This document shows, piece after piece, positions 1 to 53,284 of a stretch of DNA of 53,284 nucleotides. Positions within the stretch are counted from its first letter, which is position 1; each line of letters begins with the position of its first letter. The DNA comes from Alistipes sp. (lineage in GTDB: Bacteria; Bacteroidota; Bacteroidia; Bacteroidales; Rikenellaceae). Location: NCBI GenBank assembly GCA_017398555.1, contig JAFQFV010000018.1:1-53284 (forward strand), written 5' to 3'. The notes below the pieces were generated by a model. The model saw nothing but the letters and a program-made list of their open reading frames with translations, was not told where the DNA came from and ran no database searches. A program made the translations under genes and the position numbers.

Positions 1-31
1 ATAACAGCTATCCGTAAGGATAGTAAAAATG

Positions 32-77
32 AAAATAGCACTCACTCAAGCTTGCTTGAAAGTGAAGTGCTATTTTT
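32..77. terminator. Long bulged hairpin, likely terminator
   Basis: Arms AAAATAGCACT and AGTGCTATTTT continue inward through CACT/AGTG and CAAG/CTTG with one- and two-base bulges, around a short loop. The right arm ends in TATTTTTG and the left in a run of A, so it could work in both directions. Its outer stem core is shared with hairpins near 22750 and 40905. It lies left of the nitroreductase stop codon, so it can end that leftward gene and any rightward gene entering from outside the window. Confidence 0.7.
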
Positions 78-119
78 GTTTTTCTATTGTCGCAGACAAC
101 GTTATTCTCGCAACAGCCT

Positions 120-220
120 ACAAGCGAAACGGAGTTTCGCACAAAGCTTTTTGCACGCCCTGCTTTTTCTCGAAAAAGCGGGCAGTACTGTGCGGGCGGT
201 GCTGCGTAGCTGCGGGCTAC
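120..220. repeat. Cluster of short palindromes
   Basis: Three hairpins lie close together: GCGAAAC/GTTTCGC (124-140, loop GGA), GCCC-GCTTTTT/AAAAAGC-GGGC (157-183, one bulged T, loop CTCG) and GTAGC/GCTAC (206-220), the last touching the nitroreductase stop codon. No convincing gene is seen in 1-216. The cluster could be a repetitive extragenic palindrome element or simply a complex 3-prime end structure; one window cannot decide. Confidence 0.4.
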
Positions 221-753
221 TCGCGGGTATGCCAAATAATCGACGCGCTGTCGTCGTGGTCAGGCAGTGGTTTTGGCTGAAAATCCGAGTAGCCGAGGGC
301 AATTGCGCACTCGAGCGACCAATCGGCAGGAATATCGATAAATGTACGGATATAATCCTCAGCCTGCTCACCCTCCGGAACATCTTTCAGACGTGGTCTG
401 CCGCCGATATGCACCCAGCAGGAAGCGAGTCCTGCATCGACAATGGCAAGCTGGAGAATTGTTGCGCTGATGGCGCAGTTTTCACGCCACAAATCGGTCT
501 TTGTGGTATCTGCAGCAACGATAATGGCAGCAGCTGCATCCTTCATAAAAGAGGAGCCGTAGTCGCGCATTTCAGAGAGCTTTTCAAGGGTCGGTTTATC
601 ATCGACAATGATAAATCGTGTGGTTCTCATATTTCGCGAAGATGGGGCGGTTAGAGCCTGATTTACAATATCAAGCAGTACCTCTCGCGATACCTCGGTC
701 GGCGAGAATTTACGCACAGAGCGGCGTGTTTTGAGTATATTTTTCAAGTCCAT
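217..753 (-). CDS. Nitroreductase family protein
   Basis: A 178-residue FMN-dependent nitroreductase-type oxidoreductase. The N-terminal RRSVRKF motif, the APSSRNMR segment (flavin phosphate and ribityl contacts in the family) and the late glycine-containing IALGYSD strand are all typical. Length fits the small single-domain members, which act as cytosolic dimers reducing nitro or quinone substrates with NAD(P)H; the substrate cannot be told. I chose the ATG at 753 because family members begin a few residues before the RRS motif and because a TATTTTTG promoter box at 787-780 then gives a leader of roughly 20 bases. An upstream ATG at 771 would add six residues. It is divergent from the HAD gene. 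Confidence 0.88.
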   Translation of the reverse strand: MDLKNILKTRRSVRKFSPTEVSREVLLDIVNQALTAPSSRNMRTTRFIIVDDKPTLEKLSEMRDYGSSFMKDAAAAIIVAADTTKTDLWRENCAISATILQLAIVDAGLASCWVHIGGRPRLKDVPEGEQAEDYIRTFIDIPADWSLECAIALGYSDFQPKPLPDHDDSASIIWHTRE

Positions 754-779
754 AGTAAAAAATTTAGCCATTCACTATG

Positions 780-787
780 CAAAAATA
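780..787 (-). promoter_or_regulatory. Promoter -7 box of nitroreductase
   Basis: TATTTTTG on the minus strand matches the Bacteroidetes TAnnTTTG consensus. No clear TTTG was found about 20 bases upstream. It is back to back with the HAD promoter. Confidence 0.55.
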
Positions 788-809
788 GTGAAATTTGGCA
801 ACTTTTACC

Positions 810-817
810 TATATTTG
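810..817 (+). promoter_or_regulatory. Promoter -7 box of HAD gene, leaderless geometry
   Basis: TATATTTG matches TAnnTTTG and is followed by only four bases (TGAT) before the ATG at 822, so the predicted transcript starts at or next to the start codon. Confidence 0.55.
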
Positions 818-821
818 TGAT

Positions 822-1670
822 ATGATGGATAAAAATTATAAGTTTACAATTGCCCTTATTTACGATTTTGATGGTACACTCTCTGCCGGAAATATGCAGG
901 AGTATAACTTTATTCCGGCCATCGGAAAGAGTAATAAGGAGTTTTGGAGTGAGGCAAATGACCTTGCCGAGGCGCAGGATGCCGACCAGATTTTGACCTA
1001 TATGGCGCTGATGATTCGCGAGGCACAGGCGAAGGGTATCTCGCTGCGTCGTGAGGCTTTTCAGGAGTGTGGTCGTGATGTTAAGTTGTATCCGGGCGTG
1101 TCGGAGTGGTTTGACCGCATTAACAGCTACGGCGCCGAGCGTGGGGTGAAGATTGTCCACTACATCAACTCGTCGGGCCTTAAGGAGATTATCGAGGGCA
1201 CAACCATTGCCGACAAGTTCCAGAAGATTTACGCCTGCTCCTTCCTCTACAATGTGGATGGTATAGCCTATTGGCCTGCTGTGGCGGTAAATTATACCAA
1301 TAAGACCCAATTTATCTTCAAGATTAACAAGGGTGTGGAGAGTGTCTATGACACCAAGCAGGTGAATAAGTATATGGAGGAGCGACAGCGCCCTGTGCCA
1401 TTCTCACGTATGATATATGTGGGCGATGGTACGACCGACATCCCTTGTATGCGCCTTGTGAAGAACTTTGGCGGCCACTCAATAGCCGTCTATAATCCGA
1501 AAGATAAGAGCAAGCGTGCCGAGATGAACACCCTTATCCGCGATAACCGTGTAAATCACGTCTGCCCGGCAGATTATAGTGAGGGCTCGGAGGTTGATAC
1601 CGTTGTAAAGGCTGTTATTGACAAGTGCATTGCCGACTACAATGTAGAGCTGTTGGAGATAGCTAAGTAG
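822..1670 (+). CDS. HAD-superfamily hydrolase
   Basis: A 282-residue haloacid dehalogenase-like phosphohydrolase. Motif I is DFDGTLS at residues 15-21, with the aspartate nucleophile D15 and acid/base D17; motif II is probably INSSG near residue 117; motif IV is YVGDGTTDIPCM, carrying the two metal-binding aspartates. The long stretch between motifs I and II holds the cap that sets substrate choice. The substrate is unknown. Motif I lies so close to the N terminus that the start must be ATG 822 or 825; an ATG at 795 lies upstream of the promoter box and is unlikely. The gene may be transcribed with the barrel/lipoprotein genes that follow after 23 bases. Confidence 0.85.
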   Translation: MMDKNYKFTIALIYDFDGTLSAGNMQEYNFIPAIGKSNKEFWSEANDLAEAQDADQILTYMALMIREAQAKGISLRREAFQECGRDVKLYPGVSEWFDRINSYGAERGVKIVHYINSSGLKEIIEGTTIADKFQKIYACSFLYNVDGIAYWPAVAVNYTNKTQFIFKINKGVESVYDTKQVNKYMEERQRPVPFSRMIYVGDGTTDIPCMRLVKNFGGHSIAVYNPKDKSKRAEMNTLIRDNRVNHVCPADYSEGSEVDTVVKAVIDKCIADYNVELLEIAK

Positions 1671-1693
1671 TTGAAAACTAATATATTTAGGTT

Positions 1694-2356
1694 ATGAAGA
1701 GGTTGAAATTATTGCTGTTGCTGCTCTTTGTGGCAGGCACTCTCTCGGCGCAGAATAGCACTGTGCAGCGAGAGGTGACGGACGACTATGTGAAGATTAC
1801 TCGAATTATCCCGAATTGGGACAATAAGCACGATTTGCGTATCGGTCTTGGTAGTGTTTCGCTCTGTGCGTTAGGTTATTTGGATGAGGCCTTTGGTGAG
1901 GTTTATTATGATGTATCTGTGCCTACATTCCGCCAGCAGGTAAAGAATGCCGATAGATACAAGATGCCTCAATACTTTACAGGTGTCTTCTCGTTCAGCT
2001 ATGCCTTCCATTTCCGTCGTTGGTTGCAGCTCGGTGGCACGGTGAATTTTGCTGCCGCAACAAGGGTGTACCGTGATAATCTGACACACAAGAAGGTGGA
2101 GGATTACAGCTCCTACTTCGGCAGTATAATGCCTACGGCGCGATTTATCTACCTTAATCGTGAGAAGGTGCAGCTCTATTCGGCAGTCTCATTGGGTGTG
2201 TCTATAACCGACTACGAGGTGCTGCCTTGTTATGACTTGACACTCTTTGGTTGCTCATTTGGTAAGAGTATCTTTGGTTTTGTCGAGATTGGTAACGGTA
2301 TCGGCGGCTGGGGTCGCGTAGGTATCGGTTACCGTTTTAATGCTAAGAAAAAGTAG
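1694..2356 (+). CDS. Outer-membrane beta-barrel-like protein, cassette copy 1
   Basis: A 220-residue exported protein of no family I recognise. The signal peptide ends at LSAQ (about residue 19). The rest is rich in alternating aromatic/hydrophobic strands and ends in GIGGWGRVGIGYRF, an amphipathic aromatic-terminated strand typical of small outer-membrane barrels. It is a clear paralogue of the product of 3078-3740: both share KHD near residue 45, a F/YS-x-SY...RRW segment, REKVQLYSA and the whole C-terminal strand. Each copy is followed by a related lipoprotein gene, so the pair is a duplicated unit. A near-match box, TATATTTA (1682-1689), ends four bases before the ATG. Confidence 0.75.
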   Translation: MKRLKLLLLLLFVAGTLSAQNSTVQREVTDDYVKITRIIPNWDNKHDLRIGLGSVSLCALGYLDEAFGEVYYDVSVPTFRQQVKNADRYKMPQYFTGVFSFSYAFHFRRWLQLGGTVNFAAATRVYRDNLTHKKVEDYSSYFGSIMPTARFIYLNREKVQLYSAVSLGVSITDYEVLPCYDLTLFGCSFGKSIFGFVEIGNGIGGWGRVGIGYRFNAKKK

Positions 2357-2367
2357 GAGGAGTGGTT

Positions 2368-3066
2368 ATGAAGAGATATATTATTGTTGCGCTATTGGCC
2401 CTTGTCTGCTCTACTTCATGCCTGTTGGATGATGGTTCAGAGCCGGATGTAAATAGACCCTACAAGGTGATATATGAGAATAAGGCAGGGATGCCTGTCT
2501 ATCTGGCACAGACATACGCTTGGTACTTTATCGTTGCCGATACTTTCCTCTATGGTAACGAGGAGGAGCAGGCTGCAATTAAGAGTCGTTACGATGAGCT
2601 TGTGGTCGAGCCTATTGAGGGCGGTCTTGTAATTAGCAAAGAGAAGTCAGATAGTTATACCGTTACAACAGATGGTAAGAAACTCTCCGAGGGTGGTCTG
2701 TTGAGTCTATACAGAGGTACGGCAACAAAGGAGCTTACCACAGCTACAGGCGTAGAGGGTCGTGCCAAGACCTTCTGCTTGCAGTATGATTCGGATAACG
2801 TATATAATAAGCTGGATTTTGATATCTTTGTCAGCTACAACTATCCTGTAGTATCGCTCTATGGTAGTAGCCTGCTCCAAGACCCGAATGGTGAGTATAA
2901 CATTGATGTTACGATAGATAGCACAACTCCGCTGATGTATCGTGATAAGAAGGGCTCTCGAGGCTTTGATACCGGTGTTGTGGATGTTGTATATCGCGAT
3001 TTGGTTGATGGTACAAGCAAGAGTTTTACTGTTGAGTATACTCAAGGAGAGATAATCTATAAATAG
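2368..3066 (+). CDS. Lipoprotein, cassette copy 1
   Basis: A 232-residue predicted lipoprotein with lipobox cysteine in CSTSCLLDDG (about residue 18) and an acidic sequence after it, as in surface-exposed Bacteroidetes lipoproteins. No known domain was recognised. It resembles the product of 3754-4467 in a KLSEGG motif, a TGVEG motif and the C-terminal VYRDLVDGTSKSFTVEYT region. The start ATG 2368 is preferred to GTG 2362 because AGGAGG at 2355-2360 sits seven bases before the ATG; this is one of the few good Shine-Dalgarno sequences in the window. It is the partner of the barrel gene immediately upstream. Confidence 0.75.
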   Translation: MKRYIIVALLALVCSTSCLLDDGSEPDVNRPYKVIYENKAGMPVYLAQTYAWYFIVADTFLYGNEEEQAAIKSRYDELVVEPIEGGLVISKEKSDSYTVTTDGKKLSEGGLLSLYRGTATKELTTATGVEGRAKTFCLQYDSDNVYNKLDFDIFVSYNYPVVSLYGSSLLQDPNGEYNIDVTIDSTTPLMYRDKKGSRGFDTGVVDVVYRDLVDGTSKSFTVEYTQGEIIYK

Positions 3067-3077
3067 TCGTTGTGGTT

Positions 3078-3740
3078 ATGAAGAGAGTCTATTTGCTGTT
3101 GCTACTGCTTGTCACTTTTGGTACCCTCTCTGCGCAGGAGGTTATTGTCGAGAGGCAGTATAACGAGAACTATACGACAATCACCCGAATTGTTCCCCGA
3201 AAGGTCAAGAAGCACGATTTCCGCTTTGCTGTGGGAACTTATATGTCGGGCAACCGCCAATATCTGCACGCCGATTGCTGGGGTAGCAGTTGCGCTCCGA
3301 GCTTCAGGGAACAGGTGGCTTATACCGACACATACCTTACCGATCGTCGCCATTGGGGTGCATATTCACTGAGCTATGTCTATCATGCGCGCCGTTGGTT
3401 TCAGTTTGGTGGCTCGGTAACCTTTGCGGCTACAACGCAGTCAAGGCGCGATATTGCTACGGATGCCAGGTTGGAGAATCTGAATATGTACTCTATAGCC
3501 GTTATGCCGACCGTTCGTTTTGTCTATCTCTATAGAGAGAAGGTGCAGCTCTACTCGGCACTCAGCTTGGGTATTAACTTCGGCTCAACCGTGCCGCTGC
3601 CGTGTGCAGATATGACAATTTTGGGCTGTACATTTGGTAAAAAGCTCTTCGGCTTTGCCGAGTTTGGTACCGGTATCGGCGGCTGGGGCCGCGTGGGTAT
3701 CGGTTATCGTTTTAGTGCAAAAAAGAGGGATAAAAAGTAG
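3078..3740 (+). CDS. Outer-membrane beta-barrel-like protein, cassette copy 2
   Basis: A 220-residue paralogue of the product of 1694-2356. The signal peptide ends at LSAQ. Shared features are TRIVP, KHDF, SLSYVYHARRW, REKVQLYSA and GIGGWGRVGIGYRF at the C terminus; the middle third, likely surface loops, has diverged most. ATG 3078 is preferred over GTG 3072 because all four cassette genes begin in the same local context, GGTTATGAAGAG. Function unknown; the pairing with a lipoprotein suggests a two-part envelope complex (inference). Confidence 0.75.
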   Translation: MKRVYLLLLLLVTFGTLSAQEVIVERQYNENYTTITRIVPRKVKKHDFRFAVGTYMSGNRQYLHADCWGSSCAPSFREQVAYTDTYLTDRRHWGAYSLSYVYHARRWFQFGGSVTFAATTQSRRDIATDARLENLNMYSIAVMPTVRFVYLYREKVQLYSALSLGINFGSTVPLPCADMTILGCTFGKKLFGFAEFGTGIGGWGRVGIGYRFSAKKRDKK

Positions 3741-3753
3741 GGGAGAGTAGGTT

Positions 3754-4467
3754 ATGAAGAGATATGTTATTATTGCTGTAGCTGCTCTGCTGAGCCTTAC
3801 AGCGTGTACGATAGATAGAGGTTACCGTCCTGATCAGAATCAGGCGTACTATTTGATTCACTCGCAGTTTAACACTCACTTGGATGAGGCAAAGACATAC
3901 GCCAATTACGCCATTGTCGCCCAGACATTGCTCGGTGGCTCTGCCACAGACTTTGCCTATGTGAAGAGTGCTCTGCTTGGTGGTAGAGAGGCCGTTGCCG
4001 AGCAGGGTAGAGTGGTCTTTTCTTATAATAACAAGAACTATTGCATCATTACCACGGGCGATAAAATGCTCTCTGAGGGTGGCCAGTGGACGTTAGAGCA
4101 GGTGGCAAGTGATGGTCAGCTGAGTCTGGTTGCAAGTTTTACAGGTGTTGAGGGCAAGAGCCATGAGTTTAACTGTGTGTATATGGGCCGTAGAGGGTTG
4201 AGCCTTACAACCACCCATAAGTATATCGTCAGCCCTGCGCCGTCAAGAGCCGTATATGTCGATATGTGGGGTAGCGGTCAGATAGTGGTTGCTGATGAAT
4301 ATTCGATAGATTTTACCATTAGCAGCGACAATCCGTTGCGCTATGACGACTACTATATGTGGGGCTATATTTCGGGAGAGATTGCGGTGCTCTATAAGGA
4401 TTTTGTAGAGGGTAGCACAAGGGATTTCTCGGTTGTGTATGACAATCAAAAGATGGAGTATAAATAG
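3754..4467 (+). CDS. Lipoprotein, cassette copy 2
   Basis: A 237-residue predicted lipoprotein with lipobox LSLTAC and the mature N terminus CTIDRGYRPDQNQ. It is related to the product of 2368-3066 through TGDKMLSEGG, FTGVEGKSHEF and LYKDFVEGSTRDFSVVY, but much less conserved than the two barrel copies are to each other. No catalytic motif is visible. Its stop codon directly abuts the rdgB start, so the cassette and the rdgB-folE pair are probably cotranscribed. Confidence 0.73.
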   Translation: MKRYVIIAVAALLSLTACTIDRGYRPDQNQAYYLIHSQFNTHLDEAKTYANYAIVAQTLLGGSATDFAYVKSALLGGREAVAEQGRVVFSYNNKNYCIITTGDKMLSEGGQWTLEQVASDGQLSLVASFTGVEGKSHEFNCVYMGRRGLSLTTTHKYIVSPAPSRAVYVDMWGSGQIVVADEYSIDFTISSDNPLRYDDYYMWGYISGEIAVLYKDFVEGSTRDFSVVYDNQKMEYK

Positions 4468-5052
4468 ATGAAAAAGTTGATTTTTGCTACAAATAATGCC
4501 CATAAGTTGAGCGAGGTGCAGGCTGTTTTAGGCGATGCTTTTACCCTTGTCACGCTGCGTGAGTGCGGCATTACGGAGGATATTCCGGAGACGGCTGATA
4601 CCCTTGAGGGTAATGCCCTGCAGAAGGCCCGCTATATCTACGAGAAGTTGGGCGCAGATTGCTTTGCCGACGATACAGGCCTTGAGGTAGATGCCCTGAA
4701 TGGCGCACCGGGAGTGCACTCGGCACGCTATGCAACCGATGGTCACGACTTTGCGGCAAATAACTGCTTGTTACTTAAGAATCTTGAGGGTGTGGAGAAC
4801 CGCACAGCACGATTTAGAACAGTTATTGCCCTTATTTTGGGTGGCAAAGAGTACCTCTTTGAGGGTCGTGTTGAGGGTACTATTGCCACCGAGGAGGCGG
4901 GCTGTGAGGGCTTTGGTTATGACCCACTTTTTGTACCTTCGGGAGAAATTATTACCTTTGCCCAGATGTCGGCCGAGGCAAAGAATGCTATTTCGCACCG
5001 TGGCCGTGCAGTTGCTAAACTTGTAAAATTTTTGAAGGATGGAAAACTATAA
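4468..5052 (+). CDS. rdgB: Non-canonical purine NTP pyrophosphatase (RdgB/HAM1)
   Basis: A 194-residue housekeeping enzyme that hydrolyses dITP, XTP and ITP to monophosphates and pyrophosphate, keeping deaminated purines out of nucleic acids. Diagnostic motifs are the N-terminal [23 protein letters not shown] with the catalytic acidic residues, [19 protein letters not shown] and the final SHRGRA. Length is normal. It starts on the base after the preceding stop codon and overlaps folE by 14 bases, indicating translational coupling. Confidence 0.95.
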
Positions 5053-5641
5053 GCGCGAAGATAAATTTGACGAGCAGACCCTCGAGAAGCTCGCCTACCA
5101 CTACTCCGAGGTGTTGAAACTTCTGGGTGAAGACCCTGAACGTGAGGGACTTGTAAAGACCCCTATGCGTGTTGCCAAGGCGTGGTCGTTCCTTACAAAG
5201 GGGTATAACGAGGACCCTATCGAGATTATCCGCTCGGCGATGTTTAATGAGGAGTACCGCCAGATGGTGCTTGTCAAGGATATCGAGATATTCTCGGTCT
5301 GTGAGCACCACATGTTGCCATTTATCGGTAAGGCACACGTGGCATATATCCCGAATGGAAAGATTACAGGCCTGAGTAAGATTGCCCGCGTTGTGGAGTG
5401 CTTTGCTCGCCGCTTGCAGGTGCAGGAGCGATTGACCGTGCAGATTCGTGACTCTATTCAGGAGGCACTCAATCCGCTGGGTGTTGCTGTGGTTATCGAG
5501 GCGTCACATACCTGTATGCAGATGCGCGGCGTGGAGAAGCAGGACTCTGCCACCACAACTTCGGCATTTACAGGAATTTTCCTCTCCGACCACCGTACTC
5601 GCGAGGAGTTTATGTCGCTTATATCGCATAAACTGAGGTAA
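5039..5641 (+). CDS. folE: GTP cyclohydrolase I
   Basis: A 200-residue enzyme converting GTP to dihydroneopterin triphosphate, the first step of folate/pterin synthesis. Zinc ligands are visible as C88 and H91 in the CEHHMLPF motif and C159 in SHTCMQMRG. The family segment TPMRVAKAW is at residues 41-49. Length is normal for the homodecameric type I enzyme. It overlaps rdgB by 14 bases and is followed by a strong bidirectional terminator. Confidence 0.96.
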
Positions 5642-5652
5642 TGAGTACTGAC

Positions 5653-5683
5653 AAAAAAAAAGAGCCACACGGCTCTTTTTTTT
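5653..5683. terminator. Bidirectional terminator between folE and the DUF4954 gene
   Basis: Stem AGAGCC/GGCTCT with loop ACAC, an A tract on the left and a T tract on the right. It serves both convergent genes. Confidence 0.9.
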
Positions 5684-5684
5684 G

Positions 5685-7379
5685 TTACCCTTGCACAGCT
5701 CTAAAGTCGGCTAATACCTCCTCCTTGTCCGTGCTATCTATGCCATAACCGACGCTCATTGCCGCCGATGTATCTGCCGCGCGGTCGGTGTCGGTGATTT
5801 TTTGCAGAGCCGCCTGCGCCGCCTCCGCTTCAGCTATTGCTGTGGCAATATCCTCTGTCGTAGGACTCTTACCAAGCTGCTCTGCGAGTAGAGCCAAAGC
5901 CCAACTGTGGGCAGCATTGTCATATTGCGCCGCGAAGGCTGCAAACTCTCTGTTAAGGGTATCTATATCGGTAAAATTATCCAAAATGCGGTTCACAGCC
6001 GATTTATCTATATACTGACCCGCCACATCTACCCATTTGCCTGTTGTTGTTGCACAACCCTCACCCCTTTTGAGCATTGCGCCAATGGCAGCTGTAAGAT
6101 AGAGTTTGTATAACGCCACTCCTCGCTCGGCAATCGGGCGCTTGATAGTTGTGTTGTTGTAGTGGAGTAGCTCCGCATCGGGATTTTCAGCAAGCAGGGC
6201 GTTCAAAATCTCTATCGCACCCGCCACCTTGCCGGCAAGCAGTGGGTTGAACTCGTTGTAGTTGATAATATCGCGGCAAAGGGCTCTTTTGTCGCGTTTT
6301 TGCCACTTTTCGATATCTCGCACCGTTCCATAGCTACGCAACGCAAATGCGGGCATAAGGTAGCTTATTCCGCCATTCTCGATAAGGTAGCTGTATGGCA
6401 GCAATGATGTGTCGTGGTGCTTGGTGTGACGACCGATGATTGTTGTAAATTCCCCCTCGGCAGCGGGTGCCATAACATATCCGTTGCTTGCGGTTTTACA
6501 TCCGCGGCGGTGTACCGATTGGTGAATAGCTCCACTCTTGAAGAGGTGGTTGCTCATATTTGTTCCACTGCCGGCATTGAAGAATGAGAAGATACCCGCA
6601 ATGAGCAGTGACGACTTGTGGTGTGATACGGTGTATGGCCCTGCAAATATCGAGCAGGCCTCGCCATTTTCGAGGTGTGAAGAGGCAAAGAGTAGCGAAT
6701 CTACGGCCGTAAAACCATTTGACACCACCACATTCTCGCCAACAAAAACACGCTCAAGAGTCGCTCCAAGGTCGATTTTCGAGTTCTCAACAGCGATAAA
6801 ATCCTTCACCTTGACATCCACGCCTACATAGGCGCCATCAAGTAGTGTTCCATTCTCAAGCAGGGATGCACCCTCAATGGTCACACCCTGGCCAATATTC
6901 ACTTCGCGGATAAATCGAGCACCCAAAATCGTGCTGTTTCGACCCACGCGACCCATATTGCTGCGCTCTGCCTCGGCAAAACCATCTATCTGTCGCAGAA
7001 TAGCCTCGACAACACCCTTGCGATGGCGATACATAGCAACGATATAGGCAACTTGCGCCGTCAGATTGTTGTATATAGCCACACTTCGACCACCATTCTC
7101 ATTGACTGCCGCTACCTTCACACCATTACCAAAAGTGGAGCTGTGGCGAGTCTGAAGATGCAGTGTATCAATAACCTTTGCACCTTGACAGATGTGGTAG
7201 TTGCTGATTGTCGAGCCTCGGAGAGTAACCCCCTCCTCAATCTCTACACGACCCTCAAAATGGCAACGCGCGATGTTGCCAATATCGAAATTCTCGGCAA
7301 CATAGATACTCTGCCAACTCTCGGCACTACATCCTGCAGCTTGCAGGGTTAAAACCTCGCTATCTGTCAGATTTCTCAT
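5685..7379 (-). CDS. DUF4954 family protein with beta-helix repeats
   Basis: A 564-residue protein I assign to DUF4954, a Bacteroidetes family of unknown function. The region from about residue 35 to 230 has hexapeptide-like repeats (for example NIGQGVTIEGASLLENGTLLDGAYVG) expected to form a left-handed beta-helix, as in sugar-nucleotide or acyl transferases. A histidine-rich segment, TVSHHKSSLL, follows. The C-terminal third is helical. An enzymatic role on a nucleotide sugar is possible but unproven. It is the last gene of a leftward operon and overlaps the upstream methyltransferase by four bases. Confidence 0.8.
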   Translation of the reverse strand: MRNLTDSEVLTLQAAGCSAESWQSIYVAENFDIGNIARCHFEGRVEIEEGVTLRGSTISNYHICQGAKVIDTLHLQTRHSSTFGNGVKVAAVNENGGRSVAIYNNLTAQVAYIVAMYRHRKGVVEAILRQIDGFAEAERSNMGRVGRNSTILGARFIREVNIGQGVTIEGASLLENGTLLDGAYVGVDVKVKDFIAVENSKIDLGATLERVFVGENVVVSNGFTAVDSLLFASSHLENGEACSIFAGPYTVSHHKSSLLIAGIFSFFNAGSGTNMSNHLFKSGAIHQSVHRRGCKTASNGYVMAPAAEGEFTTIIGRHTKHHDTSLLPYSYLIENGGISYLMPAFALRSYGTVRDIEKWQKRDKRALCRDIINYNEFNPLLAGKVAGAIEILNALLAENPDAELLHYNNTTIKRPIAERGVALYKLYLTAAIGAMLKRGEGCATTTGKWVDVAGQYIDKSAVNRILDNFTDIDTLNREFAAFAAQYDNAAHSWALALLAEQLGKSPTTEDIATAIAEAEAAQAALQKITDTDRAADTSAAMSVGYGIDSTDKEEVLADFRAVQG

Positions 7380-8062
7380 AGAAAACCTCCTCTTTTAAGT
7401 AATGGTTCGGCATCCTTAACGGTCTGAACAATCCACTTGTAGAGCGTTCTTGTCTGCTCCTGCTCGGTCAGCTGCCAACCCTCAACCTCGTGACGCATAC
7501 GCTCCGAGAGCATATAGACGATAATTGCCGCACAGGCACTTACATTCAGACTCTCGACCATGCCGCACATAGGTATTCTCATAAATTCATCCGCCGCAGC
7601 CATCACCTCATCGGAGATACCCGTCTTCTCTGTGCCCATCACAATTGCAAACTTACCCTTTGTGACATCGAAACTCTCGGGAGTACAACTCTCACGATGT
7701 GGAGTGGTGGCGATAATTCGATACCCCTCACTCTTGAGTGCGGCAAGAGCCTCGGCTGTCGAGTTGTGGCGGTGGATATCTATCCATTTATCTGTTCCAC
7801 GGACAATATCGACATTCGGGTTGAATTTGCATAGTGTCTGTACCGTATGCAGATTCTGCACACCAAAGGCCTCGCAGTGGCGCACAAGTGCACTTGCATT
7901 CTGCGGATGGAACATATTTTCGGCGAGCAGAGTCATATATTTGGTACGGTTTGCAACGGCTCTTTGAAGTGTTGCAAGACGCTCAGGCAGCATAAATTGT
8001 GCAAGATACTCTATACGCTCTCGACACTGCTCAACAGAGATATTATTTTCGATATTTCTCAT
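7376..8062 (-). CDS. TrmH-type tRNA/rRNA 2-prime-O-methyltransferase
   Basis: A 228-residue SpoU/TrmH-class SAM-dependent RNA ribose methyltransferase with the trefoil-knot fold. Motif 1 is HPQNASALVRHCEAFGV, motif 2 is IVMGTEKTGIS and motif 3 is IPMCGMVESLNVSACAAI. The order and the C-terminal extension fit TrmH, which methylates G18 of tRNA, better than the TrmJ or RlmB types; the target is inferred. The start at 8062 gives a 20-base overlap with rsgA; starts at 8092 or 8068 are possible. Confidence 0.85.
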   Translation of the reverse strand: MRNIENNISVEQCRERIEYLAQFMLPERLATLQRAVANRTKYMTLLAENMFHPQNASALVRHCEAFGVQNLHTVQTLCKFNPNVDIVRGTDKWIDIHRHNSTAEALAALKSEGYRIIATTPHRESCTPESFDVTKGKFAIVMGTEKTGISDEVMAAADEFMRIPMCGMVESLNVSACAAIIVYMLSERMRHEVEGWQLTEQEQTRTLYKWIVQTVKDAEPLLKRGGFL

Positions 8063-8960
8063 CGTCATCCAAAATTTTGAGATAGCTCTCATAGCGAGAG
8101 TATGATATTCGACCCTCCTTTACCGCCTCCACTACGGCACAACCGGGCTCGTGGGTGTGGGTACAGTTGTAGAAACGACACTCTCCGGCTGTGGCAATCA
8201 TCTCGGGGAAGTAGTGCCAAAGTTCCTTGTCGTCAATCTCTATCAGACCAAAGCCCTTAATGCCCGGAGTGTCGATGATGTAGCCATTGCTACCAATCGG
8301 ATACATTGTCGAGAAGGTTGTCGTGTGCTTACCCTTGTGAAAACTATCCGAAATCTCGCCTGTGCGAACATCGAGCGTCGGGTCGATTTGCCCTACAAGT
8401 GTCGATTTTCCCACGCCCGAATTTCCGGAGATAAGGGTAACCTTGCCATCAAGCATACTCTTAACTCTCTCAATACCAATGCCTTGTGTGGCGGATATAT
8501 CTATCACCTCATAGCCGGCACTCTCATATATCTCGTGGAACTGAGCCACCGCCTCCGGTGAGTCGGATAGCAGGTCAATCTTCGCTAACAGAATGGTTGC
8601 AGGTACTTTATAAGCCTCGCAGGTGATAAGAAATCTATCGACAAACTCCAACGCTGTAACCGGCTCAATGAGCGTTACCACAATCATCGCTCGGTCGATA
8701 TTTGCCGCGATAATATGTGACTCTTTCGAGAGGTTTGAGGCGCGACGGATGATGTAGTTGCGACGTGGTACAATGTCGTGGATTACCCACTCGCCATTTT
8801 GGTCGCTCTGGCAACGGACAATATCGCCCACAACCACAGGATTTGTCGAGCGCACACCCTTCAGGCGCAGCTTGCCACGAATACGGCAGTTGATCTTCTC
8901 GGTGCCGTTGAGTACCTCGTACCAGCTGCCTGTTGCGCGAATTACAAGACCCTCAATCAT
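8043..8960 (-). CDS. rsgA: Ribosome small-subunit biogenesis GTPase RsgA
   Basis: A 305-residue circularly permuted GTPase that helps 30S subunit maturation. An N-terminal OB-fold (about 1-70) precedes the GTPase domain in permuted order: G4-like LLAKIDLL, then the P-loop SGNSGVGKSTLVGQI, then DTPGIKGFGL. The C-terminal zinc knuckle ECRFYNCTHTHEPGCAV is intact. Length is normal. It overlaps cvpA by four bases and the trmH-like gene by 20, placing it in the middle of an operon. Confidence 0.95.
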   Translation of the reverse strand: MIEGLVIRATGSWYEVLNGTEKINCRIRGKLRLKGVRSTNPVVVGDIVRCQSDQNGEWVIHDIVPRRNYIIRRASNLSKESHIIAANIDRAMIVVTLIEPVTALEFVDRFLITCEAYKVPATILLAKIDLLSDSPEAVAQFHEIYESAGYEVIDISATQGIGIERVKSMLDGKVTLISGNSGVGKSTLVGQIDPTLDVRTGEISDSFHKGKHTTTFSTMYPIGSNGYIIDTPGIKGFGLIEIDDKELWHYFPEMIATAGECRFYNCTHTHEPGCAVVEAVKEGRISYSRYESYLKILDDDEKYRK

Positions 8961-9445
8961 TGCTTAGCCTCCTCTGTAAAGGTGTTGAACCACTCCAAGG
9001 CTGTGCCTGAGAGGGATGATACCAAACTAAAGCCCTTTGAACTCTCGAAGTGGCGGGCCTCAACGAGTTGAATGTTGTTATTAAGACGCTCAAAGGCGAC
9101 AAAAATCACACTGAGAATGAGCATATACTTTACTGCTGAAAGCAACACTCCAAGAAGTGTATTTAGAGAGCCTAAACCCAGCGCAGAGAATAGTTTCGAG
9201 AGGATTTGTGCCAAGATAGAGGCAATAATTGCGGTAGCGATAAAGGTGATGGCAAAGCCCAACACTTTGGAGTATGCCGGGTCGAGGTTGAGCATCTTTC
9301 CCACAGCCTCTCCGTAGGCAATAGCCACCACAATTCCACCCACAATTCCAATCAACGAAAAGAGCTGTGAAATAAAACCTTTTCGGGCTCCGGCACCGGC
9401 TCCGATGATTAAGACAATTATGATAATGATGTCAAAAATGTTCAT
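8957..9445 (-). CDS. CvpA family membrane protein
   Basis: A 162-residue integral membrane protein of the CvpA/colicin V production family. It opens with a very hydrophobic helix, then ARKGFISQLFSLIG, which is typical of the family, and three further membrane segments to about residue 125. The C terminus is soluble. The molecular function of the family is poorly defined. ATG 9445 is chosen because family members begin with a short MNxFD-type N terminus. First gene of the cvpA-rsgA-trmH-DUF4954 operon. Confidence 0.85.
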   Translation of the reverse strand: MNIFDIIIIIVLIIGAGAGARKGFISQLFSLIGIVGGIVVAIAYGEAVGKMLNLDPAYSKVLGFAITFIATAIIASILAQILSKLFSALGLGSLNTLLGVLLSAVKYMLILSVIFVAFERLNNNIQLVEARHFESSKGFSLVSSLSGTALEWFNTFTEEAKQ

Positions 9446-9465
9446 AATACAGCGATTTAACAGCA

Positions 9466-9473
9466 CGAAGTTA
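9466..9473 (-). promoter_or_regulatory. Possible -7 box of the cvpA operon
   Basis: TAACTTCG on the minus strand differs from TAnnTTTG at one position and lies about 20 bases before the cvpA start. Confidence 0.35.
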
Positions 9474-9494
9474 GTATTTTTTTCAACAATTTCC

Positions 9495-9502
9495 TACCTT
9501 TG
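9495..9502 (+). promoter_or_regulatory. Promoter -7 box of the GH2 gene
   Basis: TACCTTTG matches TAnnTTTG exactly; the ATG follows 18 bases later. No clear -33 TTTG is seen. Confidence 0.6.
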
Positions 9503-9520
9503 TGACAAATTAACACTGTT

Positions 9521-11500
9521 ATGAAGAGATTTTTGCTTGTTTTATTAGCTTGTGTTACAGCGATTTCAACCCTTTCTGCAAGAGAGGTCTATATACTCAA
9601 CAACTCGTGGCGTTTCTTCTTTAAGGATGAAAATTCGAGCGATAATGCCCGTTTTGTGACCGTGCCGCATACTTGGAATAGTGATGCCCTTACAGAGAAT
9701 GGCTCTCTGCGCCAGACTACTGCTAACTATCGTCGCCAGCTCTTTGTGCCTAATCAGTGGCAGGGTAAGCGCCTCTTTCTGCGCTTTGGTGGCGTGATGA
9801 GTGTTGCCGATGTCTTTGTCAATGGTAGCCTTGTCGGTAGCCATAAGGGTGGCAGAACAGCTTTTGCGTTGGAGATTACCGATAAAATCTTCTTCGGCTC
9901 GGAGAATACCCTGCTCGTTGAGGTTAGCAACGCCTATCGAAGTGATGTGCTGCCAACATCGACAGAGCAGAATCTGTATGGCGGTATCTATCGCGATGTG
10001 GAGTTGATTGTAACAGATAAGACCACCGTATCGCCACTCTATTACGGAACGGAGGGTGTTATTGTTGTGCCGTCAAAGGTCTCGACCGAGGGTGTCGAGG
10101 GTAGTGTGAGCGTTGCTCTTATCGGCAAGAAGGATGCGCAGTGCAATGTCACCGTGGATATTGTCTCTCCTGATGGTTATGTCGCTGATACAAAGAGTGT
10201 TAAGGCAAAGATTGATGGCAAGATGCTCCACGTTCCATTCTCGGTAACAAATCCGGAACTCTGGTCGCTCCACAAACCATCACTCTATCGTGTAGATGTT
10301 GTTGTGGGTGCAGATACTGTGTCGCTCAATACCGGTTTTAGAAGGTTGGAGGTCACTCCGCAGCAGCTGCTCACACTCAATGGCAAGCAGGTCCCTGTGC
10401 GTGGTGTAAATCTTTGTCATGACAACGCCAAGAGGGGCAATGCCCTTACTCAGAGCGACTATGATGCCGACTTTGCAACAATCAAGAGTATGGGTGCTAA
10501 TGCTATTCGCTCTGTTGAGGGCCCGCACTCGCAGATGTTGTACGATAAGTGCGACCGCGAGGGTATGCTGGTTTGGGTGGATACTCCGCTCTGCCAGTCG
10601 CCATTCCTCAGCGATATCGCCTTCTATGCCTCAGAGGCCTTCAAGCAGAATGGCAGAGAGCAGCTTAAGGAGATAGTTTTGCAGAATATCCACCACCCAT
10701 CTGTGGCTATGTGGGGTATATTTTCACTGCTCAGGGGTCGTTCTACAGAGTTGATGGACTATATCAAGGAGCTCAACAGCCTTGCTAAGGCTACTGACCC
10801 GTCACGACTCACCGTGTCGTGCAGCAATCAGGATGGCGACATCAACTTTATCACCGATTTGATTGTTTGGCAGCAGTCTGTAGGCTGGGATAAGGGCAAT
10901 GTTGAGGATTTGAACCTCTGGCAGAGAGCTCTGCGTACAAATTGGAGCCATCTCCGTCAGGCTGTCTGCTACGGCGAGGGCGGTACAAAGGGTATCTTCA
11001 ATGACGATTTGGTCAGCCATAGCGCCAGCCAGCACCGTATTCCGGAGAGTTGGCAGACCCGCTTCCATGAGGGTTATGCGAGCCGCATCGACAAGGAGCT
11101 CTTCTGGGGTGTTTGGCTCAATACGATGTTCGATTTTGGAGCTGTGCGCCACGGTGGCTGCGTGCGAAATTCGGGTATTGTCGCCTTTGACCACACACAG
11201 GCTAAGGATGCCTACTACCTCTATAAGACACTGTGGAACAGAAAGTCCCCAACCCTGCATATCGTTGGTAAAAATCGTGAGGTACGCCTCGGTAAGCGCC
11301 AGGCGGTTAAAGTCTATTGCTCACGTGGTGTACCAACCGTTACAATCAATGGCGATAGCGTTGCTGTGCGCAATATCTCGCAGGGTATCTTTGTCACCGA
11401 CTCTATCGAGATGTTCGGCTATAACCATATCGTTGCCTCAACCGAGAAGTTGTGCGACTCGACAACTTTTGCCGTAGGCAACTACCTTCGCCGCAAGTAA
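9521..11500 (+). CDS. Secreted glycoside hydrolase family 2-like protein, catalytic residues missing
   Basis: A 659-residue exported protein with a signal peptide ending near LSARE. Domains in order: GH2 sugar-binding jelly roll (about 24-165, including YRRQLFVP and LYGGIYRDV), Ig-like domain (about 170-285), TIM barrel (about 290-575, starting PVRGVNLCHDN) and a short beta C-terminal domain. GH2 beta-galactosidases have an acid/base glutamate in MWG-x-FNE or WSLGNE and a nucleophile in SEYG. Here the corresponding stretches are MWGIFSLLRG (S402-L403 where Asn-Glu is expected) and AVCYGEGG (C483 where Glu is expected, with a glutamate three residues on). The fold looks intact and the frame is open, so this may be a carbohydrate-binding pseudoenzyme. 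Confidence 0.85.
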   Translation: MKRFLLVLLACVTAISTLSAREVYILNNSWRFFFKDENSSDNARFVTVPHTWNSDALTENGSLRQTTANYRRQLFVPNQWQGKRLFLRFGGVMSVADVFVNGSLVGSHKGGRTAFALEITDKIFFGSENTLLVEVSNAYRSDVLPTSTEQNLYGGIYRDVELIVTDKTTVSPLYYGTEGVIVVPSKVSTEGVEGSVSVALIGKKDAQCNVTVDIVSPDGYVADTKSVKAKIDGKMLHVPFSVTNPELWSLHKPSLYRVDVVVGADTVSLNTGFRRLEVTPQQLLTLNGKQVPVRGVNLCHDNAKRGNALTQSDYDADFATIKSMGANAIRSVEGPHSQMLYDKCDREGMLVWVDTPLCQSPFLSDIAFYASEAFKQNGREQLKEIVLQNIHHPSVAMWGIFSLLRGRSTELMDYIKELNSLAKATDPSRLTVSCSNQDGDINFITDLIVWQQSVGWDKGNVEDLNLWQRALRTNWSHLRQAVCYGEGGTKGIFNDDLVSHSASQHRIPESWQTRFHEGYASRIDKELFWGVWLNTMFDFGAVRHGGCVRNSGIVAFDHTQAKDAYYLYKTLWNRKSPTLHIVGKNREVRLGKRQAVKVYCSRGVPTVTINGDSVAVRNISQGIFVTDSIEMFGYNHIVASTEKLCDSTTFAVGNYLRRK

Positions 11501-11544
11501 TAAAGACCTATCGGTTTTCTTAGTTACTCTTGCCGTTGAGAGAA

Positions 11545-12237
11545 TCAGCCACCTATCTTTAGCTTGTAGCCGATACCGCGAATATTGATAATCTCGACAT
11601 TTGGGTCTGCTGCAAGGTGGTGTCGTAGTCGGGAGATATAGACATTTAGGCTGCGTAGGTTAAAGAATGTATCATCGCCCCACAGCTCTCTGAGTATTGT
11701 AGAGGACTCAACTGTCTGCTCAATATTTCGGCATAGACGGAGCAGTACGGCACTTTCGCGTGCTGCAAGAGATATATGTAAGCCGTTGATTGTTAGTTGC
11801 GACTCCTTGGGGGAGAATTTGAAATTTCCGATATCGTATATACTCACATCCTCGCTTTCGCCCCCTTTTGCTCTGCCGGCAAGGGCCTTGATGCGGACAA
11901 TAAGCTCATCTATAGCAAAAGGTTTCTTGAGAAAATCGTTTCCGCCAGCCTCAAATCCGCGCACAACATCCTCTGTTGTTGAGAGTGCCGTCAGAAAGAG
12001 TATCGGGGTCATACAACCCTCACCTCTCAACCTCTTCACCAGCGTAAAACCATCTATTTTGGGCATCATAACGTCTGTTACAATCACCTCGTAGTTGTTG
12101 TTTCGCGCCAACTTTAGAGCCTGCTCTCCATCATAAGCAAGGGTGATGTCAAACTTACGGTCTGTAAGAGTATCCGAGAGAATCTCGGCAAGCATCTTTT
12201 CATCTTCAACAAGTAGTATCTTAATCTTCTGTTCCAT
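11545..12237 (-). CDS. OmpR-type response regulator
   Basis: A 230-residue two-component response regulator. The receiver domain (about 5-120) has the acidic pair VEDEK, phosphoacceptor Asp in VTDVMMPKIDG (about D56) and the conserved Lys in FLKKPF. The C-terminal winged-helix DNA-binding domain (about 135-228) ends in SRLRHHLAADPNVEIINIRGIGYKL. It overlaps its kinase gene by 17 bases. The pair resembles the RprY/RprX type of Bacteroidetes systems, but the target genes cannot be told from the sequence. Confidence 0.93.
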   Translation of the reverse strand: MEQKIKILLVEDEKMLAEILSDTLTDRKFDITLAYDGEQALKLARNNNYEVIVTDVMMPKIDGFTLVKRLRGEGCMTPILFLTALSTTEDVVRGFEAGGNDFLKKPFAIDELIVRIKALAGRAKGGESEDVSIYDIGNFKFSPKESQLTINGLHISLAARESAVLLRLCRNIEQTVESSTILRELWGDDTFFNLRSLNVYISRLRHHLAADPNVEIINIRGIGYKLKIGG

Positions 12238-13447
12238 CTGTGGGTAGTTTTATGGTTATTGCTGTGCCCACACCTACTCGGCTGTGTGCTGAGATCTCTC
12301 CATGGTGCATATCGACAACTTTGCGGGCGTAGTAGAGCCCCAAACCATATCCACGTGTGTTCTGCTGCTCGCCATTAGGTACGCGATAGAACTTGTCGAA
12401 GATATACTTTAGATGCTCACGAGCAATACCACAGCCGTTGTCGGTTATGGTTATGCTGATATGGCTCTGTTTTTGGCTGATATATACCGTTATTATCGGT
12501 TGTGCTTGGGAGTATTTTACTGCATTGTCAATCACTGTGACAAGCATATTTCTTATGTGGAACTTATCTGCGGATATAACCACTTGCGCTGGAGATACAA
12601 TATTGAAAACTAATGACTTATCGCTATTTAGTTCCAACTCCTCCTTGATAGAGCATATTGTCTGCACAAGGTCAAATGGCTCCGGTTTGTAACTCTCTCT
12701 CTTTCCCTCGACAGATACGGAGAGTATCTGCTCGACCATTGCCGAGAGCTGCGTTAGTTGAGTCTCGACCATCTCCAAATATCTGCTTCGGCGCTCAATA
12801 TCGCTATCGGCAGAGAAGTTCCTCAGGGCATCTGTTGCCGCAACGGCTACCGATATAGGTGTCTTGAGTTCGTGGGTGATGTTGTTGGTAAAGTCACGTC
12901 GCATCTGCTCGAGGGTTCGCTGGCGGAACATTGTGCGAATAAGGTATATAAGCAGAGCACTGAGGATTATGATTATCACAACGGAGCAGAGGATTATTCC
13001 CCACATACGCCCCCAAAAAGAGGCATAGGGAACTTTAATGGCAAGACGGAGTATAAACAGCCCGTCATCGTCGATTATAATATTGGTTATCAGGGGGTTG
13101 TCTATCAGCTCTGACTCTTTGCGCACCATCATTGTACGCATTGTGGAGGCATCTACAATCTCAACTCTGTATGGTTGCAGGGCATCAAGCTCAAGCAGGT
13201 TTGGCTCGAAGTAGAGAGCAAAGCGGTTAAGGTCGATGTTTATCTGCTCTGCGGCATTAATACCGGGGATGGCATCCATGCGAAACGCCTTGTAGATGCT
13301 CTTGTAGGCAGCGGACTCTACACGGCGGGTAAAATCGGTTACCGAGTCGTTATACATCCTAAATACCCAATAGCTCTGCACGGCTGTCAGCAGGAGCAGT
13401 GCGCAGATGGCCATAATAGATATATTTCGGAAGTACCTTTTGTTCAT
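12221..13447 (-). CDS. Membrane sensor histidine kinase
   Basis: A 408-residue kinase: TM1 about residues 10-32, a periplasmic sensor of about 100 residues with no recognised domain, TM2 about 140-165, then HisKA with the H box NNITHELKTPIS and HATPase motifs NAVKYS (N box), DNGCGIA (G1) and GYGLGLYYAR (G2). There is no HAMP domain. The first coding bases begin only four bases after a TATCTTTG box, so the mRNA may be leaderless. Partner of the response regulator downstream and divergent from the plug-domain gene, which it could regulate. Confidence 0.93.
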   Translation of the reverse strand: MNKRYFRNISIMAICALLLLTAVQSYWVFRMYNDSVTDFTRRVESAAYKSIYKAFRMDAIPGINAAEQINIDLNRFALYFEPNLLELDALQPYRVEIVDASTMRTMMVRKESELIDNPLITNIIIDDDGLFILRLAIKVPYASFWGRMWGIILCSVVIIIILSALLIYLIRTMFRQRTLEQMRRDFTNNITHELKTPISVAVAATDALRNFSADSDIERRSRYLEMVETQLTQLSAMVEQILSVSVEGKRESYKPEPFDLVQTICSIKEELELNSDKSLVFNIVSPAQVVISADKFHIRNMLVTVIDNAVKYSQAQPIITVYISQKQSHISITITDNGCGIAREHLKYIFDKFYRVPNGEQQNTRGYGLGLYYARKVVDMHHGEISAHSRVGVGTAITIKLPTDGTED

Positions 13448-13451
13448 ACAA

Positions 13452-13459
13452 CAAAGATA
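13452..13459 (-). promoter_or_regulatory. Promoter -7 box of the histidine kinase gene, leaderless geometry
   Basis: TATCTTTG on the minus strand, then TTGT, then the ATG at 13447. Consensus match is perfect; no -33 TTTG is seen. Confidence 0.55.
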
Positions 13460-13522
13460 AGTATAAATTTGGCACGAAAAACCGAATTAACATTTGTTAA
13501 CATTTCTTAACAGATTTTTCAC

Positions 13523-13552
13523 TTTGATGTGGAGTTTTGCACACTATCTTTG
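13523..13552 (+). promoter_or_regulatory. Promoter of the plug-domain gene
   Basis: TTTG (13523-13526), 18 bases, TATCTTTG (13545-13552): both elements match the Bacteroidetes consensus. The leader to ATG 13599 is about 40 bases. Confidence 0.75.
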
Positions 13553-13598
13553 CAGTAGAAAACCCCGGGTTATTAGTTAACTTAAAATTCTTTTCACT

Positions 13599-14384
13599 AT
13601 GAGACGTACAATTTTAATCACAGCACTCTCGCTACTGACCTTTGCAGCAGGTGCTCATACAGTCAAAGGTCGTGTGACCGATGCTGAGGGCAAACCGATA
13701 GTGGGAGCTTTTGTTACCGTTCCGAAGAGTGTGGGAACGGATAAGATGAAGGGAACTATCACCGACCTTAATGGAGAGTATGCCATAGAGGTTGCCAAGA
13801 AGGACTACCTTAACTTCGGTTATATAGGCATGCAGAGCACCGTTATTGCCGTTGATGGCAGAGAGACTCTTCACGTAACACTACAAAAGGAGGATGCGCA
13901 ACCAAAGGAGCCTCGAACACTCTATATTGTCGATGGAGTGGTTACGTCGAAGGCGGACTTTGACGCTCTGAAGCCTGAGCAGGTCAAAAATATGAATATT
14001 GTCAGTGGCATTGACAAGGTTGTTGTAGTGACAACAAATAGTGCTGATGATGTTAAGGTTCTCGCTATTTCAAGTAAGCCGAAGAGCACTCTCGAACAGA
14101 TTGGAGTGAAAATTGAGAAGCGCGGAGAGGGTAGTGTTGTAATTGATGAGAGACTCAACGGCACAGTAATGCGCGTGGTGAAGGTGGACTCTAAAGAGAA
14201 TGATATTAAGGCGTTGGTGGTTGTTAAAAAGAGCGATGGAACAATCGTTGTCGATCAGAATAATGGCGATAGCTTCGATCCTCAGCAGATAAAGACAATC
14301 TCGGTACTCAAAGACAAGTCCGCACAAGAGTTTGCCAAGTATGGCGACATCTCGAACGGAGTGGTGGTAATAGAGTTGAAATAA
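13599..14384 (+). CDS. Exported carboxypeptidase-regulatory plus TonB-plug-like protein without a barrel
   Basis: A 261-residue exported protein. After the signal peptide (to about AAGAHT) comes a carboxypeptidase-regulatory-like domain (about 21-92: VKGRVTDAEGKPIVGAFV ... GYIGMQ), the usual N-terminal extension of SusC-type receptors. Then come two stretches resembling the end of a TonB-receptor plug: TLYIVDGVVTS ... VKNMNIVSGIDKVVVVTTN and TIVVDQNNGD ... IKTISVLKDKSAQEFAKYG followed by NGVVVI. The first lacks the usual A-x-YG-x-R; the second keeps SVLKD and NGVVVI. No 22-strand barrel follows: the gene stops and a terminator comes next. It is divergent from a two-component system. It may be a periplasmic interaction module rather than a transporter. 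Confidence 0.75.
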   Translation: MRRTILITALSLLTFAAGAHTVKGRVTDAEGKPIVGAFVTVPKSVGTDKMKGTITDLNGEYAIEVAKKDYLNFGYIGMQSTVIAVDGRETLHVTLQKEDAQPKEPRTLYIVDGVVTSKADFDALKPEQVKNMNIVSGIDKVVVVTTNSADDVKVLAISSKPKSTLEQIGVKIEKRGEGSVVIDERLNGTVMRVVKVDSKENDIKALVVVKKSDGTIVVDQNNGDSFDPQQIKTISVLKDKSAQEFAKYGDISNGVVVIELK

Positions 14385-14386
14385 AG

Positions 14387-14420
14387 AAATCGGTGTTAAA
14401 GGCACCGATTTTTATTTTTT
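14387..14420. terminator. Terminator after the plug-domain gene
   Basis: Stem AAATCGGTG/CACCGATTT, 7-base loop, then a T tract interrupted by one A. It overlaps the stop codon of the convergent WbqC-like gene. Confidence 0.85.
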
Positions 14421-15008
14421 TATCAGCTCCACGGCATAGTTTCCTTCGCTCATTATCAGGTCGAGAATTGAGAGGTTTTCGGCAAAGGGGAGTCGGTCCG
14501 AGAAGAGCTGGAAGTATTGCGGTGTTACAAAGTCACTCTGGCGGCGTTTTGGGCGAAGGTCCAAATCGCCGTCGGTTGCTGTGACGTACTCTGTTGTTGT
14601 GCGCAGGGGTGCGGTATAGCCTAAAAAGTCGAGCAAGACCCTTAAAATTGCCAAATTAAACTCCACAAGTGAGGTGTGGTGCTCGGTGTAGAATGGACGC
14701 AGGCGCTCGGCGATAAAGTCGAAGTATGCTGAGGAGCGATATGCCGACTCTATTGCCACCCAATGTTGGTGTTGCCACGGCTTTGAGTAGTCTATTTGCA
14801 TGCGGGTCATAGGTGTACGCGGGCGGTTGGCATTTACAACGGGCACGGTCAGCTCGAGCACGCCATTTGCCGTCATTATGCGCGTACGGTTACGCACGGA
14901 GCGCTTGATATAGTGCTCTCCGCAGTCGATAATATAGTCATCACCCGCTGCAATAAGGCAGCAGATGTACTCTATATCGGGCAGATATGTAGCAGGTAGG
15001 ATTAACAT
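14412..15008 (-). CDS. WbqC-like family protein
   Basis: A 198-residue cytosolic protein of the WbqC-like family, often found with surface-polysaccharide genes but of uncertain function. The family features seen are the N-terminal LPATYLPDIEYI, a HYIKRSVRNRTRI segment and the WQHQHWVAIESAYRSSAYFDF block. It starts three bases after the ispG stop codon and is cotranscribed with it. The stop codon is embedded in the T tract of the converging terminator. Confidence 0.75.
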   Translation of the reverse strand: MLILPATYLPDIEYICCLIAAGDDYIIDCGEHYIKRSVRNRTRIMTANGVLELTVPVVNANRPRTPMTRMQIDYSKPWQHQHWVAIESAYRSSAYFDFIAERLRPFYTEHHTSLVEFNLAILRVLLDFLGYTAPLRTTTEYVTATDGDLDLRPKRRQSDFVTPQYFQLFSDRLPFAENLSILDLIMSEGNYAVELIKK

Positions 15009-15011
15009 AAA

Positions 15012-16490
15012 TTACTCTGTCCAATCACCATTCTCCTTAATAATCTCAATCAGTCGGTCGAGGGCCTGCTCCTGCGGAATATTTCGGCAAACCACCTCAC
15101 GGCCCTTATAGAGGGTAATCTTACCCGCCGCCGCACCAACATAACCATAGTCGGCATCTGCCATCTCGCCAGGACCATTGACAATGCAGCCCATAACGCC
15201 GATTTTGAGCCCCTTCAGATGTGAGGTTTTTGCCTTAATCTGGGCGAGTGTCCCCTCAATATCGTAGAGTGTGCGGCCGCAACTCGGACAGGCGATATAC
15301 TCTGTGTGTGAGATTCTTACGCGTGAGGCCTGCAGGATATTAAGCTCAATCTCTGTCAGCTCCTGCTCACTTAACTGTGGAGCATCCACCCACACTCCGT
15401 CAGCAAGCCCGTCAAGTAACAGCTGACCCATATCGGCTGCGGCACAAACGGCAACCTGCTCCAAAGAGCCCTCATATCGGCGACGGATAACTACGGGTTG
15501 CTTCTCGCACTCAAGGTTTAATATGGCTGCTCTCCACTCGGCTGTCGGGTTGGTTGATACGGCATCCAAGACCAAAAATTCATCTGTCACCTCGCTGTGA
15601 ATTATCGGGGTCTGAACATCCGAGCGACGACGATACTCTGTCGGGCTGTAACGCTCAGGATAGGTAACAGAAAACTCCCCCTCGCGTGCTGCAAAGTGCT
15701 CCACAAGCATTCGAGCCACAGGAATCTCATTCTCCGGCGCCTCTGTGAGCGATACACGGATAGTATCTCCAATGCCGTCGGCAAGCAATGCGCCGATACC
15801 CACGGCACTCTTTATGCGACCCTCAATACCATTTCCCGCCTCTGTTACGCCGAGATGGATAGGGTAGAGCATATCCTCCGCCTCCATAGCCTCGACCAGC
15901 AGACGATATGCGTGCACCATAACGCGGGTGTTTGAGGACTTCATCGAGACCACCACCTGGTCGAAGTTTGCCTCTCGACAACGACGCAGAAACTCCATTG
16001 CCGAGGCGACCATACCCTGCGGCGTATCTCCAAACTTATCGACTATATGACGTGCGAGTGAGCCATGATTGACACCTATGCGCAGAGCCACGCCGCGCTT
16101 GCGACACTTCTCAATTAGCGCCTCCAACTCGCCACTATCTGTGCGGTAGTTGCCCGGATTTATACGCACTTTATCGACATAATCAGCCGCTATAGAGGCA
16201 ATCTGTGGCACAAAGTGTATATCGGCAACAATGGCTGTGCTGTAACCATCCCTACGCAGCGCGGGCATAATCTGCTCAAAGGCCTCACCCTCCTTGCGAC
16301 CCTGCGCTGTAAGGCGGACAATGGGTGCTCCTGCATCGGCAATACGCTCGATTTGAGCCACCGATGCGGCAACATCAGCCGTCGCGGTGTTGGTCATAGA
16401 TTGCACGGCAATGGGGTTGTTTCCGCCAATTACGGTCGAGCCGATAGCCACCTCAAGGCTCTTTCGACGAGAAAATTTTGTCAAATTCAT
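15012..16490 (-). CDS. ispG: 4-hydroxy-3-methylbut-2-enyl diphosphate synthase (IspG/GcpE)
   Basis: The [4Fe-4S] enzyme of the MEP isoprenoid pathway that converts MEcPP to HMBPP. The N-terminal TIM-barrel domain begins IGGNNPIAVQSMTNT, with VADIHF and KVRINPGNY following. The cluster-binding domain has Cys in CPSCGRT and GCIVNGPGE. At 492 residues it is longer than E. coli IspG (about 370) because of an inserted domain between the two halves (about 250-400), as in plant and Bacteroidetes enzymes, although many of those are longer still. The start at 16490 matches the family N terminus and lies about 22 bases after a TATTTTTG box. Confidence 0.95.
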   Translation of the reverse strand: MNLTKFSRRKSLEVAIGSTVIGGNNPIAVQSMTNTATADVAASVAQIERIADAGAPIVRLTAQGRKEGEAFEQIMPALRRDGYSTAIVADIHFVPQIASIAADYVDKVRINPGNYRTDSGELEALIEKCRKRGVALRIGVNHGSLARHIVDKFGDTPQGMVASAMEFLRRCREANFDQVVVSMKSSNTRVMVHAYRLLVEAMEAEDMLYPIHLGVTEAGNGIEGRIKSAVGIGALLADGIGDTIRVSLTEAPENEIPVARMLVEHFAAREGEFSVTYPERYSPTEYRRRSDVQTPIIHSEVTDEFLVLDAVSTNPTAEWRAAILNLECEKQPVVIRRRYEGSLEQVAVCAAADMGQLLLDGLADGVWVDAPQLSEQELTEIELNILQASRVRISHTEYIACPSCGRTLYDIEGTLAQIKAKTSHLKGLKIGVMGCIVNGPGEMADADYGYVGAAAGKITLYKGREVVCRNIPQEQALDRLIEIIKENGDWTE

Positions 16491-16512
16491 ACCAAAAGCT
16501 CTGTTATGACTA

Positions 16513-16520
16513 CAAAAATA
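16513..16520 (-). promoter_or_regulatory. Promoter -7 box of ispG
   Basis: TATTTTTG on the minus strand, matching TAnnTTTG, about 22 bases before the ispG start. Confidence 0.55.
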
Positions 16521-16532
16521 GGTAATTTTTAC

Positions 16533-16540
16533 TAAATTTG
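16533..16540 (+). promoter_or_regulatory. Promoter -7 box of recG, leaderless geometry
   Basis: TAAATTTG followed by TACT and then the recG ATG at 16545. The spacing is the same four bases as at the HAD and histidine kinase genes. Confidence 0.55.
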
Positions 16541-16544
16541 TACT

Positions 16545-18659
16545 ATGAACCCGTTGGATAATAGTATAAAGTTTGTCTCCGGTGTGGGGGAGGTGCGTGC
16601 CAAGCTGCTTGGAAAGGAGATTGGGGTGCACACGGTGCGTGATATGCTCTACCACTTCCCATTCCGCTACATCGACCGCACTAAGGTCTATACTATCGGC
16701 GAGCTGAACGAGGCCAATACACAGAGTGGCTATATCCAGATTCGTGGCCGCGTGACGGGTAAAAACTTCTTCGGCGAGGGGCGCAACAGGCGTTTTGTTG
16801 TCTATATCTCGGATAATACGGGTAGGGCAGAGCTTATCTGGTTTCGCGGCATAAAGTGGGTGGAGAATAAGTTTGAGTTGGGCAGGGAGTATATGGTCTT
16901 TGGCCGAGCATCATTCTTCCGCAGCGAGCTGAGCTTAGTGCATCCTGAGGTGGAGCCCGTTGAGGTGGCTGCAACCCGTAAGGTACAGTGCTCAATGCAG
17001 GGCATCTACTCGACTACAGAAAAGCTCTCTTCGGCACTCGGCACAAAGGGTATGTACAACATTCTTGCCAAGATTTGGGAGAATGTGAAGGGTAAGGTTG
17101 AGGACTATATGCCTGATTATCTGCGCAATAAGTATGGACTTATCACTCTTGAGCAGGCGCTCTACAATATCCACTTTCCTCAGTCGCCGATGATGCTTAA
17201 GCAGGCGCAGTACCGCCTGAAGTTCGATGAACTCTTCGGCATACAGCTCAATATACAGTCCCTGCGTACCGCCCGCGTGACGGCACATGCAGGTTTTCAC
17301 TTTGGTCGTGTGGGTAACTACTTCAACACCTTCTATAACACCCGTCTGCCATTTCCGCTCACGGGGGCGCAGAAGAGGGTGATTAAGGAGATACGCACCG
17401 ATACCGTCTCAGGTTGTCAGATGAACCGCCTGCTGCAGGGCGATGTGGGTAGCGGAAAGACCGTCGTGGCGCTGTTGTCGATGATTCTTGCTGTCGATAA
17501 TGGCTACCAGGCGTGTATGATGGCACCGACCGAGATATTGGCTCGCCAGCACTATGCCACCATTGTAAAGATGGTGGGCGATATAGGTCTTCGTATCGGT
17601 GTGCTTACAGGCACGACAAAGACCAAGGAGCGCCGGCAGACACTTGCCGCCCTTGCTGCAGGGGAGATAGATATCCTTGTCGGCACACACGCACTGCTTG
17701 AGGAGCGCGTGCAGTTCTCAAATCTGGGCTTTGTGGTCATAGACGAGCAGCACCGCTTTGGTGTTGAGCAGAGGGCGCGTCTGTGGACAAAGAACAACAA
17801 TCCGCCGCATATCCTTGTCATGACGGCAACACCTATCCCGAGGACCCTTGCCATGACTCTCTATGGTGACCTCGATGTCTCGATTATCGACGAACTACCA
17901 CCGGGCAGACAGCCTATCAGAACTCTCCACTACTACGACTCGGCACGTCTGCGTCTGTTTGGTTTTATGCGTGAGCAGATAGCGCAGGGTCGCCAGATAT
18001 ATATCGTCTATCCGCTCATTAAGGAGTCGGAAAAGGCAGATTATGCCAACCTTGAGCAGGGTTTTGCCGCCATTGTGCAGGACTTTCCGCTGCCGAAGTA
18101 TCGCGTCTCGGCGTGTCATGGTAAGATGAAGCCGGAGGATAAGGAGGAGTCTATGCGCCAATTTAAGTGTGGCGAGGCGGATATCCTTGTGGCAACCTCT
18201 GTAATTGAGGTGGGTGTGGATGTGCCAAATGCAACGGTGATGGTTATCGAGTCGGCAGAGCGTTTCGGCCTTGCCCAGCTGCATCAGTTGCGTGGTCGTG
18301 TGGGTCGCGGTGCAAATCAGTCGTACTGTATTCTGATGTCTGACGAGAAGCTCTCCAAGGAGTCGAGAACACGCCTTGAGGCTATGTGTGAGACTACTGA
18401 CGGTTTCCGTCTGGCGGAGCTCGATTTGCAGCTGCGCGGTGCGGGAGATATCCACGGCACGCTGCAGAGTGGCGACGCTGTATCGCTGAAGATTGCCAAC
18501 CCGACACTTGACAATCAAGTCCTTCAGGTGGCACAGCAGGCAGCCATCGCCCTGCTTGCTATAGATCCGACCCTTGCAGAGCCTCAACACTATCCTCTCC
18601 GAGAGCTTAAGGCCCGTTTTTCGACGGAGAAGGATATAGATTTTTCGAAGATTTCATAA
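16545..18659 (+). CDS. recG: ATP-dependent DNA helicase RecG
   Basis: A 704-residue branch-migration helicase that remodels stalled forks and recombination intermediates. An N-terminal wedge/OB domain (about 55-160) is followed by SF2 helicase motifs: Walker A LLQGDVGSGKTVVAL, DEQH box VIDEQHRFGVEQ, motif III MTATPIPRTLAMTLYGDLD, motif V ATSVIEVGVDVPNA and motif VI QLRGRVGRG, then the C-terminal TRG-type region with LDLQLRGAGDIHGT. Length is normal. Confidence 0.96.
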   Translation: MNPLDNSIKFVSGVGEVRAKLLGKEIGVHTVRDMLYHFPFRYIDRTKVYTIGELNEANTQSGYIQIRGRVTGKNFFGEGRNRRFVVYISDNTGRAELIWFRGIKWVENKFELGREYMVFGRASFFRSELSLVHPEVEPVEVAATRKVQCSMQGIYSTTEKLSSALGTKGMYNILAKIWENVKGKVEDYMPDYLRNKYGLITLEQALYNIHFPQSPMMLKQAQYRLKFDELFGIQLNIQSLRTARVTAHAGFHFGRVGNYFNTFYNTRLPFPLTGAQKRVIKEIRTDTVSGCQMNRLLQGDVGSGKTVVALLSMILAVDNGYQACMMAPTEILARQHYATIVKMVGDIGLRIGVLTGTTKTKERRQTLAALAAGEIDILVGTHALLEERVQFSNLGFVVIDEQHRFGVEQRARLWTKNNNPPHILVMTATPIPRTLAMTLYGDLDVSIIDELPPGRQPIRTLHYYDSARLRLFGFMREQIAQGRQIYIVYPLIKESEKADYANLEQGFAAIVQDFPLPKYRVSACHGKMKPEDKEESMRQFKCGEADILVATSVIEVGVDVPNATVMVIESAERFGLAQLHQLRGRVGRGANQSYCILMSDEKLSKESRTRLEAMCETTDGFRLAELDLQLRGAGDIHGTLQSGDAVSLKIANPTLDNQVLQVAQQAAIALLAIDPTLAEPQHYPLRELKARFSTEKDIDFSKIS

Positions 18660-18689
18660 TAGGGAGCAAATTTTGCTCGTTATAGAGGC

Positions 18690-19487
18690 ATGAAGAGGAT
18701 TGTAACAGTTATCATATCGCTTTTTACCACCTTGACACTCTCGGCGCAGGTCTATCATGCAGGCGAGCAACTCGACTATCGCGTGGCATATAAGGCGAAA
18801 CTTGTACCAAATACCGAGATGGCAACCGTTACGGTGCGGACTTCGCTCGATACTCTTGAGGGTAAGAGCGTCTATCGCGTTATGGGCCTGGGTAAGATTA
18901 TGCCTGAGTATCGCTGGTTCTTCAACCTTGAGGACCGATACGATATCCTTGTCGATACCCTTACCAAGCGCACAAAACGCTTTGAGAGTAATATCCGCGA
19001 GGGGGATTACACCTTCCGCAGCCATTATAAGTACGATTGGGATAGCCTTAAGGTGCACACCTGGGCGCAGAGCCGCCAAAGAACGCCGGTATCTCGCACA
19101 ATGAATCTTACAGAGCGCAGTATGGACCCCGTGTCGCTCTATTTTAATCTGCGTTCGATAGATGCCTCAACCCTGAAAGAGGGGGAGGTGTATAACTTGG
19201 AGATGGTGCTTGAGGATACTATTAAGGTGCTCAAATACAGACTCCTCGGCCGTGAGGTGTGTCGCGTACCTCAAAAGGGTAAGTTCAGAACAATAAAACT
19301 CGCCTGCACACTTGGCACAAGCGAGGGGTTCTCGTTTACCGACGGCTCGGAGTTCTTTATCTGGATTACGGATGATAAAAATAAGTTCCCTGTACTGCTC
19401 GAATCGCCGATAATTGTCGGCAGTATCCGAGCCTATATCTCTGACTTTAAGGGACTTAAATATCCGTTGGACTGCAAGGTAAAATAG
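18690..19487 (+). CDS. DUF3108 domain exported protein
   Basis: A 265-residue exported protein with a signal peptide ending LSAQ. I recognise DUF3108 from the AGEQLDYRVAYKAKLVPNTEMATV opening and the late SEFFIWITDDKNKFPVLLES segment. Function unknown; members are predicted beta-rich periplasmic or outer-membrane proteins. It lies 30 bases after recG, with the small palindrome GAGCAAATTTTGCTC (18664-18678) between, and converges with the esterase gene two bases away. Confidence 0.8.
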   Translation: MKRIVTVIISLFTTLTLSAQVYHAGEQLDYRVAYKAKLVPNTEMATVTVRTSLDTLEGKSVYRVMGLGKIMPEYRWFFNLEDRYDILVDTLTKRTKRFESNIREGDYTFRSHYKYDWDSLKVHTWAQSRQRTPVSRTMNLTERSMDPVSLYFNLRSIDASTLKEGEVYNLEMVLEDTIKVLKYRLLGREVCRVPQKGKFRTIKLACTLGTSEGFSFTDGSEFFIWITDDKNKFPVLLESPIIVGSIRAYISDFKGLKYPLDCKVK

Positions 19488-19489
19488 CC

Positions 19490-20368
19490 CTATTTGAGAT
19501 AGAGGGAGAAGAATTTCCAAACCTCGGCAGCGGAGTCCATACTATCACTTGCCCAGTTGTGCTTTCCCCCGACAACCTCGTAGAGCCAAACCTGATTTCC
19601 ATCTGTGCCCCCAACGTATCTGTGGGCAATAACCTTGTTTTTGATTAGAGGCAGCACCTCTCTCTGCTCGTGTGTGCAGCGATTTACCGCAGCCCATAGC
19701 CCTACGGCGCAAGGTATGGCAATGTCGGCACCCCAACCATCGTTGTTGTATGGGTCGCCATTCCAGCGAGATAGTTTATCCTCTGTTCCGTGCACCTCCA
19801 TCAGTGGAATAGCTCGTTTTGGCTTGAGCGTGCGGTAGCGACACTCCATAATATGACCCGACATAGGCGCTACAGCTGTAAAGGTGTCAGCTGCTTGATA
19901 TGCAAGCATATAACACATCGCTCCACCGTTTGAGTGACCTGTTGCAAAGAGATTTTTTGTGGATAGATTGTACCTCTTCTGCAGATGCTTTGCCAACTTT
20001 ACGGCAAACCCTACATCATCGCGCTCCGCACCATTGTCGATGTGGAATTGGTAACCCACGCTCCAGTAGTGCTTCCCCTTAAAATCCTTCGGCCCACGAG
20101 GGTAACAGATAGCAAAACCGTGCTTGTCTGCCACGGGATGAAAACCATATTTGATGGATGGGATATCCTTTGAGCCGTAGCCGTGAAAGACCATCAGCAG
20201 AGGTGCATTCTCGGCCATATTTTTCGGGATATAGAGCCAATAGTCGTACTCAACCCCCTTGTGTTTGAAGGTGTGCTCGGTGAGCGTTCCTGTGCCGTCA
20301 ATCTCTGCGGCGAGAGCTGTGTTGCAGAGTGAAAAAAGAGTCAAAAAAAGTAAAAACCACTCTCTCAT
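19490..20368 (-). CDS. Secreted alpha/beta hydrolase, PHB depolymerase/feruloyl esterase-like
   Basis: A 292-residue exported esterase with a signal peptide ending about ALAAE. The LpqC/polyhydroxybutyrate-depolymerase-like fold is shown by LLMVFHGYGS (oxyanion region), nucleophile Ser in ATGHSNGGAM, GTEDKLS (acid region) and GGKHNW (catalytic His). Members of this family act on aryl or feruloyl esters of plant polysaccharides or on polyesters; the natural substrate here is unknown. It has its own promoter and no sugar-degradation genes next to it. Confidence 0.85.
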   Translation of the reverse strand: MREWFLLFLTLFSLCNTALAAEIDGTGTLTEHTFKHKGVEYDYWLYIPKNMAENAPLLMVFHGYGSKDIPSIKYGFHPVADKHGFAICYPRGPKDFKGKHYWSVGYQFHIDNGAERDDVGFAVKLAKHLQKRYNLSTKNLFATGHSNGGAMCYMLAYQAADTFTAVAPMSGHIMECRYRTLKPKRAIPLMEVHGTEDKLSRWNGDPYNNDGWGADIAIPCAVGLWAAVNRCTHEQREVLPLIKNKVIAHRYVGGTDGNQVWLYEVVGGKHNWASDSMDSAAEVWKFFSLYLK

Positions 20369-20386
20369 AAGCGTTGTTATTTATTG

Positions 20387-20394
20387 CAAAGATA
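20387..20394 (-). promoter_or_regulatory. Promoter -7 box of the esterase gene
   Basis: TATCTTTG on the minus strand, 18 bases before the start codon. Confidence 0.6.
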
Positions 20395-20437
20395 GCAAAT
20401 CTTGCATATTTTATGGGGATGGTAGAAAATATTTTAC

Positions 20438-20445
20438 TACCTTTG
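20438..20445 (+). promoter_or_regulatory. Promoter -7 box of the small-peptide/lipoprotein operon
   Basis: TACCTTTG matches TAnnTTTG; the leader to ATG 20487 is about 35 bases. Confidence 0.6.
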
Positions 20446-20486
20446 CGCCCATAAATGTTTTATAAATAACTATAAAAGACTTGTTT

Positions 20487-20633
20487 ATGAGAAAGGTTAG
20501 TAGAGGTAATGAGGGCTATCAGAGTCCGCAGTTATCCGTTTTTAATGTTGTAGCCGAGGCAGGTTTTACCATCTCGGACGGTATCGGTTTGCCTGGAGAG
20601 AGTCCGGATTTTAACGATTTTGGTGATTTTTAA
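20487..20633 (+). CDS. Small acidic 48-residue protein
   Basis: A complete 48-codon frame (ATG 20487, TAA 20631) lies between a good promoter box and the lipoprotein gene, which starts 12 bases after its stop. The product begins MRKVSRGNEGYQSPQLSVF, continues with a hydrophobic/acidic middle (VVAEAGFTISDG) and ends in an acidic aromatic tail, SPDFNDFGDF. Many Bacteroidales genomes have roughly 50-residue genes of this plan (a Y-x-x-P-x-L-x-V start, a short acidic tail) just before surface-lipoprotein or fimbrillin genes; that is my recollection of the pattern, not a search result. There is no signal peptide. It could be a genuine small protein or a translated leader controlling the next gene. 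Confidence 0.6.
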   Translation: MRKVSRGNEGYQSPQLSVFNVVAEAGFTISDGIGLPGESPDFNDFGDF

Positions 20634-20645
20634 CACATTACAGCT

Positions 20646-22712
20646 ATGAAGAAACTTGTATATACACTTACAGCTATTGCAGCTCTTCTCAGCTCTTGTG
20701 TTAAGAGTACAGATGAGCAGATTGTTGTCGAGAAGAGCACAACTGTTGCCGTAGAGGTTGTTCCGGCAGAGTCAAGAACATTTATCGAGGGTACAGAGAT
20801 TCGTTGGGCAGAGAGCGGTGAGCAGCTCAACATCATCTACTTTGCTGACGATAGCACAACACGCCGTCAGAGTGCAACCCACGAGGACTATACGCTAACA
20901 AATAACTGCGCAGAGTTTTCAGCAGATATTACAGCTACAGATGGCGCTACACAGTACACATTCGGTGCCTTCTATCCGTATGCTTATAAATCTACCACAT
21001 CGTCAATCAGCCTTACAGTGCCTCAGGAGCAGACCCCTACAGAGAGCAGCTATGATCCATTGACAGATATCTTGGTGTCAGAGAATCCTGTTGTTACAGA
21101 GAGCGTTCCGAGCAAGATTAGCTTTAAGTTTGCGCGTATGGTTGCATTCGCAAAGATGACCCTTGTAGGTATTCCTGCCGGTGAGAAGATTGAGAAGGTT
21201 GTATTCTCATCTGCCGCAAAGCCAGCAGGTGCTGTTGAGTTCAAGGTGCACGAGCAGGGTACCCTTGAGACAGCAAAGTGGTATAATAACTACGAGGATA
21301 TCACCCTCCACCTCGGTGGTCGTACCGCTACAGGCGAGGATACAGTGTGGTTTACAACTGTTCCTACCGATTTGAGCGGCTCATCATTCACCGTAACCGT
21401 TGTAACAGACCGAGTAAATTATACAAAGACTGTTGATCTGACCGATAAGAAGCTCACCTTTGAGCGTGCAGATGTTGCCCAGTTCCGCGTAACTGACCTT
21501 GTTGAGCAGCAGAAGCCACAGGTTTACAAGCTTATGACCGACATCACTGCTCTTTCTGCAGGCGATAAGGTTATTTTCTGTACAAAGAATACAGCATCTT
21601 CTTCAGCAAAGCTCCTCTCAACCGTTGAGGATGGTACCGCGCTTAAGTTCACAAGTAGTGCAACTATTACTGATGCTCTTGAGATAGAGGCTAACACACT
21701 TCCAGAGAATACAGCAGTATTTACTGTTGAGGCTGGCGTTACAGCTGACACCTTTGCTTTCAAAGCCGCTGAGGGTTACCTCTTTGGTACATATGATGCT
21801 GAGAATTGGACAAGCGACCTCTCTTTTAAGGCCGCAAAGGATGAGGAGGCTACTTGGGTGGTATCTATGAGCGCAGAGAGCTATTTTGTAACTCTTTACA
21901 ACACTCTTCACGGTCGTTACTTCAACAACTATGGTGGCAGCAAGTTTAACTTTGCAGGTAGCCAGAGCACTTACTACTACTATATCTACTACATCGACGG
22001 CGCAGCAACTGAGGAGCCTGAGACTCCTGAGCAGCCTGTAGTAACTCCTCTTGCAGTCCCTGTTGTTACTGCTACAGCTACTGCAAACACCGTAACCGTT
22101 GAGTGGACAGCAGTTGAGGGTGCAAAGGACTATACAGTTGTTTGTGGCGAGCAGAGCGTAACCGTGACTGCTACAACTGCAACCTTTGAGAATGTGGCTG
22201 CAGGCTCATATAAGGTAACCGTTACTGCAAATCCTGCAGACGAGGCACTCCATACAGCATCTACATCTGAGGCTGTTGAGGTCGTTGTTGAGGATGCTCC
22301 TGCAGGGGGTGGCGATGCTCAAGCACAAAGCGTAACCCTCACCTTCCCAACCGATTTCCCTGAGGGTGCAACAAGTGGTGGTAGCGTAGGTACTATCTAT
22401 AGCGGTGATGTAATCATCTCATCTACAGGCTCTTGGAGAACAAACAAAGCAGATGGTCGTGATTGTATCTATATCGGCAGAACATCCTCTGGCGAGCTTC
22501 GTATCGAGGCGCAGAATGGCAAGGTTATCACAAAGGTTACCCTTACCGCTCCTGTCGGTTATCTTGTAGATTTGAAGTGGAAGGAGTATGATGGTTTCAC
22601 AACAGGCACCTACTCAGATAGTTGGAGTGGCGAGTGTAAGTCACGCATCGTCTTTACCGCTGCCGGCTCAAGCCACTCAAATATCGAGTCAATCACAGTG
22701 GAGTACAAGTAA
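20646..22712 (+). CDS. Fimbrillin-like lipoprotein with FN3 domain
   Basis: A 688-residue predicted surface lipoprotein with lipobox LLSSC (about residue 18). The N-terminal 300 residues resemble fimbrillin-type adhesins: SRTFIEGTEIRWAESGEQL, ITATDGATQYTFGAFYPY and VARMVAFAKMTL-like strands. The middle contains a second beta domain with an aromatic run, YYYYIYYIDG, then a Pro/Glu linker, a fibronectin type III domain (about 455-545, TVEWTAVEGAKDY) and a C-terminal beta domain ending SNIESITVEYK. No enzyme motif is seen. A role in attachment or binding polysaccharide at the cell surface is inferred. Confidence 0.75.
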   Translation: MKKLVYTLTAIAALLSSCVKSTDEQIVVEKSTTVAVEVVPAESRTFIEGTEIRWAESGEQLNIIYFADDSTTRRQSATHEDYTLTNNCAEFSADITATDGATQYTFGAFYPYAYKSTTSSISLTVPQEQTPTESSYDPLTDILVSENPVVTESVPSKISFKFARMVAFAKMTLVGIPAGEKIEKVVFSSAAKPAGAVEFKVHEQGTLETAKWYNNYEDITLHLGGRTATGEDTVWFTTVPTDLSGSSFTVTVVTDRVNYTKTVDLTDKKLTFERADVAQFRVTDLVEQQKPQVYKLMTDITALSAGDKVIFCTKNTASSSAKLLSTVEDGTALKFTSSATITDALEIEANTLPENTAVFTVEAGVTADTFAFKAAEGYLFGTYDAENWTSDLSFKAAKDEEATWVVSMSAESYFVTLYNTLHGRYFNNYGGSKFNFAGSQSTYYYYIYYIDGAATEEPETPEQPVVTPLAVPVVTATATANTVTVEWTAVEGAKDYTVVCGEQSVTVTATTATFENVAAGSYKVTVTANPADEALHTASTSEAVEVVVEDAPAGGGDAQAQSVTLTFPTDFPEGATSGGSVGTIYSGDVIISSTGSWRTNKADGRDCIYIGRTSSGELRIEAQNGKVITKVTLTAPVGYLVDLKWKEYDGFTTGTYSDSWSGECKSRIVFTAAGSSHSNIESITVEYK

Positions 22713-22733
22713 TCAACCTCCCAACCCAAAACA

Positions 22734-22768
22734 AAAATAGCACCCAAATTGGGTGCTATTTTTTTTGG
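22734..22768. terminator. Bidirectional terminator after the fimbrillin-like gene
   Basis: Stem AAAATAGCACCC/GGGTGCTATTTT, loop AAATT, then a T tract. It separates two convergent genes. Confidence 0.9.
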
Positions 22769-22784
22769 GTAAACTTTGCGGTTG

Positions 22785-23657
22785 TTATCTGTAAATCACG
22801 TAGTTGCGCAGATAGTTGATAAGCGTTAGGAGTGGGAGCAGGAACGCCATCATAAGGGTAAATATGAATACGATAAGCAGCGAAAACCAAGTCTCGGAGT
22901 TGTCCGTATCGTAACTCTTGGAGCCGTCGCTGTAGGTCTTTACCACCGTATAGCTCTTGGCGGCAGCCACGCCTGTCAGCAGGCTGAGCAGGGTGCGTTT
23001 AACCCAACTGCCCGACTTGTTGCTACCCTTGGCAAGTTGCGCAATAAGCATAAAGTTCGGAGTGCGGCTGGCAAGAAGATATGCTGTAATACCCAAAATC
23101 ACCGCCACAATTGCGGGTGGAAAGGCAACAGACATAATAAGTCCGACAATGGCAAACAGCACAACCAATGTCTTGGAGCCGTTAAATTGACGTGTGCGGG
23201 CGTGGTTGAACACCTCGCTATAGCTGTTTATCTTCTCTACAACGGCCTTATCGGTAGGATTTGCAGTAACGGCCTGCTGCAGAATGGCAAGCGACTGCTT
23301 GATAGCCGAATATTTGTGCGGATATGTGACTATATCTCCCTTGCTATCAGCAACTTCGCCCCAAATGCCATCTATGCTGTCGAGAGAGGTGTTGAGCGCA
23401 TCAACCTCGCTGCTTGTCATCGCTCCGAGCGCTGCATCGGCTCTGTTTTTAGAGAACTCGGCAACCGTATAGTCCGTGCGCAGACCCTTCTGCTTAATGA
23501 GAATAATTATTGTGTGCACCGCAACAACGAGCAGCACCACCAGCGCCGAGATAATCTTCACCCAAAGATTTCGTTCATAGTCAGTAAGGGCATTATCCTC
23601 CGCAAAGGCGGGCAGAGCGGCCAATGCAAAGAGGAAAAGGAGTGTAAATCGCTTCAT
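22785..23657 (-). CDS. Membrane protein of unknown function
   Basis: A 290-residue protein I do not recognise. It has a signal-peptide-like start (to about AFAED), a TM segment about 32-53, a soluble region about 60-165 with predicted helices, a pair of TM segments about 165-205 (VLFAIVGLIMSVAFPPAIVAVILG) and a C-terminal TM about 258-282. A hydrophilic stretch with VVKTYSDGSKSYDTDN precedes the last helix. It stands alone with its own strong promoter. No catalytic motif is visible. Confidence 0.65.
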   Translation of the reverse strand: MKRFTLLFLFALAALPAFAEDNALTDYERNLWVKIISALVVLLVVAVHTIIILIKQKGLRTDYTVAEFSKNRADAALGAMTSSEVDALNTSLDSIDGIWGEVADSKGDIVTYPHKYSAIKQSLAILQQAVTANPTDKAVVEKINSYSEVFNHARTRQFNGSKTLVVLFAIVGLIMSVAFPPAIVAVILGITAYLLASRTPNFMLIAQLAKGSNKSGSWVKRTLLSLLTGVAAAKSYTVVKTYSDGSKSYDTDNSETWFSLLIVFIFTLMMAFLLPLLTLINYLRNYVIYR

Positions 23658-23676
23658 AACATTTGGTTTTGTTAGT

Positions 23677-23708
23677 CAAAGTTAGACAAATTTTACCATA
23701 GTTACAAA
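23677..23708 (-). promoter_or_regulatory. Promoter of the membrane-protein gene
   Basis: Minus-strand TTTG (23708-23705), 20 bases, TAACTTTG (23684-23677): a full two-element match. It ends two bases from the left copy of the 75-bp direct repeat. Confidence 0.75.
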
Positions 23709-23710
23709 TT

Positions 23711-23785
23711 AGTTATTATATCACTGTTTGCAACTAAAATATTCTAACTTATTGTCTAGTAAATTACTAGAATGATAGTGCAAAG
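23711..23785. repeat. 75-bp perfect direct repeat, left copy
   Basis: Identical base for base to 24839-24913. Internally it is an imperfect dyad: TTTGCA, CTA, ATTCTA on the left mirror TAGAAT, TAG, TGCAAA on the right, with the palindrome CTAGTAAATTACTAG (23756-23770) inside. Its last bases also form the outer arm of the palindrome that follows. Confidence 0.95.
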
Positions 23786-23851
23786 CAAGGCGATGAAAGC
23801 GGAGCATAGTAAACCTATGTGAGCATTTCAGCGTCCGCCGATTTGTGCAAA
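23779..23851. repeat. Imperfect long palindrome inside the module
   Basis: Nested inverted arms: TGCAAA/TTTGTGCA outside, GGCG/CGCC (23789-23792 and 23836-23839), TGAAA/TTTCA, and CATAG/CTATG around TAAAC in the centre. It resembles extragenic palindromic elements I associate with Bacteroidales genomes, but copy number cannot be judged here. The rest of 23852-23955 holds no gene. Confidence 0.6.
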
Positions 23852-23955
23852 AAGAGCCAATTAAAACTACCAGCACTTAAAATCGTAAATAATTGAGCTA
23901 TTTTTGTGCAATTTCTCGGCTTCTATTATTAGAAGCAGTAAGTTAACGAGAGAAA

Positions 23956-24768
23956 TTACTCTAATTCAAAGCATAAAGTTTCACTCGTTTTCGCCGTTGT
24001 ATTATATCTCACATTTATGTCTAATTTGATTTTTCTTCTAGATTTATTAGAGTTTTTAATCAACATCTCTTTATCTCCAAACTTATCATCTTTTGGATTT
24101 TGAAGAGAAAACAGATTGCGTCTAACTGCAAAGACTTCTTGATTGTACGCTACAGCCGCAGGGAATGTATATAGACCGTTTTTTATTTTTTTTGCAGAAA
24201 CAACTTCTTGATTTTCATTTATAAATCCGATGATAACATTATCGTTGGCAGATGATTGTATTGATACATATACATTATCCGTATAATTATAAAATCTCTG
24301 ATCGGTATGAATCTGGATACTAGAGGACATCAAAGATACAGATAGACACATACCTAAGAACATCCATATACTCAATACCCAATACGCATTAAGAATCGCT
24401 TTTCTTTTTTTGTAGAATGCAATTAAAAAAATTGTAATATATAGCAACAATGCACTTATAAACGGGTGAGAGTTAATAAAGTCCTTGCAAATTGCCATTA
24501 TTAATGCGTATAATATACCATAGGGCCAGGTATTAAAAAAAAGCCACGCAGTATACTCAACATATGTGGATTGTTCATTTGTTGGGGCAAATATACTTTT
24601 GCCTTTATTGTAGCACAAATATGCACCCATTAGCATATAAGCACAAACTAATGTCCGCGCATATAGATTATCCAATTGGAAATACCAAAGCGTAAATAAT
24701 GTAAATGTAATACTAATTAATAGTCCAAAATCTATACGAAGCAGTAAACGTTCTTCATTTTTTGTCAT
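23956..24768 (-). CDS. AT-rich multi-pass membrane protein of unknown function
   Basis: A 270-residue protein I do not recognise. About five hydrophobic segments occupy residues 10-160 (for example LLISITFTLFTLWYF and ALLLYITIFLIAF), followed by a soluble C-terminal domain of about 110 residues with several Asn/Lys-rich stretches. The DNA is much more AT-rich than its neighbours: line 24241-24300 has 17 G+C of 60. It is the only gene between two perfect 75-bp repeats, so it is probably acquired cargo. A possible promoter, TAACTTTG on the minus strand at 24916-24909, is formed across the right repeat junction and would give a long leader of about 135 bases. Confidence 0.65.
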   Translation of the reverse strand: MTKNEERLLLRIDFGLLISITFTLFTLWYFQLDNLYARTLVCAYMLMGAYLCYNKGKSIFAPTNEQSTYVEYTAWLFFNTWPYGILYALIMAICKDFINSHPFISALLLYITIFLIAFYKKRKAILNAYWVLSIWMFLGMCLSVSLMSSSIQIHTDQRFYNYTDNVYVSIQSSANDNVIIGFINENQEVVSAKKIKNGLYTFPAAVAYNQEVFAVRRNLFSLQNPKDDKFGDKEMLIKNSNKSRRKIKLDINVRYNTTAKTSETLCFELE

Positions 24769-24838
24769 CTCTGTAACAATTTTAATATACCTTTATTACA
24801 TAAGGGCTGGTAAAGGCTGTTAAGGGTAGTTAATTTTG

Positions 24839-24913
24839 AGTTATTATATCACTGTTTGCAACTAAAATATTCTAACTTATTGTCTAGTAAATTACTAGAA
24901 TGATAGTGCAAAG
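24839..24913. repeat. 75-bp perfect direct repeat, right copy
   Basis: Second copy of 23711-23785; the starts are 1128 bases apart. Flanking bases differ on both sides, so the repeat boundary is sharp. Confidence 0.95.
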
Positions 24914-24916
24914 TTA
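24909..24916 (-). promoter_or_regulatory. Possible leftward -7 box across the repeat junction
   Basis: TAACTTTG on the minus strand; its first three bases come from the flank and the rest from the repeat. The left repeat copy lacks it, reading TTGCTTTG there. No -33 TTTG at normal spacing. Confidence 0.35.
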
Positions 24917-24949
24917 CAAAAGAATTACAAAAAATCTCTAAAAATTCAT

Positions 24950-24957
24950 TATCTTTG
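24950..24957 (+). promoter_or_regulatory. Possible rightward -7 box
   Basis: TATCTTTG matches the consensus. Downstream is a 20-codon frame (25010-25072) preceded by an A/T-rich leader. It may be the promoter of a gene lost by decay. Confidence 0.4.
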
Positions 24958-25009
24958 CAAATAGATTTTTGAATTGCATATCAAGATTTCAGTTAAAAAA
25001 TTTAACTTT

Positions 25010-25072
25010 ATGAGAGTGGATATTGGGATGGAGCTAAAGGGAATTAATGGGAGAATTGAGATTTATTGGTAA
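25010..25072 (+). CDS. Possible 20-residue peptide
   Basis: ATG 25010 to TAA 25070 encodes a 20-residue peptide ending in RIEIYW, about 50 bases after a good promoter box. It may be a truncated gene start, a leader peptide, or chance. The 600 bases from 24914 to 25515 otherwise contain only the short frame at 25300 and the gene remnant at 25450. Confidence 0.2.
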   Translation: MRVDIGMELKGINGRIEIYW

Positions 25073-25299
25073 AGAATGATATAATAACTTACAAATTGCT
25101 GTGCCCCTCATAGGTCAGAACAAAATTTTTTTGCCATATAGTCTCCTATCATCCACGCAGATAGAGTGGCAACCGAGCAAAATCTCGCTGTGCCCTCTTG
25201 ACAAGGGCATTTTGAGGGTATATATTTGCAGTCGAATCGATTCGCTGGTTCCACTCACAGATAGGAATTTTTGAACTCTCATAAAATTCTCCTATCTTT

Positions 25300-25434
25300 A
25301 TGAAAAGTTTTGAAACATTTTTTACTTTGTGCTCTCCAGAGGATGATTCGGATTTTACGGACGATTCTTTGTCGGAGCAAGATAATTTGGCTCTATTTTT
25401 TGTGCCGTTTACAAAACACACTACAAAGGAGTAA
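25300..25434 (+). CDS. Possible 44-residue acidic protein
   Basis: ATG 25300 to TAA 25432. The product starts MKSFETFFTLCSPEDDSDF and is acidic in the middle, with no signal peptide. The opposite strand is also open for about 108 codons (25149-25475), and neither has recognisable homology, so coding status is unclear. It sits just before a decayed gene tail. Confidence 0.25.
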   Translation: MKSFETFFTLCSPEDDSDFTDDSLSEQDNLALFFVPFTKHTTKE

Positions 25435-25449
25435 TTTGTCAAGAATCGT

Positions 25450-25491
25450 AAACACCCAAACAAACACTTAGGCATAGATATTTTGTACTAA
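25450..25491 (+). pseudogene. Decayed C-terminal tail of a paralogue of the gene at 26340
   Basis: The last codons of the gene at 26340-27020 (KHPSKHLGIDILY then stop) recur here almost unchanged as KHPNKHLGIDILY then stop, and the match runs about 20 bases past the stop codon. Reading the same frame upstream meets a stop codon (25432) within a few codons and no matching protein sequence. This is a remnant of a third family member, or the scar of a duplication that created the following gene pair. Confidence 0.75.
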
Positions 25492-25496
25492 CTTAG
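25489..25496 (+). promoter_or_regulatory. Degenerate -7 box before the secreted gene at 25516
   Basis: TAACTTAG overlaps the stop codon of the gene remnant. The equivalent place in the repeat at 27018 reads TAACTTTG, the full consensus, so this copy looks weakened. Confidence 0.35.
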
Positions 25497-25515
25497 GGAA
25501 CATTTACTGCAAACA

Positions 25516-26343
25516 ATGAAACGCCTACTATCCATACTGCTACTTCTCTGCCCGATGATTGTATTCGGGCAGAGCTCTCTTGTGGTTAAGCACAGCTCGG
25601 ATACGCTGATTATTAAACAAGCTCCGAGTAGGAATGGAGAAGAGGGGTTCCCGGGCCCTTTTAGACTTATTTATAGGCCATATAGGCTTTTTGCTGACGC
25701 AGATTTGGTTGCGCTTCGTAATGAGAGCTATCGAAAAAAGTATAAGACAGAGCCTGAATATCCATACAAACGAGCTGTTGATAGAGTTATTGGCAAGTAT
25801 AGAGTGGAGGCCTTCTATAACGAAAAACAACAGAGTCGTAACTCTTATACTTATCCTAAAAAGTCGAGATACTATACAGTGCGTGTTGTGCCGACAGATA
25901 CTACGGAGGTTGAGTATTGGAATGTATATTATAAATCAATCGTCAGAGAAGTACAGTCAAAGATGGGTAAAGAGGTGGAAATCTCTGGAAGATTGACTAC
26001 TCGCCACAATGAGCTTCTTGACTATTTGGTACAACATTTCGGAGAGGTGATACTCCAAAATAGATGGAATTTGCTAAAAATTTTTATTGGCTCTAATGGA
26101 GTAGTACGCGATTTTAATTTTTATATAGACAGCATAACCTATCACTCTATTCCTACTAAGAAATATGTGCAGTTTATTAAGGGGTTAAACCGCAAAAAAC
26201 TATTTATGGATTGGCGCGATATACATCCTTACGATACTATCCCAGCGGTGTATGGTTACTATGTTGTTCCTCTATATATGGCTGATGGTGATTTTGTTCT
26301 ACCAAAGAGGCCAGAAAATAGCACTAACGAAGTAGAACAATGA
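25516..26343 (+). CDS. Exported protein of unknown function, paralogous signal peptide
   Basis: A 275-residue exported protein, not recognised. The signal peptide is MKRLLSILLLLCPMIVFGQ. The mature part is basic and tyrosine-rich, with EYWNVYYKSIVREVQSKMG near the middle and a C-terminal region FMDWRDIHPYDTIPAVYGYYVVPLY; it is probably beta-rich and periplasmic. Its first 50 bases are nearly identical to those of the next gene, although the mature proteins differ. It overlaps the next gene by four bases (ATGA). Confidence 0.65.
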   Translation: MKRLLSILLLLCPMIVFGQSSLVVKHSSDTLIIKQAPSRNGEEGFPGPFRLIYRPYRLFADADLVALRNESYRKKYKTEPEYPYKRAVDRVIGKYRVEAFYNEKQQSRNSYTYPKKSRYYTVRVVPTDTTEVEYWNVYYKSIVREVQSKMGKEVEISGRLTTRHNELLDYLVQHFGEVILQNRWNLLKIFIGSNGVVRDFNFYIDSITYHSIPTKKYVQFIKGLNRKKLFMDWRDIHPYDTIPAVYGYYVVPLYMADGDFVLPKRPENSTNEVEQ

Positions 26344-27020
26344 AAAGCCTACTATCCATACTGCTACTGCTCTGCCCGATGGCTACATTCGGGCAGGGTC
26401 GTAGTACGCCTGCCAACTTTGGCTTAGATTTTTTTGAGAACTATGCCGTAAAAGAGCCTGAGACACTTGCTTTGCTCAAAAACGACCACTCTTTCAGAAG
26501 TTACATTGAGGGAGCTACGAGGCAGGTGGCGGCCGAGCGGATGGTCGAGTTTATCGGCAAGATGGTTGAACTTACCCCTGAACGAGAGCAGAAGTTGGTG
26601 ACGGCGTTATGTCGTTATGTAAAGTCACATCGAGCAGAGCATACGGCCTCTGAATGGTCGGCATTGTGTGCTATGATAGATTCGGGGGTCGCGAAGGGTG
26701 ACTACTACATACTGCTTCAAGGTCGCATTGTCGATAGTGTAGTTGCTAAACACCTGACAAAAGAGGAGTTCGACAGGCTCAAAGAGCAATATATACCGTA
26801 TTTTAAGAGTATGATAGTCGCTCTGCGCAGTTTGGAGGGTGATTACAATCGCTACAACTGTGCAATTCATACCGACATCATTGTTACAGAGTACGGTTTC
26901 CCGAAGATTGACAATATAATTTGGTATCTGAGCCAGACCAATCAGGTACATATATCCAATGCACTTGCAAATGACAACAAACACCCGAGCAAACACTTAG
27001 GCATAGATATTTTGTACTAA
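26340..27020 (+). CDS. Exported protein of unknown function
   Basis: A 226-residue exported protein, not recognised. The signal peptide MKSLLSILLLLCPMATFGQ matches the previous gene closely at DNA level. The mature part is mostly helical (for example RQVAAERMVEFIGKMVELTPERE and LTKEEFDRLKEQYIPYFKSMI) and ends in a tail that is repeated in the remnant at 25450. Its stop codon overlaps a consensus -7 box, TAACTTTG. The pair 25516/26340 seems to be a small locally recombining gene family. Confidence 0.65.
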   Translation: MKSLLSILLLLCPMATFGQGRSTPANFGLDFFENYAVKEPETLALLKNDHSFRSYIEGATRQVAAERMVEFIGKMVELTPEREQKLVTALCRYVKSHRAEHTASEWSALCAMIDSGVAKGDYYILLQGRIVDSVVAKHLTKEEFDRLKEQYIPYFKSMIVALRSLEGDYNRYNCAIHTDIIVTEYGFPKIDNIIWYLSQTNQVHISNALANDNKHPSKHLGIDILY

Positions 27021-27025
27021 CTTTG
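27018..27025 (+). promoter_or_regulatory. -7 box overlapping a stop codon, upstream of proS
   Basis: TAACTTTG, with its TAA being the stop of the preceding gene. It could start a longer proS leader. Confidence 0.4.
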
Positions 27026-27088
27026 AGGAGTATCTGCTGAAAAACAACTAAAATTGTGACCTATTGCATCTTATATCCAAATTTGTTG

Positions 27089-27096
27089 TATCTTTG
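27089..27096 (+). promoter_or_regulatory. Promoter -7 box of proS
   Basis: TATCTTTG, full match. Transcription is predicted to begin near 27100, just before the long palindrome, giving a leader of about 200 bases. Confidence 0.55.
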
Positions 27097-27104
27097 TCGG
27101 TTGG

Positions 27105-27264
27105 AAGTTGTATAAAACTTATTTGCATCATTCTTTTATGCTATTTACGGCTCTTTTTTATTGAAATTTTTGGTGCATAGTGCCGCTATGCACCAAAAAT
27201 TTCAATAAGAAAATAGCCACAAAATATCGATAAAATAACTTCGCAAACAAGTTCTACACAACTT
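27105..27264. repeat. 160-bp long imperfect palindrome in the proS leader
   Basis: The centre is a perfect 23-bp inverted repeat (27158-27180 with 27186-27208, loop TGCCG). The outer ends also mirror each other: 27105-27127 matches the reverse complement of 27242-27264 with three differences. The segments between align imperfectly (GCTATTT/AAATAGC near 27140 and 27212). The whole element therefore folds into a hairpin with arms of nearly 80 bases. The three outer differences are A-C on the plus RNA but G-U pairs on the minus RNA. A small separate hairpin, TTCTACA/TGTAGAA (27252-27272), overlaps its right end. Confidence 0.85.
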
Positions 27265-27302
27265 CTGTAGAAAATTTGAATAAAATTAAAACACAAAAAG
27301 AT

Positions 27303-28787
27303 ATGGCAGTAGAATTAAAGGATTTGACAAAGTCGGAGGAGAACTACTCACAGTGGTATAACGACCTGGTTGTCAAGGCTGGTCTTGCCGAGAACTCGGC
27401 AGTTCGTGGTTGTATGGTTATCAAGCCTTACGGCTACGCTATTTGGGAGAAGATGCATGAGGTTTTGGACACTATGTTCAAGCAGACAGGTCACCAGAAC
27501 GCATACTTCCCGCTCTTTATCCCTAAGTCATTCTTCTCTCGCGAGGCGAGCCACGTTGAGGGCTTTGCTAAGGAGTGCGCGGTAGTTACTCACTATCGTC
27601 TTAAGAACGACCCTGAGGGTAAGGGTGTTGTTGTAGATCCGGATGCACGTCTTGAGGAGGAGCTGATTGTTCGTCCTACATCTGAGACTATTATCTGGAA
27701 CACCTACAAGAATTGGATTACCTCTTATCGTGACCTGCCAATTCTTTGCAACCAGTGGGCAAACGTTGTTCGTTGGGAGATGCGTACCCGTCTCTTCCTC
27801 CGTACAGCAGAGTTCCTCTGGCAGGAGGGCCACACTGCTCACGAGACTAAGGAGGAGGCTATCGAGGAGGCAACAAAGATGATTAACGTCTATAAGCAGT
27901 TTGCAGAGCAGTGGATGTGTCTGCCTGTTATCGTTGGTCACAAGTCACCGAACGAGCGTTTTGCAGGTGCTGAGGATACCCTTACAATCGAGGCGCTGAT
28001 GCAGGACGGTAAGGCTCTGCAGAGCGGTACTTCTCACTTCTTAGGTCAGAACTTTGCAAAGGCTTTCGATGTGAAGTATGCTAACCGCGAGGGTAAGTTG
28101 GAGTATGTATGGGCAACATCTTGGGGTGTATCTACACGCCTTATGGGTGCGCTGATTATGGCTCACTCTGACAATAACGGTCTTGTTCTGCCTCCAAAGC
28201 TCGCACCTATTCAGGTGGTTATCGTGCCTATCTACAAGGGTGAGGAGCAGTTGGCTGCCGCACGTGCAAAGATGAACGAGATTGCTGACGGCCTTGCAGC
28301 GCTGGGCATCCGCGTGAAGGTTGATGACCGCGACAATCTGCGTCCGGGCTTTAAGTTTGCCGAGTATGAACTCAAGGGTGTCCCTGTACGCCTTGCTCTC
28401 GGTCAGCGCGACCTGCAGAATGGCACTATCGAGCTTGCTCGCCGTGATACTCTGACAAAGGAGACCGTGTCACAGGAGGGCATTGTAGAGCGTATCGCAG
28501 CTCTGCTCGACGAGATTCAGGCAAATATCTTCAAGAAGGCTCTTGACTATCGTAACTCAATGATTACCAAGGTTGATACCTGGGAGGAGTTCGTAGAGGT
28601 TCTCAACACTAAGGGTGGCTTTATCTCAGCACACTGGGATGGAACACCTGAGACTGAGCAGGCTATTAAGGATGCAACTAAGGCGACTATCCGTTGTATC
28701 CCTATTGACGCCGAGCCTGAGGAGGGTAAGTGTATCTTTACCGGCAAGCCATCGCACTGCCGCGTATTGTTCGCAAAGAGCTACTAA
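27303..28787 (+). CDS. proS: Prolyl-tRNA synthetase, archaeal/eukaryotic-like type
   Basis: A 494-residue class II aminoacyl-tRNA synthetase that charges tRNA-Pro. It is the shorter ProS type without the bacterial editing insertion. The family N terminus is [19 protein letters not shown]; motif 1 is near the [11 protein letters not shown] region, RPTSETIIW follows, motif 2 is [24 protein letters not shown] and motif 3 includes [16 protein letters not shown]. The C-terminal zinc-type domain ends [21 protein letters not shown] 27303 is chosen; an upstream in-frame TTG (27276) is unlikely. The leader contains the long palindrome. Confidence 0.95.
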
Positions 28788-28814
28788 TAGTAACAAATAC
28801 AATAAAACTATAAA

Positions 28815-28851
28815 AATAGCGACCTCGATGTTACATTTCGGGGTCGTTATT
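28815..28851 (+). terminator. Probable terminator after proS
   Basis: Stem AATAGCGACC/GGTCGTTATT with one G-T pair and an inner CGA/TCG. The tail is only moderately T-rich, so confidence is limited. Confidence 0.5.
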
Positions 28852-28886
28852 CGTTATATAAGCGGAATACACAAACTTCCAGAGCT

Positions 28887-29387
28887 TTGAAAACGACAAC
28901 AGAACAATATACAGAGCTTGTACTCTCTACAAAAGATACAATCTACCGTTTGGCTAAGAGCATTACGGGTAGCTGTGTCGAGGCAGAGGATATAGTACAA
29001 GATATATATGAAAAGGTCTGGAGGGCAAGAGATGCAGTACTCAATAGCCGCTATCCTCGCGCCTATCTGTGTCGTATGACTCGAAACCTTGCCATAGATC
29101 GACTGCGACGGCGTAGAGATAGCGTAGAGATCTCAGATAGGGTAGTGGAGGATGGCAATCGTTTAGCGGTAATTGGCGATATGGCGGAATATACCCGACA
29201 GCTAATTGCCACACTGCCCGAAACGCAGCGGATGGTAATACATCTTCGAGATGTTGAAGGGTATGAAATAGAGGAGATTGCCGAGGTGTTAGAGTGTGAG
29301 TCGGCAAATGTAAGGGTCTATCTGTCGAGGGCTCGAAAATATGTTAGAGAGGAGTTATTAAAGGCGATAAATTATGGAACAGCATAG
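28887..29387 (+). CDS. ECF-type RNA polymerase sigma factor
   Basis: A 166-residue sigma-70 family factor. Region 2 (about 10-80) has EDIVQDIYEKVWRARD and YLCRMTRNLAIDRLRRRR; region 4 (about 105-160) has LPETQRMVIHLRDVEGYEIEEIAEVL and SANVRVYLSRARKYVREEL. No ATG exists before region 2 in this frame; the start is probably TTG 28887, which gives the N terminus KTTTEQYTELVLSTKDTIYRLAK expected for these factors. It heads an operon with a putative anti-sigma gene, overlapping it by 14 bases. Confidence 0.88.
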   Translation: MKTTTEQYTELVLSTKDTIYRLAKSITGSCVEAEDIVQDIYEKVWRARDAVLNSRYPRAYLCRMTRNLAIDRLRRRRDSVEISDRVVEDGNRLAVIGDMAEYTRQLIATLPETQRMVIHLRDVEGYEIEEIAEVLECESANVRVYLSRARKYVREELLKAINYGTA

Positions 29388-29805
29388 AATAAGAGAGTTG
29401 CTTGACCTATACTTTGAAGGGGAGACGACAACTTTGCAGGAGCAGGAGCTTAAGCATCTCTTCTCCACGGCAGAGAGTATTCCGGCGGACCTTATGCCAT
29501 ACAAAGCGATGTTTGCCGCATTTGAGCGATCGAAAGAGGATGTTCCTAAGCAAGGGGCGATAGTAAAGAGTCCACGCATAGCTTACAGAGTTGCACTCAG
29601 AGCGATATCTTCAATAGCAGCCTGTCTTTTGTTAGGGGTATTTATATGGCTGGGGGCAAAAAGTGACAAACAGGATATAGTCTGCTACATAGACGGAGTG
29701 GAGATAACCGACTCGGATAGAGCAATGGCTGAGGCTCAGCGACTTATGGGTGAGGTGAATGAGGATATAGCTTTGGCTATGACGACTATTGAAAACCTCT
29801 TTTAA
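29374..29805 (+). CDS. Putative anti-sigma factor, single-pass membrane protein
   Basis: A 143-residue protein. The cytosolic N terminus (1-65: IRELLDLYFEGETTTLQEQELKHLF) has the helical layout of Bacteroidetes anti-sigma/zinc-finger-like domains but no clear zinc ligands. One TM segment lies about 72-92 (AISSIAACLLLGVFIWLG), followed by a short periplasmic tail of about 50 residues. The overlap with the sigma gene supports the anti-sigma role, which is inferred from context. Confidence 0.7.
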   Translation: MEQHRIRELLDLYFEGETTTLQEQELKHLFSTAESIPADLMPYKAMFAAFERSKEDVPKQGAIVKSPRIAYRVALRAISSIAACLLLGVFIWLGAKSDKQDIVCYIDGVEITDSDRAMAEAQRLMGEVNEDIALAMTTIENLF

Positions 29806-29845
29806 GAGGGTGTTAAGAACTTGTAAAACTACATAGAGGAGAATT

Positions 29846-30667
29846 ATGAAACGATTTTTAACCACATTGATACTTTTAGCGCTCTGCCTGCCGGCAGTGG
29901 CACAGCAGACAATAGCCCTCGACAAGAGCGGAGAGAACAACGTTGTTGCTCAAGATGGGAAACTATCTGTAAATATTGCAGGTATGAGCATCAGTCTTGG
30001 TGGTGAGGCGGACAATCAGACCGAAGAAGAGACTAAAAAAGGCAAGGTGAAGTTAGACTTCGCAGGTATAGGTAGAGGCAGTTACAACCACCTTGCGTTA
30101 TTTGAAATCGGCTCCAATTTTGTTATCAATACAGACTTCTCCAACTGTAGCCAGCCCGTGCAGCAGGCTCTCGACTTTAGCACCAGAAAGGCGGTGAATG
30201 TCAATATTAACCTGATGACAATGAATATTGTCGGGCCAAAACGCATCCTCGGCTTCTCGTTAGGATTTGGATTTGCTATGGAGAACTACACATTTGACAA
30301 CAATGTGTCGCTGAAGTATGACAACGGATTTGAGATACTGCCTCTCGAACAGAGCGTTACAAAGTCTAAGTTGGCAATAAACTACATACATATCCCGATG
30401 CTTATGGATATAAATATCGGTAGGGGAGTATTCTTCTCTGCAGGAGCTGTTCTGGATGTGCTGATGAGCTCGCAACTATCCTATAAAAAGCCTAAGACCA
30501 AACTCGAAGATCGACTGCCGCTCAACCCATTACAGGTCGGAGTGACTGCCAGAGTAGGTTGGAGAAGGGTTTATGGATATGTAAACTACTCTCTGCTCAA
30601 TATGTACAAGCCATCAATTGGCGTTGAGGCGTACAGAATGTCGGCAGGCGTAGGTATATGGTTCTAA
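29846..30667 (+). CDS. Outer-membrane beta-barrel protein of the sigma operon
   Basis: A 273-residue exported protein with signal peptide ending AVAQ. An N-terminal segment (about 20-65) is acidic, with TEEETKKG. From about residue 70 alternating strands typical of small outer-membrane barrels follow, ending MSAGVGIWF with a terminal aromatic. It resembles the porin-like outer membrane protein beta-barrel families of Bacteroidetes. It lies 40 bases after the anti-sigma gene and probably belongs to the same envelope-response operon. Confidence 0.75.
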   Translation: MKRFLTTLILLALCLPAVAQQTIALDKSGENNVVAQDGKLSVNIAGMSISLGGEADNQTEEETKKGKVKLDFAGIGRGSYNHLALFEIGSNFVINTDFSNCSQPVQQALDFSTRKAVNVNINLMTMNIVGPKRILGFSLGFGFAMENYTFDNNVSLKYDNGFEILPLEQSVTKSKLAINYIHIPMLMDINIGRGVFFSAGAVLDVLMSSQLSYKKPKTKLEDRLPLNPLQVGVTARVGWRRVYGYVNYSLLNMYKPSIGVEAYRMSAGVGIWF

Positions 30668-30681
30668 AAAATAGGTGTGGT

Positions 30682-31125
30682 ATGAAACGATTGATTATTG
30701 TTATAATGCTCTCTATTCCCCTTGCACTATCGGCACAGACTACATACAAAGAGTCTTTGCAGAAGATCTATGACAACTATCTGAAAAAGCAGGGGTTTAC
30801 AACCGTTGAGATATCAAAAGATATGCTGACAGCGATGGGGGTTGAGGATGGGATTGACAGTATGACCGCAATATCTACAGAGGATGTAGTGGCGTTGCCA
30901 CAGTTTTGTGAAGATGTATTGGTATATCTGTCACAACTCAAACAGTTGATGAGTTTTGTAAATGACGGCAAGAGAGTTCAAATATGCGCCTCACCGGGCA
31001 GAACAACCCTCTCTATATTTACCCAAGCCGATACAAGTGCGGTGCTTATAACCCTTACAGGCTCCGATATAAAGATTGAGACGGCGACCTCGATGTTTGG
31101 AGGAGAGAAAAGTGGTAAAAGATAG
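30682..31125 (+). CDS. DUF4252-like exported protein
   Basis: A 147-residue exported protein with signal peptide ending LSAQ. The layout (FTTVEISKDMLTAMG, an acidic middle, then short strands such as KRVQICASPGRTTLSIF and VLITLTGSDIKIE) is like DUF4252 proteins, which often accompany ECF sigma/anti-sigma pairs in Bacteroidetes; this is from memory of the family. An upstream ATG (30658) overlaps the barrel gene; ATG 30682 is preferred because it begins the signal peptide. Last gene of the operon, ahead of a strong terminator. Confidence 0.6.
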   Translation: MKRLIIVIMLSIPLALSAQTTYKESLQKIYDNYLKKQGFTTVEISKDMLTAMGVEDGIDSMTAISTEDVVALPQFCEDVLVYLSQLKQLMSFVNDGKRVQICASPGRTTLSIFTQADTSAVLITLTGSDIKIETATSMFGGEKSGKR

Positions 31126-31200
31126 AGCAGCCGAGTAAGGTGATTTCTGCGTGGGGCTTGTTCTCTCTTCGCTGGTTGCTTGTGATACAACCTTCCGATA

Positions 31201-31241
31201 AAAATAGTGTGTCCAACAAAAACTGTTGGACACACTATTTT
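31201..31241. terminator. Strong bidirectional terminator
   Basis: Perfect 18-bp stem from AAAATAGTGTGTCC to GGACACACTATTTT with loop AAAAC. It ends both the sigma operon and the convergent araC-type gene, whose stop codon touches it. 31126-31200 holds no gene. Confidence 0.88.
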
Positions 31242-32094
31242 ACTGTGCACTCTCCATCTCTCTTAATCGTTTACGCATAGCGGCAGGGGTGTCGTGATAG
31301 TGGTGCTTGAAGAGCTTGATGAAGTGGGAGATATTGGTAAAGGCGCACTCGGCACCTATCTCCGAGATGGTCTTCTGGCTCGTTGTAAGCAGTATCTTCG
31401 CTAAATGGAGGCGCTGAGTGACCAACCAGCGGTGTGGCGGGGTGTGAAACTGCGACCAAAACTCCTTCTTGAAGGCTGTCAGCGAGCGATTTGTCTGCTC
31501 GGCAAGTTGCTCGATTGAGATGTCATTGAAGATGTTGTTATAGACCGTCTGTATAAACTCCGTTTGGTAGCGGTCGGCGCCCATAACAAGGCGACTACGC
31601 AGGCAGTTATCCTCGCCCGAAAGGATTATCAGCACCAGCTCCGAGAGCTTGAGCTGTTGGCTGATACGGTTATTTCTAAATGTCTGAAGTCTAAAATTGC
31701 GATTTACAGAGTAGAAGAACTCCGAGAGCATATCGGTCGGTTGTGTGACGATAAAGTTATGGTGGCGGCACTGCTCGCACTTGTGGTTGCTCTGCGTACT
31801 GACGGCGTATGTGGTTGATAGATTGACAATTATCTGCTGCAACAGCTCCGGAGAGAGATAGAATATTATCTGCTCGAACATCCCCTCTCTCAACCGATGT
31901 TCGACATAGTGAATACCTGGTTGTAGGAGATAGACCTCGCCCGCTTTTATTGTCGTGCTATGGTCGTTGTGGTAAATTATCTTCTCGCCGCGCGTGACCA
32001 TTCCTATAGCCATTCGGGAGAGCTGAAGAGAACGGACACCGCTATCGGTACTCTCTGTAACCTTCAGCAATTCAGGGGATTCGATTGTCTGCAT
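31240..32094 (-). CDS. AraC-family transcriptional regulator
   Basis: A 284-residue regulator. The N-terminal sensor (about 1-170) is cupin-like, with GEKIIYHNDHSTTIKAGEVYLLQPGIHYVEH, resembling ExsA-type activators rather than sugar-binding AraC. The C-terminal double helix-turn-helix (about 185-280) has ISIEQLAEQTNRSLTAFKKEF and ISEIGAECAFTNISHFIKLFKHHYHDTP. A CxxC-H-H cluster, CEQCRHH near residue 107, is notable and might bind metal. Target genes are unknown. Confidence 0.88.
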   Translation of the reverse strand: MQTIESPELLKVTESTDSGVRSLQLSRMAIGMVTRGEKIIYHNDHSTTIKAGEVYLLQPGIHYVEHRLREGMFEQIIFYLSPELLQQIIVNLSTTYAVSTQSNHKCEQCRHHNFIVTQPTDMLSEFFYSVNRNFRLQTFRNNRISQQLKLSELVLIILSGEDNCLRSRLVMGADRYQTEFIQTVYNNIFNDISIEQLAEQTNRSLTAFKKEFWSQFHTPPHRWLVTQRLHLAKILLTTSQKTISEIGAECAFTNISHFIKLFKHHYHDTPAAMRKRLREMESAQ

Positions 32095-32118
32095 ATATCT
32101 CTAATTATTTGATATACA

Positions 32119-32126
32119 CAAAAATA
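32119..32126 (-). promoter_or_regulatory. -7 box of the araC-type gene, doubling as terminator T tract
   Basis: TATTTTTG on the minus strand starts one base after the hairpin 32127-32158. The same bases serve as the T tract of the upstream operon terminator and as a consensus -7 box 25 bases before the araC-type start. Confidence 0.5.
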
Positions 32127-32158
32127 GAGCAATAGCCGTCAAGTGACAACTATTGCTC
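32127..32158 (-). terminator. Terminator of the DUF4924 operon
   Basis: Stem GAGCAATAG/CTATTGCTC with a 14-base loop; on the minus strand it is followed by TATTTTTG. Plus-strand transcripts would also meet a short T run after it. Confidence 0.7.
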
Positions 32159-32194
32159 GTTTTTCACAAAAAGTAGGTCGAAATAGACAACTTA

Positions 32195-32740
32195 TTACTC
32201 CTTGAACAGGTCTATCTCGCCGCTCTCCACCTTATGGTATATTGCTGTCAGCTCGCCAATAACCGGAGAGATATACTCGATAGTATCGGCAATGGCGCTA
32301 TTTTCGCCACCCTTGATACGATAGAGCATCGCCGCATAGAGGGCGCGGAAACAGAGCTCCGTATCGCTGATATTCTTACCTAAAACGGTGCGCAGAGTGG
32401 GCAGATATGGTTCAAGGCGTGCAAAGGTCTTGCGGTAGTGAGCACCCACAGGTAGCTCCATAAGCTGCAGGTGGAGGTTGTGCATATCGGCAATAAGGTG
32501 GAGCGTATGGTTGAGGTGACCACTGCTCTCCTTCTCCTCCTCACGCAGAAGATTTACGATATCCATATACCACATAAGCAGTATATTTTGGCTCTCCTCT
32601 GTAAGGTTACGTGGCGCAACAAACTGCGAGTAGATAGCCTCAGGGCTAAACTGCAATGCGCGCAGCAGATCCTCAAGTTGCCACAAATAGAGGATATACT
32701 CGGCGATATTCTCCTTTCTTCTTGATTGTGCTATATCCAT
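32195..32740 (-). CDS. DUF4924 family protein
   Basis: A 181-residue, mostly helical cytosolic protein that I assign to DUF4924, a Bacteroidetes family of unknown function. The characteristic opening is RRKENIAEYILYLWQLEDLLRAL; later LCFRALYAAMLYRIKG and a helical C terminus follow. It has no membrane segment. It is the last gene of an operon with the ABC exporter, 21 bases upstream. Confidence 0.75.
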   Translation of the reverse strand: MDIAQSRRKENIAEYILYLWQLEDLLRALQFSPEAIYSQFVAPRNLTEESQNILLMWYMDIVNLLREEEKESSGHLNHTLHLIADMHNLHLQLMELPVGAHYRKTFARLEPYLPTLRTVLGKNISDTELCFRALYAAMLYRIKGGENSAIADTIEYISPVIGELTAIYHKVESGEIDLFKE

Positions 32741-32761
32741 ATCTTTTCGATTGCTCTGTTA

Positions 32762-34594
32762 CTACTTCAGGCTCTGCATCTCGATAAGCTTGGCATAGAT
32801 ACCACCGCGAGCGATAAGCTGCTCGTGAGTACCCTGCTCGGCAATGCGACCCTCATCGACAACGATAATCTTATCTGCGTGCTGAATGGTCGATAGACGG
32901 TGTGCGATAACTACCGAAGTACGGCCCTTCAACATTCGTGTAAGTGCCTGCTGTACAAGCTTTTCACTCTCCGTATCGAGTGCTGATGTCGCCTCGTCGA
33001 GAATTAAGAACTCAGGGTTTTTAAGTACTGCACGGGCGATGCTCAATCGCTGACGCTGACCGCCTGAGAGCTTTGCTCCGCGATCGCCGATATTGGTGTT
33101 GTAGCCATCTGTTGCCGCCACGATAAAGTCGTGAGCATTGGCAATCTTTGCCGCCTCGACAATCTCGCTATCGGTTGCGCCCTGCTTACCAAGTGCGATA
33201 TTTTCACGAATAGTATCGTTAAAGAGCACCGTATCTTGAGATACAAGGCTGATTTTACGGCGCAGTGACTCCTGAGTAAACGATTTCAGCGGCTTGCCAT
33301 CAACAAGAATCTCACCCACACTTGGGTCATAGAATCGCGGCATAAGCTCGCTCAAGGTCGATTTTCCGCCACCCGAAGCACCTACAAGAGCGACCGTCTC
33401 GCCCTTATTGATTGTAAAGTTGATATTGTGCAGAATCTCGCGGTTGCCGTCATACGAGAAGCAGATATTTCGGAACTCTATCTTATCCTTAAGACCCTCA
33501 AACTCGGTTGCCTCTGCGCTATCGGTAATCTCACTCTGAGCATCAATAACCTCGAAGATACGCTCACCGGCAGCCACACCCTGGTTGATATTTGCAAATT
33601 GGTCGATAAAGGCACGTACAGGGCGGGTAATCTGCGAGAAGGCAGCGATAAAGGCGATAAAGCCCGCGGCACTCATCGACCCCTTGGTTACCAACGCACC
33701 TCCAAAGACGAGCACCACAGCTACGGCAGTAATGCCCAAAAACTCACTCATAGGCGAGGCGAGTTGCTGGCGGCGAGCCATCCAGAGCATCAGACGCGAC
33801 AGCTCGGCATTTATCTGGTGGAACTTGATGCGGATATACTCCGTTGCGGTATAGGTCTTGATAATCTTAATACCCGAGAGCGACTCGTCAAGTACGCTAA
33901 CCATATCTCCCAACTGCTCCTGTGCTCGGCTTGCAGGGTGGCGCAGACGCTTGACTATACCACCAATCAAAAGACCTACAACAGGCAGGAAGAGGACTGC
34001 AAAGAGAGCCAACTCCCACGACACATTGAGCATCAGGACGAGGTAACCGATAATGAGGAATGGCTCGCGGAATGCCACCTGAAGGGTATTTGTGATGCAG
34101 AACTGCACCGCCATAACGTCCGAGGTGATGCGCGAGATGATATCTCCCTTGCGCTGCTCGGAGAAGTAGCCGACATTCATATCGATAATGTTGTCGAACA
34201 TCATATTACGCATACGTTGCAGCGTCGTTGTACGCATACACTCAACCGTATAGGCACTAAGGTAGCGGAAGAGGTTGGAGAGCATATTTGCCGCAACGAC
34301 AACTATTCCGAGCAGGGTCAGAATACGTGTCATTGTAAACTCCGTACCGAAGAGCTGTGTGTAGATGTAGCTCAACCACTCGGTAAGTGCCGCCTCGTTG
34401 AGAGCCAAAGCGGGCATCTGATATGTAGGGACAAAGGCAAAGCCCTTATCGAACATAGTGTTGAGTATCGGGATAATCAGCGCGTATGTTGCTGTGTTAA
34501 AAAGCGCATGCAGTGCTGCTGTAAAGAAATAGGGCACTGCATATTTGCTTATCGGGCTTGCGAACTTCAGTAGTCGCAGATAGGTCTTGAACAT
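32762..34594 (-). CDS. MsbA-like ABC exporter (fused membrane and ATPase domains)
   Basis: A 610-residue half-transporter expected to work as a homodimer in the inner membrane. Six TM segments lie in residues 15-320. The ATPase domain (about 365-605) has Walker A GASGGGKSTLSE, Q loop LVSQDTVLFNDTIRENIALG, signature LSGGQRQRLSIARA, Walker B LILDEATSALD and the H loop VIAHRLSTI. MsbA-type lipid or drug export is likely from the sequence; lipid A flipping is inferred only. It lies 15 bases after the nrnA-like gene. Confidence 0.9.
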   Translation of the reverse strand: MFKTYLRLLKFASPISKYAVPYFFTAALHALFNTATYALIIPILNTMFDKGFAFVPTYQMPALALNEAALTEWLSYIYTQLFGTEFTMTRILTLLGIVVVAANMLSNLFRYLSAYTVECMRTTTLQRMRNMMFDNIIDMNVGYFSEQRKGDIISRITSDVMAVQFCITNTLQVAFREPFLIIGYLVLMLNVSWELALFAVLFLPVVGLLIGGIVKRLRHPASRAQEQLGDMVSVLDESLSGIKIIKTYTATEYIRIKFHQINAELSRLMLWMARRQQLASPMSEFLGITAVAVVLVFGGALVTKGSMSAAGFIAFIAAFSQITRPVRAFIDQFANINQGVAAGERIFEVIDAQSEITDSAEATEFEGLKDKIEFRNICFSYDGNREILHNINFTINKGETVALVGASGGGKSTLSELMPRFYDPSVGEILVDGKPLKSFTQESLRRKISLVSQDTVLFNDTIRENIALGKQGATDSEIVEAAKIANAHDFIVAATDGYNTNIGDRGAKLSGGQRQRLSIARAVLKNPEFLILDEATSALDTESEKLVQQALTRMLKGRTSVVIAHRLSTIQHADKIIVVDEGRIAEQGTHEQLIARGGIYAKLIEMQSLK

Positions 34595-34609
34595 AATTGT
34601 AGCTTAATA

Positions 34610-35638
34610 TTACACCATCCCCTCGTTGTGATACTCCTCAACGGACTTGATATAGTGGGCAATGGTATCCTCCATATTCATAAACGATTTTCCGCCGGCT
34701 GCGTTATGGTGACCGCCACCATTGAAGTAACGACGGGCAAAGGTATTGACATCCACCTTGCCGTGGCTACGGAGCGAAACGCGGATAAAGCCACCCTGCT
34801 GCTCGGAGAACATTGCAGACATCTTCACCTTCTTAATCGAGAGCGGGTAGTTTACAAAACCCTCGCTATCGCCCTGCTGAAACCAGAACTTACGCATCTC
34901 ATCCTCCGTGAGCGAGATATATGCCACCGTGCCCTTAAGCAGAGTCTTCATCTTGCGGTTGATGACATAGCCAAACAGGCGGGCACGACCCTCGGTAAAT
35001 GAGTTATAGACATTATTGTAGATTGTCGGCACGTCGATACCCGTCTCAAGCAGATCTGCCGCAGCACGGAACAGCGCAGGGTTGATGTTTGAGAAGGCGA
35101 AGTTACCTGTATCGGTAATCATACCGACATAGAGCAGCGTTGCAATGGTCTGATTAAAGACCTGACGACCATACGCCGCCTTGAGAATCTCCGAGACGAG
35201 GTATGCTGTGCTTGACGACTCCGGAGAGGAGAAGACAAGGTCAAATTCGCTCGACGGATTGAGGTGATGGTCTATCAGAATACGCTTTGCTGTGGTATTT
35301 GCAGCGATAATATCTGTCAGCGCCTCAAGGCGGGAGAGTGAGCTCATATCGGCACAAATCACAACATCTGCCGCCTCAATAACGCTCTGTGACAGCCCCA
35401 ACTTATCCTGTGCGTGGATAATCAGCTCATCGCTCTTTGGCATCCACTTCAGGTAGTACGGGAAGCGGTTGGGCAGGATGCAATGCACGGTATGACCATG
35501 TGCCTTAAGCACCTCGGAGATTGCAAGTGAGGAGCCTATAGCATCGCCATCGGGGTTAGTGTGTGAGAGAATAACCACCTTTTTAGGGGTCTCAAGCAGT
35601 TGCTTGAATATCTCTATCTTCTCTAAGTCCAAGTTCAT
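34610..35638 (-). CDS. DHH-family phosphoesterase, NrnA-like
   Basis: A 342-residue DHH/DHHA1 protein. The DHH domain has SHTNPDGDAIGSSLA (metal-binding DxD), ICADMSSLSR, ILIDHHLNPS (the DHH motif) and VGMITDTGNFAFSN. The DHHA1 domain ends with GGGHHNAAGG, the substrate-binding motif. The family includes NrnA, which degrades nanoRNA and dephosphorylates pAp; the call to that function is by similarity. It sits between the coiled-coil protein gene and the exporter in one leftward operon. Confidence 0.9.
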   Translation of the reverse strand: MNLDLEKIEIFKQLLETPKKVVILSHTNPDGDAIGSSLAISEVLKAHGHTVHCILPNRFPYYLKWMPKSDELIIHAQDKLGLSQSVIEAADVVICADMSSLSRLEALTDIIAANTTAKRILIDHHLNPSSEFDLVFSSPESSSTAYLVSEILKAAYGRQVFNQTIATLLYVGMITDTGNFAFSNINPALFRAAADLLETGIDVPTIYNNVYNSFTEGRARLFGYVINRKMKTLLKGTVAYISLTEDEMRKFWFQQGDSEGFVNYPLSIKKVKMSAMFSEQQGGFIRVSLRSHGKVDVNTFARRYFNGGGHHNAAGGKSFMNMEDTIAHYIKSVEEYHNEGMV

Positions 35639-35667
35639 AGTTACAAAATTACAAAAATACTCCGACC

Positions 35668-36600
35668 CTATCGCATTGATACGGTGCCGGAGCCAATCAT
35701 ATTACCGTCAGCATAGAGCTCGATTGAGTACTGACCCTCTGTAAAGCCACTGCCACGATAGTAGATACTAACCTCAACATCCTGATTCTGGTAATCCACC
35801 TCACGGACTGCCGAGTAGCCGATATTCATACCCTGATACTCAAATGTAGGCATACTCTCGGAGGTGAGCAGGTAACCATCCGGCGACTTGATACACAGAT
35901 ATACCTTGCGATGGCCGGGAGCGGCAAGCTCATTTGGAGTAATTGCGAAATCTACACGCAGTGTAGCCGCCTTGCTGACTCTCGAAATCTCCTTGTCATT
36001 GCTGTTGAGTGCCGCCATAGAGATACTGCGAGTGCGCAGAACTGCACCCTGACGCACACGATTCTCAAGCTCCGAAGCCTTCTCCTCGGCAACATCGGCA
36101 CGCAGGCGGGCTGTAGATATCTCCTTGCGGTATGATACATTCTCGGCAACCAACTTCTTGTTGAGGTTGTTGAGTGAGTCAATCTGCTTGAGGTAGTTGC
36201 GCATAACGCTACGCAGGGTACCCACCTCCTTCTCATACTCCTTAATCTTGGCGTAGTTCCAACGGCGCTCACGCTTGAGCTGCTCCATCATCTCATTTGC
36301 CTCAACAAGGCGTGCAGCGATAGTGTCGTTTGTGAACTTCAGGCTGTCGTACTCGTTAATCAGGTGCGACAAGTCGCTCTGAATAGAGTCTCTATCGACC
36401 TTAAGCAGCTCATAGTCACGCTGCTGCTGGCGATTTATGTTGAAATAGAGGGCTGAAATACCCGCTAAAATCACAGCCAAAAGTATAATTACAATGCGAT
36501 AGCCACGGAGTGATTTTTTCACCGCAGCATCCACATCAGCTTCGCCATAATCATCGTAACGATCGTCGTCGTAATCGTAGTCGTACTTGTTATCTGCCAT
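35668..36600 (-). CDS. Coiled-coil single-pass membrane protein
   Basis: A 310-residue protein. The N terminus is a short acidic, tyrosine-rich cytosolic tail (DNKYDYDYDDDRYDDYGEADVDAA). One TM segment lies about 35-53 (IVIILLAVILAGISALYF). A long coiled coil follows (about 57-185), with a C-terminal beta domain (about 205-308) ending YADGNMIGSGTVSMR. I do not know a specific function; the plan suggests an envelope scaffold. ATG 36600 is chosen because a promoter box and leader fit it. First gene of the operon ending with DUF4924. Confidence 0.75.
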   Translation of the reverse strand: MADNKYDYDYDDDRYDDYGEADVDAAVKKSLRGYRIVIILLAVILAGISALYFNINRQQQRDYELLKVDRDSIQSDLSHLINEYDSLKFTNDTIAARLVEANEMMEQLKRERRWNYAKIKEYEKEVGTLRSVMRNYLKQIDSLNNLNKKLVAENVSYRKEISTARLRADVAEEKASELENRVRQGAVLRTRSISMAALNSNDKEISRVSKAATLRVDFAITPNELAAPGHRKVYLCIKSPDGYLLTSESMPTFEYQGMNIGYSAVREVDYQNQDVEVSIYYRGSGFTEGQYSIELYADGNMIGSGTVSMR

Positions 36601-36619
36601 AGTTGTAAAGTTTACGCGA

Positions 36620-36627
36620 CAAAAATA
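36620..36627 (-). promoter_or_regulatory. Promoter -7 box of the coiled-coil/nrnA/ABC/DUF4924 operon
   Basis: TATTTTTG on the minus strand, 19 bases before the start codon. Confidence 0.6.
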
Positions 36628-36754
36628 GTAAAAAATCACTTAACATCCAACCAAAAATAGTACAATAGTACTATATGGGCTCTAAAAGTGTCTTTTAAGG
36701 AATTTACAAGGGGTTGTGTGGCTTAAAAAATTGCATTAAGAGTGCATAAAACCA

Positions 36755-36784
36755 TTTGTTGTGTTGAAATTTTGACTATTTTTG
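36755..36784 (+). promoter_or_regulatory. Promoter of the surface-lipoprotein pair
   Basis: TTTG (36755-36758), 18 bases, TATTTTTG (36777-36784). A leader of about 30 bases follows. The divergent intergenic region 36628-36754 has no other clear feature apart from a small ATAGTACTAT palindrome near 36668. Confidence 0.7.
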
Positions 36785-36820
36785 TCGTCCAAATAGATCA
36801 TTTAATTAGAAGTTAGTGTT

Positions 36821-39352
36821 ATGAAAAGATTTCTTTATTCATCCCTTTTGGCTGTAGCACTCTTGCTATGTCCGGGCTGTAACAACGGCCCTGAGGGTTC
36901 TGACGAAAAGACAACTGTCACTATTTTGGCGACACTTGAGAATGGTCGTCAGTGGCGTGCCGGAGATGAGGTTGTAATCAACAACATCAAATACACGATT
37001 GAGGTCGATGGCACAACGACAGCCTCTATCGAGGGTGTTGAGGCTGCAGATTACTACTATGCAGCTTATGACTTTGGCAATGGCGCGATTGATGGGACTA
37101 ATCTGTCACTCGAGCTGCCTGCTGTGCAGAGTCCAAGCGTATCTACCATTATGCCGATGGTGGCATCGAATGGTAATACAAAGTTGGTATTCAAGAATCT
37201 GCTCGGCACACTGCGTCTGTCACTCAGCGGTAGCGGTACGGTAACCCGCTTAGTTCTCAGCTCGTTTGATACGGCTCTTGCAGGTCACGGTGTAGCTGAT
37301 ATGAACTTTGCAGGAGCTCCTGCGCTGGAGATTGCAGCAGATGGCAGCCGTTCTGTCACTGTAGATCTCGGTCAGGGTGTAACTCTGCCTGCCGATGTAG
37401 ATGTTGTACTTCCGGCAATGACATATTCAGGCTTTACACTCACTGCGTATGGTACAAATGATGAGATTATGAGCGGATACTCAATCTCTACTACCGAGGT
37501 TTTGCGTGGCGATGTGCAGTTGGTAAATGTTGCCTATGCACCTGATACTGAGGCACCAACATATATCACAGCTACTGTTGAGAACGATGTTGATGGCAAT
37601 CCATACACTTGGAATGTAAACTCAGTGCTCTACATCAACGGCGTACCTGCAGCTTTGGCAGGAGGTCAGGGTAGTACAAATGGTGAATTTGGCCCGGTAT
37701 CTACAGCAGATATCTACTACGCATCGACCTCTTCAGCATCTGCAAATGGTCTGAGCGGTCAGTCAATGCGTATCGCTATTCCTGCAACCCAGCGTTACAA
37801 TATGGCTATTGCAACTATCAACCCTGCCGTTGCAAAGTCGGCAACCAACAACTTGTCACTCAACTACTTGGGTGGTGTGGCAACCGTAAAGATTACAGGC
37901 CCTCACGCCCTTCGTCAGGTGAGTCTGATGGGTAAGAATAATCGCCGTTTGGCAGGTTCAGGTGTGGTAGATATGTCCACCGAGACTGCTCGTCTTTCGC
38001 TCAATCCTGATGCAGCAAAGGAGATTATTGTAGATTGCGGCTCTGCCGGTGTAAATATCGAGAGTGGTGCAACTTTCCGCTTTGTTCTCCCTGCAGATGA
38101 CTACTCTGAGGGCTTTACACTCTCTATGCTTGACACCAATGGTCAGACATTGAGCTATGAGGTTGCCGGTTGCACAATCAATCGCAATGCGGTAACTGCT
38201 CTTGAGGATGTTGAGTGGTTGAGCGCACAGGGCGATGGTAATAACCTCAGCCGCCTGGGCTATGCAAACTGCTATATGGTTCACATGGCAGGTGACTACA
38301 CATTCAAGACTCGCAAGATTGACAACTCGCCTATCAACGACATTGCAAAGGTTGATTGGCTGTGGGTTTCAAAGGTTGATGGTCAGCAGGGTAACGCCCT
38401 TATCTCAAATGTCAGCTATGCAGATGGTACGGTAAGTTTTACAGCCTCTGAGCACGAGGGAAATGCACTGCTTGCAGCATTTGACAGCACAGGCAACATC
38501 GTCTGGTCTTGGCATATCTGGATGACCGACAAGCCTGAGGTGTTTGACTATCAGAACAACATTATTCCTCAGAGCAATGGTCAGACAGACGGCTACTACT
38601 GCATGGACCGTAACCTCGGTGCAACAGATGCAACTGCTCTTGGCGGTTATGAGACATTCGGCCTCTACTATCAGTGGGGTCGTAAGGATCCATTTGTTGG
38701 CGATGCTACAGAGGAGCGCGCACGTGATGTGCAGAATGGTGGTTGGATGAATGTCACAGCGCCTTTCGGCAATAGCTCTTCCCTTACCGTATGCAACAGC
38801 GCATACACTCAGGCTGCATGGAGTGCAACTGCAACATCGGCTGCAATCGGCTCAATCGAGTATGCTACAGCAAACCCTATGACATTCCTCACAGGCGACC
38901 CTACAAGCAACAAGGCTGACTGGCTCAACCTTAACAATTTGGGAGCCGAGAAGAATAATATCATCTATGATGCCGACAAGTCACTCTGGCGTCCATTCCA
39001 GAAGAGCAACTACGATCCATGTCCTGTAGGTTATCAGGTACCTCGTAAGGCTATGTGGGTAAGTCTGTTAAGCACAAACAGCGTACATACCGAGTACAAG
39101 GGTTTTGTAAATACAACCGACTCTGGTCAGAGCGTTTGGTATCCATCTGCAGGCTACCGCTCTGCACACCCTGCGGATGCTGGTGCTCTGATGAGCGTAC
39201 AGAATGACACAGGCTTCGTAAAGCTTTGGTCTTCAGAGCTTGAGGCCTCAGAGCTCTCATTCTGCTTCACTTTCAACTACCCTCTCTACAACGCAATTAA
39301 CAGCGCTTCTTGGGGTAATGGTTATAATGTACGATGTGTAAAGGCTTATTAA
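36821..39352 (+). CDS. Surface lipoprotein: two fimbrillin-like domains plus FISUMP-like C terminus
   Basis: An 843-residue lipoprotein with lipobox LCPGC (about residue 20). Two related fimbrillin-like units occupy about 30-240 and 245-465: both have ATLENG/ATVEND, a V-I/L-x-N/I-G strand, a LxLSGSG/VKITGPH strand and an RRLAGSGVVDM or ALAGHGVADM strand. The C-terminal part (about 480-843) has the FISUMP-like features GYYCMDRNLGATDA, YYQWGRKDPF, YDPCPVGYQVP and a closing NVRCVKAY. This is the architecture of fimbrial tip adhesins or surface-anchored binding proteins. No protease or glycosidase motif is present. It is followed directly by the LRR lipoprotein gene. Confidence 0.78.
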   Translation: MKRFLYSSLLAVALLLCPGCNNGPEGSDEKTTVTILATLENGRQWRAGDEVVINNIKYTIEVDGTTTASIEGVEAADYYYAAYDFGNGAIDGTNLSLELPAVQSPSVSTIMPMVASNGNTKLVFKNLLGTLRLSLSGSGTVTRLVLSSFDTALAGHGVADMNFAGAPALEIAADGSRSVTVDLGQGVTLPADVDVVLPAMTYSGFTLTAYGTNDEIMSGYSISTTEVLRGDVQLVNVAYAPDTEAPTYITATVENDVDGNPYTWNVNSVLYINGVPAALAGGQGSTNGEFGPVSTADIYYASTSSASANGLSGQSMRIAIPATQRYNMAIATINPAVAKSATNNLSLNYLGGVATVKITGPHALRQVSLMGKNNRRLAGSGVVDMSTETARLSLNPDAAKEIIVDCGSAGVNIESGATFRFVLPADDYSEGFTLSMLDTNGQTLSYEVAGCTINRNAVTALEDVEWLSAQGDGNNLSRLGYANCYMVHMAGDYTFKTRKIDNSPINDIAKVDWLWVSKVDGQQGNALISNVSYADGTVSFTASEHEGNALLAAFDSTGNIVWSWHIWMTDKPEVFDYQNNIIPQSNGQTDGYYCMDRNLGATDATALGGYETFGLYYQWGRKDPFVGDATEERARDVQNGGWMNVTAPFGNSSSLTVCNSAYTQAAWSATATSAAIGSIEYATANPMTFLTGDPTSNKADWLNLNNLGAEKNNIIYDADKSLWRPFQKSNYDPCPVGYQVPRKAMWVSLLSTNSVHTEYKGFVNTTDSGQSVWYPSAGYRSAHPADAGALMSVQNDTGFVKLWSSELEASELSFCFTFNYPLYNAINSASWGNGYNVRCVKAY

Positions 39353-39357
39353 TGGTT

Positions 39358-40872
39358 ATGAAAAGAGTTAAAAATATATTTCTCGCAACTCTTGCAGCAG
39401 TTGCGCTGATTTTCGCCCCATCTTGTAATACAGGCAATGGCCCTGAGGACGAGCAGACACAGCCGGTAAATATCTCGCTGCGTCTGAGCACCTATGAGGT
39501 GTCATTCCTTGCCGAGGGTGGTGTTATTGAGGTAAGTGTTGTGACAAATGCCGACTCTTGGGACTTTGTCAATGCAACCTCTTGGGCAGAGGTAGAGCGT
39601 ACAGATGAGGGTATATCTATCTACGCGCCTGCAAATACAAGCAACAGCACCCGAAAGGGCGATATTGTTGTCGTTGCCACAACAGGTACAACGGTAAAGG
39701 AGAAGACAATCTCTATTGAGCAGGTGGAGAGCGGCGGTACAACATCGGACGGTGAACTTACCTTCGAGTGTCCTGTTTTCGAGGCGCTTATGCTCAGCAT
39801 GTGTGACTTCAATGGCGACGGCACCATCTCTACAGAGGAGGCGGCACGCGTTACAGACCTTGTGCTGACACTCGACGAGAGCTCTGACTCAAGTCAGGAG
39901 CCTATCACCTCGCTGAAGGGCATCAAGAACTTCGTAAACCTTGTAAATCTCGATTGTGACGGCAATCTGCTCACCGAACTTGACCTGAGCGGGCTGGAGA
40001 AACTTGAGTATCTCGACTGCTGCTACAATAAGATTAAGAGCCTCAATATCAGCGGTTGTAAGGCACTGCAGCAGGTATATTGCTACATGAACGAGATTGA
40101 GACCATTCAGCATGAGGGTTGCGATAACCTTGTCTATTTCCAGGCGTACAAAAACAAGCTCACATCGCTCGATATGAGCAACAAACCGAAGCTTGCATAT
40201 TTCGATGTGCTCTTCAACTCACTGCGTGAGGTGAAGTTCGAGAACTGTCCTGAATTGCAGATTGTAGCCGTTGGTAACAACAATCTCGTCTCACTCTCGC
40301 TCAAGGGTCTGCCTAAGCTCTCTTCACTCGGTTGCCACCAGAACAGCATTGCATCGCTCGACCTTAGCCAGCTGCCAAAGTTGAGCTTCCTTGAGTGTTA
40401 TACAAACAATCTTGCAGCGCTTGACTTGTCGGCAAATACTGCACTTACATACGTTGCTTGTCAGAACAACCTTATCTCAGAACTCAAGCTGGATAACTGC
40501 ACAGCCCTGCGCAAGATTGACTGTAGCAACAACCGTCTTACAGGCAGCCTTGACCTCAATAAGCTCACAGCCTTGACATCTGTTAGTTGCGGTGGTAATA
40601 CGTTAGCAGCTATAAGTGCGACTGCTTGTACAGCCCTCACATCTCTCTCGTGCGCAAATACATCTATTACTGCACTTGATGTAACGACACTCTCTCTGCT
40701 TGAGTCTCTTGTGGCAAACGATTGCCTTATTACAACAATGGATTGCAGCAACAATAAAAAGCTCGCAACCCTCTATCTGCAAGGCAACCCTCTGACATCG
40801 CTCATCCTTGCAAATGGTCAATCTATTGCCGATTTGAAGATTGATAACTATGATGTAATCAGCTATAAATAG
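39358..40872 (+). CDS. BACON and leucine-rich-repeat lipoprotein
   Basis: A 504-residue lipoprotein with lipobox FAPSC. Domains: BACON-like beta domain (about 35-130, closing KEKTISIEQ), a short EF-hand/dockerin-like calcium loop DFNGDGTISTEEAA (about 153-166) and about 13 leucine-rich repeats (180-500) of the Bacteroidetes type, x-L-x-x-LDCxxNxLxxLDLS, with many Cys/Asn. The repeats are about 20-24 residues and should form a curved binding surface. Start: ATG 39358 is preferred; ATG 39352 overlaps the previous stop codon (TAATG) and is also possible. Probable cotranscription with the adhesin gene upstream. Confidence 0.82.
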   Translation: MKRVKNIFLATLAAVALIFAPSCNTGNGPEDEQTQPVNISLRLSTYEVSFLAEGGVIEVSVVTNADSWDFVNATSWAEVERTDEGISIYAPANTSNSTRKGDIVVVATTGTTVKEKTISIEQVESGGTTSDGELTFECPVFEALMLSMCDFNGDGTISTEEAARVTDLVLTLDESSDSSQEPITSLKGIKNFVNLVNLDCDGNLLTELDLSGLEKLEYLDCCYNKIKSLNISGCKALQQVYCYMNEIETIQHEGCDNLVYFQAYKNKLTSLDMSNKPKLAYFDVLFNSLREVKFENCPELQIVAVGNNNLVSLSLKGLPKLSSLGCHQNSIASLDLSQLPKLSFLECYTNNLAALDLSANTALTYVACQNNLISELKLDNCTALRKIDCSNNRLTGSLDLNKLTALTSVSCGGNTLAAISATACTALTSLSCANTSITALDVTTLSLLESLVANDCLITTMDCSNNKKLATLYLQGNPLTSLILANGQSIADLKIDNYDVISYK

Positions 40873-40883
40873 CCACAAGATTT

Positions 40884-40926
40884 GCACAAAAAAATAGCAC
40901 CCGAAAAGGGTGCTATTTTTTTGTGC
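40884..40926. terminator. Strong bidirectional terminator
   Basis: Perfect 19-bp stem with core AAAAATAGCACCC/GGGTGCTATTTTT and loop GAAAA. It separates the convergent LRR and FadL-like genes. Confidence 0.93.
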
Positions 40927-40936
40927 ATACCGCGAA

Positions 40937-42586
40937 TTAGAAGTGTACGGAGAGGGTCAGCATCGCGTTGTGGCGGGCAATGGATGTCTGGAAGGTTTGT
41001 GATGCGAAATCGACAACGTCATCATAGCCGTAGAAGCTCTTATAAGGGGTCAGCTTGTTAGTGCTGTATTGGTATGTAGCATCAATCGAGAAGTGCTCCG
41101 AGAGTGCAATACCAAAACCGGCACTCATATACTGACTCTTATAGACCACAGGTGTTGAGTAGATTGCATCCTTGTCATTAAGTGCGCCACTCCACAAGCC
41201 GTAACCCATACGCACCGCCATCTGTGGGATAAATCGCCACTCTACACCCGCGCGAACGGTATTTGAGCCCTTGAAGGTATCCTTGATATAGCCCTTATAG
41301 AGCGGGCCGTAAGGGGAGCTCTTAAGGCGCATAGAGTTGTACCAATCGCGCTCATAATCTACCGAGAGCACAACCTGCTTTGCAAAGGTATATGAGGCAC
41401 CGAACATCAGTCGGGTAGGGGTGGTATATGTCCAACTATAGTCACCGTCATCAATAAGTTTGATGGTCTTCTCAGAGAATGCAGGGTTGATAAAACCATC
41501 TGCATCGACCTTATAATCATCCACATTATTAAGCGCCTTAACCTGTGAAGTCATACCGCTCTGGAAACTGTAAGTGACTGTGTTATAGGTCGGTGTGTGG
41601 AAGGCAACGCCAATTCTCAGAGCCTCGATAGGGCGATAGATAGCACCGAGCTTGAAGTTGATACCTGTACCCTTCATCTTCGACACCTGGTCGTAGTTAA
41701 AATAGTCTGCGCGATAGTTCAGCGACGGCTCCGCCGAGTAGTGGTAGCCCTCGCCGTAGTATGTATGCTGCTCGCGGTTGATGGTTGATATGCCGAGCGA
41801 AAAGCCGAGGTAGAATTTGCTATTGAAATTCATACCGAGCGACCAGACCCACTCGCCTGCCGAGCCCTTGCTCTCAACGGTGGTAAAGCTATCTACAGCG
41901 GCATTATCGGCAATCATATCACGACCCCAAACGCCATCCTTATCATAGACAAGGCCGGTCTTGTAGCCGAGAATTGCTCCCCAATATGTAGGGTCGTAGT
42001 TGCCCCACATAAACGCGCCGGAGCTATCATAACTGCCCTTGAGCTGCTCGGATGTGATACCTCCCGCAGCGAGCTGACCTGCAAAGACGTCAGCAATAGA
42101 GGCGTTACCCGCAGTGCCGTTTGTTGCAAAGGAGTACTTATAGTTAAAGTCGGCAAGGCGGTTATAGGCAAGACCCATATTTATAGCTGTAACGCCTGTA
42201 GAACTCTCGCGGAGCTTTGCCACCATACCGAAGTTGCCTATCGCAAAGCGATTCTTGGCATTACCCTCAAAACCTGCAACGCCATTATTTGTTGCGCGGG
42301 CAAAGGTCATCATCGGGGTAGCGGTAATCTCGTTGCTGCGATACATACCCAGGCCGGCAGGGTTGATGCTCATACACGAGGCATCAGCGCCGAGAGATGT
42401 CATAGCACCTGCAAGGGCTGCCGAGCGGGCAGTGCCATAGCTGAATTGGGTGGTCGATGTGTTGAACATATCGAACGAGTTTATTGCGCTCGGGTCGATA
42501 ATAAGACCGCCCGAATCAAAACCTTGAGCCTTTGCTGCGCCACAGAGTAGTAGCACCGAGCAAAATAGAGAAACTATCTTTTTCAT
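40937..42586 (-). CDS. OmpP1/FadL-like outer-membrane transport protein
   Basis: A 549-residue exported protein of the FadL/TodX porin family. The signal peptide ends AAKAQ. A conserved family start follows, with TARSAALAGAMTSLGADASCMSINPAGLGMYRSNEI (the hatch region with NPAGL), and later strands such as RIGVAFHTPTYNTVTY and AGVEWRFIPQMAVRMGYG; the last residue is an aromatic (SVHF). FadL proteins take hydrophobic compounds across the outer membrane; the ligand here is unknown. It lies 45 bases after the low-complexity lipoprotein gene. Confidence 0.88.
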   Translation of the reverse strand: MKKIVSLFCSVLLLCGAAKAQGFDSGGLIIDPSAINSFDMFNTSTTQFSYGTARSAALAGAMTSLGADASCMSINPAGLGMYRSNEITATPMMTFARATNNGVAGFEGNAKNRFAIGNFGMVAKLRESSTGVTAINMGLAYNRLADFNYKYSFATNGTAGNASIADVFAGQLAAGGITSEQLKGSYDSSGAFMWGNYDPTYWGAILGYKTGLVYDKDGVWGRDMIADNAAVDSFTTVESKGSAGEWVWSLGMNFNSKFYLGFSLGISTINREQHTYYGEGYHYSAEPSLNYRADYFNYDQVSKMKGTGINFKLGAIYRPIEALRIGVAFHTPTYNTVTYSFQSGMTSQVKALNNVDDYKVDADGFINPAFSEKTIKLIDDGDYSWTYTTPTRLMFGASYTFAKQVVLSVDYERDWYNSMRLKSSPYGPLYKGYIKDTFKGSNTVRAGVEWRFIPQMAVRMGYGLWSGALNDKDAIYSTPVVYKSQYMSAGFGIALSEHFSIDATYQYSTNKLTPYKSFYGYDDVVDFASQTFQTSIARHNAMLTLSVHF

Positions 42587-42631
42587 AATCTGTTTGCACT
42601 TTTTGAGAGGTTATACACATTCCATACCAGA

Positions 42632-43732
42632 CTATCGTCTGCCCTGACCGCCACCGTGGCTGCCTCCGGAGTAGTTGCCACCACCTGAGTAGCCACCTGA
42701 GTAGCTGCCTCTGCTTGAACTTGAGGAAGAGGATGATGAGCTGCGGAAGGAGTTGTTGTCGTTGCGCTGGTTAAATGAGCTGCCGACACGGGTTCCTGAT
42801 GAGTTGTAGGAGCCGCGAGAGCTGCTTCCTCCGCGATACTGACCGCTACCTGTAGCTGTTCCGCTCTCTCCGCGATACTGTGTTCTGCCGCTGCTGCTTA
42901 CCCCCTGCTGTGGATATGAAGGGCGGCTGCCACCACCATTTATATAAGATGGTCTGCCACCAGGGCGTGAACTATTCGGACGAACAGCAACACTTGGACG
43001 ATGTGGTCTTGAGCCACCGCCATAGTGAGGTGGATAGTAGTGGTGGTGATGGTGTGGAGGGACAAATCCCGGATGGTAAGGGTAACCACCCCAGCCAAAG
43101 CCCCAACTCCAACCCCAATATGGGTCGTACATGGCGCCGTAGCCCCAATCGTACCACGAGTAACGTGGGTAGCCGTACCACCAACTGTAAGATGGTCTTG
43201 TCCAACCGTAGTACCAGCTGTATGTAGGGACAACAACCGATGCACCCCAACTGCCGAACATAGAGGTTATATACTTAGGCTCAACCCATACCTGATCGCC
43301 AGAGACCATAATGTTGTAAAATGCAGGGTCATAGGCAGTTGCATACTGATAAGCATCAGTATATCGGTATGTGTAGTAGCTTGACGGCATCTTGTAGGAT
43401 GGCGAAGCAAAACCATACATACGACGAGCATAAGCACTCTGGTAGTCATCTGCCAGCACTGCATCGAAGGAGTTTGTGTACGGAATGGTTGCAGTTGTTC
43501 CGTTCAGCTCATTCTCGGCAGCAATAACTCTCGCCTCGGCGAGCTTCGACTCCCACAATGCCTGTCGAGCCTCTGCCTCGGCACGAGCCTTTGCAGCCGC
43601 TGCAATCTGCTGCTGCTTAATCTGAGAAGGGTTGTGCGCTGTATATAAATCGTCGCCCAAAACTGCCGAGTTAAAGGCGGCGCACCCACACATCAAAATC
43701 GGTGCGATAAGTGATAATATTAACTGTTTCAT
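42632..43732 (-). CDS. Low-complexity lipoprotein (Tyr/Trp-, His-, Ser/Gly/Arg-rich)
   Basis: A 366-residue lipoprotein with lipobox LMCGCAAF. A helical, Ala/Glu-rich part (about 35-70) and a region with IMVSGDQVWVEPKYI precede a remarkable stretch: about 165-235 is packed with W, Y, P and G (WWYGYPRYSWYDWGYG), then HHHHHYYPPHYGGG, then about 130 residues rich in Ser, Gly, Arg and Asn with a run of ten serines and a GGQGRR end. The low-complexity half suggests an extended, surface or matrix-like structure. It is probably transcribed with the FadL-like gene. Confidence 0.75.
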   Translation of the reverse strand: MKQLILSLIAPILMCGCAAFNSAVLGDDLYTAHNPSQIKQQQIAAAAKARAEAEARQALWESKLAEARVIAAENELNGTTATIPYTNSFDAVLADDYQSAYARRMYGFASPSYKMPSSYYTYRYTDAYQYATAYDPAFYNIMVSGDQVWVEPKYITSMFGSWGASVVVPTYSWYYGWTRPSYSWWYGYPRYSWYDWGYGAMYDPYWGWSWGFGWGGYPYHPGFVPPHHHHHYYPPHYGGGSRPHRPSVAVRPNSSRPGGRPSYINGGGSRPSYPQQGVSSSGRTQYRGESGTATGSGQYRGGSSSRGSYNSSGTRVGSSFNQRNDNNSFRSSSSSSSSSSRGSYSGGYSGGGNYSGGSHGGGQGRR

Positions 43733-43789
43733 ACTCTTACTTTTTTTAGTTTAACGCTAAAAGGTGTAAAAATCGTGCCTAATTTTAGG

Positions 43790-43797
43790 CAAATATA
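43790..43797 (-). promoter_or_regulatory. Promoter -7 box of the low-complexity lipoprotein/FadL operon
   Basis: TATATTTG on the minus strand. The predicted leader is about 50 bases and begins with a small palindrome, GCCTAAAATTAGGC (43777-43790). Confidence 0.6.
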
Positions 43798-43862
43798 CAA
43801 AATAACTATGATTTTTATCGAAAAAATAGGGTCAGTCGCCTTAAATGGCGGGTGAAACGCAT

Positions 43863-43897
43863 AAAAAAAAGAGCTCGGCACATTGTACCGAACTCTT
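43863..43897 (-). terminator. Terminator of the rubrerythrin gene
   Basis: On the minus strand GAGTTCGG pairs with CCGAGCTC around a short loop, then an eight-base T tract. One G-T pair. Confidence 0.8.
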
Positions 43898-43920
43898 GTT
43901 ATTGGGGTTGATGGCTACTA

Positions 43921-44457
43921 TTAGTAGTTCTCAGCCTTAATCTCGAAGTATGCCTGTGGGTGTGCACAGATAGGGCAGAGCTCCGGAGCCTGCTTGCCAA
44001 CTACGATGTGACCGCAGTTTGAGCACTGCCAGATCATATCGCCCTCGCGTGAGAATACAAGGCCACCCTCAACGTTTGCCAGAAGCTTGAGGTAGCGCTC
44101 CTCGTGCTCCTTCTCAATCTTTGCTACGCCCTCGAAGAGTGCTGCAATCTCAACAAAACCCTCCTCACGAGCCTCCTTAGCGAAGGTTGCGTACATATCG
44201 GTCCACTCGTAGTTCTCGCCCTCAGCTGCAGCCTTGAGGTTTGCTGCTGTATCGCTGATACCGTTGAGGAGCTTGAACCAAATCTTAGCGTGCTCCTTCT
44301 CATTGTTTGCAGTCTCCTCAAAGAGCTTTGCAATCTGAACATAACCCTCCTTCTTAGCCTTTGATGCGAAGTAGGTGTACTTATTACGAGCCTGGCTCTC
44401 GCCTGCAAATGCGGTCCACAGATTCTGCTCTGTGCGTGATCCCTTCAAATCTTTCAT
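43921..44457 (-). CDS. Rubrerythrin
   Basis: A 178-residue non-haem diiron peroxidase of anaerobes. The ferritin-like domain (about 5-135) has the two iron-binding glutamate sets [53 protein letters not shown]. The rubredoxin-like domain has CSNCGHI and CPICAHPQ, giving four Cys ligands. It reduces hydrogen peroxide with electrons from rubredoxin or NADH-linked partners. The start at 44457 is the family start; an upstream ATG at 44514 lies beyond the promoter box. Divergent from trxB, both being oxidative-defence genes. Confidence 0.95.
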
Positions 44458-44500
44458 AGTGTTATACAAGTTTAAGTGAATTATTGTCTGTTTGCTACAA

Positions 44501-44531
44501 CAAAGGTACAACAAAAATTGAAATTGTCAAA
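44501..44531 (-). promoter_or_regulatory. Promoter of the rubrerythrin gene
   Basis: Minus-strand TTTG (44531-44528), 19 bases, TACCTTTG (44508-44501): a full consensus match. Leader about 38 bases. Confidence 0.75.
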
Positions 44532-44576
44532 TATTTATTTTCTATAGTTTCATAAGTAAAAACTATTCTGTAAATG

Positions 44577-44607
44577 TTGTGCGAACGGTTAAAAATCACT
44601 ACTTTTG
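44577..44607 (+). promoter_or_regulatory. Promoter of the trxB operon
   Basis: TTG (44577-44579), 20 bases, TACTTTTG (44600-44607). Leader about 50 bases. Confidence 0.65.
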
Positions 44608-44664
44608 TCCAAAAGAAACGACAATAAAATTTATACTAATTTATAGAACATACCTTATCATACT

Positions 44665-45591
44665 ATGGAAAGCGTAAAATGTCTTATCATCGGTAGTGGC
44701 CCTGCGGGTTTCACTGCTGCAATTTATGCGGCGCGCGCGTCGCTCTCTCCGGTGCTCTACGAGGGTATTGAGCCTGGTGGTCAGCTGACAACAACAACTG
44801 AGATTGAGAACTTCCCCGGCTATCCGGAGGGTATTACCGGAACAGCGATGATGGATGATCTTCGTCGTCAGGCAAAGCGCTTCGGAACAGATGTTCGCAC
44901 AGGTATTGTTGGTAATATCGACACTACAAAGCGCCCATTTGTTGTTACTGTTGATAATGGTGATGTTATTGAGGCACAGACTATTATCATCGCTACAGGT
45001 GCATCTGCAAAGTATCTTGGTCTGCCATCTGAGCAGAAGTTCAAGGGTATGGGCGTGAGTGCTTGCGCTACTTGTGACGGTTTCTTCTACCGCAAGCAGG
45101 ATGTGGCTGTTGTCGGTGGTGGTGATACAGCTTGTGAGGAGGCTACATACCTCGCATCGCTCTGCCGTCAGGTCTATCTGATTGTTCGTAAGCCATTCCT
45201 TCGTGCATCAAAGGCTATGCAGGAGCGTGTATTCAACACCCCTAACATCAAGGTTCTCTTTGAGCACAATACAGCCGAGGTGCTTGGTGATGAGGATGGT
45301 GTAACAGGTGTGCGTCTGCGTAAGAGTGACGGCGAGGAGTATGAGATTCCGCTCTCAGGATTCTTCCTTGCTATCGGTCACCATCCAAATACAGAGCTTG
45401 TTGCAGGCAAGCTCGCGCTGGATGAGAATGGTTATATCGTGACCGTTGCAGGTACATCGAAGACCTCTTGTGAGGGTATCTTTGCCGCAGGAGATGTTTG
45501 CGATCCGCACTACCGTCAGGCTATTGTTGCTGCCGGTTCGGGTTGTATTGCAGCACTCGATGCAGAGCGTTTTATTCAGGCACATAAGTAA
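44665..45591 (+). CDS. trxB: Thioredoxin reductase
   Basis: A 308-residue FAD/NADPH flavoenzyme that keeps thioredoxin reduced. Motifs: FAD-binding GSGPAG at residues 11-16, redox-active pair C134/C137 in ACATCDGFFY, NADPH-binding VVGGGDTACEEA, and C-terminal FAD contact GIFAAGDVCDPHYRQAIVAAGSG. Normal length. It is the first gene of an operon and its stop codon shares a base with the rnz start (TAATG). Confidence 0.95.
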   Translation: MESVKCLIIGSGPAGFTAAIYAARASLSPVLYEGIEPGGQLTTTTEIENFPGYPEGITGTAMMDDLRRQAKRFGTDVRTGIVGNIDTTKRPFVVTVDNGDVIEAQTIIIATGASAKYLGLPSEQKFKGMGVSACATCDGFFYRKQDVAVVGGGDTACEEATYLASLCRQVYLIVRKPFLRASKAMQERVFNTPNIKVLFEHNTAEVLGDEDGVTGVRLRKSDGEEYEIPLSGFFLAIGHHPNTELVAGKLALDENGYIVTVAGTSKTSCEGIFAAGDVCDPHYRQAIVAAGSGCIAALDAERFIQAHK

Positions 45592-46499
45592 TGATTAAGG
45601 TAACTGTCCTGGGTCGAGCCTCGGCGAAGCCGACAGTTACAAGCCACCCTTCGGCCCAGATAGTAAATGTCAATGAGCAGTACTATCTGGTCGATGCGGG
45701 GGAGGGTACGCAGCAGCAGATGTTCCGCAGAGGAATAAATCCGCTCAAGCTGCGTGCTGTATTTATATCGCATCTGCACGGAGATCACGTCTTCGGACTA
45801 TTCCCGATGCTCTCGACAATGGGGCTGTGTGGTCGTCAGACGCCACTTAAGGTCTTTGCGCCGCGCCCATTTGGGGAGATGTTGGAGTTTCATCTCAAAT
45901 ATTTTGATGAGGCTCTGCCTTATGAGGTGGAGTGGGTCGAGGTAGATACGACAAAGCACTGCTGCATCTTCGAGAATCGCACCCTTGAGGTGTGGACTAT
46001 CCCGCTTAGGCATAAGATACCGTGTGCAGGCTTTCTGTTCAAGGAGAAGATGCCGGAGCTGAATGTTCACAAGTTCAAAATCGAGAAATATTCGCTCTCG
46101 ATAGCGCAGATTGTTGCGGCAAAGCGCGGTGAGGATGTTGTGCTTGAGGATGGAACGGTGGTCAAAAATAGCGAGCTGACCTATCTGCCTTTTGAGCCGA
46201 GGAGCTACGCATATCTCTCGGATACATCACGTTCGGCAATGGCTGCAAAGAGGGTGAAGGGTGTGAGTCTGCTCTATCATGAGGCGACATATACCAAAGA
46301 GTTTGCCAAGGATGCCAAGGCGCGAGGTCACTCTACGGCGGCAGATGCAGCGGCGGTAGCTGTGGCGGCAGAGGCGGAGCGACTGATTATCGGACACTTC
46401 TCATCGCGTTACAAGTCGCCGGAGGTGCTGCTGGCAGAGGCGAAGGAGATTTTTGAGAATACACAACTTGCCGAGGAGGGCGAAACATATACCGTATGA
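45591..46499 (+). CDS. rnz: Ribonuclease Z
   Basis: A 302-residue metallo-beta-lactamase-fold endonuclease that trims tRNA 3-prime ends. The zinc motif SHLHGDHVFGLF gives H61, H63, D65 and H66; further ligands are in YHEATYTKEFAKDAKARGHST and IIGHFSSRY, and the FEPRSYAYLSDTS segment is typical of the short RNase Z form. It overlaps trxB by one base and the next gene by four. Confidence 0.93.
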   Translation: MIKVTVLGRASAKPTVTSHPSAQIVNVNEQYYLVDAGEGTQQQMFRRGINPLKLRAVFISHLHGDHVFGLFPMLSTMGLCGRQTPLKVFAPRPFGEMLEFHLKYFDEALPYEVEWVEVDTTKHCCIFENRTLEVWTIPLRHKIPCAGFLFKEKMPELNVHKFKIEKYSLSIAQIVAAKRGEDVVLEDGTVVKNSELTYLPFEPRSYAYLSDTSRSAMAAKRVKGVSLLYHEATYTKEFAKDAKARGHSTAADAAAVAVAAEAERLIIGHFSSRYKSPEVLLAEAKEIFENTQLAEEGETYTV

Positions 46500-47227
46500 T
46501 AACAAAGGCCGAAATACAATCTATTCGCGCTCTTGCCGATAAGCGAGGCAGAGTGGAGCAGGGGGCATTTATTGCCGAGGGGGAGAAGCTGGTTGCCGAG
46601 CTGCTCTCGTCGCATCTTGCTGTGCGTAAGGTATATACCACAAAGCCTCTCTTTGCGGGTGCGGAGGTGATTGCCGAGCGTGATATGGAGCGAATTTCGC
46701 AGCTCAAGAGTTCAAACAGCACCCTTGCGGTTGTGGAGACTCCTCACCATAAACTATCCGATGCAGAGCCTGCCAAGAGTTTGGTGCTCGCCCTTGACCG
46801 TGTGCAGAACCCCGGTAATTTGGGAACGATAATTCGCCTTGCCGATTGGTTTGGCATTACGGATATTGTCTGCTCGGCAGATAGTGCCGACTGCTTCAAC
46901 CCGAAGGTTATTCAGGCGACAATGGGGGCGATAATTCGTGTAAGAGTTCACTATACAGACTTGCCGCAATGGCTTGAGAGTCAGCGAAGTAGAGGTGTGA
47001 GTATCTACGGCACATTCCTCGATGGACAGAATATATATAAGGCTGAGAAGGGTAGCTGCGGCGTGATTGTTATGGGTAATGAGGGGCAGGGGATTAGTCC
47101 TGAGTGCGAGAAGAGCGTGACACGCCGCCTCTATATTCCGCCATATCCGACAGATAACCCGGGCTCGGAGTCGCTGAACGTGGCGATAGCCACAGCCATA
47201 ACCTGTTCGGAGTTTAGAAGAGAGTAA
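46496..47227 (+). CDS. SpoU-family RNA 2-prime-O-methyltransferase
   Basis: A 243-residue SAM-dependent RNA methylase. An N-terminal substrate domain (about 1-85: ITKAEIQSIRALADKRGRVEQGAFIAEGEKLV) precedes the knotted domain with motif 1 VQNPGNLGTIIRLADWFGI, motif 2 IVMGNEGQGIS and motif 3 IPPYPTDNPGSESLNVAIATAI. It is closest in plan to the RlmB-like/TsnR group of rRNA methylases; the target base is unknown. It is separate from the TrmH-like enzyme at 7376-8062. Confidence 0.9.
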   Translation: MITKAEIQSIRALADKRGRVEQGAFIAEGEKLVAELLSSHLAVRKVYTTKPLFAGAEVIAERDMERISQLKSSNSTLAVVETPHHKLSDAEPAKSLVLALDRVQNPGNLGTIIRLADWFGITDIVCSADSADCFNPKVIQATMGAIIRVRVHYTDLPQWLESQRSRGVSIYGTFLDGQNIYKAEKGSCGVIVMGNEGQGISPECEKSVTRRLYIPPYPTDNPGSESLNVAIATAITCSEFRRE

Positions 47228-47231
47228 CACT

Positions 47232-49628
47232 ATGAGCAAAATACTTGAGGGACTTAATCCGGCTCAGAGAGAGGCGGTGATAAACTATACTACCCCATCG
47301 CTGATTATTGCCGGTGCGGGGTCGGGAAAGACGCGTGTACTCACCTCGCGCATCGCCTATATGTTGGAGCAGGGTGTGCAGCCTGAGAATATTCTGGCGC
47401 TGACATTTACCAAGAAGGCGGCAAATGAGATGCGTGAGCGTATCGAGGCTATGGTCGGCAGGGCTTCGCGTCGTATCCCTATGGGTACTTTTCACTCGAT
47501 TTTTGCCCGTATCTTGCGCGACAATGCCGAGGCGATAGGCTACAAGCGAGAGTTTACAATCTACGAGACCACAGATTCGCGCAATCTTATCAAGACCATC
47601 ATCAAGGAGCGCAATCTGGATGAGGATAAATATAAACCAAATGCCGTTCATTCGCGTATCTCGACGGCAAAAAACAGCCTTATAACTCCTGGTGCTTATG
47701 CGGCAAATGCAGCTCTTACGGGTGATGACCGCAGTCGTCAGATGCCTGAGTTTTCTAATATCTACATCGAGTATTGCCGTCGTTGTAAGCACAATAACGC
47801 GATGGATTTTGACGATCTGCTGCTGCAGACAAATATTCTGCTCAGGGATTGTCCAGTGGTACTTGCGGCATATCAAAATCTGTTTCAGTATATTCTGGTC
47901 GATGAGTATCAGGATACAAACTACGCTCAGTATCTGATTGTTCGCCGTCTGTCACAGCTCCACAACAGAGTCTGCGTGGTGGGTGATGATGCGCAGAGTA
48001 TCTATTCGTTCCGCGGTGCGAAGATTGAGAACATTCTCAACTTCCGTCGCGACTACCCTATGGCGCAGATATTCAAGCTCGAGCAGAACTACCGCTCGAC
48101 GCAGACTATTGTCGATGCTGCCAATTCGGTCATCAAGCACAATGCCCGTCAGATGCAGAAGCAGTGCTTCTCGGCGGGCGATCAGGGCGAGAAAATCCGT
48201 ATCTTCAAGGCCTATACCGACCGTGAGGAGGCTGAACTCGTTGTTACTGACCTTCGTGACCGCGTGCGTGAGGGTGGCGATGAGTGGCAGGATGCAGCAG
48301 TGCTCTATCGTACTAATAATCAGTCACTTGTCCTTGAGGATGCACTGCGTCGCAAGGGTATTCCATATAAGATTTACAAGGGTAACTCCTTCTATGACCA
48401 TAAGGAGATTAAGGATTTGCTCGGTTATATCCGTTTGGTAATCAATCCGAAGGATGACGAGGCCTTCAAGCGAGTTATCAACACCCCTGCTCGTGGTATT
48501 GGCGAGACGACTGTTGAGCGTATTGCAGCCATCGCTACATCAAAGAGTTGCTCGATGTGGGAGGCGATAGATACCCTTGTGCAGCAACCGCCGGCAGATA
48601 GTGTCGAGAAGGCGATAGTGAAAAAGGTGACAGACTTTGTCTCGTTTATTCGTACCGTAGCCCTTGAGCGTGAGCAGAAGAGCATCTACGACTTTGGTAT
48701 GGAGGTGGCGACACGTTCGGGGTTGCTCACATCGTATCGTGCGACGAACACCCCTGAGGCACAGTCGGCAATCGGCAATATTGAGGAGTTGCTCAATACG
48801 ATGCAGGAGTACACAGAGCGTACCGAGGCGGAGATTCGTGCAGGGGAGCGCGAGGAGTTTGACCTGCCGACCGTTGAGGAGTGGCTTCAAAATGTGATGC
48901 TGATGACCGATATGGATAACGAGGACCCTGAGAGTAATAATAAGGTTACGTTGATGACGGTGCACTCGGCAAAGGGTCTGGAGTACAAGTATGTATATAT
49001 TGTTGGTTGTGAGGAGAATCTCTTCCCGTCGATGATGGCGCTTGAGAGTGTTGATGGTCTTGAGGAGGAGCGTCGATTGTTCTACGTTGCCCTTACTCGC
49101 GCCAAGACGTTGGCAACACTCTCCTGTGCAGATATGCGTTTCCGTTGGGGTCAGATGAACTTTTCGACTCCGAGCCGCTTCCTTACGGAGATTGATGCAA
49201 AATATGTTGAGAGTGACTTCGATTTGCGTGCGACACGTCGCAATCGTGAGCTTAATATGGATGATGAGGGCGAGGATGCTATAACCGTTATGCGTCGCAG
49301 GTATGATGTTCGCCATCAGGAGCAGAAGCGTGCGGCGGCTGGTGGTAACTTCACTTCGCGTCAATCAACCCCGGCACCAAAACCGCAACCGGCACAGCCG
49401 ACATACAATGTCGATAGGCTCAAGAGGGTGGTAACAACCCCTGCAGCAACAACCACAGCGGCTGCATGTGCATACTCTGTAGGTCAGCGTGTGTCACATC
49501 CGAAGTTCGGAAATGGTAAGATTGTAACTATCGAGGCACTTGCCACAGACCATAAACTTGTTGTGGAGTTTGATGCCTTCGGCTCAAAGACTCTGCTTGC
49601 AAAATTGGCTAAATTAACCGTACTATGA
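47232..49628 (+). CDS. UvrD/PcrA-like superfamily 1 DNA helicase
   Basis: A 798-residue 3-prime to 5-prime helicase. Motifs: Q motif LNPAQREAV, Walker A IAGAGSGKTRVL, Ia LTFTKKAANEM, II VDEYQDTN, III VGDDAQSIYSFRGA, IV LEQNYRST, V VTLMTVHSAKGLEYKYV and VI RRLFYVALTRAK. After a Pro/Ala-rich linker the C terminus (about 740-798) has a small domain, GQRVSHPKFGNGKIVTIE, typical of PcrA, thought to contact RNA polymerase. Starts four bases after the methylase gene. Function in repair and replication is by homology. Confidence 0.94.
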   Translation: MSKILEGLNPAQREAVINYTTPSLIIAGAGSGKTRVLTSRIAYMLEQGVQPENILALTFTKKAANEMRERIEAMVGRASRRIPMGTFHSIFARILRDNAEAIGYKREFTIYETTDSRNLIKTIIKERNLDEDKYKPNAVHSRISTAKNSLITPGAYAANAALTGDDRSRQMPEFSNIYIEYCRRCKHNNAMDFDDLLLQTNILLRDCPVVLAAYQNLFQYILVDEYQDTNYAQYLIVRRLSQLHNRVCVVGDDAQSIYSFRGAKIENILNFRRDYPMAQIFKLEQNYRSTQTIVDAANSVIKHNARQMQKQCFSAGDQGEKIRIFKAYTDREEAELVVTDLRDRVREGGDEWQDAAVLYRTNNQSLVLEDALRRKGIPYKIYKGNSFYDHKEIKDLLGYIRLVINPKDDEAFKRVINTPARGIGETTVERIAAIATSKSCSMWEAIDTLVQQPPADSVEKAIVKKVTDFVSFIRTVALEREQKSIYDFGMEVATRSGLLTSYRATNTPEAQSAIGNIEELLNTMQEYTERTEAEIRAGEREEFDLPTVEEWLQNVMLMTDMDNEDPESNNKVTLMTVHSAKGLEYKYVYIVGCEENLFPSMMALESVDGLEEERRLFYVALTRAKTLATLSCADMRFRWGQMNFSTPSRFLTEIDAKYVESDFDLRATRRNRELNMDDEGEDAITVMRRRYDVRHQEQKRAAAGGNFTSRQSTPAPKPQPAQPTYNVDRLKRVVTTPAATTTAAACAYSVGQRVSHPKFGNGKIVTIEALATDHKLVVEFDAFGSKTLLAKLAKLTVL

Positions 49629-50539
49629 CCCCGCTTGTCTCGGTCTGTATGACCACCTATAACCACGAGAAGTATATCTCACAGGCGATAGAGAGTGTGC
49701 TCGGTCAGCGAACAACATTCGCTGTTGAGGTGGTTGTGGGGGAGGATTGTAGCACAGACTCGACCCTTGCTATCTGCCGAAAGTATGAGGAGCAGTACCC
49801 CGACCGCGTGCGTGTTGTGGCGTCAGAGAGCAATATTGGTATGCACCGTAACTATCGCCGAACTATTGAGGCGTGCCGAGGTAAGTATATCGCAATGCTC
49901 GATGGCGACGATTGGTTTTCGGATATGGATAAGCTGCAAATTCAGGTCGAGCAGCTCGAAAAAAGTGGCGCAGCGATGTGTTATACCCGCTCGGAGCGTC
50001 GTGGGGAGGATGGCAGTAGCGTAATCTACCCTGAGGGTCGCCTGCACACATCTTTTGAGGATATGTTGCGCCTCAATACGGCCGAAAATTGTACGACCGT
50101 AGCCCTTAAGGAGCGGATTTTGGAGTACTATGCCGAGGTTGAGCCTCAGACAAAGGGGTGGCTGACTGATGACCTTCCGATGTGGTTGTGGTTTTCGGCT
50201 ACACAACAAATTGTGGCGATTGACCGAGTAACAGCGGTACATCGTGTGCTCACAACAAGTGTCAGCCATAGCCATAAGTGGCAGAAACAGCTCGACTTCT
50301 GCTACTCGCTCGATAGTATAATGCTCTGGTTTGATGAGCGTTACAATAACCGACATCTGCAAAAGTTCCTTGCTCGCCGCCGCCAAAATCGCGCCCTATG
50401 GCTGCTCTCCTACCACGGCTCGGTCGGCAAATATCTCAACCTTTGGTGGAGCACCTGCCGCGAAAATCCACACCTTATATTTAATATAGCACCTTACGGC
50501 CTGCTCGCCAAAAAACTCCTCTGGCGTATGTGGAGGTAG
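49625..50539 (+). CDS. Family 2 glycosyltransferase
   Basis: A 304-residue GT2 enzyme. The N-terminal GT-A domain has VSVCMTTYNHEKYISQAIESVL, VVVGEDCSTDST and the metal-binding IAMLDGDDWFSD; WLTDDLPMWLW near residue 180 likely carries the catalytic base. No membrane segment is obvious. The donor and acceptor are unknown; the family makes surface polysaccharides. Overlap of four bases with the helicase gene ties it to the repair/RNA operon, an unusual partner. Followed by the operon terminator. Confidence 0.88.
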   Translation: MTPLVSVCMTTYNHEKYISQAIESVLGQRTTFAVEVVVGEDCSTDSTLAICRKYEEQYPDRVRVVASESNIGMHRNYRRTIEACRGKYIAMLDGDDWFSDMDKLQIQVEQLEKSGAAMCYTRSERRGEDGSSVIYPEGRLHTSFEDMLRLNTAENCTTVALKERILEYYAEVEPQTKGWLTDDLPMWLWFSATQQIVAIDRVTAVHRVLTTSVSHSHKWQKQLDFCYSLDSIMLWFDERYNNRHLQKFLARRRQNRALWLLSYHGSVGKYLNLWWSTCRENPHLIFNIAPYGLLAKKLLWRMWR

Positions 50540-50564
50540 GTCGCTCTAAAAATTGAATATTTTT

Positions 50565-50594
50565 CCTCTAACTCTGTTAGAGGAATTATTTTTT
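50565..50594 (+). terminator. Terminator of the trxB operon
   Basis: Stem CCTCTAAC/GTTAGAGG, loop TCT, then ATTATTTTTT. Confidence 0.82.
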
Positions 50595-50597
50595 AAT

Positions 50598-50663
50598 CTA
50601 AAAATTTAGTAGAAAATTTTGTATATCTAAATTTTTAGTAGTAGTTTTGTACTAAACTTTTAG
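50598..50663 (+). promoter_or_regulatory. Three operator-like dyads around the blaI-type promoter
   Basis: Dyads CTAAAAATTTAG (50598-50609), CTAAATTTTTAG (50627-50638) and CTAAACTTTTAG (50652-50663) share the form CTAAAnnTTTAG or CTAAAnnTTTTAG, spaced 29 and 25 bases centre to centre. The first lies upstream of the -33 element, the second in the promoter spacer, the third over or after the transcription start. BlaI/MecI repressors bind such AT-rich dyads as dimers, so autoregulation is likely. Confidence 0.65.
50618..50649 (+). promoter_or_regulatory. Promoter of the blaI-M56 operon
   Basis: TTTG (50618-50621), 20 bases, TAGTTTTG (50642-50649): a full consensus match, embedded among the three dyads. 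Confidence 0.75.
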
Positions 50664-50675
50664 ATGATAGCTATT

Positions 50676-51053
50676 ATGAGTAGTAATTTACAGACACTTA
50701 CACGTGGCGAGGAGGAGGTGATGCAGATTCTCTGGCAGTTAGAGCAGGCGACGGTCGCTCAGATTATAGAGTTATTACCGGAGCCGAAGCCCAAATATAC
50801 AACCGTGGCAACCTTTATCAAGATTTTGGAGAACAAAGGTTTTGTGGGGCACAATGTTGAGGGGCGTTCACACTCATATTTTCCGACAGTTGCAAAGGAT
50901 GAATATGCTGCAGGCGTGGCCAAGTCGTTGCTTGCGAGTTACTTCAATGGCTCGTTGTCGCAGATGGTATCGTTCTTCGGAGAGAAGGAGGATATATCTG
51001 TCGGCGAGATGGATGAGATACTTGAGATTGTTGAGCAGATAAAGGGTAGATAG
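50676..51053 (+). CDS. BlaI/MecI/CopY-family transcriptional repressor
   Basis: A 125-residue winged-helix repressor. The DNA-binding part (about 1-75) has LTRGEEEVMQILWQLEQATVAQII, KYTTVATFIKILENKGFVGHNVEGRSHSYFPTV; the C-terminal helices form the dimer interface and include the usual cleavage region. The partner M56 protein next to it is expected to trigger its inactivation, as with BlaR1-BlaI. ATG 50676 gives a leader of about 20 bases; an in-frame ATG at 50664 directly abuts the third operator. Confidence 0.92.
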   Translation: MSSNLQTLTRGEEEVMQILWQLEQATVAQIIELLPEPKPKYTTVATFIKILENKGFVGHNVEGRSHSYFPTVAKDEYAAGVAKSLLASYFNGSLSQMVSFFGEKEDISVGEMDEILEIVEQIKGR

Positions 51054-51054
51054 T

Positions 51055-52287
51055 ATGCGTGAAGTAGTTATATATCTTCTTGAGGTTATTGTTTGCAGTG
51101 GAGTGCTGGCAGCTCTCTATTCGCTACTGATAGAGCGCAAGGTCGATTTCTTGTTTGCCCGTATGTTTCTACTGCTCTCGGTTGTGCTCTCGGCGGTAAT
51201 ACCAATGATAAATATCCCTGTGTGGGAGGCGGCGATTGTCCCTGAACTTGCACAGGTGTCAGTTGGTGAGGTGAGTGCAGAGGTTGTGGCAGAGGTTACG
51301 TCAGGATTTAATTATGTCTATCTGCTGTGGGTGGTCTATGGTGTTGGCGTGGCTCTATGTGTCGGTAGTTTTGTGCTGCAGATGGTAAATGTGCTTCGCA
51401 TACGCCGAGCAGGGCAGATGACAAGATTTGAGGGTATTGCTGTTGTTCGTTCACAGCAGAACATCGCCTCGTTTTCGCTCTTTAATACTATATATATAGG
51501 TAGCAATACAGCCGATGTCGATTTGCCGACAATCGTAGCGCACGAACGTAGCCATATCTCACACCACCACTCGGTGGAGAGGGTTATTATGGAGTTTTTC
51601 AAGGCTCTGCTATGGTGGAATCCCTTTGTGTGGATAGCCTCTCGCCGACTTGTGGAGGCTCATGAGTTTGAGGCAGATAGTGATGTTATCGGTAGTGGCT
51701 GTGATGCAAAACAATATGTTACCACACTGCTAAAGCACCTATTTGGCTATAGTCCGGAGATAGCCAATGGTCTTCATAATTCATTAACAAAAAAACGACT
51801 TAAGATGATTTTGAAAACTAACAGTGGCAGATACGCTCTGCTACGTAAAATAGCAGTTATTCCGGTTGTAGGCATACTCTTTACGCTCTTCTCGTTTACA
51901 ACAAAACAGGCTGTGGCTCAGGATGTTCCGCAGAGCAATGTGGTCGAAGAGAGTGTTGAGATTAACGACTATCAGGACTTCTATCGTTGGGTTTTGATGA
52001 ATGTACAATATCCGGCAGTGGCTCGAGAGCAGGGACTCTCTGGCTCGGTGGTAGCATCCTTAACGATAGATATTGACGGCAAGGTGACGGATGTAAAGAT
52101 TGTAAAGTCAGACAATGAACTCTTTGCAAATGAGGTTCGCCGAGTGCTTGCAAAGGCGCCTGATTGGAAGCCATTTGTCCGAGAGGGTAAGAGGGTAGAG
52201 GTTAAGTATATGCTACCTGTAAACTTCATCTTGGATGATGCCAAGACAGATGGTTTAGGCGGAGTAGTGGTAAAGAGTTATAAGTAA
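51055..52287 (+). CDS. M56 metallopeptidase with C-terminal TonB-like domain
   Basis: A 410-residue membrane protein of the BlaR1-type M56 family. TM segments lie about 5-25, 35-55, 85-110 and 275-295. The zinc site is HERSH (H163, E164, H167), with the third ligand in the EAHEFEAD segment (201-208). After the last TM, instead of a penicillin-binding domain, it carries a TonB C-terminal-like domain (about 315-400: GSVVASLTIDIDGKVTDVKIVKS ... VEVKYMLPVNF). It probably senses or transduces an envelope signal and cleaves the BlaI-type repressor. It starts one base after the repressor stop codon. Confidence 0.9.
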   Translation: MREVVIYLLEVIVCSGVLAALYSLLIERKVDFLFARMFLLLSVVLSAVIPMINIPVWEAAIVPELAQVSVGEVSAEVVAEVTSGFNYVYLLWVVYGVGVALCVGSFVLQMVNVLRIRRAGQMTRFEGIAVVRSQQNIASFSLFNTIYIGSNTADVDLPTIVAHERSHISHHHSVERVIMEFFKALLWWNPFVWIASRRLVEAHEFEADSDVIGSGCDAKQYVTTLLKHLFGYSPEIANGLHNSLTKKRLKMILKTNSGRYALLRKIAVIPVVGILFTLFSFTTKQAVAQDVPQSNVVEESVEINDYQDFYRWVLMNVQYPAVAREQGLSGSVVASLTIDIDGKVTDVKIVKSDNELFANEVRRVLAKAPDWKPFVREGKRVEVKYMLPVNFILDDAKTDGLGGVVVKSYK

Positions 52288-52299
52288 AACGGCGATACT

Positions 52300-53235
52300 A
52301 TGAGAAACTTGATACATTGGGCTGTGGCAATTCTGTTTGTGGCGACAGCTTGCTCAAATGCAAATCAGAAGAAGGTGGCGCAGGCGGAGCCACAGCTGCC
52401 TGCGGGGGCTATAAAGATGGAGTATGAGCGCCATCTATACTTTGATATGATGCTCAGGGATTCGATACCTGCGCGTATGATTTTCGACACGGGTGCAACC
52501 AATCTGTTGTTAGACTCTACCTTCTATGCAACAAACTTTGGCAAGAACAACAACCTGCGCAGAGCGATGCTCTCGGGTGCGGGGGATGGTTTTCAGCTGA
52601 CAACTCTTGATGCAAGCAGTTGGAGTTATCGCGTTGGTGAGCTATCGCATACAGAGCAGATGGCGATAGTGATGAATCTTCGTAAGATTGTCGGCGATGG
52701 TGCAGATGGCCTGTTTGGTCTGCCATTTATGCAGGGTAAGCGCGTGGAGTTCAACTATGCTGACGGTTATATACGTCTCTTAAAGCCGGAGGAGAAGATT
52801 GCAGAGGACTATACCGCTGTGCAGTGCTCTTGGCTGAGGGATAAAGACCGAATTATCATTCCGCTATCGGTTACATTTGCCGATGGATATACCCTTACAG
52901 GCAACTTCCTTATGGATACGGGTATGCCTAATGAGTTGGCGCTTGGTAGTGCAACGACTGCGCGTCTAAAGAGTGGCGGACACCTTGCCGATGCTTGTAG
53001 TGCAACCGTTGAGGTGGGTGGTGTTGGTGGCTCGCGCACAGAGAGCTATGTAACTGCACAACAGATTTGCATCGCAGGTAAGGCTATGAAGGATATACGT
53101 ATCTCTTGCTCGGAGAATGAGCGGGGAGCTATGGCCGATAGTCGCTACGACGGCCTTGTGGGTAATGCGTTATTTGCCCGCTTTGATGTTATCTTCGACT
53201 TTGAAAATTGGGTGATGTACATCCGCCCAAACTAA
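52300..53235 (+). CDS. Aspartic-protease-like lipoprotein with two DTG motifs
   Basis: A 311-residue predicted lipoprotein with lipobox VATAC. Two retropepsin-like halves are seen: MIFDTGATNLLLDS (D63) and FLMDTGMPNELALG (D206), each a hydrophobic-hydrophobic-DTG motif with following strands; GADGLFGLPFMQG and YDGLVGNALFARFDVIFDF match the second hydrophobic-Gly motif of each half. The layout is a single-chain pepsin-like pair, as in bacterial aspartyl protease families. It is the third gene of the blaI-M56 operon, 12 bases after M56, so its production is probably controlled by the repressor. Substrate unknown. Confidence 0.8.
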   Translation: MRNLIHWAVAILFVATACSNANQKKVAQAEPQLPAGAIKMEYERHLYFDMMLRDSIPARMIFDTGATNLLLDSTFYATNFGKNNNLRRAMLSGAGDGFQLTTLDASSWSYRVGELSHTEQMAIVMNLRKIVGDGADGLFGLPFMQGKRVEFNYADGYIRLLKPEEKIAEDYTAVQCSWLRDKDRIIIPLSVTFADGYTLTGNFLMDTGMPNELALGSATTARLKSGGHLADACSATVEVGGVGGSRTESYVTAQQICIAGKAMKDIRISCSENERGAMADSRYDGLVGNALFARFDVIFDFENWVMYIRPN

Positions 53236-53241
53236 GAGCCA

Positions 53242-53275
53242 AAATTTACCGAGCATCTCCTCGGTAAATTTTTTT
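53242..53275 (+). terminator. Terminator of the blaI-M56-protease operon
   Basis: Stem AAATTTACCGAG/CTCGGTAAATTT with a 6-base loop and a T tract. Confidence 0.9.
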
Positions 53276-53284
53276 CGCAAAAAA

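Follow-up and report, generated by a model that had tools for sequence, protein, structure and literature searches.

The AT-rich one-gene module at 23711–25089 of the window, by which the whole analysed stretch of 53,284 nucleotides from Alistipes sp. is meant, could be explained as a 251-bp MITE, a small transposon that has inverted ends but lacks a transposase gene, carrying a 1128-bp insert after its base 75. From the sequence comparisons, this structure was considered about 85% probable, whatever the route that produced it. The first base of the MITE was located at 23711 and its last base at 25089, and the outermost ends are mutually inverted repeats. The insert was composed of one period, truncated, of a palindromic repeat, an AT-rich orphan gene preceded by its leader, and 75 bases that represent the MITE left end for a second time. 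The module provides a readable case of one foreign gene lodging in a compact gut genome, in which a tiny transposon would supply the homology for one joint and a dispersed repeat of a second kind would form the other, and it points to a MITE family in Alistipes-like bacteria.

Comparison of 23711–23785 (direct repeat 1, the outer left end) with 24839–24913 (direct repeat 2, the inner copy), both on the forward strand and both representing the first 75 bases of the MITE, gave 75/75 identity with a start-to-start distance of 1128, as claimed by the original prediction. Extending the pair 12 bases leftward lowered the identity to 94% for the 87 bases. An inverted copy of the first 13 bases of the repeat at 25077–25089, which had been missed at first reading, proved to be the key to the structure; the starting bases of the repeat recurred inverted within 25062–25094. 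The direct repeats had been taken to bound a mobile unit, yet any such unit would instead span 23711 to 25089. From the layout of the insert it follows that the 75-bp repeat ends at the MITE terminus on one side and in an 8-base overlap of two unrelated repeats on the other. The long palindrome noticed earlier inside the module could be confirmed, as 23786–23920 folded as single-stranded DNA with a z of -3.9 and none of 200 shuffles was as good. The dyad within the 75-bp repeat, which had been likened to a folded recombination site, had a fold z value of -1.22 on one strand and -0.98 on the other, equalled by 26/200 and 37/200 shuffles, respectively; the fold was thus unexceptional, and the repeat represents the left end of a MITE-like element. 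Perfect direct repeats that flank a gene are not necessarily recombination sites. A search of the own genome (2,030,739 bases in a 38-contig draft, 89.39% complete) for the additional repeat copies envisaged by the prediction revealed only these two at E ≤ 0.001. As for other cargo genes between such repeats, a second direct end copy was present only in the window among the end-pattern loci fetched from 180 genomes of the genus.

The complete MITE at 24839–25089 (forward strand) contained no ORF of at least 80 aa, and full-length DNA matches to it were obtained in three other species with E values of 3.0e-51, 6.0e-19 and 8.3e-54. These species carried complete, cargo-free MITEs of 219 bp (G162), 210 bp (G112) and 231 bp (G095), which were colinear from end to end with the window element minus the 1128 bp, across the insertion point; complete MITEs without insert thus ranged from 210 to 251 bp. 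The last 15 bases, AATGATATAATAACT, were common to all four, and the terminal inverted repeats agreed at 23/30 positions in G162, G112 and the window and at 26/30 in G095. The neighbours of the MITE, according to translations read by eye, were a polyprenyl-synthetase-like gene in G112, a zapA-like stretch in G095, and a gene without assigned role together with a recombinase-like ORF in G162. Since complete copies with inverted ends adjoin different genes in different species, they can be regarded as a low-copy MITE family. Complete copies were found in 4 of the 180 genus genomes, the own genome included, where repeat search and end pattern revealed no MITE beyond this single locus. A more degenerate paired copy was located upstream of a mutS-like gene in another genome (G030). 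A literature search found no description of this Alistipes-like MITE family; one paper retrieved concerns Porphyromonas (PMC5771137).

Searches with the MITE and its ends provided a census. The module search of 151 genus genomes, with at most two candidates scored per genome, recovered a direct and an inverted copy approximately 210–240 bases apart in G095 and G112. The strict end pattern (up to two mismatches) matched in 9 of the 180 genus genomes, and exact matches to it numbered two each in the window, G112 and G095 and one in G162. The relaxed pattern produced 25 matches in 20 of the 180 genomes compared to 15 for the reversed control (table counted by hand). Eleven of these matches had zero or one mismatch and 14 had two, and most of the latter can be regarded as background because of the 15 control matches. 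At E ≤ 0.01, 60 of the 180 genus genomes matched the MITE, mostly in short pieces, with full length in four. In the order, where two candidates were scored per genome, 27 of 393 genomes besides the own one matched at E ≤ 0.001; these matches comprised only pieces of about 26–72 bases inside positions 54–173 and were taken as AT-rich or promoter-like similarity rather than MITE copies. Within the genome collection the strict end pattern occurred in five stretches, three of them from Alistipes; the other two, from an alphaproteobacterium and a member of Gastranaerophilales, agreed with the MITE mainly over 25–32 end bases and were attributed to chance. Viral contigs contained no match to the strict end pattern, and no plasmid or phage record matched the MITE. 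No long inverted pair with strong ends, as expected of an autonomous partner, was present in the fetched loci, which mostly extended about 1.5 kb to each side.

A TAnnTTTG box was present on each strand in 4/4 complete MITEs, and the leftward box was preceded by TTG 20–21 bases upstream in the three relatives, a spacing lost in the window. Boxes on both strands also arose in 2.8–3.6% of 2000 shuffles per MITE copy, so that a promoter function of these divergent promoter-like boxes is suggestive only. An invertible promoter at 24839–25089, with inverted ends around the boxes, was considered and dropped, as the element occupies unrelated sites. Within bases 1–68 of the MITE (24839–24906), the window and G162 showed a single difference, compared to an identity of 77% for the entire element; the left end of the MITE may be functional. 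It was also observed in G162 that the MITE (L070, 2204–2422) lies about 1.1 kb beyond a 270-aa ORF (319–1128) with a C-terminal part resembling a tyrosine recombinase by eye, a neighbourhood that is possibly due to chance.

The flanks of the composite were informative on its ends. The same eight bases, TACAAATT, were present at 23703–23710 and 25090–25097 with 8/8 identity, and the window flanks agreed with those of the other copies at only 3–5 of eight positions. Among random pairs of 8-mers drawn from 421 flank bases, duplication included, the frequency of identity was 5e-5. The inner MITE end at 24839 was preceded by TAATTTTG, which agreed with the right flank at 3/8 positions, and is thus not the partner of the target duplication. 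Because identical TACAAATT flanks the outer ends and not the inner end, the composite 23711–25089 can be read as occupying one target site. Target duplications of the other MITEs were 8/8 in G112 but within an A/T run, and 4/8 each in G162 and G095; the left flanks of G162 and G095 matched the right flank of G112 at 7/8 and 8/8, in low-complexity sequence. The window thus held the sole copy with a specific target duplication among the four complete copies compared. The MITE left end lies 53 bases upstream of the start of gene A (22785–23657), for which a promoter-like pair could be seen on the minus strand, consisting of TTTG, 20 bases, and TAACTTTG at 23684. This pair stays whole, since the duplicated bases contain its TTTG.

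The cargo gene (23956–24768, minus strand) is predicted to encode an orphan membrane protein of 270 aa, and its 70-base leader (24769–24838) abuts MITE base 1. The low GC content pointed out by the original prediction was borne out, with 31.2% GC and 27.7% GC3 compared to a mean GC of 48.5% (sd 2.8, minimum 39.5%) and a GC3 of 53.3% in 45 other ORFs of the window. Three stretches of the protein exceeded a simple hydropathy threshold for membrane helices. A single-sequence structure model, with a mean pLDDT of 44.3, gives only a hint of a fold, made up of five long helices in the N-terminal part and a tail that contains strands. Relatives of the cargo could not be found in the 179 other genus genomes, and viral contigs, phages and plasmids contained no match. 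Weak partial matches of 15.8–20.3 bits, present in 7 of 392 further genomes from the order and in one of 155 from the phylum, were not accepted as relatives. Three Pfam matches were all below their cut-offs, NCBIfam and PHROGs gave no match, and, with regard to the defence role guessed for the cargo by the original prediction, none of the defence families of PADLOC-DB matched at E 1. One match among PDB sequences, at E 0.17, was ascribed to chance. As originally stated, no integrase or transposase was detected in the window by Pfam in 46 of the 59 ORFs of at least 150 aa; most of the other 13 overlap larger ORFs. The Pfam matches of the scanned ORFs represented ordinary chromosomal functions such as proS, RecG, UvrD, RsgA and GTP cyclohydrolase.

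Gene A had relatives in 12 other genomes of the 180, and its locus was inspected in four of them (G103, G003, G136 and G099). In G103, the nearest relative by gene A at 76% identity, genes A and C are adjacent and divergent and are followed by proS, with MITE, repeat and cargo absent between them, an empty locus. The order in G003 was A, C and proS, with C in two pieces; G136 had A and proS without C, and in G099 A and proS were about 2.4 kb apart on the same strand. From these loci, the MITE and its cargo are most simply additions in the lineage of the window. The acquisition of the cargo gene is supported by its foreign composition, the lack of a relative in the 179 other genus genomes, the empty locus in G103 and the occurrence of the repeat-bearing element without cargo in three further species. 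Of the earlier interpretation, the acquired cargo is supported and the folded-site cassette is not.

A single truncated period of an intergenic palindromic repeat of the genus, approximately 130 bp long, occupied 23778–23909 on the forward strand and formed part of the long palindrome. Its arms, AAAATCG...TTTTTGTGC and GTGCAAAAAG...CGATTTT, surround a hairpin core, and many genus genomes contain the repeat, both dispersed and as short tandem arrays. When a 1231-bp query was searched, 66 of 151 genus genomes matched, and all except G095 and G020 did so in the palindromic repeat (rows read by eye). The own genome contained no further match. As the repeat is common in relatives and otherwise absent from the own genome, it points to a foreign source. 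The left insert junction was GTGCAAAG (23778–23785, forward strand), an 8-base overlap that ends direct repeat 1 and opens the palindromic repeat, and which is presumed to be a short-homology junction. The GTGCAAAG stretch, to within about 11 bases, was missing from the three other complete MITEs. Rfam gave nothing at the gathering threshold in the window, and two matches near the module were far below it and were regarded as chance. The palindromic repeat has a REPIN- or MITE-like appearance.

The history of the composite that we tentatively prefer, at close to even odds, is that donor DNA recombined into a resident MITE at this locus. A passive MITE, served by a transposase in trans, would first have inserted upstream of gene A. 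The donor would have carried a MITE just upstream of the cargo gene and an array of palindromic repeats downstream, and the position of the donor MITE directly upstream of the gene would account for the inner repeat beginning exactly at MITE base 1. Donor DNA would then have entered the resident simple MITE through two joints, one a crossover within the MITE and the other, on the opposite side, a join by short homology at the eight bases GTGCAAAG. Entry by a crossover together with a short-homology join is known as homology-facilitated illegitimate recombination. The direct repeats would be a by-product, because the MITE is present twice. Against this route, the own genome contained no other MITE that could represent the donor copy or a simple resident one, and no donor carrying the cargo was found; the lack of the GTGCAAAG stretch in the three other complete MITEs and the restriction of a specific target duplication to the window copy also count against it. 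In principle, ordinary homologous recombination between the direct repeats might release the 1128 bp as a circle, with a clean MITE left behind. A more far-reaching reading, rather improbable as a whole, is that the MITE family acts as a gene-capture platform in its genus: orphan genes would be taken up at its conserved left end by recombination, the MITE would express or regulate them, and they could exit as circles via the identical ends. If this were true, single genes would be exchanged at sites close to promoters, and no recombinase would be needed.

A genuine possibility, although short of a probable one, is that the composite was built elsewhere and then jumped here as a 1379-bp unit by means of its outer left end and its right end, with a transposase in trans, in the manner of a mobile insertion cassette. 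Its assembly would have started from two MITEs beside the gene, one of which was shortened by a deletion between two GTGCAAAG stretches. The outer ends, inverted repeats with a specific 8-bp duplication, agree with such a jump; however, an older simple MITE would account for the duplication equally well, and the two histories, in-place recombination and arrival of the whole composite, yield identical sequence. Arrival in a single step would be economical because the own genome is without another MITE copy, and passenger genes between MITE-type ends are on record in the available part of one report (PMC5444012). A second composite was nevertheless not found in the loci fetched from 180 genus genomes, and neither a partner transposase nor a long element with these ends was found in viral contigs, plasmids, phages or the fetched genus loci.

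The suggestion of a folded recombination site in the repeat, with the gene as a cassette whose movement depends on a recombinase from another locus, is very unlikely. Perfect direct repeats do enclose one foreign gene, and a 1128-bp circle could form in principle, but the first base of the repeat coincides with the terminus of a MITE that occurs cargo-free elsewhere, its fold is unexceptional, and no second cassette was found in the own genome or the loci fetched from genus genomes. A further alternative, in which an element inserted into the MITE and generated the 75-bp repeat as an unusually long target duplication, is extremely unlikely. The direct repeats do border the insertion and other MITEs are uninterrupted; however, a start exactly at MITE base 1 would be a chance event, the other end of the duplication would also have to fall precisely in the 8 bases shared with another repeat, and neither inverted ends of the insert itself nor a transposase was found. 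An assembly artefact would be conceivable in a draft of 38 contigs and 89% completeness, with a cargo so sharply unlike its neighbours in composition, yet it is highly improbable, as the same 8-base duplication at both outer ends ties both flanks to one site. A length of 75 bases is also short relative to typical reads.

The module could further be compared with known systems. Integron gene cassettes consist of one gene between repeat copies, for which a circle is conceivable as it is here. They differ in that no integrase was detected among the 46 scanned window ORFs and the repeat is explained as a MITE end; compared to integron arrays, only a single cassette is seen, with two repeat copies in the genome and one gene. 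The qnrS2 cassette with a MITE on the Aeromonas plasmid pAC3 is described, in the available part of the report, as a mobile insertion cassette (PMC5444012). The module resembles such cassettes, as portrayed there, in that a passenger gene is accompanied by transposon-type ends and has a MITE upstream of it, and 23956–24768 lies between the inverted ends of 23711–25089 without a transposase; as far as sequence can tell, the module agrees with the concept of a mobile insertion cassette. Unlike the qnrS2 cassette as presented in that source (PMC5444012), the passenger here lies inside the MITE with a duplicated left end, the gene is an orphan, and the partner transposase was not found. BrickBuilt elements are MITEs of Porphyromonas gingivalis with reported bidirectional promoter activity, according to the accessible text (PMC4596501). 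The window element is similarly an intergenic MITE of Bacteroidales and has divergent promoter-like boxes in 4/4 complete copies. In contrast, BrickBuilt ends in that text (for example GAGACCTTCGCA, IS5-like) differ from the AGTTATTATATCA of the window MITE, and BrickBuilt is described with a 23-nt tandem repeat and no gene, whereas the window element contains a gene (PMC4596501). TIMEs are Tn3-derived inverted-repeat miniature elements which, according to the title of the report, generate mosaic non-autonomous transposons (PMC4133298). They are similar in being miniature elements tied to mosaic transposons; however, in the portion of the source available (PMC4133298) they have Tn3-type ends and observed transposition, whereas mobility of the window element is putative.

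The interval from gene A through gene C to proS differs among species, and in the window it bears the scar of a local duplication at 25450–25557. Pieces of gene C (26340–27020) are repeated there, comprising 65 bases of its 3' end (86%) and 46 bases around its start (96%). Owing to this duplication, gene B (25516–26343, GC 39.5%) opens with a copy of the gene C signal peptide.
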